The notes beneath the pieces were generated by a model. It had not been told where the DNA came from. It saw only the letters and a list, made by a program, of their open reading frames with translations, and ran no database searches. Source: Natronococcus amylolyticus DSM 10524 (GTDB lineage Archaea > Halobacteriota > Halobacteria > Halobacteriales > Natrialbaceae). From it: DNA of 64,000 nt. Shown piece by piece: positions 1 to 64,000 of this stretch (positions are counted from its first letter, which is position 1; each line of letters starts with the position of its first letter). The position numbers were made by a program, and so were the translations under genes. The stretch lies in assembly GCF_000337675.1 (NCBI RefSeq), contig NZ_AOIB01000015.1, positions 31,060 to 95,059 on the forward strand. Direction: 5' to 3'.

Positions 1-600
1 CGTCTCGTAGTTGATCGCGGCGTCGAACCCGAGTTCGTCGGTGAGCCACGCCGTCTTCTCGTCGCTGCCGGCCGTTCCGACCACTCGAGCGCCGCTCAGT
101 CGGGCGAGCTGGCCGACGACCGAGCCGACCGCGCCGGCCGCGGCCGAGACGACGACCGTGTCGCCAGGTTTCGGCTCGGCGACGTCCGTCGTTCCGAAGT
201 ACGCCGTCACTCCGGGCATCCCGAGGACGCCCAGCGCGGTCGAGATCGGCCCGTGGTCGGGATCGACCCGACGCAGGTCGTTCCCGTCCGCGACCGCGTG
301 TTCGGCCCACAGCAGTTCGCCCGCCACGATATCGCCCGGCTCGAGCCCCTCGTAGTTCGACTCGATGACCTCGCCGACGACCCCCGCTTGCAGTGGGTCG
401 CCGACGTCCCACGGCTCCGCGTAGGACTCGGCGTCGCGCATCCGCCCGCGCATGTACGGATCGACCGACTGGTAGAGGGTTCGAACGAGTACCTCGCCCG
501 ATTCGGGCGCGGGTCGGGCGACGGTGACGAGTTCGAAGTTCTCGCGGGTCGGTTCGCCGGACGGACGGCTCGCCAGCCGCCACTGTCTGGTTTCTGCCAT
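1..600 (-). CDS. NADP-dependent MDR oxidoreductase (CurA/PTGR-like), N-terminal part
   Basis: Medium-chain reductase of the zinc-free leukotriene B4 dehydrogenase/curcumin reductase group, which reduces activated double bonds with NADPH. The gene runs off the left edge, so only about 200 N-terminal residues are present. It starts at an ATG (complement of 598-600) with MAETRQWRLASRP. SVDPYMRGRM at residues 45-54 is the family hallmark, and AAAGAVGSVVGQLA at 153-166 is the nucleotide-binding turn. The family is recognised from these motifs; the physiological substrate is unknown. It is divergent from the carbonic anhydrase gene. Confidence 0.85.
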   Translation of the reverse strand, partial: MAETRQWRLASRPSGEPTRENFELVTVARPAPESGEVLVRTLYQSVDPYMRGRMRDAESYAEPWDVGDPLQAGVVGEVIESNYEGLEPGDIVAGELLWAEHAVADGNDLRRVDPDHGPISTALGVLGMPGVTAYFGTTDVAEPKPGDTVVVSAAAGAVGSVVGQLARLSGARVVGTAGSDEKTAWLTDELGFDAAINYET

Positions 601-674
601 ACGTCGTCGAGGTCCCGGGGGGAGGTCAGTGTTCGGCTCGCGGAACCCGGACGCGAATTCGACCGGAAGGGGAA

Positions 675-685
675 CCATTTTTATC
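675..685 (+). promoter_or_regulatory. TATA box for the carbonic anhydrase gene
   Basis: The T-rich stretch ATTTTTATC is centred about 26 nt before the ATG at 707. This is the spacing expected of a leaderless haloarchaeal transcript, and it supports the short start over longer in-frame alternatives. Confidence 0.6.
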
Positions 686-706
686 GCGGTCCGTGCGTGT
701 CACCGT

Positions 707-1405
707 ATGAGCGGGGACGACGTACTGACGAAGCTACTCGCCGGCAACGCGAACCACGTCGAGGAACTGGCCGACGACTACTTCGAGGACGTGCAGGCGG
801 GCCAGCATCCCGAGACCGTCACGGTGTGTTGTTCCGATTCGCGAGTCCCGCAGGAACGGATGTGGAGCATCGACCGACCGGGAGCCGTCTTCACCCCGAG
901 CAACATCGGCAACCAGGTCTGGGACGTCGACGACGGCGAGCGGATCGTCGACGGCGGCGTTCTGTACCCGATCCACCACGCGGGTACCGAAGTTGCAACG
1001 GTCGTCGGCCACACAGGCTGTGGCGCCGTTACGGCCGCCTACCAGGTCGCCACCGGCGGCGACCGCCCCGGACCCCAGGGCGTCGGAAAGTGGGTCGACC
1101 TGCTCGTCCCGGTCGTTGAGGAGGGCCTCGAGAGCGACCTCGTCGACGACGAGGCTGACGACGAACGAGTGGTCAACCAGCTCGTCGAGTACAACGTCGA
1201 CCACCAGGCGCAGTTCCTTCGGAAGTCGGCAGACGTTCCGGACGACGTCACCGTCTACGGCTTCGTCTACGACTTCCAGGGCGTCTACGGCGACGAGTAC
1301 GGCCGCGCGTACCTGGTCAACTACGACGGCGAGACCCACCCCGAGAAGATCGCGGACCGGATCCCTGAGGAGTACGAGGAAGCGACGCGGAGTCTGCTGT
1401 ACTGA
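707..1405 (+). CDS. Beta-class carbonic anhydrase
   Basis: Cytosolic zinc enzyme for reversible CO2 hydration, 232 residues. The CSDSR motif at 42-46 supplies one Cys ligand and the Asp-Arg dyad; the HTGC motif at 102-105 supplies His and the second Cys. The start at 707 (MSGDDVLTKLLAGN) is chosen because the protein then begins as beta-CAs do and a TATA box lies 26 nt upstream. The longer frame back to 524 would overlap the divergent oxidoreductase promoter. The likely role is bicarbonate supply or pH balance; the context gives no further clue. Confidence 0.93.
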   Translation: MSGDDVLTKLLAGNANHVEELADDYFEDVQAGQHPETVTVCCSDSRVPQERMWSIDRPGAVFTPSNIGNQVWDVDDGERIVDGGVLYPIHHAGTEVATVVGHTGCGAVTAAYQVATGGDRPGPQGVGKWVDLLVPVVEEGLESDLVDDEADDERVVNQLVEYNVDHQAQFLRKSADVPDDVTVYGFVYDFQGVYGDEYGRAYLVNYDGETHPEKIADRIPEEYEEATRSLLY

Positions 1406-1443
1406 TCGGTATCGTTTTCTCGCTCTCCCCGAAAGAAACGGGT

Positions 1444-1665
1444 ATGCGGACACTGCTCGAGTCGGACACCGGCTTCTACTACGCGATCGGTGCGTTCACG
1501 ACCCTGGTGTTCGTCGTCGGTCTCGTCGTCCTCGCCGCGCTCAACCCGGGCGGTATCGGTGCCCGGGAACTGATTGGTCTCGTCGTCGGCTTCTGCCTGT
1601 TCATGCTCGTCTACTTCGTCTCGATTACGGTCCACCGACTCGAGGGCGGCGATAGCCTGCGATAG
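1444..1665 (+). CDS. Small two-helix membrane protein
   Basis: 73 residues with two hydrophobic segments (about residues 12-34 and 42-63) separated by a short loop (NPGGIGARELIG). It lies 38 nt after the carbonic anhydrase gene on the same strand, so co-transcription is possible. The function is not recognised. It is kept because it fits the gap cleanly and has a clear membrane topology. Confidence 0.65.
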   Translation: MRTLLESDTGFYYAIGAFTTLVFVVGLVVLAALNPGGIGARELIGLVVGFCLFMLVYFVSITVHRLEGGDSLR

Positions 1666-1740
1666 AGTCACATAGTTTATCGGTAATAGTTCCGGTAGAG
1701 GGTTCCAAGGGCCGAAATATCGCGTTTCAGCCGAGTCAAA

Positions 1741-1751
1741 GGGTTTATCCG
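1741..1751 (+). promoter_or_regulatory. TATA box for the first cold-shock gene
   Basis: GGGTTTATCC is centred about 30 nt before the ATG at 1777. It implies a very short or absent leader. Confidence 0.5.
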
Positions 1752-1776
1752 TTCCGCGCACCTCTGCTCAAAAGCA

Positions 1777-1971
1777 ATGGCGAAAGGAACCGTTGATTTC
1801 TTCAACGACACTGGCGGCTACGGATTCATCGAGACTGAGGACGCGGACGACGACGTGTTCTTCCACATGGAAGACATCGGCGGCCCGGACCTGGAAGAAG
1901 GTCAGGAGCTCGAGTTCGACATCGAGCAGGCCCCCAAGGGCCCGCGCGCAACGAACGTCGAGCGCCTGTAA
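1777..1971 (+). CDS. cspA: Cold-shock domain protein (CspA family), copy 1
   Basis: A 64-residue single cold-shock OB-fold that binds single-stranded RNA/DNA and acts as an RNA chaperone. RNP1-like GGYGFIET (13-20) and RNP2-like DVFFHMED (26-33) are intact. Acidic residues dominate the surface, as expected for a high-salt cytoplasm. A second copy at 7526-7720 matches at 55 of 64 positions. Confidence 0.95.
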   Translation: MAKGTVDFFNDTGGYGFIETEDADDDVFFHMEDIGGPDLEEGQELEFDIEQAPKGPRATNVERL

Positions 1972-2093
1972 GGCAGAATTCGTAACGGTATCGGCTCTTG
2001 ACTGCAGTATTTTCACACTTTTGAGCGACAGTGCCGGCGATCGCTACGTCGAAACGAGACAACGTTTAGTGAGTTCGACGGCCACTGACACGT

Positions 2094-2459
2094 ATGACCG
2101 ACCCAGTGGTCCGCAGCAGTGACAACGTCGAGTACGAACCGGTCGACGCGGCTGACGGCCTCGAGAAGGGTGTCCTGATCGACGAGAGCCACGGCGCGCC
2201 GAACTTCGCGATCCGACGGTTTACGCTCGCAGCGGGGGCCGAGGTACCCGAACACACGAACGAGGTCGAACACGAGCAGTACGTTCTCGAAGGGACGTAC
2301 GTCGTCGGCATCGGAGACGAAGAGTTCGAGGTCGAGGCCGGCGACTCGCTGTTGATCCCCGCCGGCACCGTCCACTGGTACCGCAACGAGGGCGACGAAC
2401 CTGGCGCGTTCCTCTGTGCAGTGCCCAACGGCGACGACGAGATCGAACTGCTCGAGTGA
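2094..2459 (+). CDS. Cupin-domain protein
   Basis: 121-residue single-domain cupin (small beta-barrel, usually metal-binding). Cupin motif 1 is visible as PEHTNEVEHEQYVLEG (about residues 52-67), with candidate ligands His54, His61 and Glu62; motif 2 is IPAGTVHWYRN (about 90-100). Such small cupins bind metals, sugars or organic acids, and this one cannot be assigned a substrate. It sits between cspA and the quinone-reductase/UbiA fusion with no overlap. Confidence 0.88.
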   Translation: MTDPVVRSSDNVEYEPVDAADGLEKGVLIDESHGAPNFAIRRFTLAAGAEVPEHTNEVEHEQYVLEGTYVVGIGDEEFEVEAGDSLLIPAGTVHWYRNEGDEPGAFLCAVPNGDDEIELLE

Positions 2460-2507
2460 GCGACCGCCCAGTTATATACTCCCGACGGCCGAATCGGCCG
2501 AACAGTC

Positions 2508-4025
2508 GTGAACGTCCTCCTCGTACTGGGTCATCCCCGGACGAATAGCTTCTGTGGCGCACTGGCCGACGCCTACTGCGAGGGTGCCCGCGAGGCCGAC
2601 GTCGACGTGCGCGAACTCACCGTCGCCGATCTCGAGTTCGATCTCGACGTTCGCGTCGAGTCCCCGGAGAACCAGCCCCTCGAGCCCGACCTGCAGGCCG
2701 CCGAGCGGGACCTCGAGTGGGCCGACCACCTCGTCTTCGTCTACCCGAACTGGTGGGGAACGATGCCCGCCCGGCTCAAGGGCTTCTTCGACCGCCTCTT
2801 TCGACCCGGCTTCGCCTTCTCCTTTTACGAGGACGGCGAGGGCGCGGGCAAGGAGGAGCTGCTCGACGACAAGACCGCCGAGCTGATCGTCACGATGGAC
2901 GTCCCGCCGCGGATCTACCGCTGGCTCCTTCGCCAGCCCGGCAACCACGCCCTCAAGCGCGCGACGCTCGGCTACGCGGGCGTTCGGACGACGCGGGTGA
3001 CCAACCTGGGTCCGATCGAAAGCTCGGATCTCGAGGAGCGCGAGGGCTGGCTCGAGGACGTACGGGAACTGGGTCGAAGCCTCGAGACGGGGCCGGAGTC
3101 GCGGCTGGGGCGAACGAAACGGGCGGCGACGAGCTGGCTGAAGGCGCTCCGGCTGCAGTTCTACCCGATGGCCTGGATCGCCTACACGATCGGCGCGCTG
3201 GCGGCGGTCGGCTCGGGCGCGTTTTCGACCGGGGCGTACTGGCTCGGACTCGGATTTTTGTTCTTCCTCGAGGCCGCGACGGTGTTGAGCAACGAGTACG
3301 CCGACTACGAGACCGATCGACGGAATACCTTCGCCGGGCCGTTCACCGGAGGGTCCCGAGTGCTGGTCGACGGCGAACTGTCGTTCGGGCAGGTCCGGGC
3401 CGGGATCGCCGTCTTTCTCGCGGCGACGGCTGCGTTCGGCGGGGCCACGCTCCTCGCCGGAGCGGGATCGACGGCGGCGACCGCGGGGACGATGGGTACC
3501 CTCGCGGCGCTCGCACTCGGGTACACGCTCTCGCCGCTGAAACTCGCCTACCGTACGCTGGGCGAACTGGACGTCGCCGTCACCCACAGCGTCGGCGTCC
3601 TGGTGCTCGGGTTCGTCGTCCTCGGCGGCGCGTGGCACGATCCGCTGCCGTGGCTGCTTGGACTGCCCTTCCTGCTGTCGGTGCTGCCCTCGATCACCCT
3701 CGCGGGCGTACCCGACGTCGACGCCGACCGGCTCGCGGGCAAGCGGACGGTTGCGGCCCGGTTCGGCGTCGACGGAGCCGCGGCGGTCGCCGCGACGACG
3801 GCCGTACTCGCTGCCCTAACGGGCGCGCTCTGGCAGTTGCTGGATCTCGTTCCCGGCTACGGCCCCGCGATCTATCTGGGGCTCGTCCACGCAGCCGCGA
3901 TCGTCTGGCTGCTCCGGAACCGACTCGATCCCGACGCGGGCGCCCAGCGTATCGACCTCTTGATGATGGCCTCGCTGAGCTACATCACCTGGTTCGGCGT
4001 CGTTCCGCTGGTCGGGCTGCTGTGA
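2508..4025 (+). CDS. Fusion of NAD(P)H:quinone oxidoreductase (flavodoxin-like) and UbiA prenyltransferase
   Basis: 505 residues from a GTG start (MNVLLVLGHPRTNSFCGALADAY) with a TATA-like TTATATAC at 2472-2479. Residues 1 to about 190 form a flavodoxin-fold NAD(P)H dehydrogenase: the GHPRTNSF phosphate loop and VYPNWWGTMPARLKGFFDR are typical of the NQO/MdaB group. From about 215 the chain becomes a polytopic UbiA-family membrane prenyltransferase with the Asp-rich motif NEYADYETD and a second acidic motif VPDVDADRLAGKRT. No stop or frameshift separates the halves. It may link prenylation of an aromatic acceptor to a quinone reduction step, as in menaquinone or other prenyl-lipid synthesis; that is inference. 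The stop overlaps the next gene's start. Confidence 0.88.
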   Translation: MNVLLVLGHPRTNSFCGALADAYCEGAREADVDVRELTVADLEFDLDVRVESPENQPLEPDLQAAERDLEWADHLVFVYPNWWGTMPARLKGFFDRLFRPGFAFSFYEDGEGAGKEELLDDKTAELIVTMDVPPRIYRWLLRQPGNHALKRATLGYAGVRTTRVTNLGPIESSDLEEREGWLEDVRELGRSLETGPESRLGRTKRAATSWLKALRLQFYPMAWIAYTIGALAAVGSGAFSTGAYWLGLGFLFFLEAATVLSNEYADYETDRRNTFAGPFTGGSRVLVDGELSFGQVRAGIAVFLAATAAFGGATLLAGAGSTAATAGTMGTLAALALGYTLSPLKLAYRTLGELDVAVTHSVGVLVLGFVVLGGAWHDPLPWLLGLPFLLSVLPSITLAGVPDVDADRLAGKRTVAARFGVDGAAAVAATTAVLAALTGALWQLLDLVPGYGPAIYLGLVHAAAIVWLLRNRLDPDAGAQRIDLLMMASLSYITWFGVVPLVGLL

Positions 4026-6169
4026 CTCGAGTAAGGGTCCGATTACACCGAGACGAGGACGAGTCCGAACCGCTCAAGTACGCCAGCCGACTATACTATC
4101 GCGTGTCGCAGCAGGTCCAGGACGTCGAAACGATCTTTTGTCACGAGACGGGCGGCGACTACCTCGTCGTCGTCCAGCGGGACGGCAAGCGGCTGTTCCG
4201 GGCGAAGCTCGGACTCTCCGAGACCTCCGCGGGCCCCCGGCCCGCGAAGTTCCGGCTGAAGGACGGCTCGAGTGAAGAACCCCGCCAGCCCGACGAGTTC
4301 GTCGAGCTCGCCCGTCGAGCGAAGCGCATCCGCATCTCCGAGCAGACACCGTCCGAGAAGCGTCGCGAGCTCACCGAGATGTTCGCCGGCTACCAGCTCG
4401 AGGACAAGGTCAAGGCCGTTCGGACCTGCCGCTACTGCGCCTCCGCGGGACGGTACTCACCGGTGACGACCGAGACCGCGGTTAAAGACGACACCGACTG
4501 GATCTGCCGGGACTGCGCCCGCCAGGAGCTCGAGCGTCAGCTCTCCTTTTCCGGCGGCGGCGCGGTCACCGGGGCCGCGAAGGAGCGACTCGAGGAGCTG
4601 ATGCTCGAGGTCCAGGACCTCCAGCGGATCGTCAACCTGCTGCAAGGACAGCTCGACCCCGACCTCACCCAGTTCGACACCATCTCGGCGACGACCGACG
4701 AGGTCGACCCCGTCCGGACCGACTCGTTGAGCCTCCATCCCGGGCTGCAAGGACTGCTCGAGGACCGCTTCGAGACCCTGCTCCCGGTCCAGAGCCTCTC
4801 CGTCGAGAACGGCCTCTTCGATGGAGAGGACCAGCTCGTCGTCTCCGCGACCGCGACCGGGAAGACCCTCGTCGGCGAGATGGCCGGGCTCAACCGCGTC
4901 CTGAACGACAAGGGGAAGATGCTGTTTCTCGTCCCCCTCGTGGCGCTCGCCAACCAGAAACACGAGGACTTCGAGGACGAGTACGGCCACCTCGTCGACG
5001 TCTCCCTCCGGGTGGGTGCGAGTCGAGTCACGGATAACGGCAACCGGTTCGATCCCAACGCCGACGTCATCGTCGGCACCTACGAGGGGATCGACCACGC
5101 GCTGCGGACGGGCAAGGACCTCGGCGACATCGGCACCGTCGTCATCGACGAGGTCCACACCCTCAAGGAGGAAGAGCGGGGCCACCGACTCGACGGGCTG
5201 ATCTCGCGGCTCAAACACACCACCGAGCAGCGCGCGGCCCGACGGGACGACTACGGCGGCGCCCAGTGGGTCTACCTCTCGGCGACCGTCGGCAACACCG
5301 AACAGCTCGCCGAGGTCCTCGAGTCGACGCTGATCGAGTTCGAGGAGCGGCCCGTGCCGATCGAGCGCCACGTCACCTTCGCCGACGGCCAGGAGAAGGT
5401 CCGCATCGAGAACAAGCTCGTCAAGCGGGAGTTCGACACCGAGTCCTCGAAGGGGTATCGCGGGCAGACGATCATCTTCACGAACTCCCGCAGGCGGTGT
5501 CACGAGATCTCCCGCAAGCTCGAGTACTCCGCCGCGCCGTACCACGCCGGGCTCGACTACGGGCGCCGCAAGCAGGTCGAGCGCCAGTTCGGCGAGCAGG
5601 AACTGTCCGCAGTGGTGACGACCGCCGCCCTCGCGGCTGGCGTCGACTTCCCCGCCTCGCAGGTGATCTTCGACTCGCTGGCGATGGGGATCGAGTGGCT
5701 CTCCGTCCAGGAGTTCCACCAGATGCTCGGGCGAGCCGGTCGTCCCGACTACCACGACGAGGGGAAGGTGTACGTGCTGGTCGAACCCGACTGCTCGTAC
5801 CACGGCTCGATGGAGATGACCGAAGACGAGGTCGCGTTCAAGCTCCTCAAGGGGGAGATGGAGTCCGTGATGACTCACTACGACGAGGACGCCGCCGTCG
5901 AGGAGACGCTGGCGAACATCGTGGTCGGCGGCAAGGCCGCCAAGAGCCTCAACAACCGGATGCTCGGGGAGGTGCCCACCAAACACGCGATCGGAAAGCT
6001 CCTCGAGTACGGCTTCATCGACGGCTTCGAGCCGACGCCGCTCGGACAGGTCGTCACCCAGCATTTCCTCTCGCCCGGCGAGGCGTTCGCGCTGGTCGAC
6101 GGGATTCGAAAGGAGGCCCACCCGTACGACCTGATCGCCGATATCGAGCTTCGGGACGACGATCTGTAG
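4022..6169 (+). CDS. Zinc-finger DEAD/DEAH-box helicase (Ski2-like core)
   Basis: 715 residues from a GTG overlapping the previous stop by 4 nt, implying translational coupling. The N-terminal ~230 residues are not a known helicase domain and contain a Cys4 zinc site (CRYC near 136, CRDC near 162). A RecA pair follows: SATATGKT (motif I, about 274-281), DEVH (motif II), YLSAT (motif III) and QMLGRAGRPD (motif VI). The C-terminal part resembles Hel308/Ski2 helicases. Similar haloarchaeal proteins are annotated simply as DEAD/DEAH helicases. Substrate (RNA or DNA) is unknown. Confidence 0.9.
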   Translation: MTRVRVRLHRDEDESEPLKYASRLYYRVSQQVQDVETIFCHETGGDYLVVVQRDGKRLFRAKLGLSETSAGPRPAKFRLKDGSSEEPRQPDEFVELARRAKRIRISEQTPSEKRRELTEMFAGYQLEDKVKAVRTCRYCASAGRYSPVTTETAVKDDTDWICRDCARQELERQLSFSGGGAVTGAAKERLEELMLEVQDLQRIVNLLQGQLDPDLTQFDTISATTDEVDPVRTDSLSLHPGLQGLLEDRFETLLPVQSLSVENGLFDGEDQLVVSATATGKTLVGEMAGLNRVLNDKGKMLFLVPLVALANQKHEDFEDEYGHLVDVSLRVGASRVTDNGNRFDPNADVIVGTYEGIDHALRTGKDLGDIGTVVIDEVHTLKEEERGHRLDGLISRLKHTTEQRAARRDDYGGAQWVYLSATVGNTEQLAEVLESTLIEFEERPVPIERHVTFADGQEKVRIENKLVKREFDTESSKGYRGQTIIFTNSRRRCHEISRKLEYSAAPYHAGLDYGRRKQVERQFGEQELSAVVTTAALAAGVDFPASQVIFDSLAMGIEWLSVQEFHQMLGRAGRPDYHDEGKVYVLVEPDCSYHGSMEMTEDEVAFKLLKGEMESVMTHYDEDAAVEETLANIVVGGKAAKSLNNRMLGEVPTKHAIGKLLEYGFIDGFEPTPLGQVVTQHFLSPGEAFALVDGIRKEAHPYDLIADIELRDDDL

Positions 6170-6228
6170 GAGCTCAGTGAAGGGGTCGTGAGAACGGAGA
6201 CGGTAGACGAAACGGACTGCTTCTCGAG

Positions 6229-6486
6229 TCAGGGGACGAAGGCGACGCCGAACAGCGAGAGCAACAGCACCAACAGCGAACCGGGCAGCCCGCCGATGGC
6301 GACGATCAGGAGCGCGATCGGCGTGATCGCGACCGAGACGCCGAAGACGGCTTGTGCCAGAAACAACACGAGCAGGCCGACGACCGCGTTGACGATGAAC
6401 GGACGGACGGTCTGAATGATCGTCGTCGCGCCGAGGACGGCAACGAGAACGAGTACCAGTAGGAGAATCTCGAGTCCTGTGACCAT
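6229..6486 (-). CDS. BofA-like membrane protein
   Basis: 85 residues, almost wholly hydrophobic, in three segments. The IVNAVVGLLVLFLAQAVFG stretch and the following PIALLIVAIGGLPGSLLVLLLS resemble the pro-sigmaK processing inhibitor (BofA) family. The organism has neither sporulation nor sigma factors, so the name marks only homology; the archaeal role is unknown. It is convergent with the helicase gene. Confidence 0.75.
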   Translation of the reverse strand: MVTGLEILLLVLVLVAVLGATTIIQTVRPFIVNAVVGLLVLFLAQAVFGVSVAITPIALLIVAIGGLPGSLLVLLLSLFGVAFVP

Positions 6487-6569
6487 ACTCGAGCGTAGCG
6501 AGCGAAGCGGGGAAAGCCGTTCGGTCCGGAACGAAACCCTTTAAACGATCCACCCGGAAAGAGTGATAC

Positions 6570-6642
6570 GGGATCGTGGGTTAGCTTGGTATACTTCGGG
6601 CCTTGGGTGCCCGTGACCCCGGTTCAAATCCGGGCGATCCCA
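6570..6642 (+). tRNA. tRNA-Pro (anticodon TGG)
   Basis: Cloverleaf found by eye. The acceptor GGGATCG (6570-6576) pairs with CGATCCC (6635-6641), with discriminator A. The anticodon stem CGGGC/GCCCG encloses the seven-base loop CTTGGGT, giving anticodon TGG. The T-arm is CCCGG-TTCAAAT-CCGGG. No CCA is encoded and no intron is seen. Its 3' flank contains degenerate copies of its own T-arm/acceptor end, described separately. Confidence 0.95.
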
Positions 6643-6701
6643 TACTTCTGCTGCGAGCAACTCCGCGAGCAGCAGCCATCTGGCAGAGCGCGGATTTGAA
6701 T

Positions 6702-6785
6702 TATAGTAACAACTGAAACTGTTTGCACACCGATCGCACAGCCGTCGTGCGATCGGGTGCGCACTGACTTTCAGTGGCTACTATA
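6702..6785. repeat. 84-bp near-perfect palindromic element
   Basis: The ends are inverted: TATAGTA (6702-6708) with TACTATA (6779-6785), then ACTGAAA (6712-6718) with TTTCAGT (6769-6775). A perfect central 9-bp stem CGATCGCAC (6731-6739) / GTGCGATCG (6747-6755) has a 7-nt loop. The intervening arms are also similar. The size and full-length symmetry resemble a non-autonomous (MITE-like) element. No second copy was found in this window. Confidence 0.75.
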
Positions 6786-6787
6786 TA

Positions 6788-6838
6788 GAACGGCGAGCAT
6801 TGCGAGCCGTTCGCGTGGTTCAGAATCCGGGCACCCCC
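6788..6838. repeat. Hairpin plus degenerate tRNA-Pro 3'-end copy, unit 1
   Basis: A perfect 7-bp stem GAACGGC/GCCGTTC (6788-6794, 6806-6812) is followed by GCGTGGTTCA and then a copy of the tRNA-Pro T-loop, T-stem and acceptor strand (6817-6838; GGTTCAGAATCCGGGCACCC against GGTTCAAATCCGGGCGATCC in the gene). It has one inserted base and a few substitutions. Confidence 0.65.
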
Positions 6839-6898
6839 GTTATCACGAACAGAGTCGCGAGCAGCGAGTTCATCACAAGCGATCGGAGGCGTGGAAGA

Positions 6899-6953
6899 CC
6901 GGGGTTCTGCGCGAAGCGCAGGTTCTCGAGCGTAGTTCAGATTCGGACGATCC
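6899..6953. repeat. Hairpin plus degenerate tRNA-Pro 3'-end copy, unit 2
   Basis: CTGCGC-GAA-GCGCAG (6907-6921) sits in the context GGGGTTCTGCGC...GCGCAGGTTCTCG, followed by GCGTAGTTCA. Then comes a second copy of the tRNA-Pro 3' end (6934-6953, AGTTCAGATTCGGACGATCC). The hairpin and its flanks recur, in the tRNA's orientation, next to tRNA-Arg at 39786-39814. Confidence 0.7.
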
Positions 6954-7055
6954 CGATTCCGACACACACCAGGAACTCCTCAAGGCGTTCCCGTCGACGA
7001 ACGCATCCTGAAAAACGCGCGATCGAAGCGATCGAGCGCCGGCGGCCGAGTCGCG

Positions 7056-7214
7056 TCACTCTTCGACGCCGAGCTCTTCGGCCTCCCACTCGGACGCGAG
7101 CCGGCTGGCCAGCTCGCGCGGTCTGTGTTCGTAGACCAGATGGTGCTCGAGGGAATCCCCGTGCGAGATCGTTTCGTTGCACACCGGACAGAAGACCGAC
7201 GACCTGGTTGGCAT
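7056..7214 (-). CDS. Small C2H2-type zinc-finger protein
   Basis: 52 residues from the ATG at 7212-7214 (MPTRSSVFCPVCNETISHGD). CPVC and a downstream HHLVYEH provide a Cys2His2 zinc site, followed by an acidic helical tail ending WEAEELGVEE. Small zinc-finger proteins of this size are abundant in haloarchaea, often with regulatory roles. Longer in-frame starts to 7490 are rejected because the added residues are basic and non-haloarchaeal in composition. The function is unknown. Confidence 0.72.
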   Translation of the reverse strand: MPTRSSVFCPVCNETISHGDSLEHHLVYEHRPRELASRLASEWEAEELGVEE

Positions 7215-7525
7215 GCGGGAGATACATCGTGAGAGAGCAAAAAGGCGCGCTTCGGCCGCAGAGTGTCGAGCAGAGTCGCGAGCGATCGGTCTCCGATGGG
7301 ATCGATGCGGTACCGGTACCGTCAGGATCTCGGCGTCCGAAAGCGTGTCTTCGACGAGCGTTCCGGTTAGAGCCGACGGATCGGGCAACGTCTCCCGCCA
7401 GAATCGGCGACCTTCGCACAAGTATCTCGATTTCCGTGTTTTCGGTTTGCGCTCGTCCTCTATAATAGCTTTCAGAAGCACGAAAGCCAAGCCTTAACCG
7501 TGTGCCGGGATACTGAATAATCGTA
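7215..7525. other. Intergenic region between the zinc-finger gene and cspA copy 2
   Basis: 311 nt between divergent genes. Only the cspA promoter near 7490 stands out. The overlapping open frames are compositionally poor and are not called. Confidence 0.5.
7490..7500 (+). promoter_or_regulatory. TATA box for the second cold-shock gene
   Basis: GCCTTAACCG lies about 28 nt before the ATG at 7526, giving the leaderless spacing. Confidence 0.5.
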
Positions 7526-7720
7526 ATGGCAAACGGTACGGTTGACTTCTTCAACGACACAGGCGGTTACGGTTTCATCGAGACTGAGGATGCTGACGAG
7601 GACGTGTTCTTCCACATGGAAGACGTCGGCGGCGAGGACCTGACTGAGGGAACCGAGATCGAGTTCGACATCGAACAGGCCCCCAAGGGTCCGCGCGCGA
7701 CGAACGTCGTTCGCGAGTAA
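7526..7720 (+). CDS. cspA: Cold-shock domain protein (CspA family), copy 2
   Basis: 64 residues and full cold-shock fold with GGYGFIET and DVFFHMED. It differs from copy 1 at nine positions, mainly in the 34-45 loop and at the C-terminus. The promoters differ between the two copies, so they may respond to different signals. It acts as a nucleic-acid chaperone by homology. Confidence 0.95.
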   Translation: MANGTVDFFNDTGGYGFIETEDADEDVFFHMEDVGGEDLTEGTEIEFDIEQAPKGPRATNVVRE

Positions 7721-7856
7721 CTAACCCGGTATCCGGTCGCCAAACGGCGACCGAACCGATTTCTACACCGATCGAACGGCAGTCGTTCGATCGACGTACT
7801 TTACCCGAGTAGTAGCGACGGTAGGACGACCCGCTGGCGGCCTCGAAGCCGGTCGC

Positions 7857-8108
7857 TCACAGGGTGTGTCTGTACCCACACTCCGGGCAGTAGACGACGC
7901 CGGATTTCACGAGCGTGAAGCTTCGGCTACAGCGCGTGCACGGACAGCCGACCGAGAGACCGGTCTCCCGGGCCAGCGCTGCGATCGTCCGCTCGAGCTG
8001 GCGCTGTCGGTCCTCGATCGTCTCGAGGCGTTTCGTGGTCGCCTCGAGACGGTTGATTACCGCCCGTTGACGGGTAGCTTCCGAACGCGATGCCGATCGG
8101 GGGGTCAT
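7857..8108 (-). CDS. Coiled-coil zinc-ribbon protein
   Basis: 83 residues. An N-terminal basic helix leads into a predicted coiled coil (RLEATTKRLETIEDRQRQLERTI), followed by a Cys4 ribbon (CPCTRC ... CPEC) near the C-terminus. The ATG is at 8106-8108 and the gene is divergent from the DUF502 gene. The family is not recognised. The architecture suggests a dimeric nucleic-acid or protein-binding factor, which is inference only. Confidence 0.7.
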   Translation of the reverse strand: MTPRSASRSEATRQRAVINRLEATTKRLETIEDRQRQLERTIAALARETGLSVGCPCTRCSRSFTLVKSGVVYCPECGYRHTL

Positions 8109-8228
8109 ACGGTCAGTACGCTCCCAGCGAACAAAAGCACATCTACGGCCGGAGCCGGAGAGCGAACGGAAGTCGTGGACGACACGTGCAACCCGAACTG
8201 TTTCCCTCGACCGTCAGAAACTGACCGT

Positions 8229-8924
8229 ATGGTAGCGGTCTCCGAACGACCGAAGCGATGGCTCGTCAACGGCATCATCCTGACGATCCCGCTCGTCGTG
8301 ACACTGCTCGTGTTGCTCGTCGTTATCGATTTCGTCCTCGGAATCCTCTCACCGATCGTCGCCGGCGTACAGTACGTCTGGCCGAACGAGCCGCCCCGAA
8401 TCGTAATCCAGCTAACGACGCTGGCGTCACTGGTCGGATTCTTTCTGGTGATCGGGTTCGCCGCCGAGCACACGCCCGGAAAGCGCGTCTCGAAGCAAGT
8501 CCACGCGACGGTGGAAACGATTCCCGGTGTGAGTGTCCTCTACGAGAGCGTCCGGCGGGCCAGCGACATCCTCGTCGACGACGAGACGGACCAGTTCAAG
8601 GAGGTCAAGCTCGTCGAGTTTCCCCACGACGACGCCTACATGTTCGGCTTTCTGACGGCAGATACCCCGTTGGAGATCGAAGAAACGGTCGGGGACGAGG
8701 AGATGATGACGATCATGGTTCCGCTGGGACCGAATCCGACGACGAACGGCTACGTGATGCACGTCTCGGCCGAACACGTCTACGACGTCGACGTCACCGT
8801 CGAGGAAGCCGTCCGGTCGATCGCGACGCTCGGCGTCTCCGTCGACGAACTCGGTACGGAGACGGCCGACGACGCGGACGAACGGGCGGCCAACGACACG
8901 CCGTTCGGCTCGACTCGAGGGTGA
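8229..8924 (+). CDS. DUF502 family membrane protein
   Basis: 231 residues from the ATG at 8229. Two transmembrane helices (about residues 13-40 and 60-80) are followed by HTPGKRV, IPGVSVLYESVRRASD and VPLGPNPTTNGYVMHV, all typical of DUF502. The C-terminal tail is acidic and low-complexity. Family members are widespread in bacteria and archaea without an established function. The start is chosen because the family begins just before helix 1; the upstream extension to 7866 is antisense to the zinc-ribbon gene. Confidence 0.88.
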   Translation: MVAVSERPKRWLVNGIILTIPLVVTLLVLLVVIDFVLGILSPIVAGVQYVWPNEPPRIVIQLTTLASLVGFFLVIGFAAEHTPGKRVSKQVHATVETIPGVSVLYESVRRASDILVDDETDQFKEVKLVEFPHDDAYMFGFLTADTPLEIEETVGDEEMMTIMVPLGPNPTTNGYVMHVSAEHVYDVDVTVEEAVRSIATLGVSVDELGTETADDADERAANDTPFGSTRG

Positions 8925-8975
8925 GACCACGGTCGCTCGAGACCCCGACCGCGATCAGTTTCGCCCCGCTTTGCA

Positions 8976-8988
8976 ACCATTTATACAC
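8976..8988 (+). promoter_or_regulatory. TATA box for mcm
   Basis: CATTTATACAC lies about 29 nt upstream of the mcm ATG (9012). An ATG at 8990 is out of frame and is not used. Confidence 0.6.
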
Positions 8989-9011
8989 GATGGCGACCCT
9001 ACGAGAGTGCA

Positions 9012-12000
9012 ATGGCGCAAGCGGGAAATTCTGAACTCGTCGACTCCTTCGAGCAGTTCTTCCGCAACTACTACGACAACGAAATCAAGCAGCTTGCGCA
9101 GCAGTACCCCAACGAGCAGCGATCGCTCCACGTCGACTGGCAGGATCTCTACCGGTACGATCCGAATCTCGCCGACGACTTCCTCGCCCAGCCCGAACAG
9201 CTCCAGCGCTACGCCGAGGAGGCCCTGCGGCTGTACGACCTGCCGATCGACGTCAGCCTCGGCCAGGCCCACGTTCGGATCCGGAACCTCCCCGAAACCG
9301 AGTCGCCCGAGATCCGGGAGATCCGCGCCCGCGATATGAACTCCCTCGTGCAGGCTCGAGGGATCGTCCGAAAGGCGACCGACGTTCGCCCGAAGATCGA
9401 GGAGGCCGCCTTCGAGTGTCAGCTCTGTGGAACCCTCACGCGAGTTCCACAGTCCAGTGGTGACTTCCAGGAACCCCACGAGTGCCAGGGCTGTGAACGC
9501 CAGGGCCCCTTCCGCGTGAACTTCGACCAGTCGGAGTTCGTCGACTCCCAGAAACTGCGCATTCAGGAGAGTCCCGAAGGCCTCAGGGGCGGCGAGACAC
9601 CCCAGTCGCTCGACGTCCACGTCGAGGACGATATCACCGGCGAGGTGACCCCCGGCGACCACGTCTCCACGACCGGCGTCCTCCGCCTCGAGCAACAGGG
9701 CGACGGCCAGGACAAGTCTCCGGTGTTCGACTTCTACATGGAGGGGATGTCCGTCGACATCGACGAGGAGCAGTTCGAGGACATGGACATCACCGAGGAG
9801 GACAAAGCGGAGATCGTCCGGCTCTCCTCGAGCGAGGACATCTACGAACAGATGGTCGGCTCGATTGCGCCCTCGATCTACGGCTACGAGCAGGAGAAGC
9901 TCGCGATGATCCTCCAGCTGTTCTCGGGCGTGACGAAGCAGTTGCCCGACGGCTCGAGGATCCGCGGCGACCTGCATATGCTACTAATCGGGGATCCGGG
10001 TACCGGGAAGTGTTTAAAAGGCGATTCGAAGGTCGCCCTCTCAGATGGACGAACGGTTCCGATCCGCGAACTCGTCGAAGCGAACCTCGAGGACCCGAAA
10101 CCGATCGACGACGGCTGGTACGACGAGATCGATCTCGAAGTGCCGTCGCTGCAGGACGACGGTTCGATCGCCCCACAGCAAGCGACGAAGGTCTGGAAGC
10201 GTGAGGCTCCCAATCGGATGTATCGGATTCGGACCTCGAGCGGGCGCAAGCTCGAGGTGACGCCGTCGCATCCGTTGTTCGTCGATGTTGCTGATGGCTA
10301 TCGAGCAGTCCGTGCCGACGAACTCTCAGTCGGAGATTCGATCGCTGTGACAGCAGGCAGTGCGAGCACGGTCGATCAGTCGACGGTAAACGAAGTACCC
10401 GTTCTCACTGACGGAGGAACAGTCGCGTCTACGAGCGCTGTAGCTGATCAGATCACTTCTATTGGAACGGTCGATCCCGACTACGACTGGGTGTACGACC
10501 TCGAAGTAGAGGGGACTCACAACTACGTTTCGAACGGAATTATCTCCCATAACTCCCAGATGCTGGGCTATATCCAGAACATCGCCCCTCGCTCCGTCTA
10601 CACCTCCGGGAAGGGGTCGTCATCGGCTGGCCTCTGTGTCACGGGGGACACACTGATCCATACCGAAGACGGGTTCCAACAGGCCGAGGACGTCGCCACT
10701 GCTCGGCTCCCCGATCCGGTCGACACCGAAACTGCAGTCGAAGACGAAATCGGCCTCTACACGTTCGATCGGGACTCGGGAGCCCTCGAGACGCGATCGA
10801 CGTCACACGTCTGGCGAATGCCGCCGAAGGAGTGTCGGCGGATAGAGACGGCGCGAGGAAAGGAACTCGAGGCGTCGCAGAACACGCCAGTGTTGGCCTG
10901 TGGCGACGACGGACTCGAATGGACACAAATATCGAACGTCGAAGCCGGCGACTACGTCGCGGTACCGAAGTATGACGAGATAGACCGCTCAACGCCGCGG
11001 ATCGAGGACTATCTCGAGTTTACGAACGAGAAGTTGAAACTCGCCGACGAGTCGATCGTACAGGTTCGTCGTCAGCTCTGTGAAGCGTTCGGAACGCTCC
11101 GTGACGCAGCGGCGGAACTCGATCTTTCGGAGGACTTCGTCTACGATACGATTCGGAACCGGCACATTCCCATAGCGAAGCTCGAGCGAGTTCTCGGTGC
11201 GATCGACCTCGAGTTGGACCAGCTCTCGATCGAACGCGCGATGCTTCGTCACGGAGATAGCGTCCGTGTTCCCGACGAGTTCGACGAGGACCTTTGTTAT
11301 TTGCTCGGTCTCGTCTTCGGGGACGGAGATATCAGGCTATCGCGCCGCGACGAAAACCGCGGTCTCGTTCGAATTTCTAACAGCGACGAAACGATTCTCG
11401 AGCGCGCGATCGAAATTTTCGATGACGCATTCGACAAGCGGCCCGAAATCGAGTATCAGGACGACCGCGTTCCGTGTATCCGCGTTCACAGCGCCACCGT
11501 CGCGCGACTGTTCTCCAACGCTGGGATGGAGACGCCAAAGGAGGAGCTGAAACTCGATCCCGGACTGACGACCGCCGAGCACGCCGATGCGTTCCTCTGC
11601 GGACTGATGGACGCCGATGGGTCTGTCTCGTCTCGAACGGACGGAGGTTCGAGCATCCACTTTTCGACAATCAGCCAGGAGTTCGCCGAACAGGTACAGC
11701 TGATGCTCGAAACCTACGGCGTTCGATCCCGCGTTCGCGAGCGCGACCGTCGCGGTGTGTCCGTCCTCGAGAACGGCTACGAGATCGAATCGAATTACGT
11801 CCAGTATCACCTGGAATGTTACGGTCGCAACATCGATCGGTACGCGGACGCGATCGGGTTCGGGTACCCGGCAAAACGAGCCGCACTCGAGGAAATCGTC
11901 GGAGACGCCACACGCCGGAGGGAGAAGATTCCGGTCGGAAACGCACTCGCAACCGTCGATGCTGCTGGCGGGGAATACTACATGAATCTCAACCGTGGCG

Positions 12001-13226
12001 ACAATCCCGGCCGCGGACGGACTCGACGGATGCTCGAAGAAGTCGATCTCGGAGACGCCGAACCGATCGTCGAGGAGGCAGTCGAGGCCGACTTGTGCTG
12101 GGACGAGGTCGTCGCTGCAATCGATACCGGCGAGAAAGAAGTGTTCGACCTCACTGTTCCGGAGACCCATAATTTCATCGCGAACGGCGTCGTCACCCAC
12201 AACACGGCTGCGGCGGTTCGCGACGACTTCGGCGACGGCCAGCAGTGGACTCTCGAGGCCGGCGCGCTCGTCCTCGCCGATCAGGGGATCGCGGCAGTCG
12301 ACGAGCTCGATAAAATGCGCAGCGAGGACCGCTCGGCCATGCACGAGGCCCTCGAGCAGCAGAAGATCTCGGTCTCGAAGGCCGGCATCAACGCCACACT
12401 CAAGTCCCGCTGTTCGCTACTGGGCGCCGCGAACCCCAAGTACGGCCGCTTCGACCAGTACGAGCCGATCGGCGAGCAGATCGACCTCGAGCCGGCCCTG
12501 ATCTCGCGGTTCGACCTCATCTTTACCGTTACGGACCAGCCCGACGAGGAGAAGGACAAGAACCTCGCCGAGCACATCCTCACGACCAACTACGCGGGGG
12601 AGCTGACGACCCAGCGCGAGGAGATGACCTCCCTCGAGGTCAGCGAGGAGGAGATCGAGGAGATGACCGAGCAGGTCGATCCCGTCATCGACGCCGAACT
12701 CCTCCGGAAGTACATCGCCTACGCGAAGCAGAACTGCCACCCGCGAATGACCGAGGAGGCCCGAAAGACGATCCGTGATTTCTACGTCGACCTGCGCGCG
12801 AAGGGAACCGACGAGGACGCCCCCGTTCCCGTCACGGCTCGAAAGCTCGAGGCGCTCGTTCGCCTCTCGGAGGCAAGCGCCCGGGTGCGCCTCTCCGATA
12901 CGGTCGAGCAACGAGACGCCGAGCAGGTCGTCGAGATCGTTCGCTCGTGTCTGCAGGACATCGGCGTCGATCCCGAAACGGGAGAGTTCGACGCCGACAT
13001 CGTCGAGGCCGGCACCTCGAAGTCCCAGCGCGACCGGATCAAGAACATCAAGGGACTGATCAGCGACATCGAGGAGGAGTACGACGAGGGTGCGCCGGTC
13101 GACATCGTTCTCGAGCGCGCCGACGAGATCGGCCTGGACGAGTCGAAGGCCGAACACGAGATCGACAAGCTCAAACAGAAGGGCGAGGTCTACGAGCCGA
13201 GCACCGATACGCTTCGAACGACGTAG
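9012..13226 (+). CDS. mcm: Replicative DNA helicase MCM, interrupted by two inteins
   Basis: A 1404-residue precursor; removing residues 334-514 and 542-1064 leaves a 700-residue MCM, the normal haloarchaeal length. The N-domain carries a zinc finger beginning at Cys136 (CQLC ... CQGC). The AAA+ core has the Walker A motif GDPGTGK|S split by intein 1, Walker B AAVDELDKM near 1094-1102 and the arginine finger in ISRFD. The C-terminus is a winged-helix region. MCM unwinds DNA ahead of the fork as a hexamer. Because intein 1 sits in the P-loop, splicing is needed for ATPase activity. The gene is convergent with tfb, 12 nt apart. Confidence 0.97.
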   Translation: MAQAGNSELVDSFEQFFRNYYDNEIKQLAQQYPNEQRSLHVDWQDLYRYDPNLADDFLAQPEQLQRYAEEALRLYDLPIDVSLGQAHVRIRNLPETESPEIREIRARDMNSLVQARGIVRKATDVRPKIEEAAFECQLCGTLTRVPQSSGDFQEPHECQGCERQGPFRVNFDQSEFVDSQKLRIQESPEGLRGGETPQSLDVHVEDDITGEVTPGDHVSTTGVLRLEQQGDGQDKSPVFDFYMEGMSVDIDEEQFEDMDITEEDKAEIVRLSSSEDIYEQMVGSIAPSIYGYEQEKLAMILQLFSGVTKQLPDGSRIRGDLHMLLIGDPGTGKCLKGDSKVALSDGRTVPIRELVEANLEDPKPIDDGWYDEIDLEVPSLQDDGSIAPQQATKVWKREAPNRMYRIRTSSGRKLEVTPSHPLFVDVADGYRAVRADELSVGDSIAVTAGSASTVDQSTVNEVPVLTDGGTVASTSAVADQITSIGTVDPDYDWVYDLEVEGTHNYVSNGIISHNSQMLGYIQNIAPRSVYTSGKGSSSAGLCVTGDTLIHTEDGFQQAEDVATARLPDPVDTETAVEDEIGLYTFDRDSGALETRSTSHVWRMPPKECRRIETARGKELEASQNTPVLACGDDGLEWTQISNVEAGDYVAVPKYDEIDRSTPRIEDYLEFTNEKLKLADESIVQVRRQLCEAFGTLRDAAAELDLSEDFVYDTIRNRHIPIAKLERVLGAIDLELDQLSIERAMLRHGDSVRVPDEFDEDLCYLLGLVFGDGDIRLSRRDENRGLVRISNSDETILERAIEIFDDAFDKRPEIEYQDDRVPCIRVHSATVARLFSNAGMETPKEELKLDPGLTTAEHADAFLCGLMDADGSVSSRTDGGSSIHFSTISQEFAEQVQLMLETYGVRSRVRERDRRGVSVLENGYEIESNYVQYHLECYGRNIDRYADAIGFGYPAKRAALEEIVGDATRRREKIPVGNALATVDAAGGEYYMNLNRGDNPGRGRTRRMLEEVDLGDAEPIVEEAVEADLCWDEVVAAIDTGEKEVFDLTVPETHNFIANGVVTHNTAAAVRDDFGDGQQWTLEAGALVLADQGIAAVDELDKMRSEDRSAMHEALEQQKISVSKAGINATLKSRCSLLGAANPKYGRFDQYEPIGEQIDLEPALISRFDLIFTVTDQPDEEKDKNLAEHILTTNYAGELTTQREEMTSLEVSEEEIEEMTEQVDPVIDAELLRKYIAYAKQNCHPRMTEEARKTIRDFYVDLRAKGTDEDAPVPVTARKLEALVRLSEASARVRLSDTVEQRDAEQVVEIVRSCLQDIGVDPETGEFDADIVEAGTSKSQRDRIKNIKGLISDIEEEYDEGAPVDIVLERADEIGLDESKAEHEIDKLKQKGEVYEPSTDTLRTT
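10011..10553 (+). other. MCM intein 1 (mini-intein in the Walker A motif)
   Basis: 181 residues (334-514), inserted after GDPGTGK and before SQMLGY. The first residue is Cys (CLKGDSKVALSDGR, block A). Block B is EVTPSHPLF with the expected His. Block F/G is VYDLEVEGTHNYVSNGIISHN, ending His-Asn, with +1 Ser. There is no LAGLIDADG or other endonuclease domain, so this is a splicing-only mini-intein. Confidence 0.95.
10635..12203 (+). other. MCM intein 2 with LAGLIDADG homing endonuclease
   Basis: 523 residues (542-1064), inserted between GSSSAGL and TAAAV, only 27 extein residues after intein 1. It starts CVTGDTLIHTEDG and ends HNFIANGVVTHN, with +1 Thr. An endonuclease domain carries two dodecapeptide-type motifs, LLGLVFGDGD and LCGLMDADGS, preceded by a helical stretch that resembles a DNA-binding helix-turn-helix (GTLRDAAAELDLSEDFVYD). 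The block-B region reads ELEASQNTPVLAC, where the usual His is replaced. Confidence 0.95.
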
Positions 13227-13238
13227 CGCCGACGGACG

Positions 13239-14129
13239 CTACCGCCCTTGTTCGTCGATACCGAGCGCCGTCGACCGGATCGTCGCGGGCGCGACGTCGG
13301 CGACGTCGGCCGCATCGACCTGGGTCACCGTCGGCCACTCCTCGCGCTCGGCGGCGGCTTTGTACAGACAGGCTGCGGCGACGCCGCTAGGGTTTCGACC
13401 GCCGACGGTGCCGTTCTCGAGCAGCGTCGTCGCGTGTTCGCGGGCCCGGTTCTCGACGGTCGTCTCGAGGTCGAGTTTCGTGGCGAACCGCGGCAGGTAC
13501 TGCGTCGGATCGATCGGTCCCGTTGGAAGCTCGAGGTCGCGGTTCAATGCGTCGTAGGCGGCCTTGAGTTCGGCGTCGTCGGCGCGGGCGACCGCAACGA
13601 TCTCGTCGATCGTTCTGGCGAAGGAGTTGATCCGACAGGTGGCGTACACTGTGGCCGCAGCGAACCCCTCGATCGACCGACCCTGAAGCAGCCCCTCGGA
13701 CTGAGCAGACTTGAAGAGCGAACAGGCTTGCTCTCTGACGGAGTCCGGAAGCGAGAGCAACGCGTTGACCCGTTTGATTTCGGTGAACCCATACACCTGA
13801 TTTCGGTCGGCTTTCGTGGAGATGCGAGCGCGGTTGTGTTCCCGACGGAGTCGGGCGATCTGGCGCCGTTTGCGGCCGGTTAGACGGGAACGAGAACCGG
13901 TTCCGTAGCCGATCTCGGTCGAGAGTCCGCGGTCGTGTCGCGACCGCGTCAACGGTGCACCGGTTCGACGTCGGTCGGGACCGTCGTCGAACGTTCGCCA
14001 CTCGGGTCCGCGGTCGATAGCGTCCTCTCCGGAGACGAGACCGCACTCCTCGCAGATACGTTCAGTTTCCGTCGTCCGCAGTCGTCCGCCGCACTCGGAA
14101 CAGCACCCATTCGAATTATCTGCAGCCAT
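13239..14129 (-). CDS. tfb: Transcription initiation factor IIB (TFB)
   Basis: 296 residues. An N-terminal zinc ribbon (CSECGG ... CEECGLV) is followed by a reader region (GPEWRTFDD) and two cyclin-like repeats (about 95-190 and 195-290), with EGFAAATVYATCRI and NPSGVAAACLYKAA marking each. TFB bridges TBP/TATA and RNA polymerase. Haloarchaea carry several TFB paralogues with different promoter preferences, and sequence alone does not show which one this is. An AT-rich stretch at 14172-14186 may be its own promoter. Confidence 0.95.
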   Translation of the reverse strand: MAADNSNGCCSECGGRLRTTETERICEECGLVSGEDAIDRGPEWRTFDDGPDRRRTGAPLTRSRHDRGLSTEIGYGTGSRSRLTGRKRRQIARLRREHNRARISTKADRNQVYGFTEIKRVNALLSLPDSVREQACSLFKSAQSEGLLQGRSIEGFAAATVYATCRINSFARTIDEIVAVARADDAELKAAYDALNRDLELPTGPIDPTQYLPRFATKLDLETTVENRAREHATTLLENGTVGGRNPSGVAAACLYKAAAEREEWPTVTQVDAADVADVAPATIRSTALGIDEQGR

Positions 14130-14265
14130 TGGTAATATTCACCAGCTAGGAGAAACTATGACGCGTCCTGCTACTTAAAGTATAAGATATCCTCTAGGAG
14201 AGCTTGGAATTAAATCCAGGTTCCGTTCGACCCGCTCAGTTGCCGATCGATCAAAAGTGGTGGAG

Positions 14266-15543
14266 CTACCGTCCTGACCGGCTCTCGCCTGCGAGATGCT
14301 CGAGCACGCCCTCGGTCGTCGCCGGAACGGGTTCGGGATCGTCGCCGGCGGCAGCCGCCGCGTCGGGGTCTTTGAGCAGGTGGCCGGTCGTGAGACAGGC
14401 GACCCGTTCGTCGCTCTCGACGATTCCCTCCGCACGGAGTTTCCGTAGGCCGGCGACCGAGGCCGCGGAAGCGGGTTCGACGCCGACGCCTTCGCCGGCG
14501 AGGTCGCGCTGAGCCTCGGTGATCTCCTCGTCGGAGACGGCGATCGCCGTCCCCCCGGTTTCGCGAATTCCGGGGAGTGCCTTCGGCGCGTTAACCGGGT
14601 TCCCAATCCGAATTGCCGTCGCTCGGGTCTCGACATCGTCCCAGCGCCGAACCTCGTCCGCACCGTTCTCGACCGCCTCGACCATCGGTGCGGCGCCCGC
14701 GGCCTGGACGCCGGTAAGTTTCGGCACGTCCTCGCGGTCGATCGCGCCCGCCTGGAGGAGTTCGCGGAACGCCTTGTACAGCGCCGCGGTGTTTCCCGCG
14801 TTGCCCACCGGGAGGACGATCCGGTCGGGGAATGCGTCGTAGTCGTCGCGGAACGCCTCGAGGATCTCGAGGCCGATCGTCTTCTGGCCCTCGAGCCGGA
14901 AGGGGTTCAGCGAGTTCAGCAGGTAGGCCTCGCCCTCGGCCGCAAGCTCCTGGACGATATCGAGACAGGCGTCGAAGTTGCCGTCGACTTCCAGAATTCG
15001 GGCGCCGTGAAGGCTCGCCTGGGCAACCTTGCCCGCGGCGACCTTGCCCGCCGGGAGGAGCACGAGCGTCTGCATTCCGCCGCGGGAGCCGTAGGCCGCC
15101 AGCGCGGCGCTGGTGTTGCCCGTCGACGCGCAGGCCAGCCGATCGACGCCGAGTTCCTTCGCGACGGCCACCCCGACGGTCATCCCGCGGTCCTTGAAGC
15201 TCCCAGTGGGGTTCATCCCCTCGTGTTTGATCCGGACGGCCTCGAGCCCGAGGTCGTCCTCGAGTCGCGGGACTTCGTACAGCGGCGTCGCTCCCTCCTG
15301 GGTCGTGACTCCCGACTCGAGGGGCAGGGCGTCGGCGTAGCGCCACACCCCCCGTCCCTCGAAGTCGTCGAACGTCGGGAGGTCGGCGTAGCGGACCTCG
15401 AGCAGGCCGTCGCAGGCGTCGCAGGTGTAGCGGACGTCCTCGAAGGGAGCGAACGTCTCGCTGCAGTCGATACACTCGAGCCAGGCACTGTCGGTCGCGT
15501 CGTCCGGGACGGCGGGTTCGTCCGGCGAGAGACTGAGACTCAT
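14266..15543 (-). CDS. thrC: Threonine synthase
   Basis: PLP enzyme converting O-phosphohomoserine to threonine, 425 residues from the ATG at 15541-15543. An N-terminal Cys4 ribbon (CIDC ... CDAC) is typical of archaeal ThrC. The PLP lysine is in NPTGSFKDRG, the substrate loop is ASTGNTSAALAAY and the phosphate-binding loop is PVGNAGNTAALY. The longer start at 15600 is not preferred because the added residues are hydrophobic and unconserved in type. It stands alone, with no hom or thrB alongside. Confidence 0.93.
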   Translation of the reverse strand: MSLSLSPDEPAVPDDATDSAWLECIDCSETFAPFEDVRYTCDACDGLLEVRYADLPTFDDFEGRGVWRYADALPLESGVTTQEGATPLYEVPRLEDDLGLEAVRIKHEGMNPTGSFKDRGMTVGVAVAKELGVDRLACASTGNTSAALAAYGSRGGMQTLVLLPAGKVAAGKVAQASLHGARILEVDGNFDACLDIVQELAAEGEAYLLNSLNPFRLEGQKTIGLEILEAFRDDYDAFPDRIVLPVGNAGNTAALYKAFRELLQAGAIDREDVPKLTGVQAAGAAPMVEAVENGADEVRRWDDVETRATAIRIGNPVNAPKALPGIRETGGTAIAVSDEEITEAQRDLAGEGVGVEPASAASVAGLRKLRAEGIVESDERVACLTTGHLLKDPDAAAAAGDDPEPVPATTEGVLEHLAGESRSGR

Positions 15544-15619
15544 TACCTGAACGTGGGAGGCGACGGAGAAAAGTGGGCTGATTGGCGTGAGCGCTGCCAC
15601 CGATCGAACGGTCGAGCGG

Positions 15620-15997
15620 TCACCTGCCGTCGAACTCGTCGATCACGTCGTGGACCGTCGCCGCCCACGTATCGAGGGCTCCGTGGAGCATCGCCCTGAC
15701 TTCCGGGAGTGCGACGGCGGTGTACTGGTAGACGTACCCCCCGCCCTCGAGGAGGCGGCGATCGCGCCGAACCAGTCCGCGTTCGTACAGCGTCGTCATC
15801 GCGCGGTTGATCGTGCTCCGGTCGCGCTCGAGCGGGCCCTCGAGTTCGTCGATCGTACTCCCGGGTCGGTCGACGAGCGCGAGGTAGGTCCGCGTCTCGT
15901 GGGGCTCGATCCCGAAGACGCAGCTCATCACCGTCTCGAACGACGGGTTCGACGATTCCATAAGTTCGCCGAGACGGTGCTCGGGATCGGGCGCCAT
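15620..15997 (-). CDS. TrmB/HTH-type transcriptional regulator
   Basis: 125 residues, one winged helix-turn-helix. ETRTYLALVDRPGSTIDEL (helix 1-2), ERDRSTINRAMTTLYERGLVRRD (recognition helix and wing) and a C-terminal GGGYVYQYTAV wing/dimer segment resemble the TrmB/MarR-like family common in haloarchaea. There is no effector domain. The regulated genes are unknown; the nearest same-strand gene downstream is thrC. Confidence 0.78.
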   Translation of the reverse strand: MAPDPEHRLGELMESSNPSFETVMSCVFGIEPHETRTYLALVDRPGSTIDELEGPLERDRSTINRAMTTLYERGLVRRDRRLLEGGGYVYQYTAVALPEVRAMLHGALDTWAATVHDVIDEFDGR

Positions 15998-16031
15998 ACG
16001 CGTCCTACGACCTCGTACGTGAAAGAGTCAC

Positions 16032-16280
16032 TCACTCTCCGGACGGCGACGCTCCGTACCCCATGTTTCGGATGCAGGTGCGCATCTCGCGCTCGCTCTC
16101 GTGGCGGTGTAATCGCGTCGGCGTATCGCAGTAGTATACCGAGCCATCGTATCGAAGCGTGACCTCGTGTTCGTCGCCCAAGGTCGTTATGCTGACGACG
16201 ACCCGGCGACCACTCTGGATCGCCTCGAGAATCGCGTCGGCCTCGAGGTCACCTGCGGCGATACGAAGCGGATCGGTCAT
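16032..16280 (-). CDS. Small haloarchaeal hypothetical protein
   Basis: 82 residues from the ATG at 16278-16280 (MTDPLRIAAGDLEADAILEAIQSGRRVVVSI). It looks like a small mixed alpha/beta fold with EVTLRYDGSVYYCDTPTRLHRH and a cysteine-containing tail. An upstream ATG at 16307 adds nine hydrophobic residues and is less likely. The family is not named here and the function is unknown. Confidence 0.65.
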   Translation of the reverse strand: MTDPLRIAAGDLEADAILEAIQSGRRVVVSITTLGDEHEVTLRYDGSVYYCDTPTRLHRHESEREMRTCIRNMGYGASPSGE

Positions 16281-16408
16281 CAGTGTGAACTGCACGAGCA
16301 CGGTCAAAGACCTTCGCGTCCCGCCCGCCCCACGATCGGTTCGACGTTCGTGCGTCGCCGGTGCCAGACCGGGATACCGCTACGCACCCTCGAGTCCACT
16401 GCTATCAT

Positions 16409-16879
16409 ATGGCATCCAAAGTACGAACACGAACTATCGAACGAACCGGGACCGCACTCGAGGCCTGGCAGGCCGGCGTCGTCGGCGGAATCGCCGGCGC
16501 GATCGCCTTTGGCGCGCTGATGGCGGTCCAGATGCCCGCGATGCTCGAGATGGGAATTCCCGCGATGTACGGGCTCGAGGGCGGACTCGTCGGCTGGATC
16601 GTCCACGTCTCTCACGGCGCAGTGATCGGCGTGGTCTTCGCCGCCCTGCTTACGATTACCGGCCAGTCACAGCACGGCGTCGTTCGAACGACTAGTCTCG
16701 GCCTCGCCTACGGGATCGTCGTCTGGGCGAGCCTCGCGGTCGTGGTCATGCCAGTCTGGCTCTCGCTCGTCGGTTTCCCGATGGCACCGCCGCTGCCGAA
16801 CGTCGACGTCGGGAGTCTGGTGGGCCACACCGTCTACGGAATCGTCCTCGGCGCGACGTACGGATTCCTCGAGCGGTAA
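16409..16879 (+). CDS. Four-helix integral membrane protein
   Basis: 156 residues from the ATG at 16409. About four transmembrane segments occur: AGVVGGIAGAIAFGALMAVQ, IVHVSHGAVIGVVFAALLTI, LGLAYGIVVWASLAVVVMPVW and VGHTVYGIVLGATYGFL. Gly/Ala-rich helices with HVSHGA and GHTVYG repeat-like motifs suggest an internal duplication. Similar haloarchaeal proteins exist but no function can be given. Confidence 0.75.
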   Translation: MASKVRTRTIERTGTALEAWQAGVVGGIAGAIAFGALMAVQMPAMLEMGIPAMYGLEGGLVGWIVHVSHGAVIGVVFAALLTITGQSQHGVVRTTSLGLAYGIVVWASLAVVVMPVWLSLVGFPMAPPLPNVDVGSLVGHTVYGIVLGATYGFLER

Positions 16880-16934
16880 CCGACTCGACGGTCTCCTCGA
16901 ACCGGCGCCGGAAGCGATTCGATCGGCGAAGCGC

Positions 16935-16960
16935 TTGTATGCATCGAATACAATGTATAC
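16935..16960 (+). promoter_or_regulatory. Palindromic operator/promoter of the DUF3368 pair
   Basis: The perfect inverted repeat TTGTAT (16935-16940) / ATACAA (16948-16953) has a 7-nt spacer and is followed by the palindrome GTATAC (16955-16960), just upstream of the ATG at 16964. The left arm sits where a TATA box should be, which fits autorepression by the antitoxin. That is inference. Confidence 0.5.
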
Positions 16961-16963
16961 AGC

Positions 16964-17254
16964 ATGGGAACGATTTCGGCGCGCCTTTCGGATGACCTCG
17001 AGGAAGAACTCGAGGAGTACCTCGAGGAAGAACGCCTCGACCGGAGTACGGCCGTCAGAAAGCTTCTCGCAGAGGGACTCGACGAATGGCGACGGCAGCA
17101 GGCGCTCGACCAGCTCGCCGCCGGCGACGTGACGGTCACGAAAGCCGCCGAGCACGCCGAGATGTCCGTCTGGGAGTTCACTCATCTCGCGAAAGAACGC
17201 GACATTACGTGGGTCTCCAGTGACCATCTCGACGACGATCTCGAGGAGCTGTGA
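16964..17254 (+). CDS. Ribbon-helix-helix/UPF0175-type antitoxin
   Basis: 96 residues. The N-terminal MGTISARLSDDLEEELEEYLEEE segment is a typical RHH beta strand and helix. A UPF0175-like region follows (KLLAEGLDEWRRQQALDQLAAGDVTVTKAAEHAEMSV, with an HTH). Its stop codon is directly followed by the ATG of the PIN-like partner at 17255. This gene order is the standard antitoxin-first toxin-antitoxin layout. The role as a DNA-binding antitoxin is inferred from family and context. Confidence 0.8.
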   Translation: MGTISARLSDDLEEELEEYLEEERLDRSTAVRKLLAEGLDEWRRQQALDQLAAGDVTVTKAAEHAEMSVWEFTHLAKERDITWVSSDHLDDDLEEL

Positions 17255-17779
17255 ATGTGGGTTTTCGACGCGACGCCGCTGATCTACCTTGCGAAGGCGA
17301 ACCAAATCGATATCGTGGGGGAGCTCGACGGCGGCTGTCAGATTCCGCGGCTGGTTTATGAGGAGGTCGTAACAACGGGACTCGAGGAAGGATACCCCGA
17401 CGCGCGTCGAATCGAACGATGTATGGACGCGGGAGTCTTCGACGTCGTCACGACACCTGAGACGGGGCTCCGGGATCGGTTGATGCAGAACCCGGCGCTG
17501 AGTGAGGCAGATATCGCGGTGCTGGCGTGTGCAGACGCGACCGGCGCAACCGCCGTAATAGACGAGACCGCCGGGCGAACGGTCGCCGAGGTCGAAGGAA
17601 TCGAGACGAGAGGAACGGCGTATCTCGTCCTCCTGTGTGCCAAGCGCGGCTGCATTTCCGTCGCAACCGCGCGGAAGACGATCGACTCGATGATCGACGA
17701 CGGCTGGCACTGCGCCCCGGCTCTGTACGCTCGGATCGTTCAAAAACTGGAGTCACTCGAGAAGGAAGACGAGAAGTAA
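17255..17779 (+). CDS. DUF3368 PIN-like nuclease (toxin candidate)
   Basis: 174 residues. FDATPLIYLAKANQ at the N-terminus is the first PIN acidic motif (Asp5). ALSEADIAVLACADATG supplies Glu/Asp residues of motif 2, and AVIDETAGRTVAE carries the third acidic cluster. PIN nucleases cut RNA in a metal-dependent manner. It abuts the antitoxin gene with no gap and ends 4 nt from the convergent argF stop. Toxicity is inferred and not shown by the sequence. Confidence 0.82.
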   Translation: MWVFDATPLIYLAKANQIDIVGELDGGCQIPRLVYEEVVTTGLEEGYPDARRIERCMDAGVFDVVTTPETGLRDRLMQNPALSEADIAVLACADATGATAVIDETAGRTVAEVEGIETRGTAYLVLLCAKRGCISVATARKTIDSMIDDGWHCAPALYARIVQKLESLEKEDEK

Positions 17780-17783
17780 CGGG

Positions 17784-18695
17784 CTACTCGAGCAGCCAGC
17801 TCAACAGCGCCTTCTGGGCGTGGAGCCGATTCTCGGCCTGATCGAAGACGACCGAGCGGTCGCTCTCGATGACGGCGTCGGTGATCTCCTCGCCACGGTG
17901 GGCGGGCAGACAGTGCATCACCGAGGCGTCGTTCGCACTCTCGAGCAGCTCCGAGTTGACCTGGAACCCTTCGAAGGCGTCCATCCGGACGTCGTACTCG
18001 TCCTCCTGGCCCATGCTGGTCCAGACGTCGGTGTAGACGACGTCCGCATCGGTGACCGCGTCGACGGGGTCCGTCGTCGTCGTCGGGTCGCCGCCGAGTT
18101 CGCGAGCGCGCTCGAGGACGGCGTCGTCGATGCCGTAGCCGTCGGGTGTCGCAATCGTCAGGTCGATGTCGGCCAGCGCTGCGCCGATCACGAACGACTG
18201 GGCGACGTTGTTACCGTCGCCGACCCACGCCGCCGAGACGCCGTCGAACCCGTCCATCTCCTCACGGATCGTCAGCAGATCGGCGAGCGTCTGACAGGGG
18301 TGGGCATCGTCGGTCAGACCGTTAACAATGGGTACCGAGGAGTACTCCGCGAGCACCTCGACGTTGTCGTGTTTGAACAGCCGAGCCATCACGACGTCGA
18401 CGTACCGTGAGAGCGTTCTCGAGGTGTCTTTCAGGGGTTCACCACGGCCGAGCTGGATGTCGTCGGCGCCGAGGAAGACTGCGTGACCGCCGAGCTGAGT
18501 CATTCCCGTTTCGAAGGAGACCCGGGTTCGCGTGCTCGGCTTCTGGAAGATCATGCCGAGGGTCTGGCCGGCGAGATCGGCGTGATCCTCGCCGTTTTCC
18601 TGAGCACGTTTGTACCGCTCCGCGCGCTCGAGTACCACCTGTAGCTCCTCGCGAGAGAGGTCGTCGATCTCGAGGAAGTGCCGTGGCTCGCTCAT
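17784..18695 (-). CDS. argF: Ornithine carbamoyltransferase
   Basis: 303 residues. It forms citrulline from ornithine and carbamoyl phosphate. STRTR (carbamoyl-phosphate loop), the HPCQ motif and HCLPAHRG (catalytic Cys, ornithine site) are all intact. It is the last gene of the lysW-argX-argC-argB-argD-lysK-argF operon, and its start overlaps the lysK stop by 4 nt. Confidence 0.96.
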   Translation of the reverse strand: MSEPRHFLEIDDLSREELQVVLERAERYKRAQENGEDHADLAGQTLGMIFQKPSTRTRVSFETGMTQLGGHAVFLGADDIQLGRGEPLKDTSRTLSRYVDVVMARLFKHDNVEVLAEYSSVPIVNGLTDDAHPCQTLADLLTIREEMDGFDGVSAAWVGDGNNVAQSFVIGAALADIDLTIATPDGYGIDDAVLERARELGGDPTTTTDPVDAVTDADVVYTDVWTSMGQEDEYDVRMDAFEGFQVNSELLESANDASVMHCLPAHRGEEITDAVIESDRSVVFDQAENRLHAQKALLSWLLE

Positions 18696-19804
18696 TCGTC
18701 CTCGCCTCCGCGGAGGGTCGTTGCGACCCGAGTCAGCACGTCGACCGACCGATCGAACTCCGAAAGCGAGAGGCGCTCGTTAGGCGCGTGATCGAGGTCG
18801 GAGTTGCCCGGGCCGTACGTGACCATCGGACAGCCCCACGCGCCGGCGTAGAGGTTCATGTCGCTGGTTCCGGTCTTTCGAACCAGCCGCGGATCACAGC
18901 CCTCCTTGCGGATCGCCGCGCGGAACGCGCGAGCGACCGCTGTTCGTGGACTCTCCATTACGGGCGGGATCGGTTCGGCCCAGGAGACGGTGCCGATCTC
19001 GAGTTCGGCCTCGGCCGTCTCGCGGACCGATTCGGCGTCCAATGACGGGGGGACCCGGAGCTGAGCCTGCAGGGTCGCCTCGACGGAGAGCCCGTCCTCG
19101 CTGATCCCGCCGTCGATGTCGACCGGTTTTGCCGTCACGCGCTCGAAGACGGGCGTGTACTCGTCCTGTTCGAAGGCGGCCTCAACGTTCGTCCACCACT
19201 CGGTGGCGTGCTGGATCGCGTTGGGCTCGGGTCGGGAGGTGTGACCCGACTCGCTGGTCGCGACGTAGGTGCCGGAGAGAAAGCCCCGGTAGCCCAGCGT
19301 GATTCCGGTCGTGCCGCTCGGCTCGCCGTTGACGACGGCGTCGGGTTCCTCGCGGTCGACGACCAGGTGGCGAGCGCCCTGGGAGCTGGTCTCCTCGCCG
19401 ACGACGCCGACGAAGGAAACTCCGGTGCGGACGGCGGCGGCGGCCATCGCGGCCAGCGGGCCGGTGGCGTCGACGCTGCCACGACCCCAGAGGACGTCCT
19501 CGCCTTCCTCCTCGGCGACTTCGTCCTCGACGTCCTCGGCGTCCGCGGGGCGGACCTCGACCGGGATCTCCCCCGGAACCGTATCGACGTGGGAGGTCAG
19601 GAGAACTGCGTCGTCCGCGGGTGCGCGAACGTTGCCGACCTCGTCGATCCAGGCCTCGCGGCCGTTCGCCGAGAAAAATTCGACCAAGCGCTCGGCCGCT
19701 TTCCGTTCCTCGCCGGTCGGCGAGGGGATCGCGACGAGATCGACCAGCAGGTTCCGGGCGTCCTGCCGGGAGACGTCGGTCGCACCGGTCAGACTCGCGT
19801 TCAT
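18692..19804 (-). CDS. lysK: [LysW]-ornithine/lysine hydrolase (M20 family)
   Basis: 370 residues. It releases ornithine (and possibly lysine) from the LysW carrier protein. M20 metal ligands are seen in TSHVDTVPG and the glutamate pair GEETSSQGA; dimerisation and C-terminal residues include YGPGNSDLDHAPNE. A linker of about 20 acidic residues (ADAEDVEDEVAEEEGEDV) interrupts the N-domain. It overlaps its neighbours by 4 nt on both sides. The LysW context, rather than sequence alone, favours LysK over ArgE. Confidence 0.92.
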   Translation of the reverse strand: MNASLTGATDVSRQDARNLLVDLVAIPSPTGEERKAAERLVEFFSANGREAWIDEVGNVRAPADDAVLLTSHVDTVPGEIPVEVRPADAEDVEDEVAEEEGEDVLWGRGSVDATGPLAAMAAAAVRTGVSFVGVVGEETSSQGARHLVVDREEPDAVVNGEPSGTTGITLGYRGFLSGTYVATSESGHTSRPEPNAIQHATEWWTNVEAAFEQDEYTPVFERVTAKPVDIDGGISEDGLSVEATLQAQLRVPPSLDAESVRETAEAELEIGTVSWAEPIPPVMESPRTAVARAFRAAIRKEGCDPRLVRKTGTSDMNLYAGAWGCPMVTYGPGNSDLDHAPNERLSLSEFDRSVDVLTRVATTLRGGEDE

Positions 19805-20955
19805 GATTCGGGTGTGGCTTCGGGCGCGATGGTTTCCGTCAGCGCGTCAACGAGCCGATCCGCGTCGTCCTCGTTGATCACGAGCGGCGGCAGCAGACGC
19901 AGGACGGTCCGACCCGCCGGCAGCGCCAGGATCTGATGGTTCATCGCCAGGTCGCGGGCAACGCGGTTCGCGCCGCGTTTCAGCTCGATTCCGACGAGCA
20001 GCCCCTCGCCGCGGACCTCGCGGATCGCGTCGCCGAGGGCGGCCTCGAGTTCGTCGACGAGGTAGTCGCCGATCTCGGCGGCGTGGGCGGGCCACTCCTC
20101 CTCGACCAGCGTCGAGACCGTCGTGTGGACCGCCGCGGAGACGACGGGGCCGCCACTGAACGTGGCGTTGTGAGAGGCCGCGCCGTCGGCGATCCAGTCC
20201 TGGACTGCGACGGCGCCGACGGGCAGGCCGTTGCCGAGGCCCTTCGCCGCGGTGAGCACGTCGGGCGTGACGCCCGCGTTCTGGCAGGCCCACATCGAGC
20301 CCGTGCGGCCCATCCCGGTCTGGACCTCGTCGAAGACGAGCGCCGCGCCGGCCTCCTCGGTCAGCTCGCGGGCGGTCTCGAGGTAGCCCGCAGGTGGGAC
20401 GTTGATCCCGCCCTCGCCCTGAATCGGCTCGAGAATGACGGCCGCGGTCTCGTCGTCGACCGCGTCAGCGAGCTCCTCCCCGTCACCGTAGGGGACGAAC
20501 TCGACGTCGCCGGCCAAGGGCTCGAACGGTTTCTTGTACTTGTCCTTCCAGGTAGCCGCGAGCGAGCCCATCGTCCGGCCGTGGAACGAACGGGTCGCCG
20601 CGATGATCTTCGACTCGCCGGTCGCAGAGCGGGCGAACTTCAGCGCGGCCTCGTTGGCCTCGGTCCCGGAGTTACAGAACCAGGCCGACTCGAGTTCTTC
20701 CGGTGTGGCCGCGACGAACGCGGCGTAGGCGTCCTCGCGCGACTGGACGGGAAACGAGGAGTCGACGAACGTCAACTTGCCGACCTGCTCGCAGACCGCG
20801 TCGACGACTTCGGGGTGGCTATGGCCCAGCGGCGTACAGGCGTAGCTCGCGCCCGCGTCCAGGTACTCAGTGCCGTCGGTCGCGTAGAGGTGCGGTCCCT
20901 CGCCGCGTTCGATTCCGATCGGTTTGCTGCCGGAGATGAAGTCGTGATCGCTCAT
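19801..20955 (-). CDS. argD: [LysW]-glutamate/aminoadipate semialdehyde aminotransferase
   Basis: 384-residue class III PLP aminotransferase. SGTEANEAALKFAR (PLP phosphate contact), FHGRTMGSLAATW, FDEVQTGMGRTG (PLP Asp) and TAAKGLGNGLPVGA (Schiff-base Lys) are all present. It transaminates the carrier-bound semialdehyde in arginine synthesis, and possibly lysine synthesis. It overlaps argB and lysK by 4 nt each. Confidence 0.95.
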   Translation of the reverse strand: MSDHDFISGSKPIGIERGEGPHLYATDGTEYLDAGASYACTPLGHSHPEVVDAVCEQVGKLTFVDSSFPVQSREDAYAAFVAATPEELESAWFCNSGTEANEAALKFARSATGESKIIAATRSFHGRTMGSLAATWKDKYKKPFEPLAGDVEFVPYGDGEELADAVDDETAAVILEPIQGEGGINVPPAGYLETARELTEEAGAALVFDEVQTGMGRTGSMWACQNAGVTPDVLTAAKGLGNGLPVGAVAVQDWIADGAASHNATFSGGPVVSAAVHTTVSTLVEEEWPAHAAEIGDYLVDELEAALGDAIREVRGEGLLVGIELKRGANRVARDLAMNHQILALPAGRTVLRLLPPLVINEDDADRLVDALTETIAPEATPES

Positions 20956-21827
20956 TGCGTGGCCTCCTGTGTGGCTTCCGCGTCCGTTCCGTCGTCGGCG
21001 AGCACGCCGGGCTCGAGGGTCGTCCCCTCGCCTTCAAGCGCACTCGAGATCGGTGCGTCCGCGTTCGCGGACGCGACAATGACGGACGAGGCGCCCCCCT
21101 CGAGGGCTTCCTCGGCGGCCATGACCTTCTTCGTCATGAACCCCTCGGCAGCGTCCGTGACGGCCTCGAACTCCGCCGGCGTCGCGGCCGACTCGATCTT
21201 CGTCGACTCGTCGTCGGGATCCTCGTAGATCCCCGAGACGTCGGTGAGAACGACAAGGTCGGCCTCGAGCGCGCCCGCGATCGCGGCGGCCGCGCGGTCG
21301 GCATCGGCGTTGACGGCGGTGTATCCGCCCGACTTCTCCTTTCCGAGCATCGGGACCGAGACGACGGGCGTGTAGCCGCCCTCGAGCATCGTCTCGAGGA
21401 GGTCGGCGTTGACCGACTCGATCTTCCCCGAGTGGTCGCCGCGCAGGATCTTCTTCTTGCCGTCGACCTTCGCGCGGACGGCCGATTTTCGCTTGCCCTC
21501 GAGGAGTTTGCCGTCCGTGCCCGAGAGCCCGACGGCGTTGACGCCCTCGCTTTGCAGACTCTCGACGAGATCCGTGTTGAGCTTGCCGGGCATCACCATC
21601 TTGAAGACGTCCATGGTGTCCTCGTCGGTAAAGCGGCCGACGACGCCACCGGGCGTCTCGACGTAGGTGGGTTCCTGGCCGAGGTCCTCGAGGGTCTCGT
21701 CGACGGCCGTCGAGCCGCCGTGCGTGAGGACGACATCCTCGCCGTCCTCGACGAGGGAGGCGACGTCGGCGAGCGCACCTTCGGGATCGACGGCGCGGGC
21801 GCCGCCGATCTTCACTACCACGGTCAT
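20952..21827 (-). CDS. argB: [LysW]-glutamate/aminoadipate kinase
   Basis: 291-residue amino-acid kinase fold. The N-terminal VVKIGGARAVDPEG nucleotide loop, THGGSTAVDE and the C-terminal VLTDVSGIYEDPDDEST are diagnostic of the N-acetylglutamate kinase/LysZ family. It phosphorylates the gamma carboxyl of carrier-bound glutamate. The final ~20 residues (DDGTDAEATQEATQ) are a low-complexity acidic tail. It starts 1 nt from the argC stop. Confidence 0.94.
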   Translation of the reverse strand: MTVVVKIGGARAVDPEGALADVASLVEDGEDVVLTHGGSTAVDETLEDLGQEPTYVETPGGVVGRFTDEDTMDVFKMVMPGKLNTDLVESLQSEGVNAVGLSGTDGKLLEGKRKSAVRAKVDGKKKILRGDHSGKIESVNADLLETMLEGGYTPVVSVPMLGKEKSGGYTAVNADADRAAAAIAGALEADLVVLTDVSGIYEDPDDESTKIESAATPAEFEAVTDAAEGFMTKKVMAAEEALEGGASSVIVASANADAPISSALEGEGTTLEPGVLADDGTDAEATQEATQ

Positions 21828-21828
21828 C

Positions 21829-22905
21829 TCAGGGTGCCCCCACGGGGTGTAGCCCCGTAAACTCGAGTCCGGCCGTCTCCTCGAGACCGAGCGCGATATT
21901 GGCGGCGTGGACCGCCTGTCCCGCCGATCCCTTCATCATGTTGTCGATCGCCGAGAAGACGACGATCCGTTTGTTCGACGGGTCGAGTTCGAAGCCGACC
22001 TCGGCGAGGTTCGTCCCCGCGACCGATTTCGGTTCCGGATAACGGTAGACACCGGAGCCGCCAGCGGCCATTCGGACGAACGGCTCGTCCTCGTAGCAGC
22101 CCCGATACGCCTTCCAGAGGTCGCCCTTCGAAACCGGTCCCGACGGGAAGACGTGGCCCGTCGCGCTGGCGCCGCGGATCATGTCCACGGCGTGGCAGGT
22201 GAAGGCGACCGAGGTGTCGAGGAACTGCTCAATCTCGGCCTCGTGGCGGTGACCCGTCGGCGCGTAGGGGCGAACGACGCCCGAGCGCTCCGGATGGCTC
22301 GAGGCATCGCCGCCGCCGGCACCACCCTCCGAGGAGCCGACCTTCACGTCGACGACGACCTGCTCGCCGCCCTCGAGAATTCCGTGCTTGAACAACGGGT
22401 ACAGTCCGAGGATGGTGGCGGTGGCGTTACAGCCCCCGCCGGCGATCAGCTCCGCACCGGGGAGATTCTCGCGGTTGATCTCGGGGAGCGCGTACTCGGC
22501 CTTTTCGAGGTATTCGGGTGCGGTGTGGCCGTCGTACCACTCCTCGTACTGTTCCTCGGTGTCGAGGCGGAAGTCCGCCGAGAGGTCGACGACCGTATCC
22601 GCGACCTCGAAGAACTCGTCGACCTGTCCCATCGAGACGCCATGTGGCGTTGCCGCAAAGAGGACGTCGACGCTCTCGAGGTCGTCGGGTTCGGTAAAGC
22701 GCAGGTCGGTCCCACGAAGCGGCGGGTGAACGGAGCCAACGCTCTTGCCGGCCTTCGAGCGACTCGTGACCTCCGCGAGCTCGACGTTGGGGTGGCCGGC
22801 GAGCAGTCGGAGGAGTTCTCCGCCCGTAAAGCCGCTCCCGCCGATGACGGTCGCGGTGACGGTCTCGGTCGACTCGTCGGCGTCGACGTCGGTGCCGACG
22901 GCCAT
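21829..22905 (-). CDS. argC: [LysW]-glutamyl/aminoadipyl-phosphate reductase
   Basis: 358-residue NADP semialdehyde dehydrogenase. The N-terminal Rossmann motif VIGGSGFTGGELLRLLAGHP and the catalytic Cys in GGGCNATATILGLYPL are clear. A Gly/Ser-rich KVGSSEGGAGGG loop, found in the LysY branch, distinguishes it from classic ArgC and suits the LysW-carried substrate. Its start shares one base with the argX stop. Confidence 0.93.
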   Translation of the reverse strand: MAVGTDVDADESTETVTATVIGGSGFTGGELLRLLAGHPNVELAEVTSRSKAGKSVGSVHPPLRGTDLRFTEPDDLESVDVLFAATPHGVSMGQVDEFFEVADTVVDLSADFRLDTEEQYEEWYDGHTAPEYLEKAEYALPEINRENLPGAELIAGGGCNATATILGLYPLFKHGILEGGEQVVVDVKVGSSEGGAGGGDASSHPERSGVVRPYAPTGHRHEAEIEQFLDTSVAFTCHAVDMIRGASATGHVFPSGPVSKGDLWKAYRGCYEDEPFVRMAAGGSGVYRYPEPKSVAGTNLAEVGFELDPSNKRIVVFSAIDNMMKGSAGQAVHAANIALGLEETAGLEFTGLHPVGAP

Positions 22906-23789
22906 CAGAACGTCACCTCGACTTCCTGCGAGCCGTTCTCGGCGGCTTTCTCCTCGAGCCAGTCGACGACGGTGCTTGCGACGTCTGTCTCGACGGCGTC
23001 GTTGAGCGCCTTGAACTCGACGGTGTGGTTGACCTCGTGGACGGTGTACCCATCGTCCGTCTCCATAAGGTCGATACCCAGCAGCCCACCGCCAACGGCG
23101 TCGCTGGCCTTCGCGACCAGCTCTTTCGCTTCAGCGTCGGGTTCGAAAACGTTCGTCTCCGCACCCTTCGCAGCGTTCGTGATCCAGTGGTCCGACGAGC
23201 GAACCATTCCCGCGACGGGTTCGCCGTCGATCGCGACGACGCGGATGTCGCGGCCGGGTTTCTCGACGAACTCCTGGACGTAGAACACCTTGTGCTCGTA
23301 GTGGCCGAGCGTCGCCTTGTGCTCCAAGATCGCCTCCGCGGCGTCGCGGGAGTCGATCTTGGCCATTAGGCGACCCCAGGACCCGACGACGGGTTTGAGC
23401 ACGCAGGGGTAGCCGAACTCCTCGATCGCCTCGAGGGCGGTCTCCTTGGTGAACGCGACCTTCGTCGCGGGCGTGGGGACCCCGGCCTTCTCGAGTGCGA
23501 GGCTGTTCTTGACCTTGTCGGCACAGATCTCGGCCGTCTCGTTGCTGTTGACCACGGGGATACCGTAGGCCTCGAAGAACTGCGTCGCGTAGAGGCTACG
23601 GCTCGTGGCGAGACAGCGGTCGACAACGACGTCGAGGTCGGCGAACGCCTCGGGAGCCTCGCCGATGTCGAACGTCTGCTTGCGGACGTCGATCTTCGTG
23701 ACCTCGTGGTCGCGCTCGCGCAGCTCCGAGAGGAGGAGCTTCTCGTCCTTGCGGATCCGGGAGTAGAGTATTCCTATCTGCAAGGTCAC
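22905..23789 (-). CDS. argX: Glutamate/aminoadipate-LysW ligase (ArgX/LysX)
   Basis: 294-residue ATP-grasp ligase that attaches the substrate amino group to the C-terminal glutamate of LysW. It starts at a GTG (23787-23789) overlapping the lysW stop by 4 nt. ATP-grasp elements are KPVVGSWGRLMAKI, VQEFVEKPGRDIRVV and the metal-binding NHTVEFKAL. RimK-type homology is clear. Specificity for glutamate versus aminoadipate cannot be settled here, and haloarchaeal enzymes may use both. Confidence 0.94.
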   Translation of the reverse strand: MTLQIGILYSRIRKDEKLLLSELRERDHEVTKIDVRKQTFDIGEAPEAFADLDVVVDRCLATSRSLYATQFFEAYGIPVVNSNETAEICADKVKNSLALEKAGVPTPATKVAFTKETALEAIEEFGYPCVLKPVVGSWGRLMAKIDSRDAAEAILEHKATLGHYEHKVFYVQEFVEKPGRDIRVVAIDGEPVAGMVRSSDHWITNAAKGAETNVFEPDAEAKELVAKASDAVGGGLLGIDLMETDDGYTVHEVNHTVEFKALNDAVETDVASTVVDWLEEKAAENGSQEVEVTF

Positions 23790-23950
23790 TCACCCCAGTC
23801 CTCTTCGAGCTCCGGGGCTCGCTCGAGGACTGGCGGCTCGGTGTCGACGACTTCCAGCTCGGCTCCACAGGTCGTACAGTCAACGATCTCTCCCACTTCC
23901 AGATCGTCGTGCAGGGACACTTCCGCCCCACACTCGACGCATTCTGTCAT
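23786..23950 (-). CDS. lysW: LysW amino-group carrier protein
   Basis: 54 residues from the ATG at 23948-23950, a gene too short for most ORF calls. A Cys4 zinc ribbon (CVEC ... CTTC) leads to an acidic tail ending EDWGE. The terminal Glu is the attachment site for the amino-acid substrate, and this ending is diagnostic of LysW/ArgW. It is the first gene of the operon and overlaps argX by 4 nt. Confidence 0.97.
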   Translation of the reverse strand: MTECVECGAEVSLHDDLEVGEIVDCTTCGAELEVVDTEPPVLERAPELEEDWGE

Positions 23951-23976
23951 TGTACTCCACACTGGGACCGCGGTAC

Positions 23977-23988
23977 CCTTAAAACCTT
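23977..23988 (-). promoter_or_regulatory. TATA box of the lysW-argF operon
   Basis: The minus strand reads GGTTTTAAGGG, centred about 31 nt upstream of the lysW ATG. It separates this operon from argG-argH. Confidence 0.55.
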
Positions 23989-24157
23989 CGAACCTAACAG
24001 AAAAATTACAATATCCGCACTACACACTAACGGTGTGTGACTGTCGTTTTCCGGCAGATTTTGTCCTTCGTATCATTCAGGTTGTGTATCGTCCCCCGGC
24101 GGGGACGGCGGCGAGGTTGCCACGCTCGATCGAACCGGGTCTCGAGGGGCGAACCGA

Positions 24158-25633
24158 TCAGACATACCGGTTCACCTCCTCACGAAGCGCCGCGTGGGCG
24201 TCCTCGAGCACCTCGTCGGTCGTCGCCCGCGTCGCCTCGTCGGCCGCGAGCGCCTCGCGGGCCGACTCGAGCTGGTCGGTGACCGCTTCAGGGGCGGGTC
24301 CGCCCCGCGAGTCCCGGCTCGCGACGCTCGCCTCGGGGTCGAGGGCGTCCTCGACGGCGGCGGGGTCGACGAACGACTCGAGCGGTTCGCCCAGTACGTC
24401 CCCTGCAGCAGCTTCGAGGGCGTCGTAGTCTCCCCCGTTCTCCGCAGCGTGGGCGACCATCTCGTGAGCCGTTCGGAACGGCAGCCCGTTCGCCGCCAGC
24501 AGGTCGGCGACCCCGGTCGCCGTCGAGAAGCCCGCACCGGCCTCCGTCGCGAGCGCCTCTTCGTTCCAGTCGGCCGTCGCGACCGCGCCCGCCGCGACCT
24601 CGCCGGCCTCCGTTACGGCGTCGACGGTCTCCCAGGCGTGGGTCGTCGCCCGCTGTAAGTCTCGGTTGTACGCGCGGGGCAGCCCCTTGAGCGTCGTCGT
24701 CAGCCCCTGAACGCCGCCCGCAGCGTCGCCCGCGACCGCACGGACGAGCTCGAGCGTGTCCGGGTTCTTCTTCTGGGGCATGATCGACGACGTCGAGGAG
24801 TAGTCGTCCGCGAGGTCGACGAACCCGCGGTTCGCGAAGACGATCAGGTCCTCCGCGAGTCCCGACAGCGTCGTCGCGTGGGTCGACAGCGTCTGGGTCG
24901 TCTCGAGCAGGAAGTCCCGACTCGAGGAAGCGTCCATCGAGTTCTCGACGACTCCAGCAAAGCCCAGCAGCTCTGCCGTGCGCTCGCGATCGATATCGAA
25001 CGTCGTCCCCGCGAACGCCGCACCGCCCAGCGGCGACTCGTTGATCCGTCCGTACGCGTCGAGCAGGCGTTCGGTGTCGCGACGAACCGCCCCCTCGTAG
25101 GACAGCGCCCAGTGAGCCACCGTCGTCGGCTGGGCCGGCTGGAGGTGGGTGTAGCCGGGCATGATCGTCTCCCGGCCCTCGTCGGCGACCTCGAGCAGCG
25201 CCTCGCGAAGCGCGAGCGTCGTCTCGACGGCGTCGAGGACGTCCTCGCGCAGGCGGTAGCGGATGCAGGTCGCGACCTCGTCGTTGCGCGAGCGAGCGGT
25301 GTGCATCTTCCCACCCTCCTCGCCGATGCGTTCGATGACGGCGGTTTCGATTGCCTCGTGGACGTCTTCACCGTCGGGCAGCGAGTCGTGGCCGTCGACC
25401 TCGATCGCGTCCAGCGCCGTCAGGATCTCCCCGGCGGTGTCGTCCGCGAGGATCCCCTGCTCGGCGAGCATGAGGGTGTGGGCGCGGTCGACCTCGAGGT
25501 CGGCCTCGAAGATCCGCTCGTCGGCCGCAAGCGAGGAGAGGAAGCTCCGGGCGGGGCCGCCGCTGAAGCGGTCCCGTCGGACGACGCTTGTATCGTCCAG
25601 TCCGTCTGCGTCGGGAGCTTCCTCTCCGCTCAT
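24158..25633 (-). CDS. argH: Argininosuccinate lyase
   Basis: 491 residues. It cleaves argininosuccinate to arginine and fumarate. The fumarase-superfamily signature SSIMPQKKNPD is intact, as are MHTARSRNDEVATC and YTHLQPAQPTT. It is 1 nt from the argG stop, so argG-argH form one transcription unit leading into the lysW operon. Confidence 0.97.
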   Translation of the reverse strand: MSGEEAPDADGLDDTSVVRRDRFSGGPARSFLSSLAADERIFEADLEVDRAHTLMLAEQGILADDTAGEILTALDAIEVDGHDSLPDGEDVHEAIETAVIERIGEEGGKMHTARSRNDEVATCIRYRLREDVLDAVETTLALREALLEVADEGRETIMPGYTHLQPAQPTTVAHWALSYEGAVRRDTERLLDAYGRINESPLGGAAFAGTTFDIDRERTAELLGFAGVVENSMDASSSRDFLLETTQTLSTHATTLSGLAEDLIVFANRGFVDLADDYSSTSSIMPQKKNPDTLELVRAVAGDAAGGVQGLTTTLKGLPRAYNRDLQRATTHAWETVDAVTEAGEVAAGAVATADWNEEALATEAGAGFSTATGVADLLAANGLPFRTAHEMVAHAAENGGDYDALEAAAGDVLGEPLESFVDPAAVEDALDPEASVASRDSRGGPAPEAVTDQLESAREALAADEATRATTDEVLEDAHAALREEVNRYV

Positions 25634-25634
25634 C

Positions 25635-26858
25635 TTACTCCTCGCCTCCGTCGGTCGCGAGCTCGACCTCCTCGTCCTGGTTCGCGGCGATCGACTCGTT
25701 TGCGAGACGGCGCTGGAAGCCGTGGTACTTCGCGACGCCCGTGGCGTCCTCCTGGCTGATCTTGCCGACCGTCTCCGTGTTGAACGAGGCGTGCTCGGCG
25801 GAGTAGGCGGCGTACTTGCTGTCGCGGCCGACTGCGCGAGCCTGGCCGCCCTCGAAGCGGATCGTCACCGTCCCGGTGACGCGGTTCTGGGTCTCGGCGA
25901 TGAACCCCTCGAGCGCGCCGACCAGCGGCGCGTCGACGAGGCCCTCGTACCCCTTCTTCGACCACTTCTGGTCGATCAGCTGCTTGAACTCACGTTCCTC
26001 CTGGGTGAGGACGAGCCCCTCCAGGGCCTCGTGGGCGTTGAGCAGCGTCGTCGCCGCGGGGTGTTCGTAGTTCTCGCGGACCTTCAGCCCGAGCATACGG
26101 TCCTCCATCGAGTCCGTGCGGCCGACGCCGTAGGCGCCCGCGAGTTCGTTGAGGTGCTGGATGAGTTCGATGGGCTCGTACGCTTCGCCGTCGATGGCGA
26201 CCGGGTAGCCCTCGTCGAACTCGATCTCGATCTCCTCGGTGTCGCCCGAGGGAGCCTGCGTCCAGTTGTAGATCTCCTCGCCGGGAACGTAGCTCGGGTC
26301 CTCGAGTTCCGATCCCTCGACCGAGCGGCTCCAGAGGTTGGTGTCGACCGACCACTTGCCGCCGCCGCCGCCCTCGACGGGCAGGTCCTTCTCCTCGGCG
26401 TACTCGTTCTCCCACTCGCGCGTGAGCCCGAGTTCGCGCACGGGGGCGATGACCTCGAGATCGGAGTCGCGCCAGATCGCCTCGAAGCGAAGCTGGTCGT
26501 TCCCCTTCCCCGTACAGCCGTGGGCGATACCCGTACAGCCCTGCTCCTCGGCGACCTCGAGGATGGCGCTGGCGATCACCGGGCGGGCGAGTGCGGTCCC
26601 CAGCGGGTAGCCCTGGTAGGTCGCGTTCGCGCGGACGCTCTCGAAACAGAGATCCGCGAACTCCTCTTTTGCGTCTACGACGTAGTGTTCGAGTCCGAGC
26701 GCCTCTGCGGTTTCCTCGGCCTCGTCGAACTCCGACTCCGGCTGGCCGACATCGACGGTGACGCCGATTACGTCGTCGTATCCGTACTCCTCTTCGAGCA
26801 GCGGGACGCAGACGGTCGTGTCGAGTCCCCCCGAGAACGCGAGTGCAACGCGTGTCAT
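25635..26858 (-). CDS. argG: Argininosuccinate synthase
   Basis: 407 residues. It joins citrulline and aspartate with ATP. The N-terminal AFSGGLDTTVCVPLL P-loop and the GCTGKGNDQLRFE substrate motif are present. It is the first gene of the leftward arginine block, with a TATA box about 32 nt upstream. Confidence 0.97.
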   Translation of the reverse strand: MTRVALAFSGGLDTTVCVPLLEEEYGYDDVIGVTVDVGQPESEFDEAEETAEALGLEHYVVDAKEEFADLCFESVRANATYQGYPLGTALARPVIASAILEVAEEQGCTGIAHGCTGKGNDQLRFEAIWRDSDLEVIAPVRELGLTREWENEYAEEKDLPVEGGGGGKWSVDTNLWSRSVEGSELEDPSYVPGEEIYNWTQAPSGDTEEIEIEFDEGYPVAIDGEAYEPIELIQHLNELAGAYGVGRTDSMEDRMLGLKVRENYEHPAATTLLNAHEALEGLVLTQEEREFKQLIDQKWSKKGYEGLVDAPLVGALEGFIAETQNRVTGTVTIRFEGGQARAVGRDSKYAAYSAEHASFNTETVGKISQEDATGVAKYHGFQRRLANESIAANQDEEVELATDGGEE

Positions 26859-27156
26859 GTTCTACTCGAGTGGAGCGGGAGGATAGACTTAAATTCGTCG
26901 TTCTTGGTTTAAGAAATTAAAGCTATGGGCTGCGCTACGTCGAAAAACTGGAGTTTTTGGATTTTCGCAGGTTCGGGACGAGGAGGTAGGGTATAGGGTG
27001 GGCTCAAAGGCCCGGTCGTCGAGGTCGTCGCGGCGTGACGGCTCCGGCAGTAGCGAAAAGGGGTACCGAGCTATCGGCGGAGCCGCTCATTAGGTCTCCC
27101 TATGAAAACGAGCCCTCTTAAATCCTACTCGGCAGGCAAGTATTGTGGCGGTCCGG
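26859..27156. other. Intergenic region upstream of argG
   Basis: 298 nt. The argG-proximal part is AT-rich and holds the promoter elements (26886-26895 and a second AT tract at 26905-26923). The remainder has no gene or clear repeat. Confidence 0.5.
26885..26896 (-). promoter_or_regulatory. TATA box of argG-argH
   Basis: The minus strand reads AATTTAAGTC about 32 nt upstream of the argG ATG. A second AT-rich tract (TTTAATTTCTTAAACC) lies just upstream of it. Confidence 0.55.
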
Positions 27157-28251
27157 CTACTCCTCGTCGATATCCTCGTCGGGGAGCGCGAGAACGTTCT
27201 CACGGCCGATGCGGAAGACCTCGATCTCGTCGTCCTCTCGAAGTCCGCCGACGACCTGGCTGGTCTTGGCCTCCGTCCAGTCGAGTTCGGCCACGACTTC
27301 CTGTTGTTTGATCCGTCCGCCACGGTCCTCGACCAGCTGTAACACTCGTTCCTCGTTGCTCAACAGCTCCGCGGGCGGACCGGCCGGTTGGGAAGCGGCG
27401 GCCGGTTCCGACTGCTCTACCGGATCGACGCTCTCGGAGTCCGACCCCTGTCCGTACCGGAACCACCAGCCGGCGACGCCGGCCAGCGCGAGCGCACCGA
27501 GGGCACCGAACACCATTAGCCAAGGCATCGCCAGCCCCTCCTCGGCCTCGGTCGGCTCACCGGTGGACTCGGTGTCCTCGATCAGAACGACTCGCGGTTG
27601 ATCGTCGGCGAACTCGGTGTCACCGCCGTCCCAGAAGACCGATCCGTCCCCCCTGTCGTCCGAGTCCGGATCGATCTCGTACGCGGAGTAGGTATCCGGC
27701 CAGAAGAGCTGGAGCGTCGTGTCGTCGACCAGCGTGAACCCGGACAGCGCGTCGCCGGCCTCGATGCGGTTGAGTTCGACGTGGGCGAACGACGACCACT
27801 CGAACTCGTACTTCACGTGGGCCAGATCCCGTGGCGCGGTACTTTCGTCGGTCGTCACGGTGAAGTTCGAGATCTCCATCTCGCGGTCCGTGGCGTTCTC
27901 GCCGTCGGCGGCGACCTCGTTCCAGCCTTCGGCCTCCCGTTCGATGTACTCCTCGGGGTTCGACTCGATATCGTCCTGGAGGAGTTCCCACTCCTCGACC
28001 GACTCGTTCTCGGTGTTTATGGGGAATCGGTAGTCGACGGTAAACGTCGCCGACCCGTTCTCGTAGATATCAGCATCGATATGGATCTCATCAGCGTCGT
28101 CGAACTGCAATCCGTCGTCAGTCTGCTGGAGCACCTGCTGTTGGGATCCGGCGTCACCGTCGGCCGCCACCACGGCCGAGGCGGGCATCGGAACGAGCAG
28201 GCATCCGACCACCACGAGCACCACTAGGGCTCGGAGCCCCCGCACATCCAT
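27157..28251 (-). CDS. Membrane-anchored protein with extracellular domain and cytoplasmic winged helix
   Basis: 364 residues. An N-terminal signal/anchor (LRALVVLVVVGCLLVPMPASAVVA) is followed by an acidic extracellular domain of about 220 residues with several Asn-X-Ser/Thr sites, then one transmembrane helix (WLMVFGALGALALAGVAGWWF). A cytoplasmic winged HTH ends it (ERVLQLVEDRGGRIKQQEVVAELDWTEAKTSQVVGGLRE). This one-piece architecture recurs in haloarchaea. It suggests direct transfer of an external signal to transcription; target and ligand are unknown. Confidence 0.85.
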   Translation of the reverse strand: MDVRGLRALVVLVVVGCLLVPMPASAVVAADGDAGSQQQVLQQTDDGLQFDDADEIHIDADIYENGSATFTVDYRFPINTENESVEEWELLQDDIESNPEEYIEREAEGWNEVAADGENATDREMEISNFTVTTDESTAPRDLAHVKYEFEWSSFAHVELNRIEAGDALSGFTLVDDTTLQLFWPDTYSAYEIDPDSDDRGDGSVFWDGGDTEFADDQPRVVLIEDTESTGEPTEAEEGLAMPWLMVFGALGALALAGVAGWWFRYGQGSDSESVDPVEQSEPAAASQPAGPPAELLSNEERVLQLVEDRGGRIKQQEVVAELDWTEAKTSQVVGGLREDDEIEVFRIGRENVLALPDEDIDEE

Positions 28252-28412
28252 TACGAGAAGATGGTAGAGCCGCCTAAATAGGTCTTTCCGACGACGGCGG
28301 CAACATCCGTCCCGCCGTCACTCCCGAGTACGAGGGACGGAAACGGCCGCAGGACGACGGCTGAACCGTCGAACGCCACACTCATAGGGCGATCGTCCGT
28401 ACTCGCGAGAAC

Positions 28413-28913
28413 GTGTACAGCGTCACCGTCCCGGTCCCCGGGCGCGTCCGCGAACTCGCGGACGCCCTCTACCCCGAGCTGATCGGGTTCGACACCGTTC
28501 GCGATGATCACTCCTGTCTGCTCAAGCGTCTCGGCGAAGCCGACCACGTCACCCAGCTCCAACACCGCACCCACCGCGTCCTCGAGGGGATCTCCCCGGT
28601 CGAGGCTCGCGTCACCGGAATCGACTTCTTCGCCGATCCGCCACTGGGGTCGGCTCCGGTCGTCTACCTCGCCGTCGAGAGCCCCGGGCTCGAGGCGATC
28701 CACGCCCGCCTCGTCGAGGAGTTCGGCACCGTCGCGGGGCTCGAGGGCGAGGACTACGTCCCCCACGTCACCATGGCCCGCGGGGGCGACGAACCGACTG
28801 CGAGACGGCTAGCCGACCGCGAGATCGAGCCGGTCGAGTGGACCGTCGGCGAACTCGAGTTCCGGGACGGGACGGACGGGGTTTCGGTGAGCCGGGTCGT
28901 GCTGTCGGCGTAG
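28413..28913 (+). CDS. 2'-5' RNA ligase/phosphodiesterase family protein (LigT-like)
   Basis: 166 residues from a GTG start. The 2H fold is expected to carry two H-x-T/S motifs. The second, HVTMARG, is intact, but the first reads DHSCLLK, with Cys where Thr or Ser belongs. Family members hydrolyse cyclic phosphates or join RNA. With one motif altered, activity is uncertain. A second, canonical 2H protein is at 62992-63549. Confidence 0.75.
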   Translation: MYSVTVPVPGRVRELADALYPELIGFDTVRDDHSCLLKRLGEADHVTQLQHRTHRVLEGISPVEARVTGIDFFADPPLGSAPVVYLAVESPGLEAIHARLVEEFGTVAGLEGEDYVPHVTMARGGDEPTARRLADREIEPVEWTVGELEFRDGTDGVSVSRVVLSA

Positions 28914-28978
28914 TCCGCCGTCCGGCGAGATTTTTCCTCCCAGAAAGCACATATAATACTGTACGAAGGTAGTAGAGC

Positions 28979-29323
28979 ATGTACCGACGGTCACTGCTCG
29001 GCGTCGCCGCTGCCGTCTCGGTCGCAGGCTGTTCGGCCGCGACCGACCTCGTGGGCGACGACGAGATCGACGAGACGCTCGAGGACGAACACACCGCGGA
29101 GTTCAGCGCCGACGAGGGCGACGAGTTCGCGGTCGAGATCGACGTCGAACGGGTCGAGAACGGGGACGCGGTCAGCGTCCAGGTCGCGAAGATCGGCGAG
29201 GGGCCGCTCGAGGCCCGCTCGGTCTCCGAAAGCGGGAGCTTCGACGTGGAAATCGAGGAGAGCGGCGACCACGTCGTCACCGTGACGAACGGCGCCGCCC
29301 ACGTGACGCTCGACCGGAAGTAA
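28979..29323 (+). CDS. Small secreted lipoprotein
   Basis: 114 residues. An N-terminal RRSLLGVAAAVSVAGC has twin arginines and a lipobox Cys18, so Tat-dependent export and lipid anchoring are likely. The mature part is acidic and beta-rich (EFAVEIDVERVENGDAVSVQVAKIG). No known domain is recognised. It is convergent with the XPD-like helicase, 0 nt apart. Confidence 0.75.
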   Translation: MYRRSLLGVAAAVSVAGCSAATDLVGDDEIDETLEDEHTAEFSADEGDEFAVEIDVERVENGDAVSVQVAKIGEGPLEARSVSESGSFDVEIEESGDHVVTVTNGAAHVTLDRK

Positions 29324-31498
29324 TCAGGGGGCGGGCGGGTCGCCGTCGTAGGCGCCGTGGTCCCCGTAGAAGTTCCGCATCGCGAACTTGAGCTTCGAGG
29401 GCTCAATGTCGATCAGTTCCTCGCGTTCCTCGTGTGGGAAGGTCCCGTTGACGCTGTACTTGCCCAGATCGGACTTCGCCTCCCTCGAGTAGCGCCGGTC
29501 CAGCAGCGCGCGGACGGCAATATCCTCGGGCGAGCGGAGTACCCGACCGAGCGCCTGGCGGGTCTTGCGGACCGTTGGGATCTCGACGGCGTAGCGCCAG
29601 CCGGTGTCGGTTCCCTCGAAGGCGGCGTCGTAGGCCTCCTGGACCGCGTCGGCCCGGTCGTCGAGGTGTGGGTAGGGAACACCGACGACCAGTACGGTCC
29701 GCGCGTCGTCGCCGTCGAAGCTCACGCCCTCGGCGAGAGTTCCCCACAGCGAGGTACAGAGGACGGCGTCGTCGTCGTCGACGAACTCCTGCCGGAGCTC
29801 CTCGACGGCGACGCCGGGTTCGTCAAGGTAGACCGTCGCCGACTCGCGGCGCTCGAGGCGGTCCGCGTACCGTTCGGCCTCGCCGTAGTTCGGGAAGAAG
29901 GCGAGCGTGTTGCCGGCGGTCATCCGGACCGCGTCGTCGATCGTCCCCGCGACCTGCTCCTGGACCGCGGGGTCGTCCCGGTCGGACGAAAACAGCGGCG
30001 GCGTCTCGACGGCGTACGTGCGGCGGTGTTCGCTTGGGAACTCGAGCCCGTAGGCCATCGAGATCGGCTCCTCGAGTCCCAGCACGTCCTCGGTGACGTC
30101 GAACGGTTGGAGCGTCGCGCTCATCAGGATCGTGGCGGAGACCTCCTCGAACAGCCGCCCGGTGACCTGGCGAGGGAGGCAGGTGTACAGCTCCGCGCGG
30201 CCGTAAATTTCGTCGGTGCCGGCGTCTCGAGTGACCGAAACGACAGGGTAGAGACCCTCCTTCGTCCCCTCGTCCATCCACGCGCTGACGAAGCCGGCCG
30301 CCTGCAGGGTCTGACACTCCGTCCGGGTGGCCGTCTCACCCTCTCGGTACGCCTCCTCGTACTCCTCGTCGAGCTCCTGACCCAGCGTCATTGCGGCCTC
30401 GAGGTCGTCGTCGATCCCCTGTCCCGAATACCGCTGGAGGAACTCGAGGGTGAGTTCGTCGCGCCGATCCTCGTTTGCGATCGGGACGTCCGTCCAGTTC
30501 TCGCCGATCCGTTCGCGTTCGCCGAACTCGAACGAGTCCTCGTAGGTCTCGACTAACGCGCGGTGAAACGCTGAGAGGACGTTGGTCGCGTCCTCGGCTC
30601 GGGGGTCGTCGCTGTCGGCGAGTTCGTCCAGCGCCGAGTCGAAGGTGCGCTCCGAGCAGGTCCGGGTCGCGTGCTCGCGGGCCGCGTCCTCGACGTTGTG
30701 GGCCTCGTCGAAGACCGCGATGACGTCCTCGGGCTCGCGGCCGAGCCAGCGGAAGAACTGCTCTCGGATCGTCGAGTCGAGCAGGTGGTGGTAGTTACAG
30801 ACGACCAGATCGACGCCCTCGATCCCCTCCTTCAGGAGCTCGTAGCCACAGAACTCGCGCTGCTCGGCGTACTCGTAGATCTCGTCGGGCGTGCGGACGT
30901 CGTCGAACAGCCAGGCGAAGAAGTCGTCGGTATCCTGCGTGAGGTTGTTCCGGTAGTAGTCACAGACGTTCTGTTCCTCCAACTCCTCGAGGCGGTCCTC
31001 GATGTTCTCGAGTTCGTCCATGACCGCGCTGCGAGCGTCCGCCGCGGAGCCGTCGCTTCCCTCCTGGCTCTCGGCGAGCAGCTCCCGCTGGCGGCGCGCT
31101 AACTGTTCGCGGTCGCGCTCGGCGTCGACCACGGCCCGGGTGTTGTCCCGCAGGGTCTGACACTCCTCGTAGCCGACGTCGATGTGACACATCGACCCCT
31201 TCCCCTTGAACACGACCGCCTGAATCGCCTCCTCGCGGGTGATCTCCCGGGCCTCGGCGACGAACTGGCGCATCTGCTGGTGGACGTTGGTCGTGATGAC
31301 GACGGTCTTGTCCTGCTCGCGGGCGACCTCGAGGGCAGGAACGAGCGAGGAGAGGGTCTTGCCGGTCCCGCAGGCACCCTCGAACAGCACGTCCTGGTCC
31401 CGGACCAGCGCGTTGTAGATCCGGTCCATCGCCTCGCGCTGGTTCTCGTAGGGTTGCTCGTACGGGAAGAATCGCATGTACCCGGCTGTCTCGGACAC
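29324..31498 (-). CDS. XPD/Rad3-like Fe-S DNA helicase
   Basis: 724 residues from a GTG at 31496-31498, chosen because a TATA box lies 25 nt upstream; an ATG seven codons later (31477) is the alternative. Motifs: GACGTGKT (I), FDEAHN (II) and QALGRVLRSPED (VI). Four spaced cysteines (CHIDVGYEEC near 103-112, CDYY near 176, CGYE near 214) match the [4Fe-4S] domain of XPD/DinG helicases. It likely unwinds DNA 5'-3' in repair. It stands alone. Confidence 0.92.
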   Translation of the reverse strand: MSETAGYMRFFPYEQPYENQREAMDRIYNALVRDQDVLFEGACGTGKTLSSLVPALEVAREQDKTVVITTNVHQQMRQFVAEAREITREEAIQAVVFKGKGSMCHIDVGYEECQTLRDNTRAVVDAERDREQLARRQRELLAESQEGSDGSAADARSAVMDELENIEDRLEELEEQNVCDYYRNNLTQDTDDFFAWLFDDVRTPDEIYEYAEQREFCGYELLKEGIEGVDLVVCNYHHLLDSTIREQFFRWLGREPEDVIAVFDEAHNVEDAAREHATRTCSERTFDSALDELADSDDPRAEDATNVLSAFHRALVETYEDSFEFGERERIGENWTDVPIANEDRRDELTLEFLQRYSGQGIDDDLEAAMTLGQELDEEYEEAYREGETATRTECQTLQAAGFVSAWMDEGTKEGLYPVVSVTRDAGTDEIYGRAELYTCLPRQVTGRLFEEVSATILMSATLQPFDVTEDVLGLEEPISMAYGLEFPSEHRRTYAVETPPLFSSDRDDPAVQEQVAGTIDDAVRMTAGNTLAFFPNYGEAERYADRLERRESATVYLDEPGVAVEELRQEFVDDDDAVLCTSLWGTLAEGVSFDGDDARTVLVVGVPYPHLDDRADAVQEAYDAAFEGTDTGWRYAVEIPTVRKTRQALGRVLRSPEDIAVRALLDRRYSREAKSDLGKYSVNGTFPHEEREELIDIEPSKLKFAMRNFYGDHGAYDGDPPAP

Positions 31499-31518
31499 GG
31501 TAGTGAGTGGTTCCCGCT

Positions 31519-31529
31519 TCGATAAAAGG
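31519..31529 (-). promoter_or_regulatory. TATA box for the XPD-like helicase
   Basis: The minus strand reads CCTTTTATCG about 25 nt upstream of the GTG start. This decides between the two candidate starts. Confidence 0.5.
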
Positions 31530-31656
31530 ATTCGTCTCCGACCCCGACAGCCGCTTCGGAATCGACGACGCCGATCGCGGCCGTCCCTGGTAGACGTACC
31601 CACAGCCGGCGTGCGCGCGCTACAGGGCCATACCCCTCGAGGGCTTCGCCTCGAGT

Positions 31657-32058
31657 ATGGCCATCCCCGGTTACGATTCCGGTAACGTCGCGGAGTTCGC
31701 TCTCGAACGCGCGGGCGCTCGCGCCGAGGTCGTTGCGGGCGTCGTCCCCGACGAGTTCGGTCTCGAGCGTAGCGGCCGCGATCCGACGGCGACCGCACTC
31801 GCGGATGCCGTCGAGTTCGTCGGCCTCGAGGAGCTACGAGCGGTCGATGCGTTCCGGATCGAACTCGTTTACGACCCCTCGGCGCTGCCTCCGGGGGCGA
31901 GCCCGACCGATGTCGGGATCGCAGTCGAAACGGACGACGGCTGGGAGCGCCTCGAGTCGACGGTCGATCTCGAGGCGACGACGGTGTCGGCGACGCTGGG
32001 CGGTCGCCCGTCGGGATCGACGATCGTGGCGATCTACGACGGGACGGGCGAGAGCTGA
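31657..32058 (+). CDS. Haloarchaeal hypothetical protein with beta-sandwich-like domain
   Basis: 133 residues, no signal peptide. An Ala-rich acidic start (SGNVAEFALERAGARAEVVAG) is followed by beta-strand-rich sequence FRIELVYDPSALPPGASPTDVGIAVETDDGWERL, reminiscent of Ig-like modules of cell-surface proteins. Unlike those it is not secreted by sequence. It lies 48 nt before the phosphoesterase gene on the same strand. The function is unknown. Confidence 0.6.
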   Translation: MAIPGYDSGNVAEFALERAGARAEVVAGVVPDEFGLERSGRDPTATALADAVEFVGLEELRAVDAFRIELVYDPSALPPGASPTDVGIAVETDDGWERLESTVDLEATTVSATLGGRPSGSTIVAIYDGTGES

Positions 32059-32106
32059 ACGCCGGAAGGCGAAAGGGACGTTACCCTCCGCGGCCGAATC
32101 CCGCCT

Positions 32107-32622
32107 ATGATCGCGATCTTCTCGGACACTCACAGTAGCAACGGCCACGAACTCGAGGGCGAGGCCCTCGAGGCCGCCCGGAACGCCGAGACAGTGATCC
32201 ACGCCGGCGACTTCACCAGCACGGCGGCACTCGAGGCGTTCCGAAACGAGTGCGATCGGCTGTTCGCCGTCCACGGCAACGCCGACAGTGCGGCGGTTCG
32301 GGACCGCCTGCCGACGGCGCGTACCGTCGAGGCCGAAGAGGTTCGTTTCGCCGTCACGCACCGTCGAGAGGGCGGCGCAACCGGGCTAGCGATGTTCGGT
32401 CGGTCGCGAGACGCCGACGTCGTCGTCTCGGGACACAGCCACCGACCGACCGTCGTCGAAACCGACGACGTGCTCCTGCTCAACCCCGGCAGCCACGTCC
32501 AGCCCCGCGGGAATCGGCCAGGCTTTGCCGTGCTCGAGCGCGACGGCGACGAACTCTCGGGCGAGATTCGGGAGCCGGACGGAACCGTCCTCGAGACCGT
32601 CAGCGTCGCGACTCGGCGATGA
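32107..32622 (+). CDS. YfcE/MJ0936-type metallophosphoesterase
   Basis: 171 residues. Calcineurin-like dinuclear-metal motifs are IFSDTHS, HAGDF, VHGNAD, VSGHSHRP and NPGSH in the expected order. Archaeal relatives are phosphodiesterases on small substrates. The compact size fits the YfcE group. The substrate is unknown. Confidence 0.93.
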   Translation: MIAIFSDTHSSNGHELEGEALEAARNAETVIHAGDFTSTAALEAFRNECDRLFAVHGNADSAAVRDRLPTARTVEAEEVRFAVTHRREGGATGLAMFGRSRDADVVVSGHSHRPTVVETDDVLLLNPGSHVQPRGNRPGFAVLERDGDELSGEIREPDGTVLETVSVATRR

Positions 32623-32933
32623 GAACGAAAGAAGGGATCGCCGACGGAGTGACCGGCGCCAGCGGGATCGCGCCGCGATCCCCGCGAATCGCCCGTTCGA
32701 CGGTCCAGCGAGCCGGCGAACGGGCCTCCGGCACGACGGGGGGAAGCCGGCCGGAGCGGCCTCGAGCCGACGGGCAGACGATCGGACACCGAAGCCTACC
32801 GTCGCTACGGCTCGGTGTACAATATAGTCGATGCAAGCTGAAAGCGCGATTTTAGCCACCTTTAGTTCTTCCTTGTCGTATAAGTAACAAAACGTCGAAA
32901 CGGTTTTGCGGGCCGACGCTGTACCGCTCGGAT
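32623..32933. other. Intergenic region with a hairpin
   Basis: 311 nt without a gene. An imperfect inverted repeat ACACCGAAGCC/GGCTCGGTGT (32786-32818) is followed by an AT-rich tract up to the small membrane-protein gene. It could be a terminator or promoter region. Confidence 0.4.
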
Positions 32934-33065
32934 ATGGTTAGTCTCGTCCCCGACGATCCGGTCATCATCGCGATCGTCCTGATCCTGCTCGCGCTGATCT
33001 TCTTTACCTACCTGCTGTTGCGCCGGACGATCCTCGAGTTCCGCGACGGGATGGAGGGGCGCTAG
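32934..33065 (+). CDS. Single-helix membrane microprotein
   Basis: 43 residues from the ATG at 32934: MVSLVPDDP, one transmembrane helix (VIIAIVLILLALIFFTYLLL), then the basic and acidic stretch RRTILEFRDGMEGR. It ends 1 nt before the convergent threonine aldolase stop. A clear start, clean hydrophobic helix and positive-inside flank support a real gene. Its function is unknown. Confidence 0.7.
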   Translation: MVSLVPDDPVIIAIVLILLALIFFTYLLLRRTILEFRDGMEGR

Positions 33066-33066
33066 G

Positions 33067-34083
33067 CTACTCGAGGCGCTCGGCGACCAGCTCGACAGCG
33101 TTTTCGACGTCGTCCCGCGAGACGCAGCGGTGCGTACAGAACCGCAGCGTGGTCTCGCCGAACGCCGACGCCCGAACGTCCTCGCCCAGTCGCTCGAGAA
33201 CGTCCTCGCTTGCCAGGCCGAGTCCCGAGACGTCGACGAGGACGATGTTCGTCTCCGGCCCCTGTACCTCCAGCCCGCCGATCTCGTCGAGTCCGTCCGC
33301 CAGCAGGCGAGCGTTCTCGTGGTCCGTCTCGAGGTCCGCGACGTTCTCGAGGGCCCGCAGTCCGGGCGCGGCGACGATCCCGGCCTGGCGCATCCCGCCC
33401 CCGAACAGCTTGCGGACCCGACGGGCTCGTTCGATAAACTCCTCGGAGCCCGCGAGCATCGAGCCGACCGGAGCGCCGAGCCCCTTCGAGAGACAGAACA
33501 TGACCGAGTCGACGGGATCGGTGAGGTCGGTGACGGGGACGTCCAGCGCCGTCGCGGCGTTGAACAGCCGCGCGCCGTCGACGTGGACCGGAACGTCCCG
33601 GTCGTGGGCGGTGTCGGCCGCGGCTTCAATCTTCTCCGGTTCGATCGCGAGCCCGCCGCGGGCGTTGTGGGTGTTCTCGAGACAGAGCAGGCCCGTCCCC
33701 GGACGGTGGAGGTCCTCCGCGACGTAGCTCGCGTCGATCTGTTCGGGCGTCGGTACGCCCCGCGGGTCGGCGTCGAGCATCCGCACCTGTAGTCCCGCCA
33801 GCTGGGCGAGCCCGCCGAGTTCGTACTTCACGACGTGACTTTTTCGGTCGGCGAGCACCTCCTGGCCGCGCTCGGTGTGAACCCGCGCCGCGATCTGGTT
33901 GCCCATCGTTCCCGTCGGCACGTAGAGGGCGGCCTCCTTCCCGACCCGTTCGGCCGCGCGGGCCTCGAGGTCGTTTACGGTCGGATCCTCGCCGTAGACG
34001 TCGTCGCCGACCTCGGCCGCGGCGGCTGCGTCCCGCATCTCGTCGTCGGGTTTCGTCACGGTGTCCGAGCGCAGATCGATCAT
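33067..34083 (-). CDS. Low-specificity L-threonine aldolase (PLP, beta-eliminating lyase family)
   Basis: 338 residues from the ATG at 34081-34083 (MIDLRSDTVTKPDDEM), the canonical family start. GDDVYGEDPTVNDLE, ENTHNARGG, HVDGARLFNAA and the Schiff-base Lys in CLSKGLGAPVGS are all present. It cleaves threonine or allo-threonine to glycine and acetaldehyde. The longer frame to 34179 is not used because it would overlap the divergent gene. Confidence 0.94.
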   Translation of the reverse strand: MIDLRSDTVTKPDDEMRDAAAAAEVGDDVYGEDPTVNDLEARAAERVGKEAALYVPTGTMGNQIAARVHTERGQEVLADRKSHVVKYELGGLAQLAGLQVRMLDADPRGVPTPEQIDASYVAEDLHRPGTGLLCLENTHNARGGLAIEPEKIEAAADTAHDRDVPVHVDGARLFNAATALDVPVTDLTDPVDSVMFCLSKGLGAPVGSMLAGSEEFIERARRVRKLFGGGMRQAGIVAAPGLRALENVADLETDHENARLLADGLDEIGGLEVQGPETNIVLVDVSGLGLASEDVLERLGEDVRASAFGETTLRFCTHRCVSRDDVENAVELVAERLE

Positions 34084-34169
34084 GGAACCCGGTAGCCGGC
34101 GGACCGTCAAATAGCCGACGTTCCCGCGTCGGTGACAAGATATGTACCAGCGGTCCGCTATCGTCCGCC

Positions 34170-34367
34170 ATGGACGCACGGCAACTCATCACCACACTTC
34201 GGCTCGCCGCCGTCGTACTCGTCGTGACTGGATTCGTCGGCTGGGCGACGGGCGAGGCGACCGCATTCTCGCTCGAGTCGCCGTTCACGCTCGCCTTTCT
34301 GCTGGGGGTCGCCTGCGCGGTCGCCTCGATCTACCTCGGAATCTTCCTCGCGAATCGGGGGGAGTAA
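34170..34367 (+). CDS. Two-helix membrane protein
   Basis: 65 residues. Two hydrophobic segments (LAAVVLVVTGFVGWATG and TLAFLLGVACAVASIYLGIFL) lie between short charged ends. It lies 60 nt upstream of the aminopeptidase gene on the same strand. No family is assigned. Confidence 0.68.
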   Translation: MDARQLITTLRLAAVVLVVTGFVGWATGEATAFSLESPFTLAFLLGVACAVASIYLGIFLANRGE

Positions 34368-34426
34368 CCGACGGCGGGGGATTTCGATTCGAAAACGGTA
34401 TTCCGACGCGACGAGAGTCGTGACAC

Positions 34427-35518
34427 ATGGACTCACGCATCCGCGAGCACGCCGAAATTATCGCGAACCACTCCGTCGATCTCCAGGAGGGCGACAACGT
34501 CGTCGTCGACGCCCACCCCGTCGCCGAGGACCTGGTCGTCGCCCTTCACGAGGTGATCGGCGACCGCGGAGCAAACCCCGTAACGACCAGTCAGCGAACC
34601 GGCGAGCGACAACAGCGCGCCTACCTTCGCGCGGCCGAGGAAGGGTTCGACACGCCCGAGCACGAACTCGCGCTCATCGAGAACACTGACGTCTACATCG
34701 CGATTCGAGCGAGCGACAACGTCACCCAGACCAGCGACGTCGACCCCGAGACCCAGGCGGCGTACCGACAGGCCCACCAGCCGATCCTTGAGGAGCGTCT
34801 GTCGACCCGGTGGTGTCTCACGCAGTTCCCGGCGCCCGCGAACGCCCAGCTCGCCGAGATGAGCACCGAGGCCTACGAGGGGTTCGTCTGGGACGCCGTC
34901 AACAAGGACTGGGAGGCCCAGCGCGACCACCAGGCGAACATGGTCGAACTGATGGACGCCGGCGAGGAGATCTGCATCAAAAGCGGCGATACGACCGACG
35001 TCACGATGTCGATCGACGGCAACCCGACGATCAACGACCACGGCGAGCACAACCTCCCCGGCGGCGAGGTCTTCACCGCACCCCAGCCCGACTCCGTCGA
35101 GGGCGAGGTGCTGTTCGACATGCCGCTGTACCACCAGGGTCGGGAGATCACGGACGTCTACCTCGAGTTCGAGGGCGGCGAGGTCGTCTCGCACTCGGCG
35201 GCGAAAAACGAGGACGTGCTGACGAACGTCCTCGAGACCGACGATGGCGCTCGGCGGCTTGGTGAACTCGGCATCGGGATGAACCGCGACATCGATCGGT
35301 TCACGTACAACATGCTGTTCGACGAGAAGATGGGCGATACGGTCCACATGGCGGTCGGCCGGGCCTACGACGATACCGTCGGCGAGGGCAACGAAGCCAA
35401 CGAGTCCGCCGTCCACGTCGACATGATCGTCGACATGAGCGAGGATTCGGTGATCGAGATCGACGGCGAGGTCGTCCAGCGAGATGGCACCTTCCGGTTT
35501 GAGGAAGGCGGCGTTTGA
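34427..35518 (+). CDS. M29-family aminopeptidase (AmpS/AmpT-like)
   Basis: 363 residues. M29 peptidases bind two metals with a cluster of Glu, His, Tyr and Asp. Here LPGGEVFTAP carries the first Glu, EGEVLFDMPLYHQG follows, ELGIGMN comes before HMAVGRAYDD, and HVDMIVDM ends the set. It trims peptides in the cytosol. The ATG is at 34427, and no neighbouring gene suggests a specific pathway. Confidence 0.9.
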   Translation: MDSRIREHAEIIANHSVDLQEGDNVVVDAHPVAEDLVVALHEVIGDRGANPVTTSQRTGERQQRAYLRAAEEGFDTPEHELALIENTDVYIAIRASDNVTQTSDVDPETQAAYRQAHQPILEERLSTRWCLTQFPAPANAQLAEMSTEAYEGFVWDAVNKDWEAQRDHQANMVELMDAGEEICIKSGDTTDVTMSIDGNPTINDHGEHNLPGGEVFTAPQPDSVEGEVLFDMPLYHQGREITDVYLEFEGGEVVSHSAAKNEDVLTNVLETDDGARRLGELGIGMNRDIDRFTYNMLFDEKMGDTVHMAVGRAYDDTVGEGNEANESAVHVDMIVDMSEDSVIEIDGEVVQRDGTFRFEEGGV

Positions 35519-35534
35519 GCGGCAGCGAAAACGC

Positions 35535-35635
35535 CGAAATACCGAGCGGTGAGTACCGCGAACCGTGAGGAGGGCGAGGCCTGAGCGTAGCGAAGGCCTC
35601 GAATCGGAACGGCGAGCATCGCGAGCCGTGGAGAA
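35535..35635. repeat. Two degenerate palindromic repeats, intergenic
   Basis: Two copies of a unit of roughly 25 nt: ACCGAGCGGTGAGTACCGCG followed by AACCGTGAG, and GAACGGCGAGCATCGCGAGC followed by CGTGGAG. The second (35607-35629) matches the hairpin at 6788-6810 except for one base. Between and after them are shorter AGCGTAGCGAAGG-like relatives. Confidence 0.65.
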
Positions 35636-35749
35636 AGGCGAGGACTGAGTGGAAGGAACTCGAGTCGAAACCGTGCTCTCATGACCTCCGCGGAGAGGGA
35701 ATGCGGGTCGAAGCGACAGATCGAGGATCGATGGCAGGGTTCGTGCATC

Positions 35750-35760
35750 GCGTTTATGGT
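35750..35760 (+). promoter_or_regulatory. TATA box for the universal stress gene
   Basis: CGTTTATGG lies about 28 nt upstream of the ATG at 35783. Confidence 0.5.
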
Positions 35761-35782
35761 TCGGAACTGGGTAGAGGAACGT

Positions 35783-36196
35783 ATGGCAGTACTCGTCGCA
35801 TACGACGGTTCGGCGTCGGCACAGAAGGCCGTAGAGTACGCGTTCGACTCCCACGCCGACGAGGAGATCGTCCTGCTGCGCGTCGTCGAGGCTGCGGACG
35901 GCTCGACCGAGGCCGGCGTCAATCTCCTGCAGGAAGCGCTCCGTGACCGAGAGCAAGAGGCTTCGGGCTCCCTCGAGGACGTCACGGAACCGCTCGATAC
36001 GAGCGAGACCGAGTTTCGAACCGAGACAGCCGTCGGGAAACCCGAGCGCGAGGTCGTGGCCTTCGCCGAGGAACACGACGTCGACCACATCGTCATCGGC
36101 AGCCACGGCCGGGAGGGCGTCTCCCGGGTCCTGCTCGGCAGCGTCGCCGAGAAAATCGTCCGCCGCGCGCCGGTTCCGGTAACCGTCGTTCGCTGA
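35783..36196 (+). CDS. Universal stress protein (UspA family)
   Basis: 137 residues. VAYDGSASAQKAVEYAF opens the fold. GSHGREGVSRVLLGSVAEKIVRRAPVPVTVVR is the ATP-binding G-2x-G-9x-GS motif, so nucleotide binding is likely. It was chosen over the longer frame (35681) because of the TATA spacing and the typical Usp start. One of many Usp paralogues expected in haloarchaea. Confidence 0.93.
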   Translation: MAVLVAYDGSASAQKAVEYAFDSHADEEIVLLRVVEAADGSTEAGVNLLQEALRDREQEASGSLEDVTEPLDTSETEFRTETAVGKPEREVVAFAEEHDVDHIVIGSHGREGVSRVLLGSVAEKIVRRAPVPVTVVR

Positions 36197-36205
36197 TCCG
36201 AGAGT

Positions 36206-36700
36206 TCAAACGACCTCGAGGTCACCGAGCTGGATTCGTGGCTGGTGCTCGCAGATGTAGGTCGCCATCTCGTCAGTCGCGGTAAACGCGAGCGTCTCGG
36301 TCGCTCCCGTGTCGGCGACGACGTCGGTGGCGTACTCCCCGATTCGTTCGTCGGCCCGGTCCCAGATCGCCAGGTTGTGTTTGACGTTGTCCCGATTCTC
36401 GACGGAGATCTCGTACGATCGGTCCTCGAACAGCACCAGCGTCGGGTTCTCGACGCGGTCGATATGTGCGGGTTCGACCCCGACCCAACCGCCGACATAG
36501 GCGTCGAGGTGGATCTCCGCGACGTCCCGCCACGTGTCGGGGTGGGTGTCGTTCTCGAGCGTTTTGGCCTCGTCGACAATCGGCTCGTCGCCGTCGTCTT
36601 CCGCGTCCTCGTCGGACCCGACGCAGCCGGCTACGAGGACCGCTCCGGCAGTACCGAGCGTCGAAAGCAATCGCCGTCTGCTAGTCCCGACTACGGCCAT
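36206..36700 (-). CDS. Cupredoxin-like lipoprotein (halocyanin-related)
   Basis: 164 residues from the ATG at 36698-36700. RRRLLSTLGTAGAVLVAGC (lipobox) is followed by an acidic linker. The C-terminal cupredoxin region has NVKHNLAIWD (first His) and YICEHQPRIQLGDLEVV (Cys and second His). The usual axial Met is absent (IQLG), so the copper site, if present, is unusual or degenerate. Located outside the cell membrane by signal. Confidence 0.75.
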   Translation of the reverse strand: MAVVGTSRRRLLSTLGTAGAVLVAGCVGSDEDAEDDGDEPIVDEAKTLENDTHPDTWRDVAEIHLDAYVGGWVGVEPAHIDRVENPTLVLFEDRSYEISVENRDNVKHNLAIWDRADERIGEYATDVVADTGATETLAFTATDEMATYICEHQPRIQLGDLEVV

Positions 36701-37004
36701 ACCGGAGGGAGGGGCCGAGAGTGAATAAGCACCGACCCAACGTTCGGAAGCGGGCGACACTCGCCGAAGACGACGAGTTGCACTCGAATACTACTCCGTG
36801 CCGTGACGCAAGTTCGGTCCGGAAGGATGTAGCTTCCCTTGATATGCAGGCTCAAGCGGTTCACCACGGACTGGCTTAGGCTGGCATCCGGAGAGAAAAA
36901 AAGGACGTCGTCCGACGGTTCGACGGACCACGCCCGACTGCAGCACCGGCCCGACGACAGCCCGTCCGAGGGTCAAACGACCGCAGCCCAACGGAGAACC
37001 CCCT
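36701..37004. other. Intergenic region
   Basis: 304 nt. It holds the lipoprotein promoter (36720-36731) and a stretch near 36820-36900 with small inverted repeats (GGAAGGATGTAGCTTCC). A run of A residues follows at 36893-36901. No gene is called. Confidence 0.45.
36720..36731 (-). promoter_or_regulatory. TATA box for the cupredoxin lipoprotein
   Basis: The minus strand reads GCTTATTCACT, about 26 nt upstream of the ATG. Confidence 0.5.
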
Positions 37005-38090
37005 ATGAAAACTAGCCTCGAGGTGGAGTACTGGGTCATCGACGACAACGGCGACCTGGTCCCACCCGGAACACTGCTCGACGTCGCGGAGGGGATCGAC
37101 CCCGAATTCGTCGAGCCGATGCTCGAGATCAAGACCACCCCGTGTACGTCGATGACCGAACTCCGCGAGGAGTTCCTCGATCGGATCGAGCGCGTCGTCG
37201 ACGCGGCACGCGCACAAGACAAGCGACTCGTTCCGCTGGCGACCCCGCTGTACGCCTCGCCGGCCGAGATACCGTACCGCGAGAAGCGAGGGACCGAGCT
37301 CCAGCGTCGGATCGTGGGACCGACGTTCGACGACGCTCGCGTCTGTGCCGGCACCCACATGCACTTCGAGCAGTCGAACGTCGCCGATCAGCTCAACGCC
37401 TTGACGGCGATCGACCCCGCGTTCGCCCTCGTCAACAGCTCGTCGCACTACCGCGGCGAGCGGATCGCCGCGTGTGCACGCCCCTACCTCTACCGGCGTT
37501 CGTGTTACGACGCCTGTCCGGAACAGGGCCAGCTCTGGCCCTACGTCGACAGCGTCGCCGAGTGGGAACAACACCTCGAGGACGCCTACGAGACGTTCCG
37601 CGAGCGCGCCCTTGAGCGCGGCGTCGAGCCGGACGAGTTCGACGCCGAGTTCGATCCGTACGAGGCGGTCTGGACCCCCGTTCGGTTGCGGAAGGCGATG
37701 CCGACCGTCGAGTGGCGATCGCCGGACGCGGCCCTGCCGAGTCAGGTGCTTCAACTGGCCGAGGCGGTTCGATCGATCGTCACCCACGCGGATGCCCGCG
37801 GGACCGTCGTCGCCGGCACCGAGCCGTCGGCCGACGCCACCGGCGAGGAAATGCCCCTTCCCGAGTTCGAAACCGTCGAAACGGTCACTGACGCCGCGAT
37901 CCACGACAGTCTCGAGAACTCGAGCGTACGACGCTACCTGCGGAAGTTGGGGTTCTCCCCCGAGGAGTACGATCCGCTCGCGGACCGACTGCCCGACTCG
38001 CGGGTGACGAAACGCCAGGCGAAGCGGCTGCGACTCGAGGCTGCAAGGCAGCTCGAGATCGATCTCGACCAGTCGCGCGTTCGCGCTTAA
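37005..38090 (+). CDS. gshA: GCS2-type glutamate-cysteine ligase
   Basis: 361 residues from the ATG at 37005; no in-frame start lies further upstream. SLEVEYWVID, ARVCAGTHMHFEQ, NSSSHYRGERIAACARPYLY and VEWRSPDAALPSQVL match the GCS2/YbdK family. Haloarchaea use gamma-glutamylcysteine as their main thiol. The enzyme would make it, but YbdK-type enzymes can have other acceptors, so the assignment is family-level. Confidence 0.8.
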   Translation: MKTSLEVEYWVIDDNGDLVPPGTLLDVAEGIDPEFVEPMLEIKTTPCTSMTELREEFLDRIERVVDAARAQDKRLVPLATPLYASPAEIPYREKRGTELQRRIVGPTFDDARVCAGTHMHFEQSNVADQLNALTAIDPAFALVNSSSHYRGERIAACARPYLYRRSCYDACPEQGQLWPYVDSVAEWEQHLEDAYETFRERALERGVEPDEFDAEFDPYEAVWTPVRLRKAMPTVEWRSPDAALPSQVLQLAEAVRSIVTHADARGTVVAGTEPSADATGEEMPLPEFETVETVTDAAIHDSLENSSVRRYLRKLGFSPEEYDPLADRLPDSRVTKRQAKRLRLEAARQLEIDLDQSRVRA

Positions 38091-38129
38091 GCTCTGTTTT
38101 GCCGGCTCCAGGCCGACTACGATCGATCG

Positions 38130-39314
38130 CTACTGTTGCTCGAGCCACCGCCGTCCGGTTCGAAGATCGGTCGGGATCTCGTCCCCGAACGACCACCGCG
38201 TGCGTCGTCCCGTACAGGGGTTTCCCATCGCGACTTCAATCTCCGGCGAGCCGCCCTCGAAGACGGCCGCACTCGCCGTCGTCAGTTGGCCGAAGGCGTG
38301 CGGTTCGTCCGTTTCGGGTTCCGGATGCCGGCAGATCGAGTCGTCACCGGGGCCGTTCTCGTGATCCCGTGCAACCGTCCAGAGCTCGTCTCGGCCGGGA
38401 TACCCGCTTCCGTCGAGCAGCGACAGTGTCCTGCGTCGCCGCCTGAGCGAACTCTCGGTCTCTGTCGACGACGACAGCACGAAGTGGTTCGTTCGCGCGA
38501 CGACGGGCGCGTCGTCGGCAGCGATTTGCTCGGTAGCCGGGTCGATCTCGAGTAAGACGGCATCGGTGTCGTCGGCGAGAAACAGCGTCTGTCCGCACAG
38601 CTGACGGGTCGGGACGGACTCGAGCAGCGCCCGGGCCTCCTCGACGGTGGCACACTCCTCTAGCACGACCCGGATGACGGTTCCGTTGCGGAGCTGGTTC
38701 TCGGGATCGACGTCGTCTCGCTTGCTGTCGATGTAGGTGTTCGCCGCGACCAGTCCCCGATCGTTGACTCCCTTGAAGATGGAGATGGTTCCACAGGTGT
38801 CGACCGTCAGAAACCCGTAGTAGTCGCCGATCGGCGGTTGTTCGACGATCGACTTCGGACGGGTTCCTCGGCCCGCGATATCCCGGTTCTTGAGGACGAG
38901 CGGTCCACCGGATGCCGAATCGGTGCCGATGTCGACTGGGGTCTCGGACTCCGACGGCGGGGCGACGAGCACGTTCGTACACCCCTTCGGATTCTTCTCG
39001 GAACGGCCCTCTCCGTCGGCCAGCTCCTCGCAGAGTTCCGAGTACGCGAAGACGTACGTCTCGTAGACAGCCGAATCGACGTCGAACGCCGCGGCCATCG
39101 CCTCGTACGCCCGGCGGTGGCGATCCGGCAGGCTCTCGCGGCTCCGTCGGGCGTACTCGAGCAGCGCCTCGAGTTCGATCCCCTGCTCGTCGATTTCGGA
39201 TTCGAGCTCATCGATGGCCCACTCGACGGCCTCCCGCTCGGTTTCCGCGCGCCGTCGAGCCTGTTCGGCGAACGTCTCCGCGCCGGTGACCGTCTCGGCG
39301 GTCGGTTCGTTCAT
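38130..39314 (-). CDS. C45-family autoproteolytic acyltransferase/hydrolase
   Basis: 394 residues from the ATG at 39312-39314. A helical N-domain of about 100 residues precedes PKGCTNVLVAPP. Cys112 is the predicted N-terminal nucleophile released by self-cleavage, as in isopenicillin acyltransferase and related Ntn hydrolases. Downstream motifs DYYGFLTVDTCGTISIFKGVNDRGLVAAN and ARTNHFVLS fit the family. The substrate is unknown. It is convergent with the glutamate-cysteine ligase gene, which may or may not be relevant. Confidence 0.85.
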   Translation of the reverse strand: MNEPTAETVTGAETFAEQARRRAETEREAVEWAIDELESEIDEQGIELEALLEYARRSRESLPDRHRRAYEAMAAAFDVDSAVYETYVFAYSELCEELADGEGRSEKNPKGCTNVLVAPPSESETPVDIGTDSASGGPLVLKNRDIAGRGTRPKSIVEQPPIGDYYGFLTVDTCGTISIFKGVNDRGLVAANTYIDSKRDDVDPENQLRNGTVIRVVLEECATVEEARALLESVPTRQLCGQTLFLADDTDAVLLEIDPATEQIAADDAPVVARTNHFVLSSSTETESSLRRRRRTLSLLDGSGYPGRDELWTVARDHENGPGDDSICRHPEPETDEPHAFGQLTTASAAVFEGGSPEIEVAMGNPCTGRRTRWSFGDEIPTDLRTGRRWLEQQ

Positions 39315-39850
39315 ACCCGTGACTGCGACTCGAGCATGTTGTATCGGCTGCCTGCATAGGCGACCGACCCGCATCAGTCCGAGTAAGCGAGTCCCACGAA
39401 TCGACCGGACTACCCGCAGCGATCACGACGGGAGCCGAGCCCGGGCAGTCGTCCGGCGTTCGCGCAGGTAGCATACGGTTATTTCGGTCCGAGAAACGAA
39501 AGAGCCGGACCATAGAGACGTCAGTACCGATCAGTGTCTCGAGAGGCCAGCGATCGGATAGCCTATACAGTTAGGTTTCGTGTCTGGTTTATCCGGTTAT
39601 CAAATCGTTCGTGATGATACAACTGGTGCTACTGAGCGGTTGCGGACACGCCGCAGGACGCTACGACCCCTGCACGATCCAATCGGACGTTGCGATTGGC
39701 GGGCTTCGATCCTGGCGGTTCGTGATGCACTCCTCGTGTTCGCTCGTCGCAGAATTAGCGGGCACGATGGGATTTGAACCACGCCCGAGAACCTGCGCGA
39801 GCGCAGAACCTCGGTCTCAATTAAATCCCACGTCCGGTTCGCTCACTGTA
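39315..39850. other. Non-coding region before tRNA-Arg, with a tRNA 3'-end copy
   Basis: 536 nt. The first part carries the promoter of the C45 gene and no clear gene. The last 92 nt hold the repeat module at 39759-39829. An open frame at 39611-39889 ends in a translated tRNA sequence and is discounted. Confidence 0.6.
39759..39829 (-). repeat. Hairpin module carrying a copy of the tRNA-Arg 3' end
   Basis: Read on the minus strand: an inverted partial T-arm (39821-39832), then the hairpin CCGAG/CTCGG with inner stem CTGCGC-GA-GCGCAG (39785-39814), then GGCGTGG leading into a 22-nt exact copy of the tRNA-Arg 3' end (39759-39780 against 39851-39872). An outer stem GGGATTT/AAATCCC (39769-39775, 39823-39829) encloses everything. 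Confidence 0.8.
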
Positions 39851-39925
39851 CGGGCACGATGGGATTTGAACCCACGACCGTCGGATTAGAAGTCCGACGC
39901 TCTTTCCGGACTGAGCTACGTGCCC
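39851..39925 (-). tRNA. tRNA-Arg (anticodon TCT)
   Basis: The acceptor GGGCACG/CGTGCCC closes the cloverleaf. The D-arm contains AGCTCAGTCCGGAAAGAGC. The anticodon stem GTCGG/CCGAC encloses CTTCTAA-type loop bases with anticodon TCT. The T-arm is GTGGG-TTCAAAT-CCCAT. There is no intron and no encoded CCA; the discriminator is G. Confidence 0.95.
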
Positions 39926-40155
39926 TCGAGTACGAGTCGTCCATCGAGCGATATAAGCGGTTGGGATTCGGCTGCCTGCGAAAAGCGTGCGGATAGCGAC
40001 CACCACGTCGCCCCGCTGTCGTGACACACCATGGTTTTCCGGCGGTCAAACCTCACGCCGGGTACTCGTGACATACGCGTGGCTATCGGTCCGAGCGGCT
40101 CGAAGGTCGAAAAGGGAAAGACCCAAACTGACGTCAGCCCACTGCGTCAGCCTGT

Positions 40156-40644
40156 TCAGTCGTCCCCGAGAGCGTCGTCGTCGTCCTCGTCGTCGTCGCC
40201 GAGGTCGTCATCGTCGTCTTCGTCGTCATCCATGACGTCATCGTCCTCGTCGTCATCCATGACGTCATCGTCCTCTTCGAGGCCGTCGTCCTCGTCATCC
40301 ATGGCGTCGTCGTCTTCCATGGCGTCATCGTCGTCTTCGAGGTCGTCGTCCATGGCGTCGTCATCATCTTCGAGGTCGTCGTCCTCGTCGTCGTCCATGG
40401 CGTCGTCGTCGTCTTCGAGGTCGTCGTCCTCGTCGTCATCCATGGCGTCGTCGTCGTCTTCGAGGTCGTCGTCCTCGTCATCCATGCCGTTCTCATCGTC
40501 CATGCCGTTCTCGTCGTCCATCCCGTTCTCTTCGGGATCGTCTTCGAGGTCGTCTTCTTCCTCGTCGTCGGCACAGCCAGCAATTGCCGCAACCATACCA
40601 GCACCGACCGCCATCGTGAATTTCCGTCTATCGAGTTTTGCCAT
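40156..40644 (-). CDS. Extremely Asp-rich repeat lipoprotein
   Basis: 162 residues from the ATG at 40642-40644. MAKLDRRKFTMAVGAGMVAAIAGC is a signal with a lipobox Cys, so it is likely exported and lipid-anchored. From residue 25 on the chain is nearly all Asp, Glu, Met and Ala. It holds GMDDEN-type hexamers and three units of a 15-residue motif (LEDDDDAMDDDEDDD; 45-bp DNA period). It has no fold by homology. A role in cation binding or the surface charge layer is speculative. Confidence 0.75.
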   Translation of the reverse strand: MAKLDRRKFTMAVGAGMVAAIAGCADDEEEDDLEDDPEENGMDDENGMDDENGMDDEDDDLEDDDDAMDDDEDDDLEDDDDAMDDDEDDDLEDDDDAMDDDLEDDDDAMEDDDAMDDEDDGLEEDDDVMDDDEDDDVMDDDEDDDDDLGDDDEDDDDALGDD

Positions 40645-40672
40645 AGTACGCGTCTGTCCCGAAGACCGGGCT

Positions 40673-40684
40673 GGTAAATAACGG
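40673..40684 (-). promoter_or_regulatory. TATA box for the Asp-rich lipoprotein
   Basis: The minus strand reads CGTTATTTACC about 34 nt upstream of the ATG. Confidence 0.45.
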
Positions 40685-40982
40685 GTACACTCCGTTTCGA
40701 CGGTTGGTTTCGATTTAAATGAGTTCTGAGGTGACCAGTTCGACTCGATAAACGGTTGCGAACACGCCCGCTGTTTCGCAACTGAAAGCACGACCGGTCG
40801 TCGTTCCGACTCTACCGGCCATCCTGAGACCCGCATTTTCCCTCCGAGGACCACTGTGCTGCCGGGAGAAGGGGACATAACGGACGACCTACACCGGTTC
40901 ATAATGAGGTTGTTTCACAGCAACCGGGGTCGACATCCGCGGTCGACTGCGTGTTTCGAGCGATGCTCGCGACGAACACAGC

Positions 40983-40992
40983 CCTTATGCAC
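40983..40992 (+). promoter_or_regulatory. TATA box for the UPF0200-UPF0201 pair
   Basis: CCCTTATGCA lies about 28 nt upstream of the ATG at 41015. Confidence 0.45.
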
Positions 40993-41014
40993 GTCTCGAC
41001 GGTACGTTCGTCCG

Positions 41015-41602
41015 ATGCACGTCATCGGAACGGTGGGACTGCCCGGAAGTGGCAAGGGCGAGGCCGCCACCGTCGCGCGCGAGGAAGGGATTCCCGTCGT
41101 GACGATGGGCGACGTCGTCCGCCAGGAGACGACCGACCGCGGATTGGATCCCGCGAAAGACCACGGGGGCGTCGCCCGGGCACTCCGCGAGGAGAACGGC
41201 CCGGCGGCGATCGCCGAACGCTCGCTGCCGATGATCGACGACCGCCTCGAGGACCACAAGGCCGTACTGGTCGACGGACTCCGATCGGGCGTCGAGGTCG
41301 ACACCTTCGAAGATCGGTTCGGCGACGCGTTCACGCTCGTCAGCATCGAAGCGCCCTTCGACGTGCGAGCCGAGCGTATCGACGCGCGCGGACGGGATGC
41401 CGGCGCGAACGACGGCGGCGAACCCCTCGAGAAACGCGACGAGCGCGAGCGCGGATTCGGGATGGACGACGCGATGGACCGCGCCGACGTCGTCATCGAG
41501 AACACCGACTCGCTCGAGGCGTTTCACGAGCGAATCCGGACGATCATCCGCGAGGAAGCGGGCGAGAGCGACGAACAGGAAACCGAACCCCACCAGTCAT
41601 GA
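41015..41602 (+). CDS. UPF0200 family P-loop kinase-like protein
   Basis: 195 residues from the ATG at 41015. GLPGSGKGEAATVA is a P-loop like that of adenylate and dephospho-CoA kinases; VVTMGDVVRQET and VLVDGLRSGVEVD are the corresponding substrate and Walker B regions. The archaeal UPF0200 family has no settled reaction. Its stop overlaps the next start (ATGA), so the two proteins are probably made together. Confidence 0.85.
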   Translation: MHVIGTVGLPGSGKGEAATVAREEGIPVVTMGDVVRQETTDRGLDPAKDHGGVARALREENGPAAIAERSLPMIDDRLEDHKAVLVDGLRSGVEVDTFEDRFGDAFTLVSIEAPFDVRAERIDARGRDAGANDGGEPLEKRDERERGFGMDDAMDRADVVIENTDSLEAFHERIRTIIREEAGESDEQETEPHQS

Positions 41603-42012
41603 CCCAGATCTACAGCGTCGATGTCGAGATCACCGCGCCAGTGTACGACACCGAGGTAACCAGCCGCGTCGCCGACGCCGTTACGAACCTCTTCCCGAAC
41701 GCCGACCTCGAGGAGGAGTTCGGCGAGATCAGAGGCGAAGTCCACTCATTGGATCACTTCTCGGAGCTGCTCCACCGACAGGAGATCCTGGACACCGCCC
41801 GCGGGGAGTTCTTCGGGAACCGAGAGGGCGACGCCTTCTCGTTCGCGTTAAAAAAGCAGGCGGCGTTCGAGGACCGGGTCAACTTCTCGGTCGGCGAACC
41901 GGACGAACTCGGCGAGATCGCCGTCCGCGTTCGCGTCCACGAACCCGACGTGGAGAGCTACGTCGACCACATCGCTCCCCCGACCGAGGACGGCCGACCC
42001 GTCGACGCCTGA
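41599..42012 (+). CDS. UPF0201 family protein (RNA-binding-like)
   Basis: 137 residues. It matches the archaeal UPF0201 family, an ancestral-type beta-alpha-beta fold: VDVEITAPVYDTEVTSRVADAVTNLFPNA and HFSELLHRQEILDTARGEFF are the conserved parts. It is translationally coupled to UPF0200 by a 4-nt overlap. The function is unproven; fold similarity to ribosomal protein L5 suggests RNA binding. Confidence 0.87.
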   Translation: MTQIYSVDVEITAPVYDTEVTSRVADAVTNLFPNADLEEEFGEIRGEVHSLDHFSELLHRQEILDTARGEFFGNREGDAFSFALKKQAAFEDRVNFSVGEPDELGEIAVRVRVHEPDVESYVDHIAPPTEDGRPVDA

Positions 42013-42183
42013 CCGGAGCCCGGATCGGTCTCGAACGGTCAGAGCCTAGTTCATCCGACCGAACGCGAGCTCGGACCGGAGATACCGAGAGCGGTCCAGT
42101 CGACTCTCGACGAGACCGGAAGGAAACGATCGGTTTACTAGCTATCTAGGTCGAAACCTGTTCTCGAGCGAGCGCTGCGAGAT

Positions 42184-43584
42184 CTACCCGAACGGTCCCA
42201 TCCCGCCCATACCGCCGCCACCGCCACCGCCGCCGCCCTGTTGCATCTGTTGCATCATCCGCTGCATCTCCTTGTCCGAACCCATCCCCTGGAACTGCTT
42301 GATCGTGCGCTCCATCATCTTGTACTGCTGGAGCAGCTCCCGAACCTGCTCCTCGCTCGTCCCCGAGCCGCGGGCGATGCGCTCGATCTGGTCGGCGCCG
42401 ATCGCTTTCGGGTACTCCTTTTCGGTCTCGGTCATCGAGTCCATGATGACGCTGAACGCGCGCATCCGCTCCTGGGTGACGTCCATCGCGTCGTCGGGGA
42501 GCTGATCCTTGATCCCGCCGCCGAAGCCGGGGATCATGTCCATCACCTGGTCGAGGGGACCCATGTTGTTCATCGCCTCCATCTGCTTTTGCATGTCGTT
42601 GAGAGTGAACTGCCCCGTCAGCATGTCCTCGGGATCCCACTCCTCGTCGTCCTCGATGTCGGTCTGTTGCATCGCCCGCTCGACGCGCTCGGCGAGCTGG
42701 CCGAGGTCGCCCATCCCGAGCAGCCGCGAGATGAAGCCATCGGGCTCGAAGCGTTCGACGTCCTGTACTTCCTCGCCGGTCCCGAGGAAGGCGATCGAAC
42801 TGTCGGTCTGGTCTACGGCGGTCAGGGCGCCGCCACCCTTTGCGGTACCGTCGAGCTTGGTGATGACGACGCCGTCGATACCGATCGACTCGTCGAACTG
42901 CTGGGCCTGGTCCTTCGCGCCCTGGCCGATCGCCGCGTCGAGCACGAGCAGCGACTTGTCGGGGTCGACCGTCTCCTCGATCTGCTCGATTTCGTCGATC
43001 AGGTCGTCCTCCAAGGCGTGCCGTCCGGCGGTGTCGACGATGTGGACGTCGGCTTCGCCCGTTTCCTCGAGCCCGTTCCGGGCGATCTCGACCGGATCGT
43101 CGTTGTCCGGGTTGCCGTAGAAGTCGACCTCGGCGCGTTCACACATCTCCTTTGCCTGATCGTAGGCGCCGGGCCGGAACGTGTCGGTCTGGATCACCGC
43201 GGGGCGGAGTCCCTTCGTCGAGAACCACCAGGCCATCTTCGCCGCGGACGTAGTTTTACCGGACCCCTGGAGGCCAGCGAGCAGGATGGTCTGCTCCTCG
43301 AGGGGGAGATCGGTCGACTCGCCGATGAGGTCGACCAGTTCCTCGTAGACGATGCGGAGGACGAAGTCCCGCGCCGGGGTGCCGGCCGGGGGTTCCTCCT
43401 CGAGGGCGCGTTCCTTGATGTTGTCCGACAGCTCCATCACGAGCGAGACGTCGACGTCGGCCGAGAGCAAGGAGCGCTGGATCTCCTTGACGATCTCCTC
43501 GATGTCCTCCTCGCTGAGTCGTGACTTCCCGCGGAGTTTGTCGAGGGTTCCCCGCAGAGAACTCCCGAGATCGTCGAGTACCAT
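42184..43584 (-). CDS. srp54: Signal recognition particle protein SRP54
   Basis: 466 residues from the ATG at 43582-43584. The NG domain has GLQGSGKTT (104-112), DTAGRHA and [10 protein letters not shown]; the M domain is Met-rich ([19 protein letters not shown]) and binds signal peptides and 7S RNA. The tail is Gly/Met-rich ([16 protein letters not shown]). The longer frame to 43854 is upstream readthrough. It pairs functionally with FtsY at 57926-59500. Confidence 0.97.
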
Positions 43585-43942
43585 TTGCTCGGTGTACGTG
43601 GCGATGGCGTTAAAGGCTTTTTCTCGACCGCCAGCACTCCTGCTCGGCCACCACCGTGTGAGGAAACGACGAGAGGGATGGAGCACTCGGGCACGTCGGT
43701 TGGGGGCGTGACCATCCTCGTGTTCGTGCGAGGAAAATCCGCTTTTATAGAGACCAACGCGCGGGCCGGATTCGGTATCGAGGTCGGTAACGAAACCGTA
43801 CAACTGACGATAACGGAGTCCTACGTTCCGTCCGAGACAATCCCGTTTTCCCACGGACGGCTACTACGGAAGTTCCAAGCGCGACTGACGGTCGGACTGT
43901 GGCGTCGGAGAGTATTTCAGCCATCCACCGACAAGTTCGGGT
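43585..43942. other. Intergenic region upstream of srp54
   Basis: 358 nt. The srp54 TATA box is at its left edge and a weak promoter for the HicB-like gene (GAGTATTTCAG near 43911-43921) at its right. No gene, and no recognisable 7S RNA, was seen between. Confidence 0.5.
43607..43616 (-). promoter_or_regulatory. TATA box for srp54
   Basis: The minus strand reads CTTTAACGCC about 27 nt upstream of the srp54 ATG. Confidence 0.5.
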
Positions 43943-44161
43943 ATGCCAACCGAACCGGAGATCGACACGAGCGAGTATCCCGCCCTCGAGGGCGCCGACG
44001 TCACCGTCCGCCTCGAGAACGGCCTCTACATCGCCGACGACGAGGTGACGGGCGTCTCGAGCCAGGGCCCCTCCGAGGAAGCAGCGATCGCGAACCTCGC
44101 GGAGACCGTCGCCACTTACACGGACGGCCAGAGCGACGATACCGGCGACGACTGGCTATAG
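43943..44161 (+). CDS. HicB-like small protein
   Basis: 72 residues. VTVRLENGLYIADDEVTGVSSQGPSEEAAIANLAETVATY has the HicB-type antitoxin pattern (beta strands followed by the EEA..NL..T helix). No HicA-type partner or DNA-binding domain is present. It may be a solitary regulator or a relic. Confidence 0.7.
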   Translation: MPTEPEIDTSEYPALEGADVTVRLENGLYIADDEVTGVSSQGPSEEAAIANLAETVATYTDGQSDDTGDDWL

Positions 44162-44327
44162 ACCGCGACGCAGCCGACGACGTCGCACGCGGTCGGCACT
44201 CGTCGGCCGCCGCTGTGGATATGCCGACGCGTCGGCAAGCTGGCCTCGGCTCGGGCTCGACGACACCAGCCCGGGAGGATATCGGTGACGAGTGATTTAT
44301 TTATCATAGCCACGTTATGTATCCAAA

Positions 44328-45947
44328 ATGGGTGAACAATCGGGGTCGACGACCCCGGGCGGCGACGGCGCGGCGCGGACGTACGAGCGGATCACCGACG
44401 CGGTGATCGCGCTCGACGGGGAGTTCCGGATCACGTTCTGCAATCGGGGAAGCGAGCGGGTGCTCGGTGAGTGCGAGTCGGAGCTCCGGGGGACGGCGGT
44501 CCAGAACGCGGTTCCGAACGGCGTCGGCTCGACGGTTCGCGAGGGGTGTGAACACGCGCTGAAAACCCAGGAGTCGATCAGGTTCGAGGAGTACTTCGAC
44601 TCGCTCGACACCTGGTACGAACTCCGCGTCTACCCCGCCGAAACGGCGGTCACGGTACACTTTCGGGACGTCACGGACCGAATTCGTCGGGAAGACCAGC
44701 TCCGACGGCGCGAACGCGCGCTTCAGGACGCCTACGAGGCACTGGCGGACGCCAATCGGCCGCTCTCCGAGCAGGTCGAGGGGCTGTTGCGCATCGTTCG
44801 CGAAACGCTCGAGACGGAGTGTGGGACACTCTCGTCGATCCAGGAGGGCACCAACGACTACACCATCGAGGCCGTCGACGCGGACGAGGGGATCGTCGTC
44901 GAGCCCGGAACGACGGTACCCCTCGATTCGACGAACTGCCAGCGGGTCGTCGCGGCGGGGCGAACGGTAGCGATCGAGGACCTCGAGACCGACACGCCCG
45001 AACTCGGCGAACGCGCCGCCAGCGGCGAGGGCCAGGTTTCGTGCTATCTCGGAACGCCGATCTTCGTCGACGGCTCCGTCTACGGTACCTTCTGTTTCTA
45101 CGATCGGGAACCCTGTCCCGAGGGGTTCTCCGACTGGGAGCAGACGTTCGTCGGGCTGCTCGCGAACTGGATCGGGTACAAGCTCGAGCGACAGCGCTAC
45201 CGGGAGCGCCTCGAGGCCTCGAACGAGCAGTTAGAGCAGTTCGCCTACGCCGCCAGCCACGACCTTCAGGAGCCGTTGCGGATGGTCTCGAGCTACCTCT
45301 CGTTGATCCAGCAGCGCTACGAGGAGGACTTGGACGAGGACGGCCAGGAGTTCCTCGCGTTCGCCGTCGACGGCGCAGACCGGATGCGTGAGATGATCGA
45401 GGGGTTGCTCGCGTACTCCCGGGTGGAGACCCAGGGCGACCCCTTCGAGCCCGTCGATCTCGAGACCGTCCTCGAGGACGTCGTCGACGACCTGCAGTTC
45501 CGGCTCGAGGAGACCGACGCGACGCTCTCGATGGACTCGCTGCCCCGGGTGCAGGGCGACGGCGACCAGCTCCGACAGGTGTTCCAGAACCTGCTCGAGA
45601 ACGCGGTCGAGTACAGCGGCGACGAGCCACCGTCGATCAACATTACGGCCGATCGGAAGCCCGCGACCGACTCGGCCGGCGCCCGCGGCGAGGCCGTCTC
45701 GTCGGGGGACGGCAAGTGGGTGATCTCGATCAGCGACGCCGGCATCGGGATCGATCCCGACAACCGCAAGCGGGTGTTCGAGGTTTTCGAGCGACTCCAC
45801 AGCCACGACGCCCACGCCGGGACCGGGATCGGGCTCGCGCTCTGTCAGCGGATCGTCGAACGCCACGGCGGTGAGATCTGGATCCACCCCGACCCCGACG
45901 AGGGGACGACGTTCTGTCTCTCCCTGCCGGACGCGTCGATCGAGTGA
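44328..45947 (+). CDS. Soluble PAS-GAF sensor histidine kinase
   Basis: 539 residues, no transmembrane helix. A PAS domain (about 18-118) and GAF domain (about 140-290) precede a dimerisation helix with H-box ASHDLQEPLR (His311) and an ATPase domain with N-box LLENAVEYS, G1 ISDAGIGID and G2 GTGIGLALC. It senses a cytosolic cue and autophosphorylates. No response regulator lies next to it. The family is common in haloarchaea; the ligand is unknown. Confidence 0.94.
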   Translation: MGEQSGSTTPGGDGAARTYERITDAVIALDGEFRITFCNRGSERVLGECESELRGTAVQNAVPNGVGSTVREGCEHALKTQESIRFEEYFDSLDTWYELRVYPAETAVTVHFRDVTDRIRREDQLRRRERALQDAYEALADANRPLSEQVEGLLRIVRETLETECGTLSSIQEGTNDYTIEAVDADEGIVVEPGTTVPLDSTNCQRVVAAGRTVAIEDLETDTPELGERAASGEGQVSCYLGTPIFVDGSVYGTFCFYDREPCPEGFSDWEQTFVGLLANWIGYKLERQRYRERLEASNEQLEQFAYAASHDLQEPLRMVSSYLSLIQQRYEEDLDEDGQEFLAFAVDGADRMREMIEGLLAYSRVETQGDPFEPVDLETVLEDVVDDLQFRLEETDATLSMDSLPRVQGDGDQLRQVFQNLLENAVEYSGDEPPSINITADRKPATDSAGARGEAVSSGDGKWVISISDAGIGIDPDNRKRVFEVFERLHSHDAHAGTGIGLALCQRIVERHGGEIWIHPDPDEGTTFCLSLPDASIE

Positions 45948-45955
45948 CTACGCCA

Positions 45956-46750
45956 CTACGCCAGGCCGGTTTCGATCTCCCCGTCTGTCGCGAGCCACTC
46001 CGTGAGGCTGCCCTCGTAGACGGAGACGTCCTCGTACCCCAGCGCCTCGAGCACCGCGTCGGTGTGGCTGATCCGCCTGGCGGTGTTGCAGTAGAGGACG
46101 ACCCGTCGATCACGCGTGATGTCGTGTTCGGCGAACAGCGCCTCGAGCTCCCCGGCGGGTTTCAGCCGTCGCGTCTCGTCGTCGACGGTCGCCCGCCAGT
46201 CGAACCGAACGGCCCCGGGGAGGTGGGCCTCCGCGAACTCTTCAGGGTCGCGGGTGTCGACGAGGACGGCGTCGCCCTCGAGTGCAGCTTCGACGCCCGA
46301 CCGGTCGATCAGCGGCCCGTCGGCGAACGAAAAGGGCACAGCGGTGTAGGAGGTCGGCTCGACCGACGGCGATTCGGTCTCGGTTTCGTGTTCGGGGTTC
46401 CAGGCGCTGAAGTCGCCGTCGAGCAGGCGAACGTCGTCGTGGCCGTACGCCAGCGCGGTGAGCCGAAAGCGGGCTGCGAAGACGCCGTGCGTGTCGTCGT
46501 AGGCGACGATCGTATCCCCGGGCTCGATCCCGGCCTCGCCGAGCAGCCCCTCGAACACCTTCTTTCCTGGCAGGGTCCCGGGATCGTCGGCGGTTTCGTC
46601 GCGGTAGCTGTCGAAGGGGACGCTCACGGCGCCGGGGACGTGACCGATCCCCTCGTACTCCCAGGCGTCCCGGACGTCGACGACCGCGACGTCGGAATCC
46701 TCGAGTCGGGCCGCGAGCCAGTCGGGCGAAACGATGACGGAGTCGTCCAT
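45956..46750 (-). CDS. Thiosulfate sulfurtransferase (two-domain rhodanese)
   Basis: 264 residues from the ATG at 46748-46750. Two rhodanese domains are present: the first is inactive-type, and the C-terminal one has the active-site loop YCNTARR. AVVDVRDAWEYEGIGHVPGA and VLVDTRDPEEFAEAHLPGA mark the two. It transfers sulfur to thiophilic acceptors. An upstream start (46861) is possible but adds an atypical N-terminus. It is divergent from a second rhodanese. Confidence 0.92.
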   Translation of the reverse strand: MDDSVIVSPDWLAARLEDSDVAVVDVRDAWEYEGIGHVPGAVSVPFDSYRDETADDPGTLPGKKVFEGLLGEAGIEPGDTIVAYDDTHGVFAARFRLTALAYGHDDVRLLDGDFSAWNPEHETETESPSVEPTSYTAVPFSFADGPLIDRSGVEAALEGDAVLVDTRDPEEFAEAHLPGAVRFDWRATVDDETRRLKPAGELEALFAEHDITRDRRVVLYCNTARRISHTDAVLEALGYEDVSVYEGSLTEWLATDGEIETGLA

Positions 46751-47021
46751 CAGTTCCGACCTGTCGCGGCGGGCTGGAGTAGCCACCGGTCCCGGCACGT
46801 CTCCCCGTCGTACCGAGACCGTGGCAATACTTGCTGCCCCCGTTCGGCCGAGCGACGCCACTACCGCACACGTTCCCCCGCTCGGCGCGCGAACGTCGGC
46901 TCGAGTCCACGGAGCCGGATCCGTCGATCGAAGTACCGGAAAGCACTGCCGAAACAGTCTAGTATCGACCGAATTGACCGGTTAGCGCGGCCCTATGTGG
47001 CTGTCGCACCACATGTCGGAT

Positions 47022-47882
47022 ATGGCAACGAACGACTACGCGACCGACGCACTGGTCACGGCCGACTGGGTCGAGGAGCGACTCAGCGAGTTCCAGTCCG
47101 ACGATCCCGGCCTCCGGCTCGTCGAGGTCGACGTCGACACGGAATCGTACGACGACGAACACGCCCCCGGCGCGATCGGGTTCAACTGGGAGACCCAGCT
47201 CCAGGACCAGACCCGACGCGACATCCTCGACGAGGAGGAGTTCGAGGAGCTGCTGGGCAGCCACGGCATCGGCGAGGACTCGACGGTCGTCCTCTACGGC
47301 GACAACGCCAACTGGTTCGCCGCCTACGCCTACTGGCAGTTCACGTACTACGGCCACGACGACGTCTACCTGCTCGACGGCGGCCGCGAGTACTGGCTCG
47401 AGAACGACTACCCCACCACGGACGAGGTGCCGTCGTTCCCCGAGGTCGACTACGAGGCCGGCGGCCCGCGCGAGACGATTCGCGCCTACCGCGACGACGT
47501 CGAGAAGGCGATCGAACGCGACGTCCCACTGGTCGACGTCCGCTCGCCCGAGGAGTTCTCCGGCGAGATCCTCGCCCCGCCGGGTCTCCAGGAGACCGCC
47601 CAGCGCGGCGGCCACGTTCCGGGCGCGAAAAACATCTCGTGGTCCGCCGTCACGAACGAGGACGGCACCTTCAAGAGCCGCGACGAGCTCGAGGAGCTCT
47701 ACGCCGAAGAGGGCATCACGGGCGAGGAGACGACCGTCGCCTACTGCCGGATCGGCGAGCGCTCGTCGGTCGCCTGGTTCGCGCTCCACGAACTGCTCGG
47801 CTACGAGGACGCCGTCAACTACGACGGCTCCTGGACCGAGTGGGGCAACCTCGTGAACGCGCCGGTCGAGACCGGGGAGTAA
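47022..47882 (+). CDS. Two-domain rhodanese sulfurtransferase, second gene
   Basis: 286 residues from the ATG at 47022 (alternative ATGs at 47013 and 46995). The catalytic Cys is about residue 241 in YCRIGERS. RLVEVDVDTESYDDEHAPGA and PLVDVRSPEEFSGEI mark the two domains. It is followed 13 nt later by a ferritin-like gene, so the two may be co-expressed. Confidence 0.93.
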   Translation: MATNDYATDALVTADWVEERLSEFQSDDPGLRLVEVDVDTESYDDEHAPGAIGFNWETQLQDQTRRDILDEEEFEELLGSHGIGEDSTVVLYGDNANWFAAYAYWQFTYYGHDDVYLLDGGREYWLENDYPTTDEVPSFPEVDYEAGGPRETIRAYRDDVEKAIERDVPLVDVRSPEEFSGEILAPPGLQETAQRGGHVPGAKNISWSAVTNEDGTFKSRDELEELYAEEGITGEETTVAYCRIGERSSVAWFALHELLGYEDAVNYDGSWTEWGNLVNAPVETGE

Positions 47883-47895
47883 CGGTCGGTCTCCG

Positions 47896-48525
47896 ATGAC
47901 CGATACCGCGGAGTTCCTCGAGATCGTCCGCGCCGAAAACGAAACCGAACTGTCGCGGCTCGGCTCCTCGAAGTCGCTGTACGCCGACACGGGTGGCGAG
48001 ATCGACACCGAACCCGTCCTGCGGGCAACCGTCGACGCCGAGTACGCCGCCTGGAAGACCTTCGAAGCCTGGGTCGACGACGAGGCCCACGACACCGCCC
48101 GCGAGGCCTTCGAGGCGACGGCTGCCGAGGAGCAGGACCACTACGAGACGGTCGCCGGGAAACTCGACGGCTACGAGCCCGAAACGGTGCCGACCCTTCA
48201 CGAGTACCTGCGCGGGCTCGAGGAAACCGTCGAGCGCACCGGCGCGCTCGTCGGTCGGATCCTCGCGAGTCAGCGATCGAAGGACCAGGTCGTCGGCTAC
48301 TTCGTCGGCGACGCCGATCCCCAGACCGCGGGGCTGTTCCGGGAGTTCGGCGACGACCTGGACGACCAACTCGAGCGCGCGAGCGACCTGCTCGAGGAGG
48401 TCTGTACCGACGAGACCGACCGCGAGCTGGCCCTCGAGGCCGCGAGCGGCGCGATCGAGGCCGCCTACGAGGAGTACGTCGACTCGCTCGAGGAGCTGGG
48501 CGCGAACCCGAAGCCGGTCTGCTGA
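47896..48525 (+). CDS. Ferritin-like (rubrerythrin family) protein
   Basis: 209 residues, nearly all alpha-helical and acidic. Repeated Glu and EEQDHYETV (ExxH) fit the four-helix carboxylate-bridged iron fold. The family is recognised at low resolution; the iron ligands cannot all be assigned by eye. It is 13 nt after the sulfurtransferase gene, so a role in oxidative or sulfur stress is possible. Inference only. Confidence 0.72.
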   Translation: MTDTAEFLEIVRAENETELSRLGSSKSLYADTGGEIDTEPVLRATVDAEYAAWKTFEAWVDDEAHDTAREAFEATAAEEQDHYETVAGKLDGYEPETVPTLHEYLRGLEETVERTGALVGRILASQRSKDQVVGYFVGDADPQTAGLFREFGDDLDDQLERASDLLEEVCTDETDRELALEAASGAIEAAYEEYVDSLEELGANPKPVC

Positions 48526-48624
48526 GAGCGAAGCCGACCGTCCGCTCGGACGATCCGAACGACGTGACCGCTCGTGACAATCGTCGGCTACGGTTCTATG
48601 CGATTGCTCGTGGGTCCGACTCCT

Positions 48625-49338
48625 ATGGAAAGCGACGACGAACACCGAGACAGTCCCCTCGACAGGGGGGACCAGGAGATCGGCGCCGAGATCGCGGCGG
48701 ATCCCGAAACCCTCCTCTCGGCGCTACCCCACTACTACCGGGGCGAAGTGACTCAGGCGAGCAGCTCGCAGGATCGGATCGATCAGACGACGAACTGGGC
48801 GATCACGGTGCTGGCCGCGCTGCTCTCGGTCGTGTTCTCGAGCCCCGAGATGCCCGCCTACCTGCTGCTGGTCGGCATCCTCGTCCTCTCGATCTTTCTG
48901 TGGTTCGAGGTGCGTCGCTACCGGTTCTACGACATGTATCGCGCGCGGGTGCGGTTCTTCCAGGAGAACGTCTTCGCGAACGCATTGAAACCGATCGGCG
49001 TCGAGCACCCGCGGTGGCGCGAGGAGTTAAGCGACGACCTCCGGTATCCGACGTTCAAGGTCACCAGCTGGGAGGCGCTGTCCCGGCGGATCCGCCGCAT
49101 CTACGCGCTCCTGTTCGTCGTCCTCGGCGTCGCGTGGGTCGCGAAGGTGACGCTGTTCACCCCGGAGACCCAGTGGACCGAAGCGGCCGAGCTTCCCGGC
49201 ATCCACGGTGTAGTCGTCGCAACGCTGCTGGGGGCGTTCTACCTCGCCGTGTTCGCCCTCGCGAAGTGGCCCCACGCCCGGCGGGCGAAGGGCGAAATCT
49301 ACGGCGAGGAGCCGGGCGACTGGAAGAACGACGAGTAG
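48625..49338 (+). CDS. DUF2270 membrane protein
   Basis: 237 residues from the ATG at 48625. An acidic N-terminus (SDDEHRDSPLDRGDQE) is followed by HYYRGEVTQASSSQDRIDQTTNW, two transmembrane helices (about 65-105), the conserved RRYRFYDMYRARVRFFQENVF stretch and two more hydrophobic helices. DUF2270 has no known function. The GC content and codon style match the surrounding genes. Confidence 0.85.
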   Translation: MESDDEHRDSPLDRGDQEIGAEIAADPETLLSALPHYYRGEVTQASSSQDRIDQTTNWAITVLAALLSVVFSSPEMPAYLLLVGILVLSIFLWFEVRRYRFYDMYRARVRFFQENVFANALKPIGVEHPRWREELSDDLRYPTFKVTSWEALSRRIRRIYALLFVVLGVAWVAKVTLFTPETQWTEAAELPGIHGVVVATLLGAFYLAVFALAKWPHARRAKGEIYGEEPGDWKNDE

Positions 49339-49362
49339 TCGCCGGTCGGACGGGTCGAGGCG

Positions 49363-50193
49363 TCAGTCGACGCGCTCGAGCCGGGAATCGAGATCGTACT
49401 CCGCGACGACCTCGGGGGAGAGGCCGGCCACGGCGTCGAGGAAGTTCGTCCGGTAGCTCGCCGGCCCCTCGTGGGGGATGTCGGCGGCGCGTTCCCCGGC
49501 GATTCCGAACGCGAGCGTCCCGTCTATCGCCGCTCGGTGAGCGTCCTCGAGGGCGCCGCAGAACGTCGCGAGCGTCCCGCCGAGCATGCAGCCGGTGCCG
49601 ACGACCTCGCTCAACCGCTCGTGGCCCGCCGCGATCCGGGTCGCGCCGTCGGCGTCGGCGACGACGTCCTCGACACCGGAGGCGACGACGACGGCATCGG
49701 TCGACTCGGCGAGCGAGCGGGCCGTCTCCTCGATGGCGTCGTAGTCGCCGACCGACTCGACGCCCCTGACCTCGGCTTCGACGCCCGCGAGCGCGCTTAT
49801 CTCCCCGTAGTTACCCTTGATCGCGGCGAACTCGTACTCGGTGAGGAACTCCTCGGCGATCGCCTCCCGCGTCGGCGTCGAGCCGACGCCCACGGGATCG
49901 AGCACGACCGGGATTCCCCGGTCGTTAGCCGTCGCCGCCGTTTCGCGCATCGCCTCGAGTTTCGACTCGGGAATCTGGCCGATATTCAGCAGAACCGAAC
50001 TCGCGATCTCGGCCATCTCGCCGGCGTCGCCGGGTGAATCCGCCATCACGGGCAGTCCGTCCCAGTAGAGTGTGAGGTTCGCGACGTCGTTGATCGTCAC
50101 CTCGTTGGTCAGCGACTGCACCAGCGGCTCGGTCTCGGCGAGCGCCTCGAGGGAGTCCGCGAGCGTCGGGCGAGTCGTATCGGATCTCGTCAT
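49363..50193 (-). CDS. thiM: Hydroxyethylthiazole kinase
   Basis: 276 residues from the ATG at 50191-50193. PLVQSLTNEVTINDVANLTLYWDGLPVMAD (substrate side), DPVGVGSTPTR and the C-terminal GTGCMLGGTLATFCGA (ATP/anion hole) are diagnostic. It phosphorylates the thiazole alcohol for thiamine salvage. It lies 7 nt downstream of thiE in the same operon. Confidence 0.95.
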   Translation of the reverse strand: MTRSDTTRPTLADSLEALAETEPLVQSLTNEVTINDVANLTLYWDGLPVMADSPGDAGEMAEIASSVLLNIGQIPESKLEAMRETAATANDRGIPVVLDPVGVGSTPTREAIAEEFLTEYEFAAIKGNYGEISALAGVEAEVRGVESVGDYDAIEETARSLAESTDAVVVASGVEDVVADADGATRIAAGHERLSEVVGTGCMLGGTLATFCGALEDAHRAAIDGTLAFGIAGERAADIPHEGPASYRTNFLDAVAGLSPEVVAEYDLDSRLERVD

Positions 50194-50200
50194 GGTGCTG

Positions 50201-50857
50201 TCACTCTCGGTGCTCGAGGTCCTTCGCGGTTTCGACGGTTTCGACGAGGTCGGCGGTCGCGGCCGCCGGATCGTCGGCGGCGGTAATCTCGCTGATGACG
50301 GCGACTCCGACGGCGCCGGCTTCGGCGACGGGGCCCGCGTTGTCGGCCGTGATGCCGCCAATACCGACGACGGGAATCGAGACCGTCTCGGCGATTTCGG
50401 CGATCCGTTCGAGGCCGATTCCGTCCTCGGCCTCGGGGACGTCCTTCGAGGTCGTCCCGTAGACGCTGCCGACGCCGAGGTAGTCTGCACCGTCGGCCTC
50501 GGCGCGTCGGGCCTCCGCGACCGTCGAGGTCGAGCAGCCGACGACGGCCTCGGGGCCGAGCAGCTCCCGTGCGACCGGGACGGGAAGGTCCGACTGGCCC
50601 ACGTGGACGCCGTCGGCGTCGATCGCTTGTGCGATGTCGACGCGGTCGTTGACGAGCAGGTCGACGCCGGCCTCGGCGGTCAGCTCGCGCAGCTCGAGGC
50701 CCAGTTCGTACCGCGAGCGCGCGCTCTCTCCCTTCTCCCGAAGCTGGACGGCGTCGACGCCGCCGTCGATCGCTCCGCGGACGATCTCGAGGGTCGACTG
50801 ACCCTCGGAGATCGACGCCTGCGTGACGAGGTACGTTCCCCAGTTCGTCGGTGCCAT
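50201..50857 (-). CDS. thiE: Thiamine-phosphate synthase
   Basis: 218 residues from the ATG at 50855-50857. A TIM-barrel enzyme joining the pyrimidine and thiazole moieties. VQLREKGESARSRYELGLEL, LLVNDRVDIAQAIDADGVHVGQSDLPV and VGIGGITADNAG are the standard motifs. It is the first gene of thiE-thiM. No TPP riboswitch is visible in its short upstream region, which is expected for a leaderless archaeal gene. Confidence 0.95.
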   Translation of the reverse strand: MAPTNWGTYLVTQASISEGQSTLEIVRGAIDGGVDAVQLREKGESARSRYELGLELRELTAEAGVDLLVNDRVDIAQAIDADGVHVGQSDLPVPVARELLGPEAVVGCSTSTVAEARRAEADGADYLGVGSVYGTTSKDVPEAEDGIGLERIAEIAETVSIPVVGIGGITADNAGPVAEAGAVGVAVISEITAADDPAAATADLVETVETAKDLEHRE

Positions 50858-51008
50858 AGGGAACAATGTAGGGGTACGGGTCAAAGAGCCGACGGTTCCC
50901 GCAGGCGCCGCTGGAAGGATGCACGAGCACACCGACGCGTCGACCCGGAAGGGCGGGCTCGACGACGAAAACCTGGCACTGATTGTGATGGGTGATAACA
51001 CGGTTCTC

Positions 51009-51698
51009 ATGACCCTCGAGCCCGACGCCGTCACGACCGTCACCTTCGATTCCTACAGCACGCTCGTCGACGTCGACGCCGTGGAGAGCGCCCTCGAGGC
51101 CCACGCGGCCGTCGACGACCCCGCGCCGATCTCGCGGACCTGGCGCGAGCGATCGATGCAGTATACCCTCGTCGCGAACCACCTCGACGCCTACGAGACG
51201 TTCTACGAACTCAACCGCGACGCCCTCGAGTACGCCCTCGCGGCCCACGGCGTCGACTGCGATGCCGACGAGCGCGAGGAGATCCTGTCGGTCTACCACG
51301 ACCTCGAGGTGTTCGACGACGTCCGTGAGAGCGTCGAGCGGCTGCGTTCGGCAGGTTACGACTGCTACGTCCTCTCGAACGGTAACCCGGAGATGCTCGA
51401 GTCGATGGTCGAGGGCGCCGAGATCGACGACCTGCTCGAGGGAACGATCAGCGCCCACGAGCTCGAGACGTTCAAGCCCGCACCCGAGCTCTACCGCCAC
51501 GCCGCGGGACGGACGGGAACCCCGATCGGAGAGATCGCCCACGTCTCGGCGCTCTGGTTCGACGTCCAGGGCGCGGTCCACGCCGGAATGCAGGGCGTCT
51601 GGCTCGACCGGAAGGGCGACCCCAAGGAGCCGTTCGGGCCCGATCCCGACGCCGTCGTCGAGGAGTTAGTCGAATTGGCAGACGTCCTCGGGGCGTAA
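51009..51698 (+). CDS. HAD-family hydrolase (2-haloacid dehalogenase-like)
   Basis: 229 residues from the ATG at 51009. FDSYSTLVDVDAVES holds the nucleophile Asp; YVLSNGNPEMLESMV is motif II, ETFKPAPELYRHA carries the motif III Lys and VSALWFDVQGAVHAGMQGVW is the motif IV-like region. It matches the HAD type II haloacid dehalogenase group. The Asp after FDVQG is replaced, so the actual substrate may differ from haloacids. It abuts the convergent GNAT gene. Confidence 0.88.
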   Translation: MTLEPDAVTTVTFDSYSTLVDVDAVESALEAHAAVDDPAPISRTWRERSMQYTLVANHLDAYETFYELNRDALEYALAAHGVDCDADEREEILSVYHDLEVFDDVRESVERLRSAGYDCYVLSNGNPEMLESMVEGAEIDDLLEGTISAHELETFKPAPELYRHAAGRTGTPIGEIAHVSALWFDVQGAVHAGMQGVWLDRKGDPKEPFGPDPDAVVEELVELADVLGA

Positions 51699-52295
51699 TC
51701 AACCCTCGAGTCGCCGCTCGCCGAGCGCGAGCAGCTCCTCGAAGTCCTCGTCGTCCCGGACGGACGGAAACGGTCTGATCGGCTCCGGATCGGCGGGTTT
51801 CTCCCCGATCGAGCGGCGCCACCAGGCGACGTCGTGCCACTCGTCCTCGACGTACCCCACCGCGGGGAACTCGACGACCCGCTCAAACCCCAGTCGTTCG
51901 TGGAAGCCGACGGTTCCCGGGTTCGGCAGCGTCGTCACGGCGTAGGCGTCGCGAACCCCCTGGCGCTCGAGGGCGGCGAACAGCGCCTCGTACAGCGCTT
52001 CGCCGACCCCCGTTCGCCGCGCGTCCTCGGCGACGTACACCGAGAGTTCGGCGACCCACTGGTAGGCTCGGCGCTTGCGGAGCGGACCGGCGTAGGCGTA
52101 GCCGGCCACCTCGCCCGCTCGCTCGCAGACGAGCCAGGGGTAGCTCTCGAGCGTTGACGCGATTCGATCAGCCATCTCCGCCTCGCTGGGGGCTGTCTCC
52201 TCGAAGGTGACGACGGACGATTCGCAGAAGGGCGCGTAGATCTCCCGGACCGACGCCGCGTCGGACGGGACCGCGACTCGGATGCTTGCGCTCAT
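51699..52295 (-). CDS. GNAT acetyltransferase (phosphinothricin N-acetyltransferase-like)
   Basis: 198 residues. VREIYAPFCESSVVTFEETAPSEAEM is typical of the PAT group, ELSVYVAEDARRTGVGEALYEALF is the acetyl-CoA motif A, and LPNPGTVGFHERLGFERV is motif B. It is expected to acetylate a small amine; the substrate is unknown. It is convergent with the HAD gene with adjacent stop codons. Confidence 0.9.
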   Translation of the reverse strand: MSASIRVAVPSDAASVREIYAPFCESSVVTFEETAPSEAEMADRIASTLESYPWLVCERAGEVAGYAYAGPLRKRRAYQWVAELSVYVAEDARRTGVGEALYEALFAALERQGVRDAYAVTTLPNPGTVGFHERLGFERVVEFPAVGYVEDEWHDVAWWRRSIGEKPADPEPIRPFPSVRDDEDFEELLALGERRLEG

Positions 52296-52367
52296 AGGAG
52301 TGGATTCCCCCGAACGCGAATAAGCTCGCTGAAGGCGAGTCGCCGCCCGCTTCCGACGAGAGGAGAG

Positions 52368-53258
52368 TCAGCCGTCGGCCGTCAGAAACGATCGGAGCTG
52401 GTCCCGGAGCGCCGACCGCGCGTCCGGCGTCGGGAAGTGGGATTCCCCCTCGAGCAGGACGACCCGCTCGAGGTTCCGAACCGTCGCTCGAGCCCGGGGA
52501 ATCACGACTTCGGGTGGGAAGAACACGTCGTCCTCGGCGACGGCGAGCAGCGTCGGTGCGTCGAACGCCGAGAGCTCGTCGGCCGTCGCGGTCTTCGGGA
52601 ACGATCGCTCGAGTCTTACCTCCTCGAAGACGGTTCCGACGACCTCGAGCAGCGTCTCATCGAGCTCAGCCGCGGGTTCGGCGAACATCGGCTGGACGGC
52701 ACGCTCGAGGCGCGCCCGGGACGGTCGGAGCCGGTAGGCGACCATCGGGAGCACGATCTCGAGCAGCATCCGGCGCAGGGAGCCGGTTCCGAGCCCCGAC
52801 GGAACCACGAGACAGGCTCGTTGGATCCGTTCGGGCGCGTGCGCGGCGGTTCGGAGAACGATCCCGCCGCCGTAAGAGGGGCCGACCATCGGCGCGCGCT
52901 CGAGGCCGAGCCCGTCGAGGAGGTCGACCACCCACGCGCCGTAGCTCTCATCGCGCGGCGAGAGTCGGGTCTGTGCGCTGAACCCCGGATGGCCGATCGT
53001 GTCGGGTGCATAGATCCGGAACCGGTCGGCGAGCGGCAGGAACCACTCGAGGCTGATCGGGTTCACGACGTTGCCGCCGTGGAAGACGACCAGCGGCGGG
53101 GCGTCGTTCGGTCCCGTGACGAGCACGTGGGTCTTCCCGAACCGAGTGTCGATCCACCGTCGCTCGAACGAGGCCTCGAGTTCCGCCAGAAGCACTCCGT
53201 ACAGTCGCTTGATCGCTCGTTCCCCGCTCGCTGACCGGTAGATCCCGTCTCGAGTCAC
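52368..53258 (-). CDS. Alpha/beta-fold hydrolase
   Basis: 296 residues from a GTG at 53256-53258. VVFHGGNVVNPISLEW is the oxyanion region, GPSYGGGIVL holds the nucleophile Ser, APTLLAVAEDDVFFPPEVV the Asp and EGESHFPTPDA the His. It has a lid-like middle region. The substrate is unknown. A solitary gene on its strand. Confidence 0.88.
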   Translation of the reverse strand: MTRDGIYRSASGERAIKRLYGVLLAELEASFERRWIDTRFGKTHVLVTGPNDAPPLVVFHGGNVVNPISLEWFLPLADRFRIYAPDTIGHPGFSAQTRLSPRDESYGAWVVDLLDGLGLERAPMVGPSYGGGIVLRTAAHAPERIQRACLVVPSGLGTGSLRRMLLEIVLPMVAYRLRPSRARLERAVQPMFAEPAAELDETLLEVVGTVFEEVRLERSFPKTATADELSAFDAPTLLAVAEDDVFFPPEVVIPRARATVRNLERVVLLEGESHFPTPDARSALRDQLRSFLTADG

Positions 53259-53343
53259 TACCGGACTATCATGGCCGACCTACTAATCCGTACGCGAGCG
53301 AAAGCGAGGGGCGGACGCTGTCGGGAACGGCGGTTCGATGCCG

Positions 53344-54957
53344 TCAGTGGCCCTCGTCGTGGGGGTTCATCGCCGTGCCGTAGTTCTCGGCGTGGTCCGT
53401 GTAGTCGATGAAACGGGGCGCGTCGGGATCGAACGGGCGCTCGAGGCTCTCGAAGGCCTTCTTCTTGTCCCAGCCCTGGAGCTTGCCGACCGCCGACTTG
53501 TCCTCCAAGTCGTGATAGTCGAGTTTCGGTTCGGTGTGTTCCCAGGCCTTGACACCCTGCTCGGTCCGGAGGATGACGCTCGAGTACTCGTCGGACGAGC
53601 CGACGGAGCCGACGGTGACGTCGGCACAGAACCCGGTGAAGTCGGCGCACTCGTCACAGCCCTTGAGGGCGGCGTCGTGGAAGTTCTCGATGTCCTCCTC
53701 GAGGATCATCTCATCGTCGTGGTCGTAGACCATCAGCTTCCCGTGGAGGACGTCCATCTTGCCGATCTCGTCGGGCGAGATCCCCCGCTGATCCTCGAGC
53801 TGTTCGCCCATGAGGCTGTAGTAGTTGAAGTTCTTCGTACACATCAGCGCGATCGTGTACTCGACGGCGCCGATCCCTTGGTCGTGGGACTGATAGTCCC
53901 ATTCGAAGTCCTGCAGGGCGCGAATACCCTCGATCTCGCAGGGCGTGCCGACCAGGGCGAGGCTGAGTTCGTCCCAGCTTTTGTCCGGAAGCTTGTGCTC
54001 CCACTGTTTCAGGTCGAGGTTGCCGAGCGCGAGCGTCTGATTGTAGACGGTACCGGCGTTCTCGATGAGTTCCTCCTCGGTGGTCGCGAGGAAGCTCTCG
54101 GCCTTCCAGGGTTCGTCCTCGCTCTCGGTCGCGATCAGGGCGCCGTCGATCTCGCCGGCCTCGAGCAGGCTCGCCAGCATCCCGGTGACGACGCCGCCGT
54201 CCTGGGCCGCGTCGGTCCAGTCGTCCTCGACCTTCGCGGAGAACTCCGTGATCGGATCGCCGGCACCCTTGACGTTGTCCTCGCCCCCGGTGATCTTCCA
54301 CTGGCGTTCGTACCGAAGCCCGCCACGGGGACAGAAGTCCCAGCACAGCGAGCAGCCGGTACACATCTTGACGAGTTCGGGCAGGTCGTCGTCGCCGACG
54401 CCGATCGAGTCCGAGGGGCAGGCGGCGACGCAGGTGCCACACTGGATACACCGACCCTCGTCGATGACCGCCTCGTCGAGCTCCATGAACCAGGTCTTCT
54501 CGTCGGGCGTCTCGATGTCGTTCATCTCGGAGCGAATCGAGTACGTCGGGGTGTCGAGGTCGACGCCCTCGGGGACGCCGACGCGAACGTCGGGCTCGCC
54601 GTCGTCGACGTTCTGGCTCACGTCCTCGGCGGGTTCGGTGAACTCGAGGTCGCCGAGGCTCCCCGTCTCGTCGACGTTGGAGACTCCTGCTCCGTCGGTC
54701 GCGACGGACCGACCGTCGGCGTCGGGTGCGGTCTTCTCGCCGCAGGTACAGGTGTCGGGCCCACAGCCCTCGTCCGTGGCGGTCTCGATCGCACCGTCCC
54801 GGGCGTGGTCGAGCCCCTCGCGGGAGCGCGGCGCGGCGCCGCTCGTCTCCGGGACGATGACGGCGTCGTCCTCGTCCTCGGACTCCGGAACGGCCGGGAA
54901 GACTCGGTCGTCGCGGTTCGAGGACTCACTCTGTTCGTCCTCACCCTCAATCCCCAT
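53344..54957 (-). CDS. F420-binding FrhB/FdhB-like oxidoreductase with two Fe-S clusters
   Basis: 537 residues from the ATG at 54955-54957. The N-terminal ~130 residues are acidic, low-complexity. Two [4Fe-4S] ferredoxin motifs follow (CIQCGTCVAACPSD and CTGCSLCWDFCPRG). The rest is the coenzyme F420 hydrogenase beta (FrhB) domain: ALVGTPCEIEGIRALQDF, TIALMCTKNFNYYSL, GCDECADFTGFCADVTVGSVGS. FrhB domains bind FAD and pass electrons from reduced F420. It overlaps the 3' end of the siroheme reductase gene by 11 nt, so the two are co-translated. Confidence 0.9.
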   Translation of the reverse strand: MGIEGEDEQSESSNRDDRVFPAVPESEDEDDAVIVPETSGAAPRSREGLDHARDGAIETATDEGCGPDTCTCGEKTAPDADGRSVATDGAGVSNVDETGSLGDLEFTEPAEDVSQNVDDGEPDVRVGVPEGVDLDTPTYSIRSEMNDIETPDEKTWFMELDEAVIDEGRCIQCGTCVAACPSDSIGVGDDDLPELVKMCTGCSLCWDFCPRGGLRYERQWKITGGEDNVKGAGDPITEFSAKVEDDWTDAAQDGGVVTGMLASLLEAGEIDGALIATESEDEPWKAESFLATTEEELIENAGTVYNQTLALGNLDLKQWEHKLPDKSWDELSLALVGTPCEIEGIRALQDFEWDYQSHDQGIGAVEYTIALMCTKNFNYYSLMGEQLEDQRGISPDEIGKMDVLHGKLMVYDHDDEMILEEDIENFHDAALKGCDECADFTGFCADVTVGSVGSSDEYSSVILRTEQGVKAWEHTEPKLDYHDLEDKSAVGKLQGWDKKKAFESLERPFDPDAPRFIDYTDHAENYGTAMNPHDEGH

Positions 54958-56665
54958 GAGCAACACCTCCGGCAACCGGCGCCTCGGCACCCTGCATGAT
55001 CGTTCGCAGGCGCTCGTTGTCGGCGCGACGGCACCACTCGTAGAACCGTTCGCCATCCTCGCGGTCGGCCGCGTAGGCGTCGAACAGCTGCTCGAGCGCC
55101 GGAATTACCGCGTGGGCCGGAACCGCACTCTCGACCCAGTCGAGGAACTCGTTGTCCGAGCCGAGGGACCCCCCGAGGCCGACGTCCATTCCCTCGACCA
55201 AGTTGTCTCCCTCCTCGTTGGGACTCTCGATTCCCTCTGGTGCGTCGCCGTTCTCGACCTTGACCGTCTCCCCGCGGAATCCGATATCGGCGATCTGGGG
55301 TTGAGCGCACGACGCGGAACAGCCCGACATGTGCATCCGGATCGCCTCGATGTCGTCCGGAACGTCGATGCGCTCGTCGAGCTGGCGAGCCCAGCGCTTG
55401 GTCCGTTTCTTGGTCTCGATGATCGCGTAGTTGCAGAACTCGTTGCCCGTACAGCCGACGGCGCCCCTCGAGAACGCGCCGGGATTCGGCTGGTACTCCT
55501 CGGCGAACGGTTCGGCCAGCAGATCGGCGACGTTCTCTTCCGGAATGTGTGTGACGAGGAAGTTCTGATCGGTCGCCAGGCGAACCGAGGCGTTTTCGGT
55601 GCCGTACTTCCGCGCGGCGCGGGCGGCCTCGGCGAACTCGTCGCCGCCCATTCGGCCGGCGACGACGTTGAAGCCGACGTACTGCAGGCCGTCCTGTTTC
55701 TGGTCGTGGACGCCGACGTGGTCGCCCTGGTAGCCGACGGTCAGGTTCTCGCCGCCGGTGGGAAGATCGACGGTACAGCGGTCGCGAACCGCCTCCTCGA
55801 ACTTCTCGGCTCCCAGCTGCTCGACGAGGTACCGCATCCGGCAGACGCCGCGGTTGTTGCGGTCGCCGAGCTCCTTGAACGTCTGGGCGATCGCGCGGCA
55901 GAACTCGACGGCGTCCTCCGGACGAACGAAGACGTCGAGCTCCGAGGCCATCCGCGGCCCGTCGGAGAGCCCCCCACCGACGCGTGCGTGGAAGCCGTAG
56001 AGCCGTTCGCCATCCAACTCCTTGCTCGCGGGAACGAGCCCGATGTCGTTGATCTGTGACTGGGCGCAGTCGTGGACACAACCCGTGATCGTGAGCTTGA
56101 ACTTCCGGGGCAGGTTGGCGTACTCGCGGTTCCCCGTGAAGAAGTCGGAGACGGCGTCGACGACGGGCTGGGCGTCGAAACACTCATGATCGCCGATCCC
56201 GGCCGCGGGACAGCCGAGCACGTTCCTGGCGGAGTCGCCACAGCCCTGGATCGTCGTGAGTCCGACCTCGTCGTAGCGCTCCCACATTTCGGGGACGTCC
56301 TCGATCCGGATCCAGTGTTTCTGGATGTCCTGGCGGGTCGTGATGTCGACGTAGGCGTCACCCCAGAGTTCGTTCTGCTCCGTGCCGCCGTACTCCTCGG
56401 GCGCGACCGCGTAGTCCTCGGCGCACTCGCCGATCACTTCGGCCTGGTCGGGCGTGAGGTGGCCGCCCGGCACCTTCGTCCGGATCATGAAGTAGCCCGC
56501 CTGTTTCTGGGCGTACATTCCGGCCCACTTCAGGCGCTCCCACTCCCCGCCCCCCGCGCGGTCCTCGATCTCCTCGAACGTCAGTCCGTCCGCGGCGTAG
56601 TCGTAGACGTCGTCGACGACCTCGAGCGGGTGTTTCTCCTGTTTGTACCGCTCGGTCGTATTCAT
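54947..56665 (-). CDS. Siroheme/[4Fe-4S] sulfite or nitrite reductase
   Basis: 572 residues from the ATG at 56663-56665. The C-terminal half has the siroheme-cluster ligands Cx5C (CTGNEFC) and Cx3C (CSASC). The N-terminal half also has NVLGCPAAG and ITGCVHDC, a second set of cysteines in the pseudo-repeat. The enzyme makes six-electron reductions. Whether sulfite or nitrite is the substrate is not decided by these motifs. The partner FrhB gene overlaps by 11 nt and would supply electrons. Confidence 0.9.
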   Translation of the reverse strand: MNTTERYKQEKHPLEVVDDVYDYAADGLTFEEIEDRAGGGEWERLKWAGMYAQKQAGYFMIRTKVPGGHLTPDQAEVIGECAEDYAVAPEEYGGTEQNELWGDAYVDITTRQDIQKHWIRIEDVPEMWERYDEVGLTTIQGCGDSARNVLGCPAAGIGDHECFDAQPVVDAVSDFFTGNREYANLPRKFKLTITGCVHDCAQSQINDIGLVPASKELDGERLYGFHARVGGGLSDGPRMASELDVFVRPEDAVEFCRAIAQTFKELGDRNNRGVCRMRYLVEQLGAEKFEEAVRDRCTVDLPTGGENLTVGYQGDHVGVHDQKQDGLQYVGFNVVAGRMGGDEFAEAARAARKYGTENASVRLATDQNFLVTHIPEENVADLLAEPFAEEYQPNPGAFSRGAVGCTGNEFCNYAIIETKKRTKRWARQLDERIDVPDDIEAIRMHMSGCSASCAQPQIADIGFRGETVKVENGDAPEGIESPNEEGDNLVEGMDVGLGGSLGSDNEFLDWVESAVPAHAVIPALEQLFDAYAADREDGERFYEWCRRADNERLRTIMQGAEAPVAGGVAHGD

Positions 56666-56989
56666 GGGCACCACCGACGATGGAGGCCGCGCCGGCTCGA
56701 GCCAGTGGACGAGTGATCGTGATAAGCCATCTATTACCACGTGGTGAACGTCCATACGTATACGGCCCCGCAAACGGGCGAACCATGTCGGGGCTAGCGC
56801 GACGAGGTAACACTTGCCATCGTCAGTGTCGATCCGAAGCTGAATCAATCCTGCGACGGACGAAAACGGCCGACCGACGCGCCGACCGATCGATCGACGT
56901 GCCCGACTGCCGGCAACAGTTGCCTGATAAAACGACGCGAGTGCGTCTCCCACACTGGACGAGCGACCGACTCCTCGAGTCGCTCGGCC
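56666..56989. other. Intergenic region upstream of the reductase operon
   Basis: 324 nt with no gene. It contains the palindrome ACCACGTGGT and, further right, short CCGACCGACG/GATCGATCG tracts without clear meaning. Confidence 0.5.
56736..56745. promoter_or_regulatory. 10-bp palindrome, candidate operator
   Basis: Perfect ACCACGTGGT in the region 71-80 nt upstream of the reductase ATG. Its symmetry and position would suit a dimeric regulator. No factor is known from sequence. Confidence 0.35.
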
Positions 56990-57835
56990 TTACCACGCTC
57001 GCTCGAGGAAGTCCTCGAGACGGTGGAAGTCGACGTCGTGGTCGGCCTGCAGTTCGTCGATCGGCGACTCGTACCCCGCCTCGTTGAACCACTCGAACAT
57101 CGCGGCGAACTCCTCTCCCTGGCTCTCGCGAACGTCCTCGATCGAGAGGTGGCGCGCGCGGACATCGTGCTCGAGCGCGTCGGCGAAGCGAACGGCCATC
57201 GCCCGCAGCGGGAGTTCGTCGCTCGCGAGTTCGAACGCTTCGCCGGCGTAGCGGTCCGGATCAGCGAAGACCTCGGCGACGAAGGCGCCCAGATCTTCGA
57301 TATCCAGTACCTGGAGCGGGACGTGGGGTTCGAGGCCCATCGCCAGCGTCCCGTCCTCGATCGACTCGCGAAAGCCTTCGAAGTTCTGCGCGAAGAAGAC
57401 GGGCCGAACGATCGTCGCGGGAACGCCGCTGTCGTCGATCGTCCGCTCAATCTCTCGTTTGGAGTCGAAGTGCGGAATCCCGGTGTCGCGTTCGGCGCCG
57501 CCCACGGAGGAGAACACGAGGTGGTCGACCCCTACGTCGTCGGCGAGGTCGACAACGTTTCGCCCCTGCTCGACCTCGACATCGTAGCCGTGCTCCCAGA
57601 AGTTCGTCATCAGGAAGACGCCGTCGGCGTCCTCGACGAGCGGTTCGATCGAGTTCTTTTCGCTGATATCGGCCTCGACGACCTCCGCACCGCGTTCGGC
57701 GAGGGCGTGTGCCCGCTCGCTGTTGTGATCTCGGGTCAGCGCCAGCACGTCGACGCCCCGCTCGAGCAGGTGTCGGGCGACGGCGCCGCCCTGCGTCCCG
57801 GTCGAACCCACGACGAGTACGGAGTCTACTCTCAT
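56990..57835 (-). CDS. NmrA/HSCARG-type NAD(P)-binding protein
   Basis: 281 residues. VLVVGSTGTQGGAVARHLLERG is the N-terminal Rossmann motif, VFSSVGGAERDTGIPHFDSKREIE and VRPVFFAQNFEGFRESI are NmrA-like. The atypical short-chain dehydrogenase fold senses NADP(H) or acts as a redox enzyme. It stands between the reductase and ftsY on the same strand. Confidence 0.85.
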   Translation of the reverse strand: MRVDSVLVVGSTGTQGGAVARHLLERGVDVLALTRDHNSERAHALAERGAEVVEADISEKNSIEPLVEDADGVFLMTNFWEHGYDVEVEQGRNVVDLADDVGVDHLVFSSVGGAERDTGIPHFDSKREIERTIDDSGVPATIVRPVFFAQNFEGFRESIEDGTLAMGLEPHVPLQVLDIEDLGAFVAEVFADPDRYAGEAFELASDELPLRAMAVRFADALEHDVRARHLSIEDVRESQGEEFAAMFEWFNEAGYESPIDELQADHDVDFHRLEDFLERAW

Positions 57836-57925
57836 AGCACATCTCGTTTCACTGGAGAACGCAAGAAGCTCACACGGCGTTTTCCGACAGGTCGGAACGA
57901 AGACAGGCCGGACGACGAGGGTTCG

Positions 57926-59500
57926 CTACTCCTCGTCGGCGAGCAGGCGATCGACCATCTCGTCGGGGTCGAACCGCTCTAAGTCGTCGTAGGCCTGTCC
58001 GACCCCGAGGAACAGAATCGGTTTCCCCGTGACGTGGGCGATCGAGATCGCCGCACCGCCGTTGGAGTCGGCGTCGGCCTTCGAGAGGATCGCGCCGTCG
58101 ATCGCGGCGGCCTCGTTGAACTCGCGGGCCCGGTTGACAGCGTCCTGGCCGGCGACGGCCTCGTCGACGAACAGCGTCAGATCGGGGCCGACGACTCGGT
58201 CGATCTTCTCGAGCTGGTCCATCAGGCCCTCGTCGGTGTGGAGTCGGCCGGCCGTGTCGGCCAGCACGACGTCGACGTCGTGGGCCTCGGCGTACTCGAC
58301 GGCGTCGTACAGCACGGCGGCGGGGTCGCCGCCCTGCTCGTGGCTGATACATTTCGTATCCAGCGCGTCGGCGTGTTGTTGGATCTGCTGGTTCGCGCCG
58401 GCGCGGTAGGTGTCGCCGTTGGCGAGTACCGTCGAGTACCCACGCTCCTCGAGGTAGCGGCTCAGCTTGGCGATCGACGTGGTCTTGCCGACGCCGTTGA
58501 CGCCGGTAAACAGGAGGACGGCGGGTTTGTCCTCGACGGCGATGCGCTCGTCGAAGTCGAACTGGCCGACGCTGATCACGTCGTAGATCGCGTCCCGCAG
58601 CGCCTCCTCGACGACCTTGCCGGTCGAGGTCGTGAACGTCCGGGTCTCGCCGACCAGTTCGTCGCGGACGTTGTCGCAGATCTCCTCGGCCACGCCCATC
58701 TCGACGTCGCTCGTGAGTAGGGCCATCTCGAGTTCGTGGAGCGGCTCCTCGAGGTCCTCCTCCTCGATGACGAACTTCCCCTTGACGAGCGAGCGAGCCT
58801 TGGCACCGAAGCCGGTACTGCCGTTGTCCTCGGTCTCGGCTTCGGCTCCGTCCTCGACCTCGGTCCCAGTTTCGTCAGCGTCCGCGTCGAGTTCGGGCTC
58901 GGGCTCGGGGGCAGGTGACGCCGCGTCGACGGCGTCTCCGTCGTCGGTCGGCACCGTGCCGCGCTCCTCGACCGTCGCCGGGGCGCCCGCCTCGACGCTC
59001 TCGACGTCCGTCTCCGGCTCGGCGTTCGGTTCCGTCTCGAGCGAGTCGTCGGATTCCTCGAGTACGGAATCGGCGTCGGTCGTTTCCGGCTCGAGTTCGG
59101 ACTCTGGGTCGTCCGTCTCCGGCTCGAGTTCCGACCCGGGCGTCGAGTCCACGTGGTCCGCCGACTCGGTCGATGGCACCGCTCCGCGAGCCGCCTCGTC
59201 GGCACCCGCGTCCGCAGTCTCGGTTACCGTCTCTGCCCCGCGGTCGCGGTCGGCGGCGATGTCGGTCTCGCCGATCGGTTCGTCGGTGGTATCGGGTGCG
59301 GCCGGTTCGGACGCCGACTCCGGCTCGTCGGGTTCGATCGGCGGCTCCTCGAGGTCGCTCGTCTCGGCGCCGGGTTCGTCGGCCGGTTCCTCTGCGAGCG
59401 CGTCGGCCGACTCCTCGTCGACCTCCTCGACGTTCTCTTCGGCGGCCTCCTCGGCGTCCTCGCGGAAGCTCCCGAGTTTCTTCTTCAGGTTGTCGAACAT
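57926..59500 (-). CDS. ftsY: SRP receptor FtsY
   Basis: 524 residues. About 215 N-terminal residues are an acidic low-complexity A domain (repeats such as ESELEPETTDAD), far longer than needed for the receptor. The NG domain has GVNGVGKTT (about 328-336), DTAGRLHTDEG and SKADADSNGG. It docks SRP54-ribosome complexes at the membrane. It lies 17 nt downstream of pfdA. Confidence 0.96.
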   Translation of the reverse strand: MFDNLKKKLGSFREDAEEAAEENVEEVDEESADALAEEPADEPGAETSDLEEPPIEPDEPESASEPAAPDTTDEPIGETDIAADRDRGAETVTETADAGADEAARGAVPSTESADHVDSTPGSELEPETDDPESELEPETTDADSVLEESDDSLETEPNAEPETDVESVEAGAPATVEERGTVPTDDGDAVDAASPAPEPEPELDADADETGTEVEDGAEAETEDNGSTGFGAKARSLVKGKFVIEEEDLEEPLHELEMALLTSDVEMGVAEEICDNVRDELVGETRTFTTSTGKVVEEALRDAIYDVISVGQFDFDERIAVEDKPAVLLFTGVNGVGKTTSIAKLSRYLEERGYSTVLANGDTYRAGANQQIQQHADALDTKCISHEQGGDPAAVLYDAVEYAEAHDVDVVLADTAGRLHTDEGLMDQLEKIDRVVGPDLTLFVDEAVAGQDAVNRAREFNEAAAIDGAILSKADADSNGGAAISIAHVTGKPILFLGVGQAYDDLERFDPDEMVDRLLADEE

Positions 59501-59517
59501 GGGTGTGACCCCTTACG

Positions 59518-59973
59518 TTACTCGTCCGGGCCCTGTCCCTGTCCTTGTCCCATCTGCTGCATCTGCTGTTGCATCGCCTGCTGCTGGAGCTGCTGGGCCT
59601 GCTGCTCGAGCTCGCTGCTCTCGGCTTCGAGCTCCGTGATATCTTCGTTGACGTCCTCGATCTGGTCGTCGAGCCGGTCCTTGCGGTTCTCGAGGGCGTC
59701 GACGGCGTCGTCCTCCTCGAACTCCGCGGCGTAGTCGGCGCCGAGGTCGACGATCACTTCGTCGATATCCTCGATCGTCGCCCGAAGGTAGGCGCCGCCG
59801 CCGAGGGGCACCTGCACCGTCGAGTCGCTCTCGAGGGTGTCGAGCGCTTCGATGGCCTCGTCGACGTCGTGTTTCTCCTGCTGGAGCTGCTGGACGTTAC
59901 CCTGAAGCCCCTCGATCTGTTCCTCGATCTCCTGAAGTTCCTGCGAGAGCTGCTGAAGTTGCTGTTGTCCCAT
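59518..59973 (-). CDS. pfdA: Prefoldin alpha subunit
   Basis: 151 residues. An N-terminal coiled coil (LQEIEEQIEGLQGNVQQLQQEK), central beta hairpins (VQVPLGGGAYLRATIEDIDEVIVDLGADYAAEF) and a C-terminal coiled coil form the jellyfish-tentacle chaperone. The tail is Gln-rich (QQQAMQQQMQQMGQGQGQG). It shares a transcription unit with ftsY. Confidence 0.96.
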   Translation of the reverse strand: MGQQQLQQLSQELQEIEEQIEGLQGNVQQLQQEKHDVDEAIEALDTLESDSTVQVPLGGGAYLRATIEDIDEVIVDLGADYAAEFEEDDAVDALENRKDRLDDQIEDVNEDITELEAESSELEQQAQQLQQQAMQQQMQQMGQGQGQGPDE

Positions 59974-60099
59974 ACCCGCCTTTGGGGCAGGCAGTCGGAA
60001 GAATCTTCCCTTCCATCGGAGTCGGCCAGCGAGAACACACTCGCCACAGAACCGGAAGCTGAGGGCGGCTCGAGGGTAGCTTCGGGAGAACCGTCGGCG

Positions 60100-61050
60100 C
60101 TAGATCTGACCCGGCTCGCGACCGGTCGAGCCCGTCATCGACGAGCCCGATCGCTTGCGCGTGACGAGCTGACCCGGATCGATTCCGTCGAACTCCGGCG
60201 GTAGCTCGCCGTCGGTCGCGTACTCGTACAGCGCCGTCTTCGCGACCGCCGTCGCCGCGTTGTGGACGACTAGCAACGCGCCGATCGCGAGCAGCGTCGG
60301 AACGAGCGTGTACTGGAGGACAGCCCACGGAGCCTCGAGTGCGAACAGCGGGAGACCGATCCCGAGTCCGCCGACGAGCGCTGCGAGGGGGAGGATGACG
60401 AGCCCGATGCCGAGCGTCGTCCCGCCCGCCTCACCCCAGGTATCGCGGAATAGTCCGACGCTGTTTCGCATCGACTCCCGGACGCCGCCGTCCTGGAAGA
60501 CGATCACGAGAACGATGAAGAACGTCATCGCGAACCAGGCGAAACCGGCCACCGAGCGGGCGAGCTGGGCCGCGGTTCCCTCCCGGCTCTCGAGGGCCCG
60601 AAAGACCAGTCCGACCGCGGCGCCGACGGCACCCCAGGCGAGGATCGTCCGTTTGGCCTCCCACGCGCCCGCGAGTCCGTCCCTGAGGCTCGTCGACTCG
60701 CCGGCGAACAGCGAGCCAACCGAGTGGACGAGCGCCGCGCTGAAAAACGTCGCAATCGCGGTCGCGACGAACATGAACAGGACCGAAGCGGCCACCAGAA
60801 GTGCGGTGACGGTCGTTTCGGCCTGGCCCTCCGAGACGGCCGCGACCTGGTCGACGGCCGCCAGCCCGTAGCTGGCGCCGAAGAGAGCGACGAAGATACC
60901 GGCAACGAGACCGATCGCTCCCGCCAGCCAGGCGAGCCCGTACAGGACCGGGAAGACGAGCAGCCAGTACTCCCGGCGGAGAACGCCGAACGACGCCTTC
61001 GCGACCCGAAGACCGGTCCGGATCCGTCCGAGCAGCGAGCTAAACATCAT
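60100..61050 (-). CDS. DUF6159-type integral membrane protein
   Basis: 316 residues with at least six hydrophobic helices. The motif ALVHSVGSLFAGESTSLRDGLAGAWEAKRTI and the C-terminal KTALYEYATDGELPPEFDG recall DUF6159. The function is unknown. It lies where the conserved ribosomal-prefoldin cluster would normally hold rplX, but it is not related to that protein. Confidence 0.78.
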   Translation of the reverse strand: MMFSSLLGRIRTGLRVAKASFGVLRREYWLLVFPVLYGLAWLAGAIGLVAGIFVALFGASYGLAAVDQVAAVSEGQAETTVTALLVAASVLFMFVATAIATFFSAALVHSVGSLFAGESTSLRDGLAGAWEAKRTILAWGAVGAAVGLVFRALESREGTAAQLARSVAGFAWFAMTFFIVLVIVFQDGGVRESMRNSVGLFRDTWGEAGGTTLGIGLVILPLAALVGGLGIGLPLFALEAPWAVLQYTLVPTLLAIGALLVVHNAATAVAKTALYEYATDGELPPEFDGIDPGQLVTRKRSGSSMTGSTGREPGQI

Positions 61051-61156
61051 ACTGAACGATCGTTCGAGGGAGGGTATAGTTCTTGAGGTGAACAGTTCGG
61101 ATCAGTGACTACTGTGTCGGGCCAAACGGTTTCCCTCGAGCCCGCGTACGACCGGT

Positions 61157-61471
61157 ATGACCGAGCACGACCCCGCCGAGTTGCTGCCGAGCGAACGAAT
61201 GCAGGGGCAGGTTCTCGAGGGCGAGGTGACCCAGATCCATCGCGGCCACCGCTACGCCGACGAGGGCGACACGTTCACGATCGAGGGGACGACGTTCGAG
61301 ATAGTGGACGTGACCGAGCGGACGCTCGGCGATCTCACCGACGAGGACGCCCGCGCCGAGGGGATGGACGACCTCGAGGCCTACGAGCGGCTGCTCGAGC
61401 GCGCCCACGACGACTTCGAGTGGAACGACGACAGCGAGGTCGTTCGTCATCAGTTCGAGCCAGCCGAATGA
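61157..61471 (+). CDS. ASCH domain protein
   Basis: 104 residues. MQGQVLEGEVTQIHRGHRYADEGDTFTIEGTTFEIVDVTERTLGDLTDEDARAEGM is an ASCH-like beta barrel, a fold related to PUA and proposed to bind RNA. It is on the strand opposite to the ribosomal-protein operon. Confidence 0.78.
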   Translation: MTEHDPAELLPSERMQGQVLEGEVTQIHRGHRYADEGDTFTIEGTTFEIVDVTERTLGDLTDEDARAEGMDDLEAYERLLERAHDDFEWNDDSEVVRHQFEPAE

Positions 61472-61511
61472 ACGACGCCACCCTCTGCGTGTGGCTGCCG
61501 GTCAACATACC

Positions 61512-61808
61512 ATGATCAACCCGCTCGAAAAACTCGAAGAGGACGACCCGTCGCCGTTCGAGGCCGACTCGGACGACGACGGGAGCGAGGAGCTACAGGA
61601 AGCCTTCGGCGAGATGTCCCGGGAGACGCTGCTCGCGTTCGTGAGCGCGCTCCTTTTCGCCCACGTCGGGGTGATGGCGACCGGCGTCGGGCTGTTGCTC
61701 GTGGCCTTCAACGGCCAGTGGCTGCTCGGGGGCGCCATCGCGGTCGGCGGGATCGCGGCGCTCGCGCTGACGGGCTGGATATATCGGTGGTACGAGAACG
61801 CGAAATAG
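61512..61808 (+). CDS. Small two-helix membrane protein
   Basis: 98 residues from the ATG at 61512 (MINPLEKLEEDD). An acidic N-terminus is followed by two transmembrane helices (ALLFAHVGVMATGVGLLLVAF and LLGGAIAVGGIAALALTGWIY). It ends 5 nt from the convergent eif6 stop. The function is unknown. Confidence 0.72.
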   Translation: MINPLEKLEEDDPSPFEADSDDDGSEELQEAFGEMSRETLLAFVSALLFAHVGVMATGVGLLLVAFNGQWLLGGAIAVGGIAALALTGWIYRWYENAK

Positions 61809-61813
61809 CGAAC

Positions 61814-62479
61814 TCAGTCGAGGTAGCCCAGGGCGTCCTCGATCCGACCGAGCTCCGGTCCGGTGGTCTCCTCGCCGACGACGTAGCCGGCGTCGTTGGC
61901 GAGCAGTCCCGAGCCGACCAGCGGCGCACCATAGTTGACGGTGCCCACGTCGGCCCGGACGTCGAGGGCGTCCTCGAGGAAGTCGAGTTCCTCGTCGGTC
62001 GCCTTGGGATGACAGAGTACGCCCGAGTTGGTCGCGACCGCAGCGGTACCGACGGTGCGAACGCCCGCGAGGTCGCCGCGCTCGACGGGGACGTCGAGGA
62101 CGTCCTTGACGACCTGGATCGCCTCGCGGGTCAGGTCGGGGTGAACGTACGCGCCGTAATCGTTCGCGAGCACGACGTTACCTGCGGCGTTGACGTTCCC
62201 CGGGAGTTCGGCGACCGGGAGGTCGACTGTCTCCTCGAGGCGCTCGCGCTCGTACTCGAGGACGCGGGAGCTGACCAGCAGTCCGTTCTCGTTGCCCGTT
62301 GCGAGGGCGCCGACCGTCGAGGAGCCGCCGACGGTCGTCTGGACGGCGGGCACCTCGAGTTCGTCAGTCAGGTCGGCGACGGTGTCGTCGTCGACGTCCG
62401 GTCGGACGAGCACGCAGGAGTCGGTCGCGCGGGCGAAGACGCCGACGTAGGCCGACCCGGCGAAGGCGAGACGCTGCAA
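61814..62479 (-). CDS. eif6: Translation initiation factor aIF6
   Basis: 221 residues. It starts at TTG (complement of 62477-62479), since no in-frame ATG or GTG precedes [17 protein letters not shown], the conserved eIF6 opening. The rest shows the five-fold pseudo-symmetric repeats. The protein binds the 50S subunit and prevents 30S joining. Separated from the rpl31e stop by 2 nt. Confidence 0.95.
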
Positions 62480-62481
62480 GT

Positions 62482-62760
62482 TTAGTCGGCGACCTCAGCC
62501 TCGACGACGGCCTCACCCTCCTCGTCGAAGCGAGCCGCGCGAACGCGGAGCTTTCGTGGCGGGTTCGATCGGCCCTGCGACCAGATCGTCTCGTTGATCG
62601 AGGGATCCAGGCGAATGGCGTCCTCGTCGACCGCGAAGTGTTTCGCGAGGTGTTCGCGGACCAGTCGCATCGCGAGGTCGGCGGCCTCGTGGTTGGCGCC
62701 CTTCTTGACGTCACGCAGCGGAACGGTGACGACCCGCTCCTCGAAATCGCTTGCACTCAT
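62482..62760 (-). CDS. rpl31e: 50S ribosomal protein L31e
   Basis: 92 residues. [35 protein letters not shown] and [31 protein letters not shown] are conserved. It follows rpl39e by 2 nt and precedes eif6 by 2 nt. Confidence 0.97.
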
Positions 62761-62762
62761 TG

Positions 62763-62915
62763 TTACTCGTCAGTGTCGTTGCGCCGCCAGTTGCGTCGCT
62801 TCGGGTTCCGGGTGACTTCCATGTCGGTCTTCATCATGACCCAGACCGGCACGCGGCTGTTCTGCTTCTCGAGCTTCGCGAGGCGTTTCTTCTGGCCCTT
62901 CGATTTCTTACCCAT
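62763..62915 (-). CDS. rpl39e: 50S ribosomal protein L39e
   Basis: 50 residues from the ATG at 62913-62915, basic: [42 protein letters not shown]. It lines the exit tunnel. It is the first gene of the rpl39e-rpl31e-eif6 operon. Confidence 0.97.
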
Positions 62916-62939
62916 AGTAGCCGGACGTAGCCCGCGGTG

Positions 62940-62949
62940 GGTTAAAATG
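62940..62949 (-). promoter_or_regulatory. TATA box for the rpl39e-rpl31e-eif6 operon
   Basis: The minus strand reads ACATTTTAAC about 29 nt upstream of the rpl39e ATG. Confidence 0.5.
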
Positions 62950-62991
62950 TTGTCCATCTCGCGAGGCCCCGCGGGTACGGTTCGCAGTGGC

Positions 62992-63549
62992 CTACTCGAG
63001 GGGGAACCGCTCGACGGTCGCGTACTCGGGGCCGTCCTCGGTCAGCGTGCTCTCGGTGAGGCGGATCTCGTCGACGCGCATCTCGCCGACGGCCGGCTCG
63101 CGCTCGCGGACGAGCTCCTGGATCAGCTCCTTGCCACCAGCGTGTTCCATCCGCGCGAGGGTGACGTGGGGCGTGAAGTCGTGAGACTCTTCCTCGAACC
63201 CCATCGCGGTCGTTCGCTCCTCGACGGCCTCGTGGAGCCGTGTGAGCTCGGCTCCGCCCGCCTCGGTGCCCAGCCAGACGACGCTGATGTACTCGAGGTC
63301 GGGAAAGACGCCGAGTCCGTCGAACCGAACGGTGAAGGGGGAGACGGCGGCCTCGTCGACCGCGGCCCGTAGCTCCCGCGAGAGCGTGGGGAGGCGGTCC
63401 TCCGCGACCTCGCCGAGGAACTTCAGCGTGAGGTGGGCCTGCTCGGCGTCGGTGAAGTTCAGCCCGCTGGCCTCGGCGAACTCCGTCTGAAGGTCGGCGA
63501 CCGGCTCGGCGAGGTCGTTCGGGAGATCGACGCTGACGAACAGTCGCAT
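62992..63549 (-). CDS. thpR: RNA 2',3'-cyclic phosphodiesterase (ThpR, LigT family)
   Basis: 185 residues from the ATG at 63547-63549. Both catalytic 2H motifs are intact: [10 protein letters not shown] and HVTLARMEH. It opens 2',3'-cyclic phosphates on RNA ends. The contrast with the paralogue at 28413-28913, where the first motif is altered, is useful. It is divergent from the FAD oxidoreductase. Confidence 0.94.
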
Positions 63550-63619
63550 ACGCGTCCCTTGGACGGGATCGTACTCAACGGTGACGGTGCCCGGGACCGA
63601 GGCCGACGGCGAGTGGTTT

Positions 63620-63630
63620 CCTCTTAAGCG
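63620..63630 (+). promoter_or_regulatory. TATA box for the FAD oxidoreductase
   Basis: CCTCTTAAGCG is centred about 27 nt upstream of the ATG at 63653. Confidence 0.45.
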
Positions 63631-63652
63631 GCTGCAGGCTGAACGGACGGGT

Positions 63653-64000
63653 ATGACGGACACCTTCGTCGTCGTCGGCGGCGACGCCGCCGGGATGTCA
63701 GCGGCGAGCAAAGCCAAACGGGACGACCCCGAGCTCGAGGTCGTCGTCTTCGAGAAAGGTGAGTGGGTCTCTTACGGCGCCTGCGGACTTCCCTACTACG
63801 TCAAGGGGGAGATACAGTCGCTCGAGGATCTGGTCTCCGTAACCCCCGAAGAGTTCCGCGAGGAGCGGGACATCGACCTGCTGACTGGCCACGAGGTCAT
63901 CGGGATCGATCCCGACGAAAAGACGGTGACTGCCGAGAGCGAGAACGGAACCGTCGAGCAGTCGTACGACTCCCTGCTGCTCGCGACCGGTGCCGCCGCG
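63653..64000 (+). CDS. FAD-dependent CoA-disulfide reductase/NADH oxidase-like protein, N-terminal part
   Basis: About 116 residues, cut by the right edge. VVVGGDAAGMSAASKAKR is the FAD-binding loop. WVSYGACGLPYYVKGEI carries the redox Cys typical of CoA-disulfide reductases and NADH oxidases. LLLATGAAA is the second FAD motif. The pyridine nucleotide domain is outside the window. Confidence 0.92.
   Translation, partial: MTDTFVVVGGDAAGMSAASKAKRDDPELEVVVFEKGEWVSYGACGLPYYVKGEIQSLEDLVSVTPEEFREERDIDLLTGHEVIGIDPDEKTVTAESENGTVEQSYDSLLLATGAAA

Follow-up and report, generated by a model that had tools for sequence, protein, structure and literature searches.

Hairpin units with copies of tRNA 3' ends behind the tRNA genes of haloarchaea

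Two occupied tRNA genes in the window

The window, a stretch of 64,000 nucleotides from Natronococcus amylolyticus DSM 10524, contains two tRNA genes, tRNA-Pro(TGG) and tRNA-Arg(TCT), each of which is followed by hairpins and by copies of its own 3' end (Table 1). The segment copied behind tRNA-Pro(TGG) comprises nt 53-73 of the tRNA. Two direct copies of this segment had been predicted from the letters of the DNA, and both are present, at 6817-6839 (D1) and 6935-6955 (D2), the second lying 1-2 bases away from where it had been placed. An inverted partial copy (I) had been claimed at 6688-6700, and GCGCGGATTTGAA indeed agrees with tRNA-Pro at 12 of 13 positions. In the shuffle check, D1 and D2 each reached a local alignment score of 25, and 1000 dinucleotide-shuffled versions of this stretch gave 22 at most. 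The matching layout claimed for the tRNA-Arg locus, built from the sequence of that tRNA, was confirmed by a perfect 22-nt copy at 39759-39780.

Table 1. Positions of the tRNA genes, repeat units and inserted element in the window
Feature	Position	Strand	Sequence	Remarks
tRNA-Pro(TGG), target gene	6570..6642	+		ARAGORN; Rfam tRNA, 57 bits
Unit 1, hairpin 1	6648..6675	+	CTGCTGC-GAGCA..CGCGA-GCAGCAG type	conserved tandem G.A; type recurs at other tRNAs of the genome and is also found in Natronococcus sp. A-GB1
Inverted partial copy I of the T arm	6688..6701	+	GCGCGGATTTGAAT	12/13 to the tRNA reverse complement; counterpart in nearly all units
84-bp inverted-repeat MITE	6702..6785	.	ends TATAGTARCMACTGAA	inserted between I and hairpin 2; outside the unit proper
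Unit 1, hairpin 2	6788..6812	+	GAACGGCGAGCATTGCGAGCCGTTC	links AGA/GCG; module recurs at tRNA-Arg(TCG), Arg(CCG) and Glu(TTC) in the genome
Direct copy D1 of the tRNA 3' end	6817..6839	+	GGTTCAGAATCCGGGCACCCCCG	alignment with A-GB1
Hairpin 1 of the next unit, decayed	6845..6877	+		alignment with A-GB1; weak
Unit 2, hairpin 2, class A	6899..6929	+	CGGGGTTCTGCGC..GCGCAGGTTCTCG	class recurs at tRNA-Arg(TCT), Leu(TAA) and Ser(TGA) in the genome and in other genera
Direct copy D2 of the tRNA 3' end	6935..6955	+	GTTCAGATTCGGACGATCCCG	17/21; score above 1000 shuffles
tRNA-Arg(TCT)	39851..39925	-		ARAGORN; Rfam tRNA
Inverted copy I of tRNA-Arg	39817..39831	-	GTGGGATTTAATTGA	pairs with D in the predicted fold
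Hairpin 2, class A	39784..39814	-	CCGAGGTTCTGCGC..GCGCAGGTTCTCGG	a different hairpin in its place in A-GB1 and N. jeotgali
Direct copy D	39759..39780	-		22/22 to the tRNA-Arg 3' end

D1 carries one inserted base in the T loop, and its 3' part is chimeric. Aligned with Natronococcus sp. A-GB1 (G383), its 5' half equals the first direct copy of that genome, its 3' end and the bases that follow equal the second, and the unit that lies between the two is absent. The most fitting reading of this "degenerate" copy is therefore that it marks the junction of a deletion. It is probably the product of recombination between two direct copies that removed one unit.

The palindromes at the locus turned out to be of two kinds. 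The small hairpins at 6648-6675, 6788-6812 and 6899-6929 belong to the units, as had been supposed, whereas the large palindrome at 6702-6785 does not. This imperfect palindrome of 84 bp has about 13 further copies in the genome, mostly with 89-98% identity, and many copies in other genomes of the family (83-99% identity); among the genomes compared, it occupies the tRNA-Pro(TGG) site only in N. amylolyticus and A-GB1. It behaves as a MITE in its own right, is unrelated to the tRNA units and has landed within unit 1. Elsewhere in the window, an ORF for an MCM helicase (9012-13226, 1404 aa) apparently holds two inteins, judged by eye (CLKGDSKV...VSNGIISHN; CVTGDTLI...FIANGVVTHN).

Anatomy, structure and occurrence of the units

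The units are constant in layout and variable in sequence, the tRNA being followed by hairpin 1, I, hairpin 2 and D in this order. Hairpin 1 begins right at the tRNA end, often with a run of T, and has the form stem-GA-RCA..CGY-GA-stem with a conserved tandem G.A. After a spacer comes I, an inverted copy of the T loop and of the 3' strand of the T stem (for instance GGGATTTGAAC), and then hairpin 2, flanked by the links NNAGA on its 5' side and GCGTR on its 3' side. D is a direct copy of 21 nt that starts in the T loop with GTTCAAAT or GTTCGAAT, runs from G53 to nt 73 and may be followed by a further hairpin 1. Since D duplicates nt 53-73, the tRNA stays whole. The units are non-coding and measure about 75-170 bp.

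Both kinds of copy are specific to the adjacent tRNA. D agrees with its own tRNA at 19.6 of 21 positions versus 12.5 for other tRNAs, and I agrees with the T-stem strand of its own tRNA at 4.3 of 6 positions versus 3.0. Watson-Crick pairing of I amounts to 1134 of 1364 positions when it is set against the tRNA and to 1060 when it is set against the neighbouring decayed D. I thus resembles a copy made from the tRNA end and altered by later drift, and not a partner whose pairing with D is maintained.

An intact unit is predicted to fold into hairpin 1 and one long hairpin, in which I pairs with D and hairpin 2 is stacked on top. Two intact units had fold z-scores of -5 to -6.5, whether treated as DNA or as RNA, and the Arg unit of the window had -2.8 to -3.4. 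The basal stems of hairpin 2 contain 251 Watson-Crick pairs out of 324 (54 distinct arm pairs), against a mean of 130 and a maximum of 160 when the arms are re-dealt, indicating that the stem sequence changes while pairing is kept. In the stems of hairpin 1, read on the tRNA-sense strand, 39 G-T pairs stand against 16 A-C mismatches; an A-C excess in a wider mismatch count comes mostly from one conserved loop-closing pair. This ratio fits folding of the sense strand and cannot separate RNA from single-stranded DNA, so no strong claim for either is made. Rfam holds no family for the units, apart from the tRNA itself.

A recurring unit of hairpins and tRNA 3' end had been expected at other tRNAs of this genome and its relatives, and the flanks bear this out. 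All 45 tRNA flanks of the N. amylolyticus genome (4.4 Mb) were extracted, and Natronococcus jeotgali DSM 18795 (G203), N. pandeyae LS1_42 (G392) and A-GB1 are relatives in the same genus; statements on the whole genome are based on these 45 loci together with the 770 kb around them. When a copy was required to match nt 53-73 of its own tRNA at 17 or more of 21 positions, 30-330 nt downstream, it was found at 28/45 tRNAs in N. amylolyticus, 23/47 in N. jeotgali (whose 47 include two or three doubtful calls) and 22/44 in A-GB1, and a slightly looser rule raised the last two counts to 26/47 and 27/44. Hence about 60% of the tRNA genes in three Natronococcus genomes carry units, and about 16 tRNAs per genome are free of them. 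At equal distance upstream, the counts for N. amylolyticus, N. jeotgali and A-GB1 were 2/44, 1/45 and 1/43, and with the ends of other tRNAs they were 2/664, 7/738 and 0/620. These two controls, together with the shuffles, exclude a chance origin of the copies. Tandem duplication of whole tRNA genes, considered as another source, occurs at Asp(GTC), Thr(GGT) and Gly(GCC) and leaves the shared hairpins unexplained.

Beyond the genus, an exact pattern, GATTTGAANNAGAN{20,50}GTTCAAATC, so strict that it catches between about one unit in 5 and one in 9 in the three fully examined genomes, gave matches in 192 of the 392 genomes sampled from the order, and these come from at least 65 of the 95 genera. 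As a control, the pattern was also reversed, and in this form it matched 0/392 genomes. Counted by hand in named genomes, 63 of the 66 haloarchaeal loci among the first 80 matches have a tRNA within about 400 nt on the correct strand, D mostly agreeing with this tRNA at 18-21 of 21 positions, and a further batch was alike. The named genera with units include Haloarcula, Halorubrum, Natrinema, Natrialba, Halorhabdus, Halosimplex, Haladaptatus, Halorussus and Halobellus. Units that look reversed (CCAGAGGAAGACGGTC...) belong to tRNAs on the opposite strand. Outside the haloarchaea, the pattern matches listed have no tRNA or no hairpin and look like chance. No description of the units was found in open full texts, subscription journals lying outside this search, and this real and widespread family is apparently undescribed.

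Several loci depart from the common form. Behind tRNA-Arg(CCT) and Arg(GCG) (L023, L068) lies a second type of tail repeat, with another hairpin body and a copy of about 14 nt, of the TCCCGCCACGCCCG type, that extends from the 3' strand of the T stem to the end. Longer arrays were seen at tRNA-Ala(GGC) of Halorientalis pallida and of a Halobacteriales MAG (L225, L256), in which the tRNA-Ala end TGGACTCGCGGGG alternates with a hairpin cassette, GGTCCCGCGA..GTGGGACC, besides the standard unit. Halomicrobium katesii and Halorhabdus amylolytica (L299, L301) contain structures that resemble units in 8-kb stretches where no tRNA gene was detected; these are possible orphans or remnants of lost tRNAs. 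At L014 (753-852, minus strand), haloarchaeal DNA strongly matched the Rfam family of L4-Archaeoglobi ribosomal protein leaders, with 72.8 bits.

Turnover and exchange between tRNA genes

Orthologous tRNAs had been expected to differ in the presence of units if these are mobile, and such differences occur between Natronococcus species at loci with matching flanks. At Thr(TGT) and Pro(GGG), a unit is present in N. amylolyticus and N. jeotgali and absent in A-GB1; at Ile(GAT), it is present in A-GB1 and absent in N. amylolyticus; at Lys(TTT), it is present in A-GB1 and N. jeotgali and absent in N. amylolyticus. Parsimony favours loss over gain at Pro(GGG), Thr(TGT) and Lys(TTT). At Val(TAC), A-GB1 has an extra unit between the tRNA and the unit that it has in common with N. 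amylolyticus. Similarly, at Ser(CGA) and Lys(CTT) the genomes have the tRNA-distal units in common and differ in the proximal ones, which are lineage-specific, and at Ile(GAT) a decayed old unit is common, with a fresher one ahead of it in A-GB1 and in genomes G393 and G189.

This turnover bears on the view, offered by the original prediction as its second alternative, that the units are structured 3' trailers with a function for the host, whose hairpins and imitation of the tRNA end would work at the level of the transcript, for instance by aiding 3' processing, by serving as a decoy or by terminating transcription. Strong folding of the sense strand would suit such a role, as would the predominance of G-T over A-C in hairpin 1 and the start of this hairpin directly at the tRNA end, often with a T run. 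Nevertheless, within one genus orthologous tRNA genes have or lack the unit instead of retaining it, the unit-free tRNAs of each genome do without one, I does not co-vary with changes in D and no Rfam family matches. Disfavoured by the fast turnover, functional trailers are improbable. If the units were host-functional after all, structured RNAs would accompany archaeal tRNA genes very frequently.

The arrays also have a direction. Of 29 arrays, 21 have a proximal D that is closer to the tRNA sequence than the distal one, 6 show no difference and 2 have the worse copy next to the tRNA (p = 7e-5). Such a polarity agrees with the addition of new units beside the tRNA, and it would look no different if the tRNA served as template for the repair of its nearest copy.

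Hairpin 2 modules are common to different tRNAs and species. At Arg(TCT), Glu(TTC), Ser(TGA), Leu(TAG) and Val(GAC), the class of hairpin 2 differs between close relatives, with hairpin 1, I or the flank unchanged. When look-alike pairs were defined by at least 88% identity over at least 80% of the length, 317 of 401 hairpin 2 pairs joined different tRNAs, and 400 of the 401 were in one orientation; for hairpin 1, only 7 of 73 pairs joined different tRNAs. Hairpin 2 therefore travels between tRNAs, and hairpin 1 stays with its own.

The units could also arise with no dedicated element. Replication forks stall at tRNA genes, where DNA synthesis that folds back or switches template at the 3' end of the tRNA would make inverted and direct copies (in the order D-loop-I-loop-D), the arms being kept perfect by templated palindrome correction and the modules being spread by gene conversion via the shared TTCAAAT. 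Template switching directly explains why both I and D match their own tRNA, and it agrees with the better fit of I to the tRNA than to the decayed D and with an exchange of modules that leaves hairpin 1, I and D in place. A random process, however, is not expected to give the conserved order, the links (NNAGA ... GCGTR), the fixed orientation and the classes of hairpin 2 that are recognisable across many genera. Moreover, the units are confined to haloarchaea among the matches listed, though tRNA genes are universal. We regard template switching as unlikely.

Proposed mobile cassettes and their likeness to known systems

The best explanation, to which we give about an even chance, is that the units are an undescribed family of small, non-coding and non-autonomous DNA cassettes, found solely at the 3' ends of haloarchaeal tRNA genes. 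The idea that a family of elements copies the 3' ends of tRNAs, or targets them, is supported by the recurrence of the unit, by its presence or absence with matching flanks and by its occurrence throughout the haloarchaea. A new cassette would join at the tRNA itself and leave the tRNA 3' end on both sides, older cassettes would be shifted outwards and then decay, and units would also be lost by recombination between direct copies. The segment from I through hairpin 2 to D may form a long imperfect hairpin on the tRNA-sense strand that is read as single-stranded DNA by a structure-reading recombinase, as attC is by integron integrases; the fixed orientation, the paired but variable hairpins and the exchange of the segment from T loop to acceptor point to an enzyme that reads folded single strands. 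A tyrosine recombinase appears to be the most likely class, because the exchanged segment, from T loop to acceptor, is the part of a tRNA gene on which these enzymes act.

The life cycle, in which nt 53-73 are duplicated on gain and units are lost through D-D recombination, is better constrained by the data than the chemistry is. For the tRNA-matched inverted copy, templated fold-back synthesis during insertion is the simplest guess. It is favoured by I being a drifting copy of the tRNA end, which also leaves room for the rival with no dedicated enzyme. Several points count against the cassette reading. Loss by D-D recombination explains some of the clean presence/absence pairs as well as gain does, ordinary site-specific recombination would not lead one to expect an inverted copy specific to the tRNA, no autonomous copy was present in 770 kb around 40 tRNA loci, and free haloviruses with SNJ2-type integrases have no unit of this kind at attP.

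If the cassettes are mobile, one system would serve many different tRNA genes, unlike ordinary integrases, which are tied to one att sequence each. As the arrays appear to keep their age order, the units would be a readable record of turnover. They may also act as recombination hot spots that shape the neighbourhoods of tRNA genes, where viruses and plasmids integrate as well. A more far-reaching proposal, made tentatively and with more doubt than confidence, is a haloarchaeal recombination system unlike any described, which would use tRNA genes as docking sites for gene-less hairpin cassettes, recognise folded single-stranded DNA and, with every cassette, write matched inverted and direct copies of the tRNA end, which would open nearly every tRNA of the cell to this one system.

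A close parallel to mobile cassettes of this kind is the integron with its attC sites. Both have tandem cassettes in fixed orientation, the youngest beside the primary site, and attC likewise varies in sequence and is conserved as an imperfect single-strand hairpin with unpaired bases. Compensatory pairing, orientation and predicted folds give the units a structure-conserved hairpin of this type, which may serve as the recombination site. Unlike integron cassettes, the units have no ORF cargo, their primary site is a tRNA gene, their arms match that tRNA, and D begins as described above and not with the core site GTTRRRY. To our knowledge, no integron is known in haloarchaea.

Integration of the Cas1 type, by a casposase or in the manner of CRISPR adaptation, would treat the tRNA as the leader and the 21 nt at its end as the repeat. 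CRISPR arrays and casposons resemble the units in the duplication of the target end and in growth beside the leader, and casposons can integrate at tRNA 3' ends too. Consistent with this scheme, the units duplicate an end sequence beside the leader-like tRNA, and older units lie distally, the proximal copy being fresher in 21 of 23 informative arrays; repair from the tRNA would look alike. On the other hand, 12 of the 22 genomes with units lack a Cas1 family gene (PF01867), and 11 of these 12 are more than 90% complete with at most 5% contamination, which largely refutes Cas1 as the required present-day agent. Moreover, the anatomy of the units is constant, and what is inserted is a structured unit with a tRNA-specific inverted copy and not free spacer DNA. 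Integration of this type is hardly credible.

The rtT repeats behind tyrT of Escherichia coli are repeated units that contain the last ~19 nt of that tRNA. They are alike in being repeats behind a tRNA gene with the end of this very tRNA, and unlike in being a 178-bp unit at one single locus; we know of no inverted copy or hairpin exchange in them. Haloarchaeal MITEs, PATEs and other small mobile repeats, as described in Haloquadratum, are likewise short, non-coding and palindromic and lack a transposase, but their ends or palindromes are constant within a family and they lie scattered, whereas the units have tRNA-specific ends and a 21-nt duplication and lie at tRNAs (PMC3119063). PATEs make no target duplication (PMC3119063). 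In contrast to the family-constant terminal inverted repeats, fixed target duplication and similar bodies of a MITE, the bodies of the units are alike in anatomy only; presence and absence at one site between relatives, also typical of MITEs, was seen at four tRNAs with matching flanks. For a derivation from REP/BIME or from IS200/IS605 as in PATEs, a Y1 transposase would be expected. PF01797 is absent from 4 of the 22 unit-bearing genomes, so a Y1 transposase is not the required present agent, and a past role is possible.

The last rival takes each D for an attR left by integration of a virus or plasmid into a tRNA 3' end and by later loss of the element. tRNA 3' ends are standard sites of integration in archaea (PMC8371274), tRNA-end integration being also described in PMC7911831, and a decayed element with an integrase fragment lies between units behind tRNA-Val(CAC). 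Against such scars stands, above all, the one fixed anatomy of the units, which is unlike random remnants. The SNJ2-type integrases of haloarchaeal pleolipoviruses use att cores of 12-15 nt of the acceptor end, compared with 21 nt in the units, and their elements are 12-25 kb long, carry genes and have neither hairpins nor an inverted T arm at attP. No unit was present at attP of SNJ2, Humcor2, Halfgib1 and Harhisp1 (12-15 nt each), and the motif was absent from HHPV4 and LSV-48N. Phage and plasmid records gave no match in a weak test with one unit only, and the pattern matches in IMG/VR, considered as candidates for units on viruses, are due to chance. Decayed att sites of known integrases, the first alternative of the original prediction, thus fail on both copy length and structure, and scars of this kind are quite improbable.

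Pairs of D at long range were also considered as marks of a large autonomous element. The single case is the decayed remnant of 1.6 kb at Val(CAC). At this locus (L365, 17700-20000, on contig C31 of the N. amylolyticus genome), a fragment of a tyrosine recombinase lies in a decayed integrated element between two tail units. The fragment has no Pfam match and groups by tblastn with the integrases of SNJ2, HHPV4, Humcor2 and others. At its distal end, the element fuses sequence of the anticodon arm of tRNA-Val to a segment of I, hairpin 2 and D.
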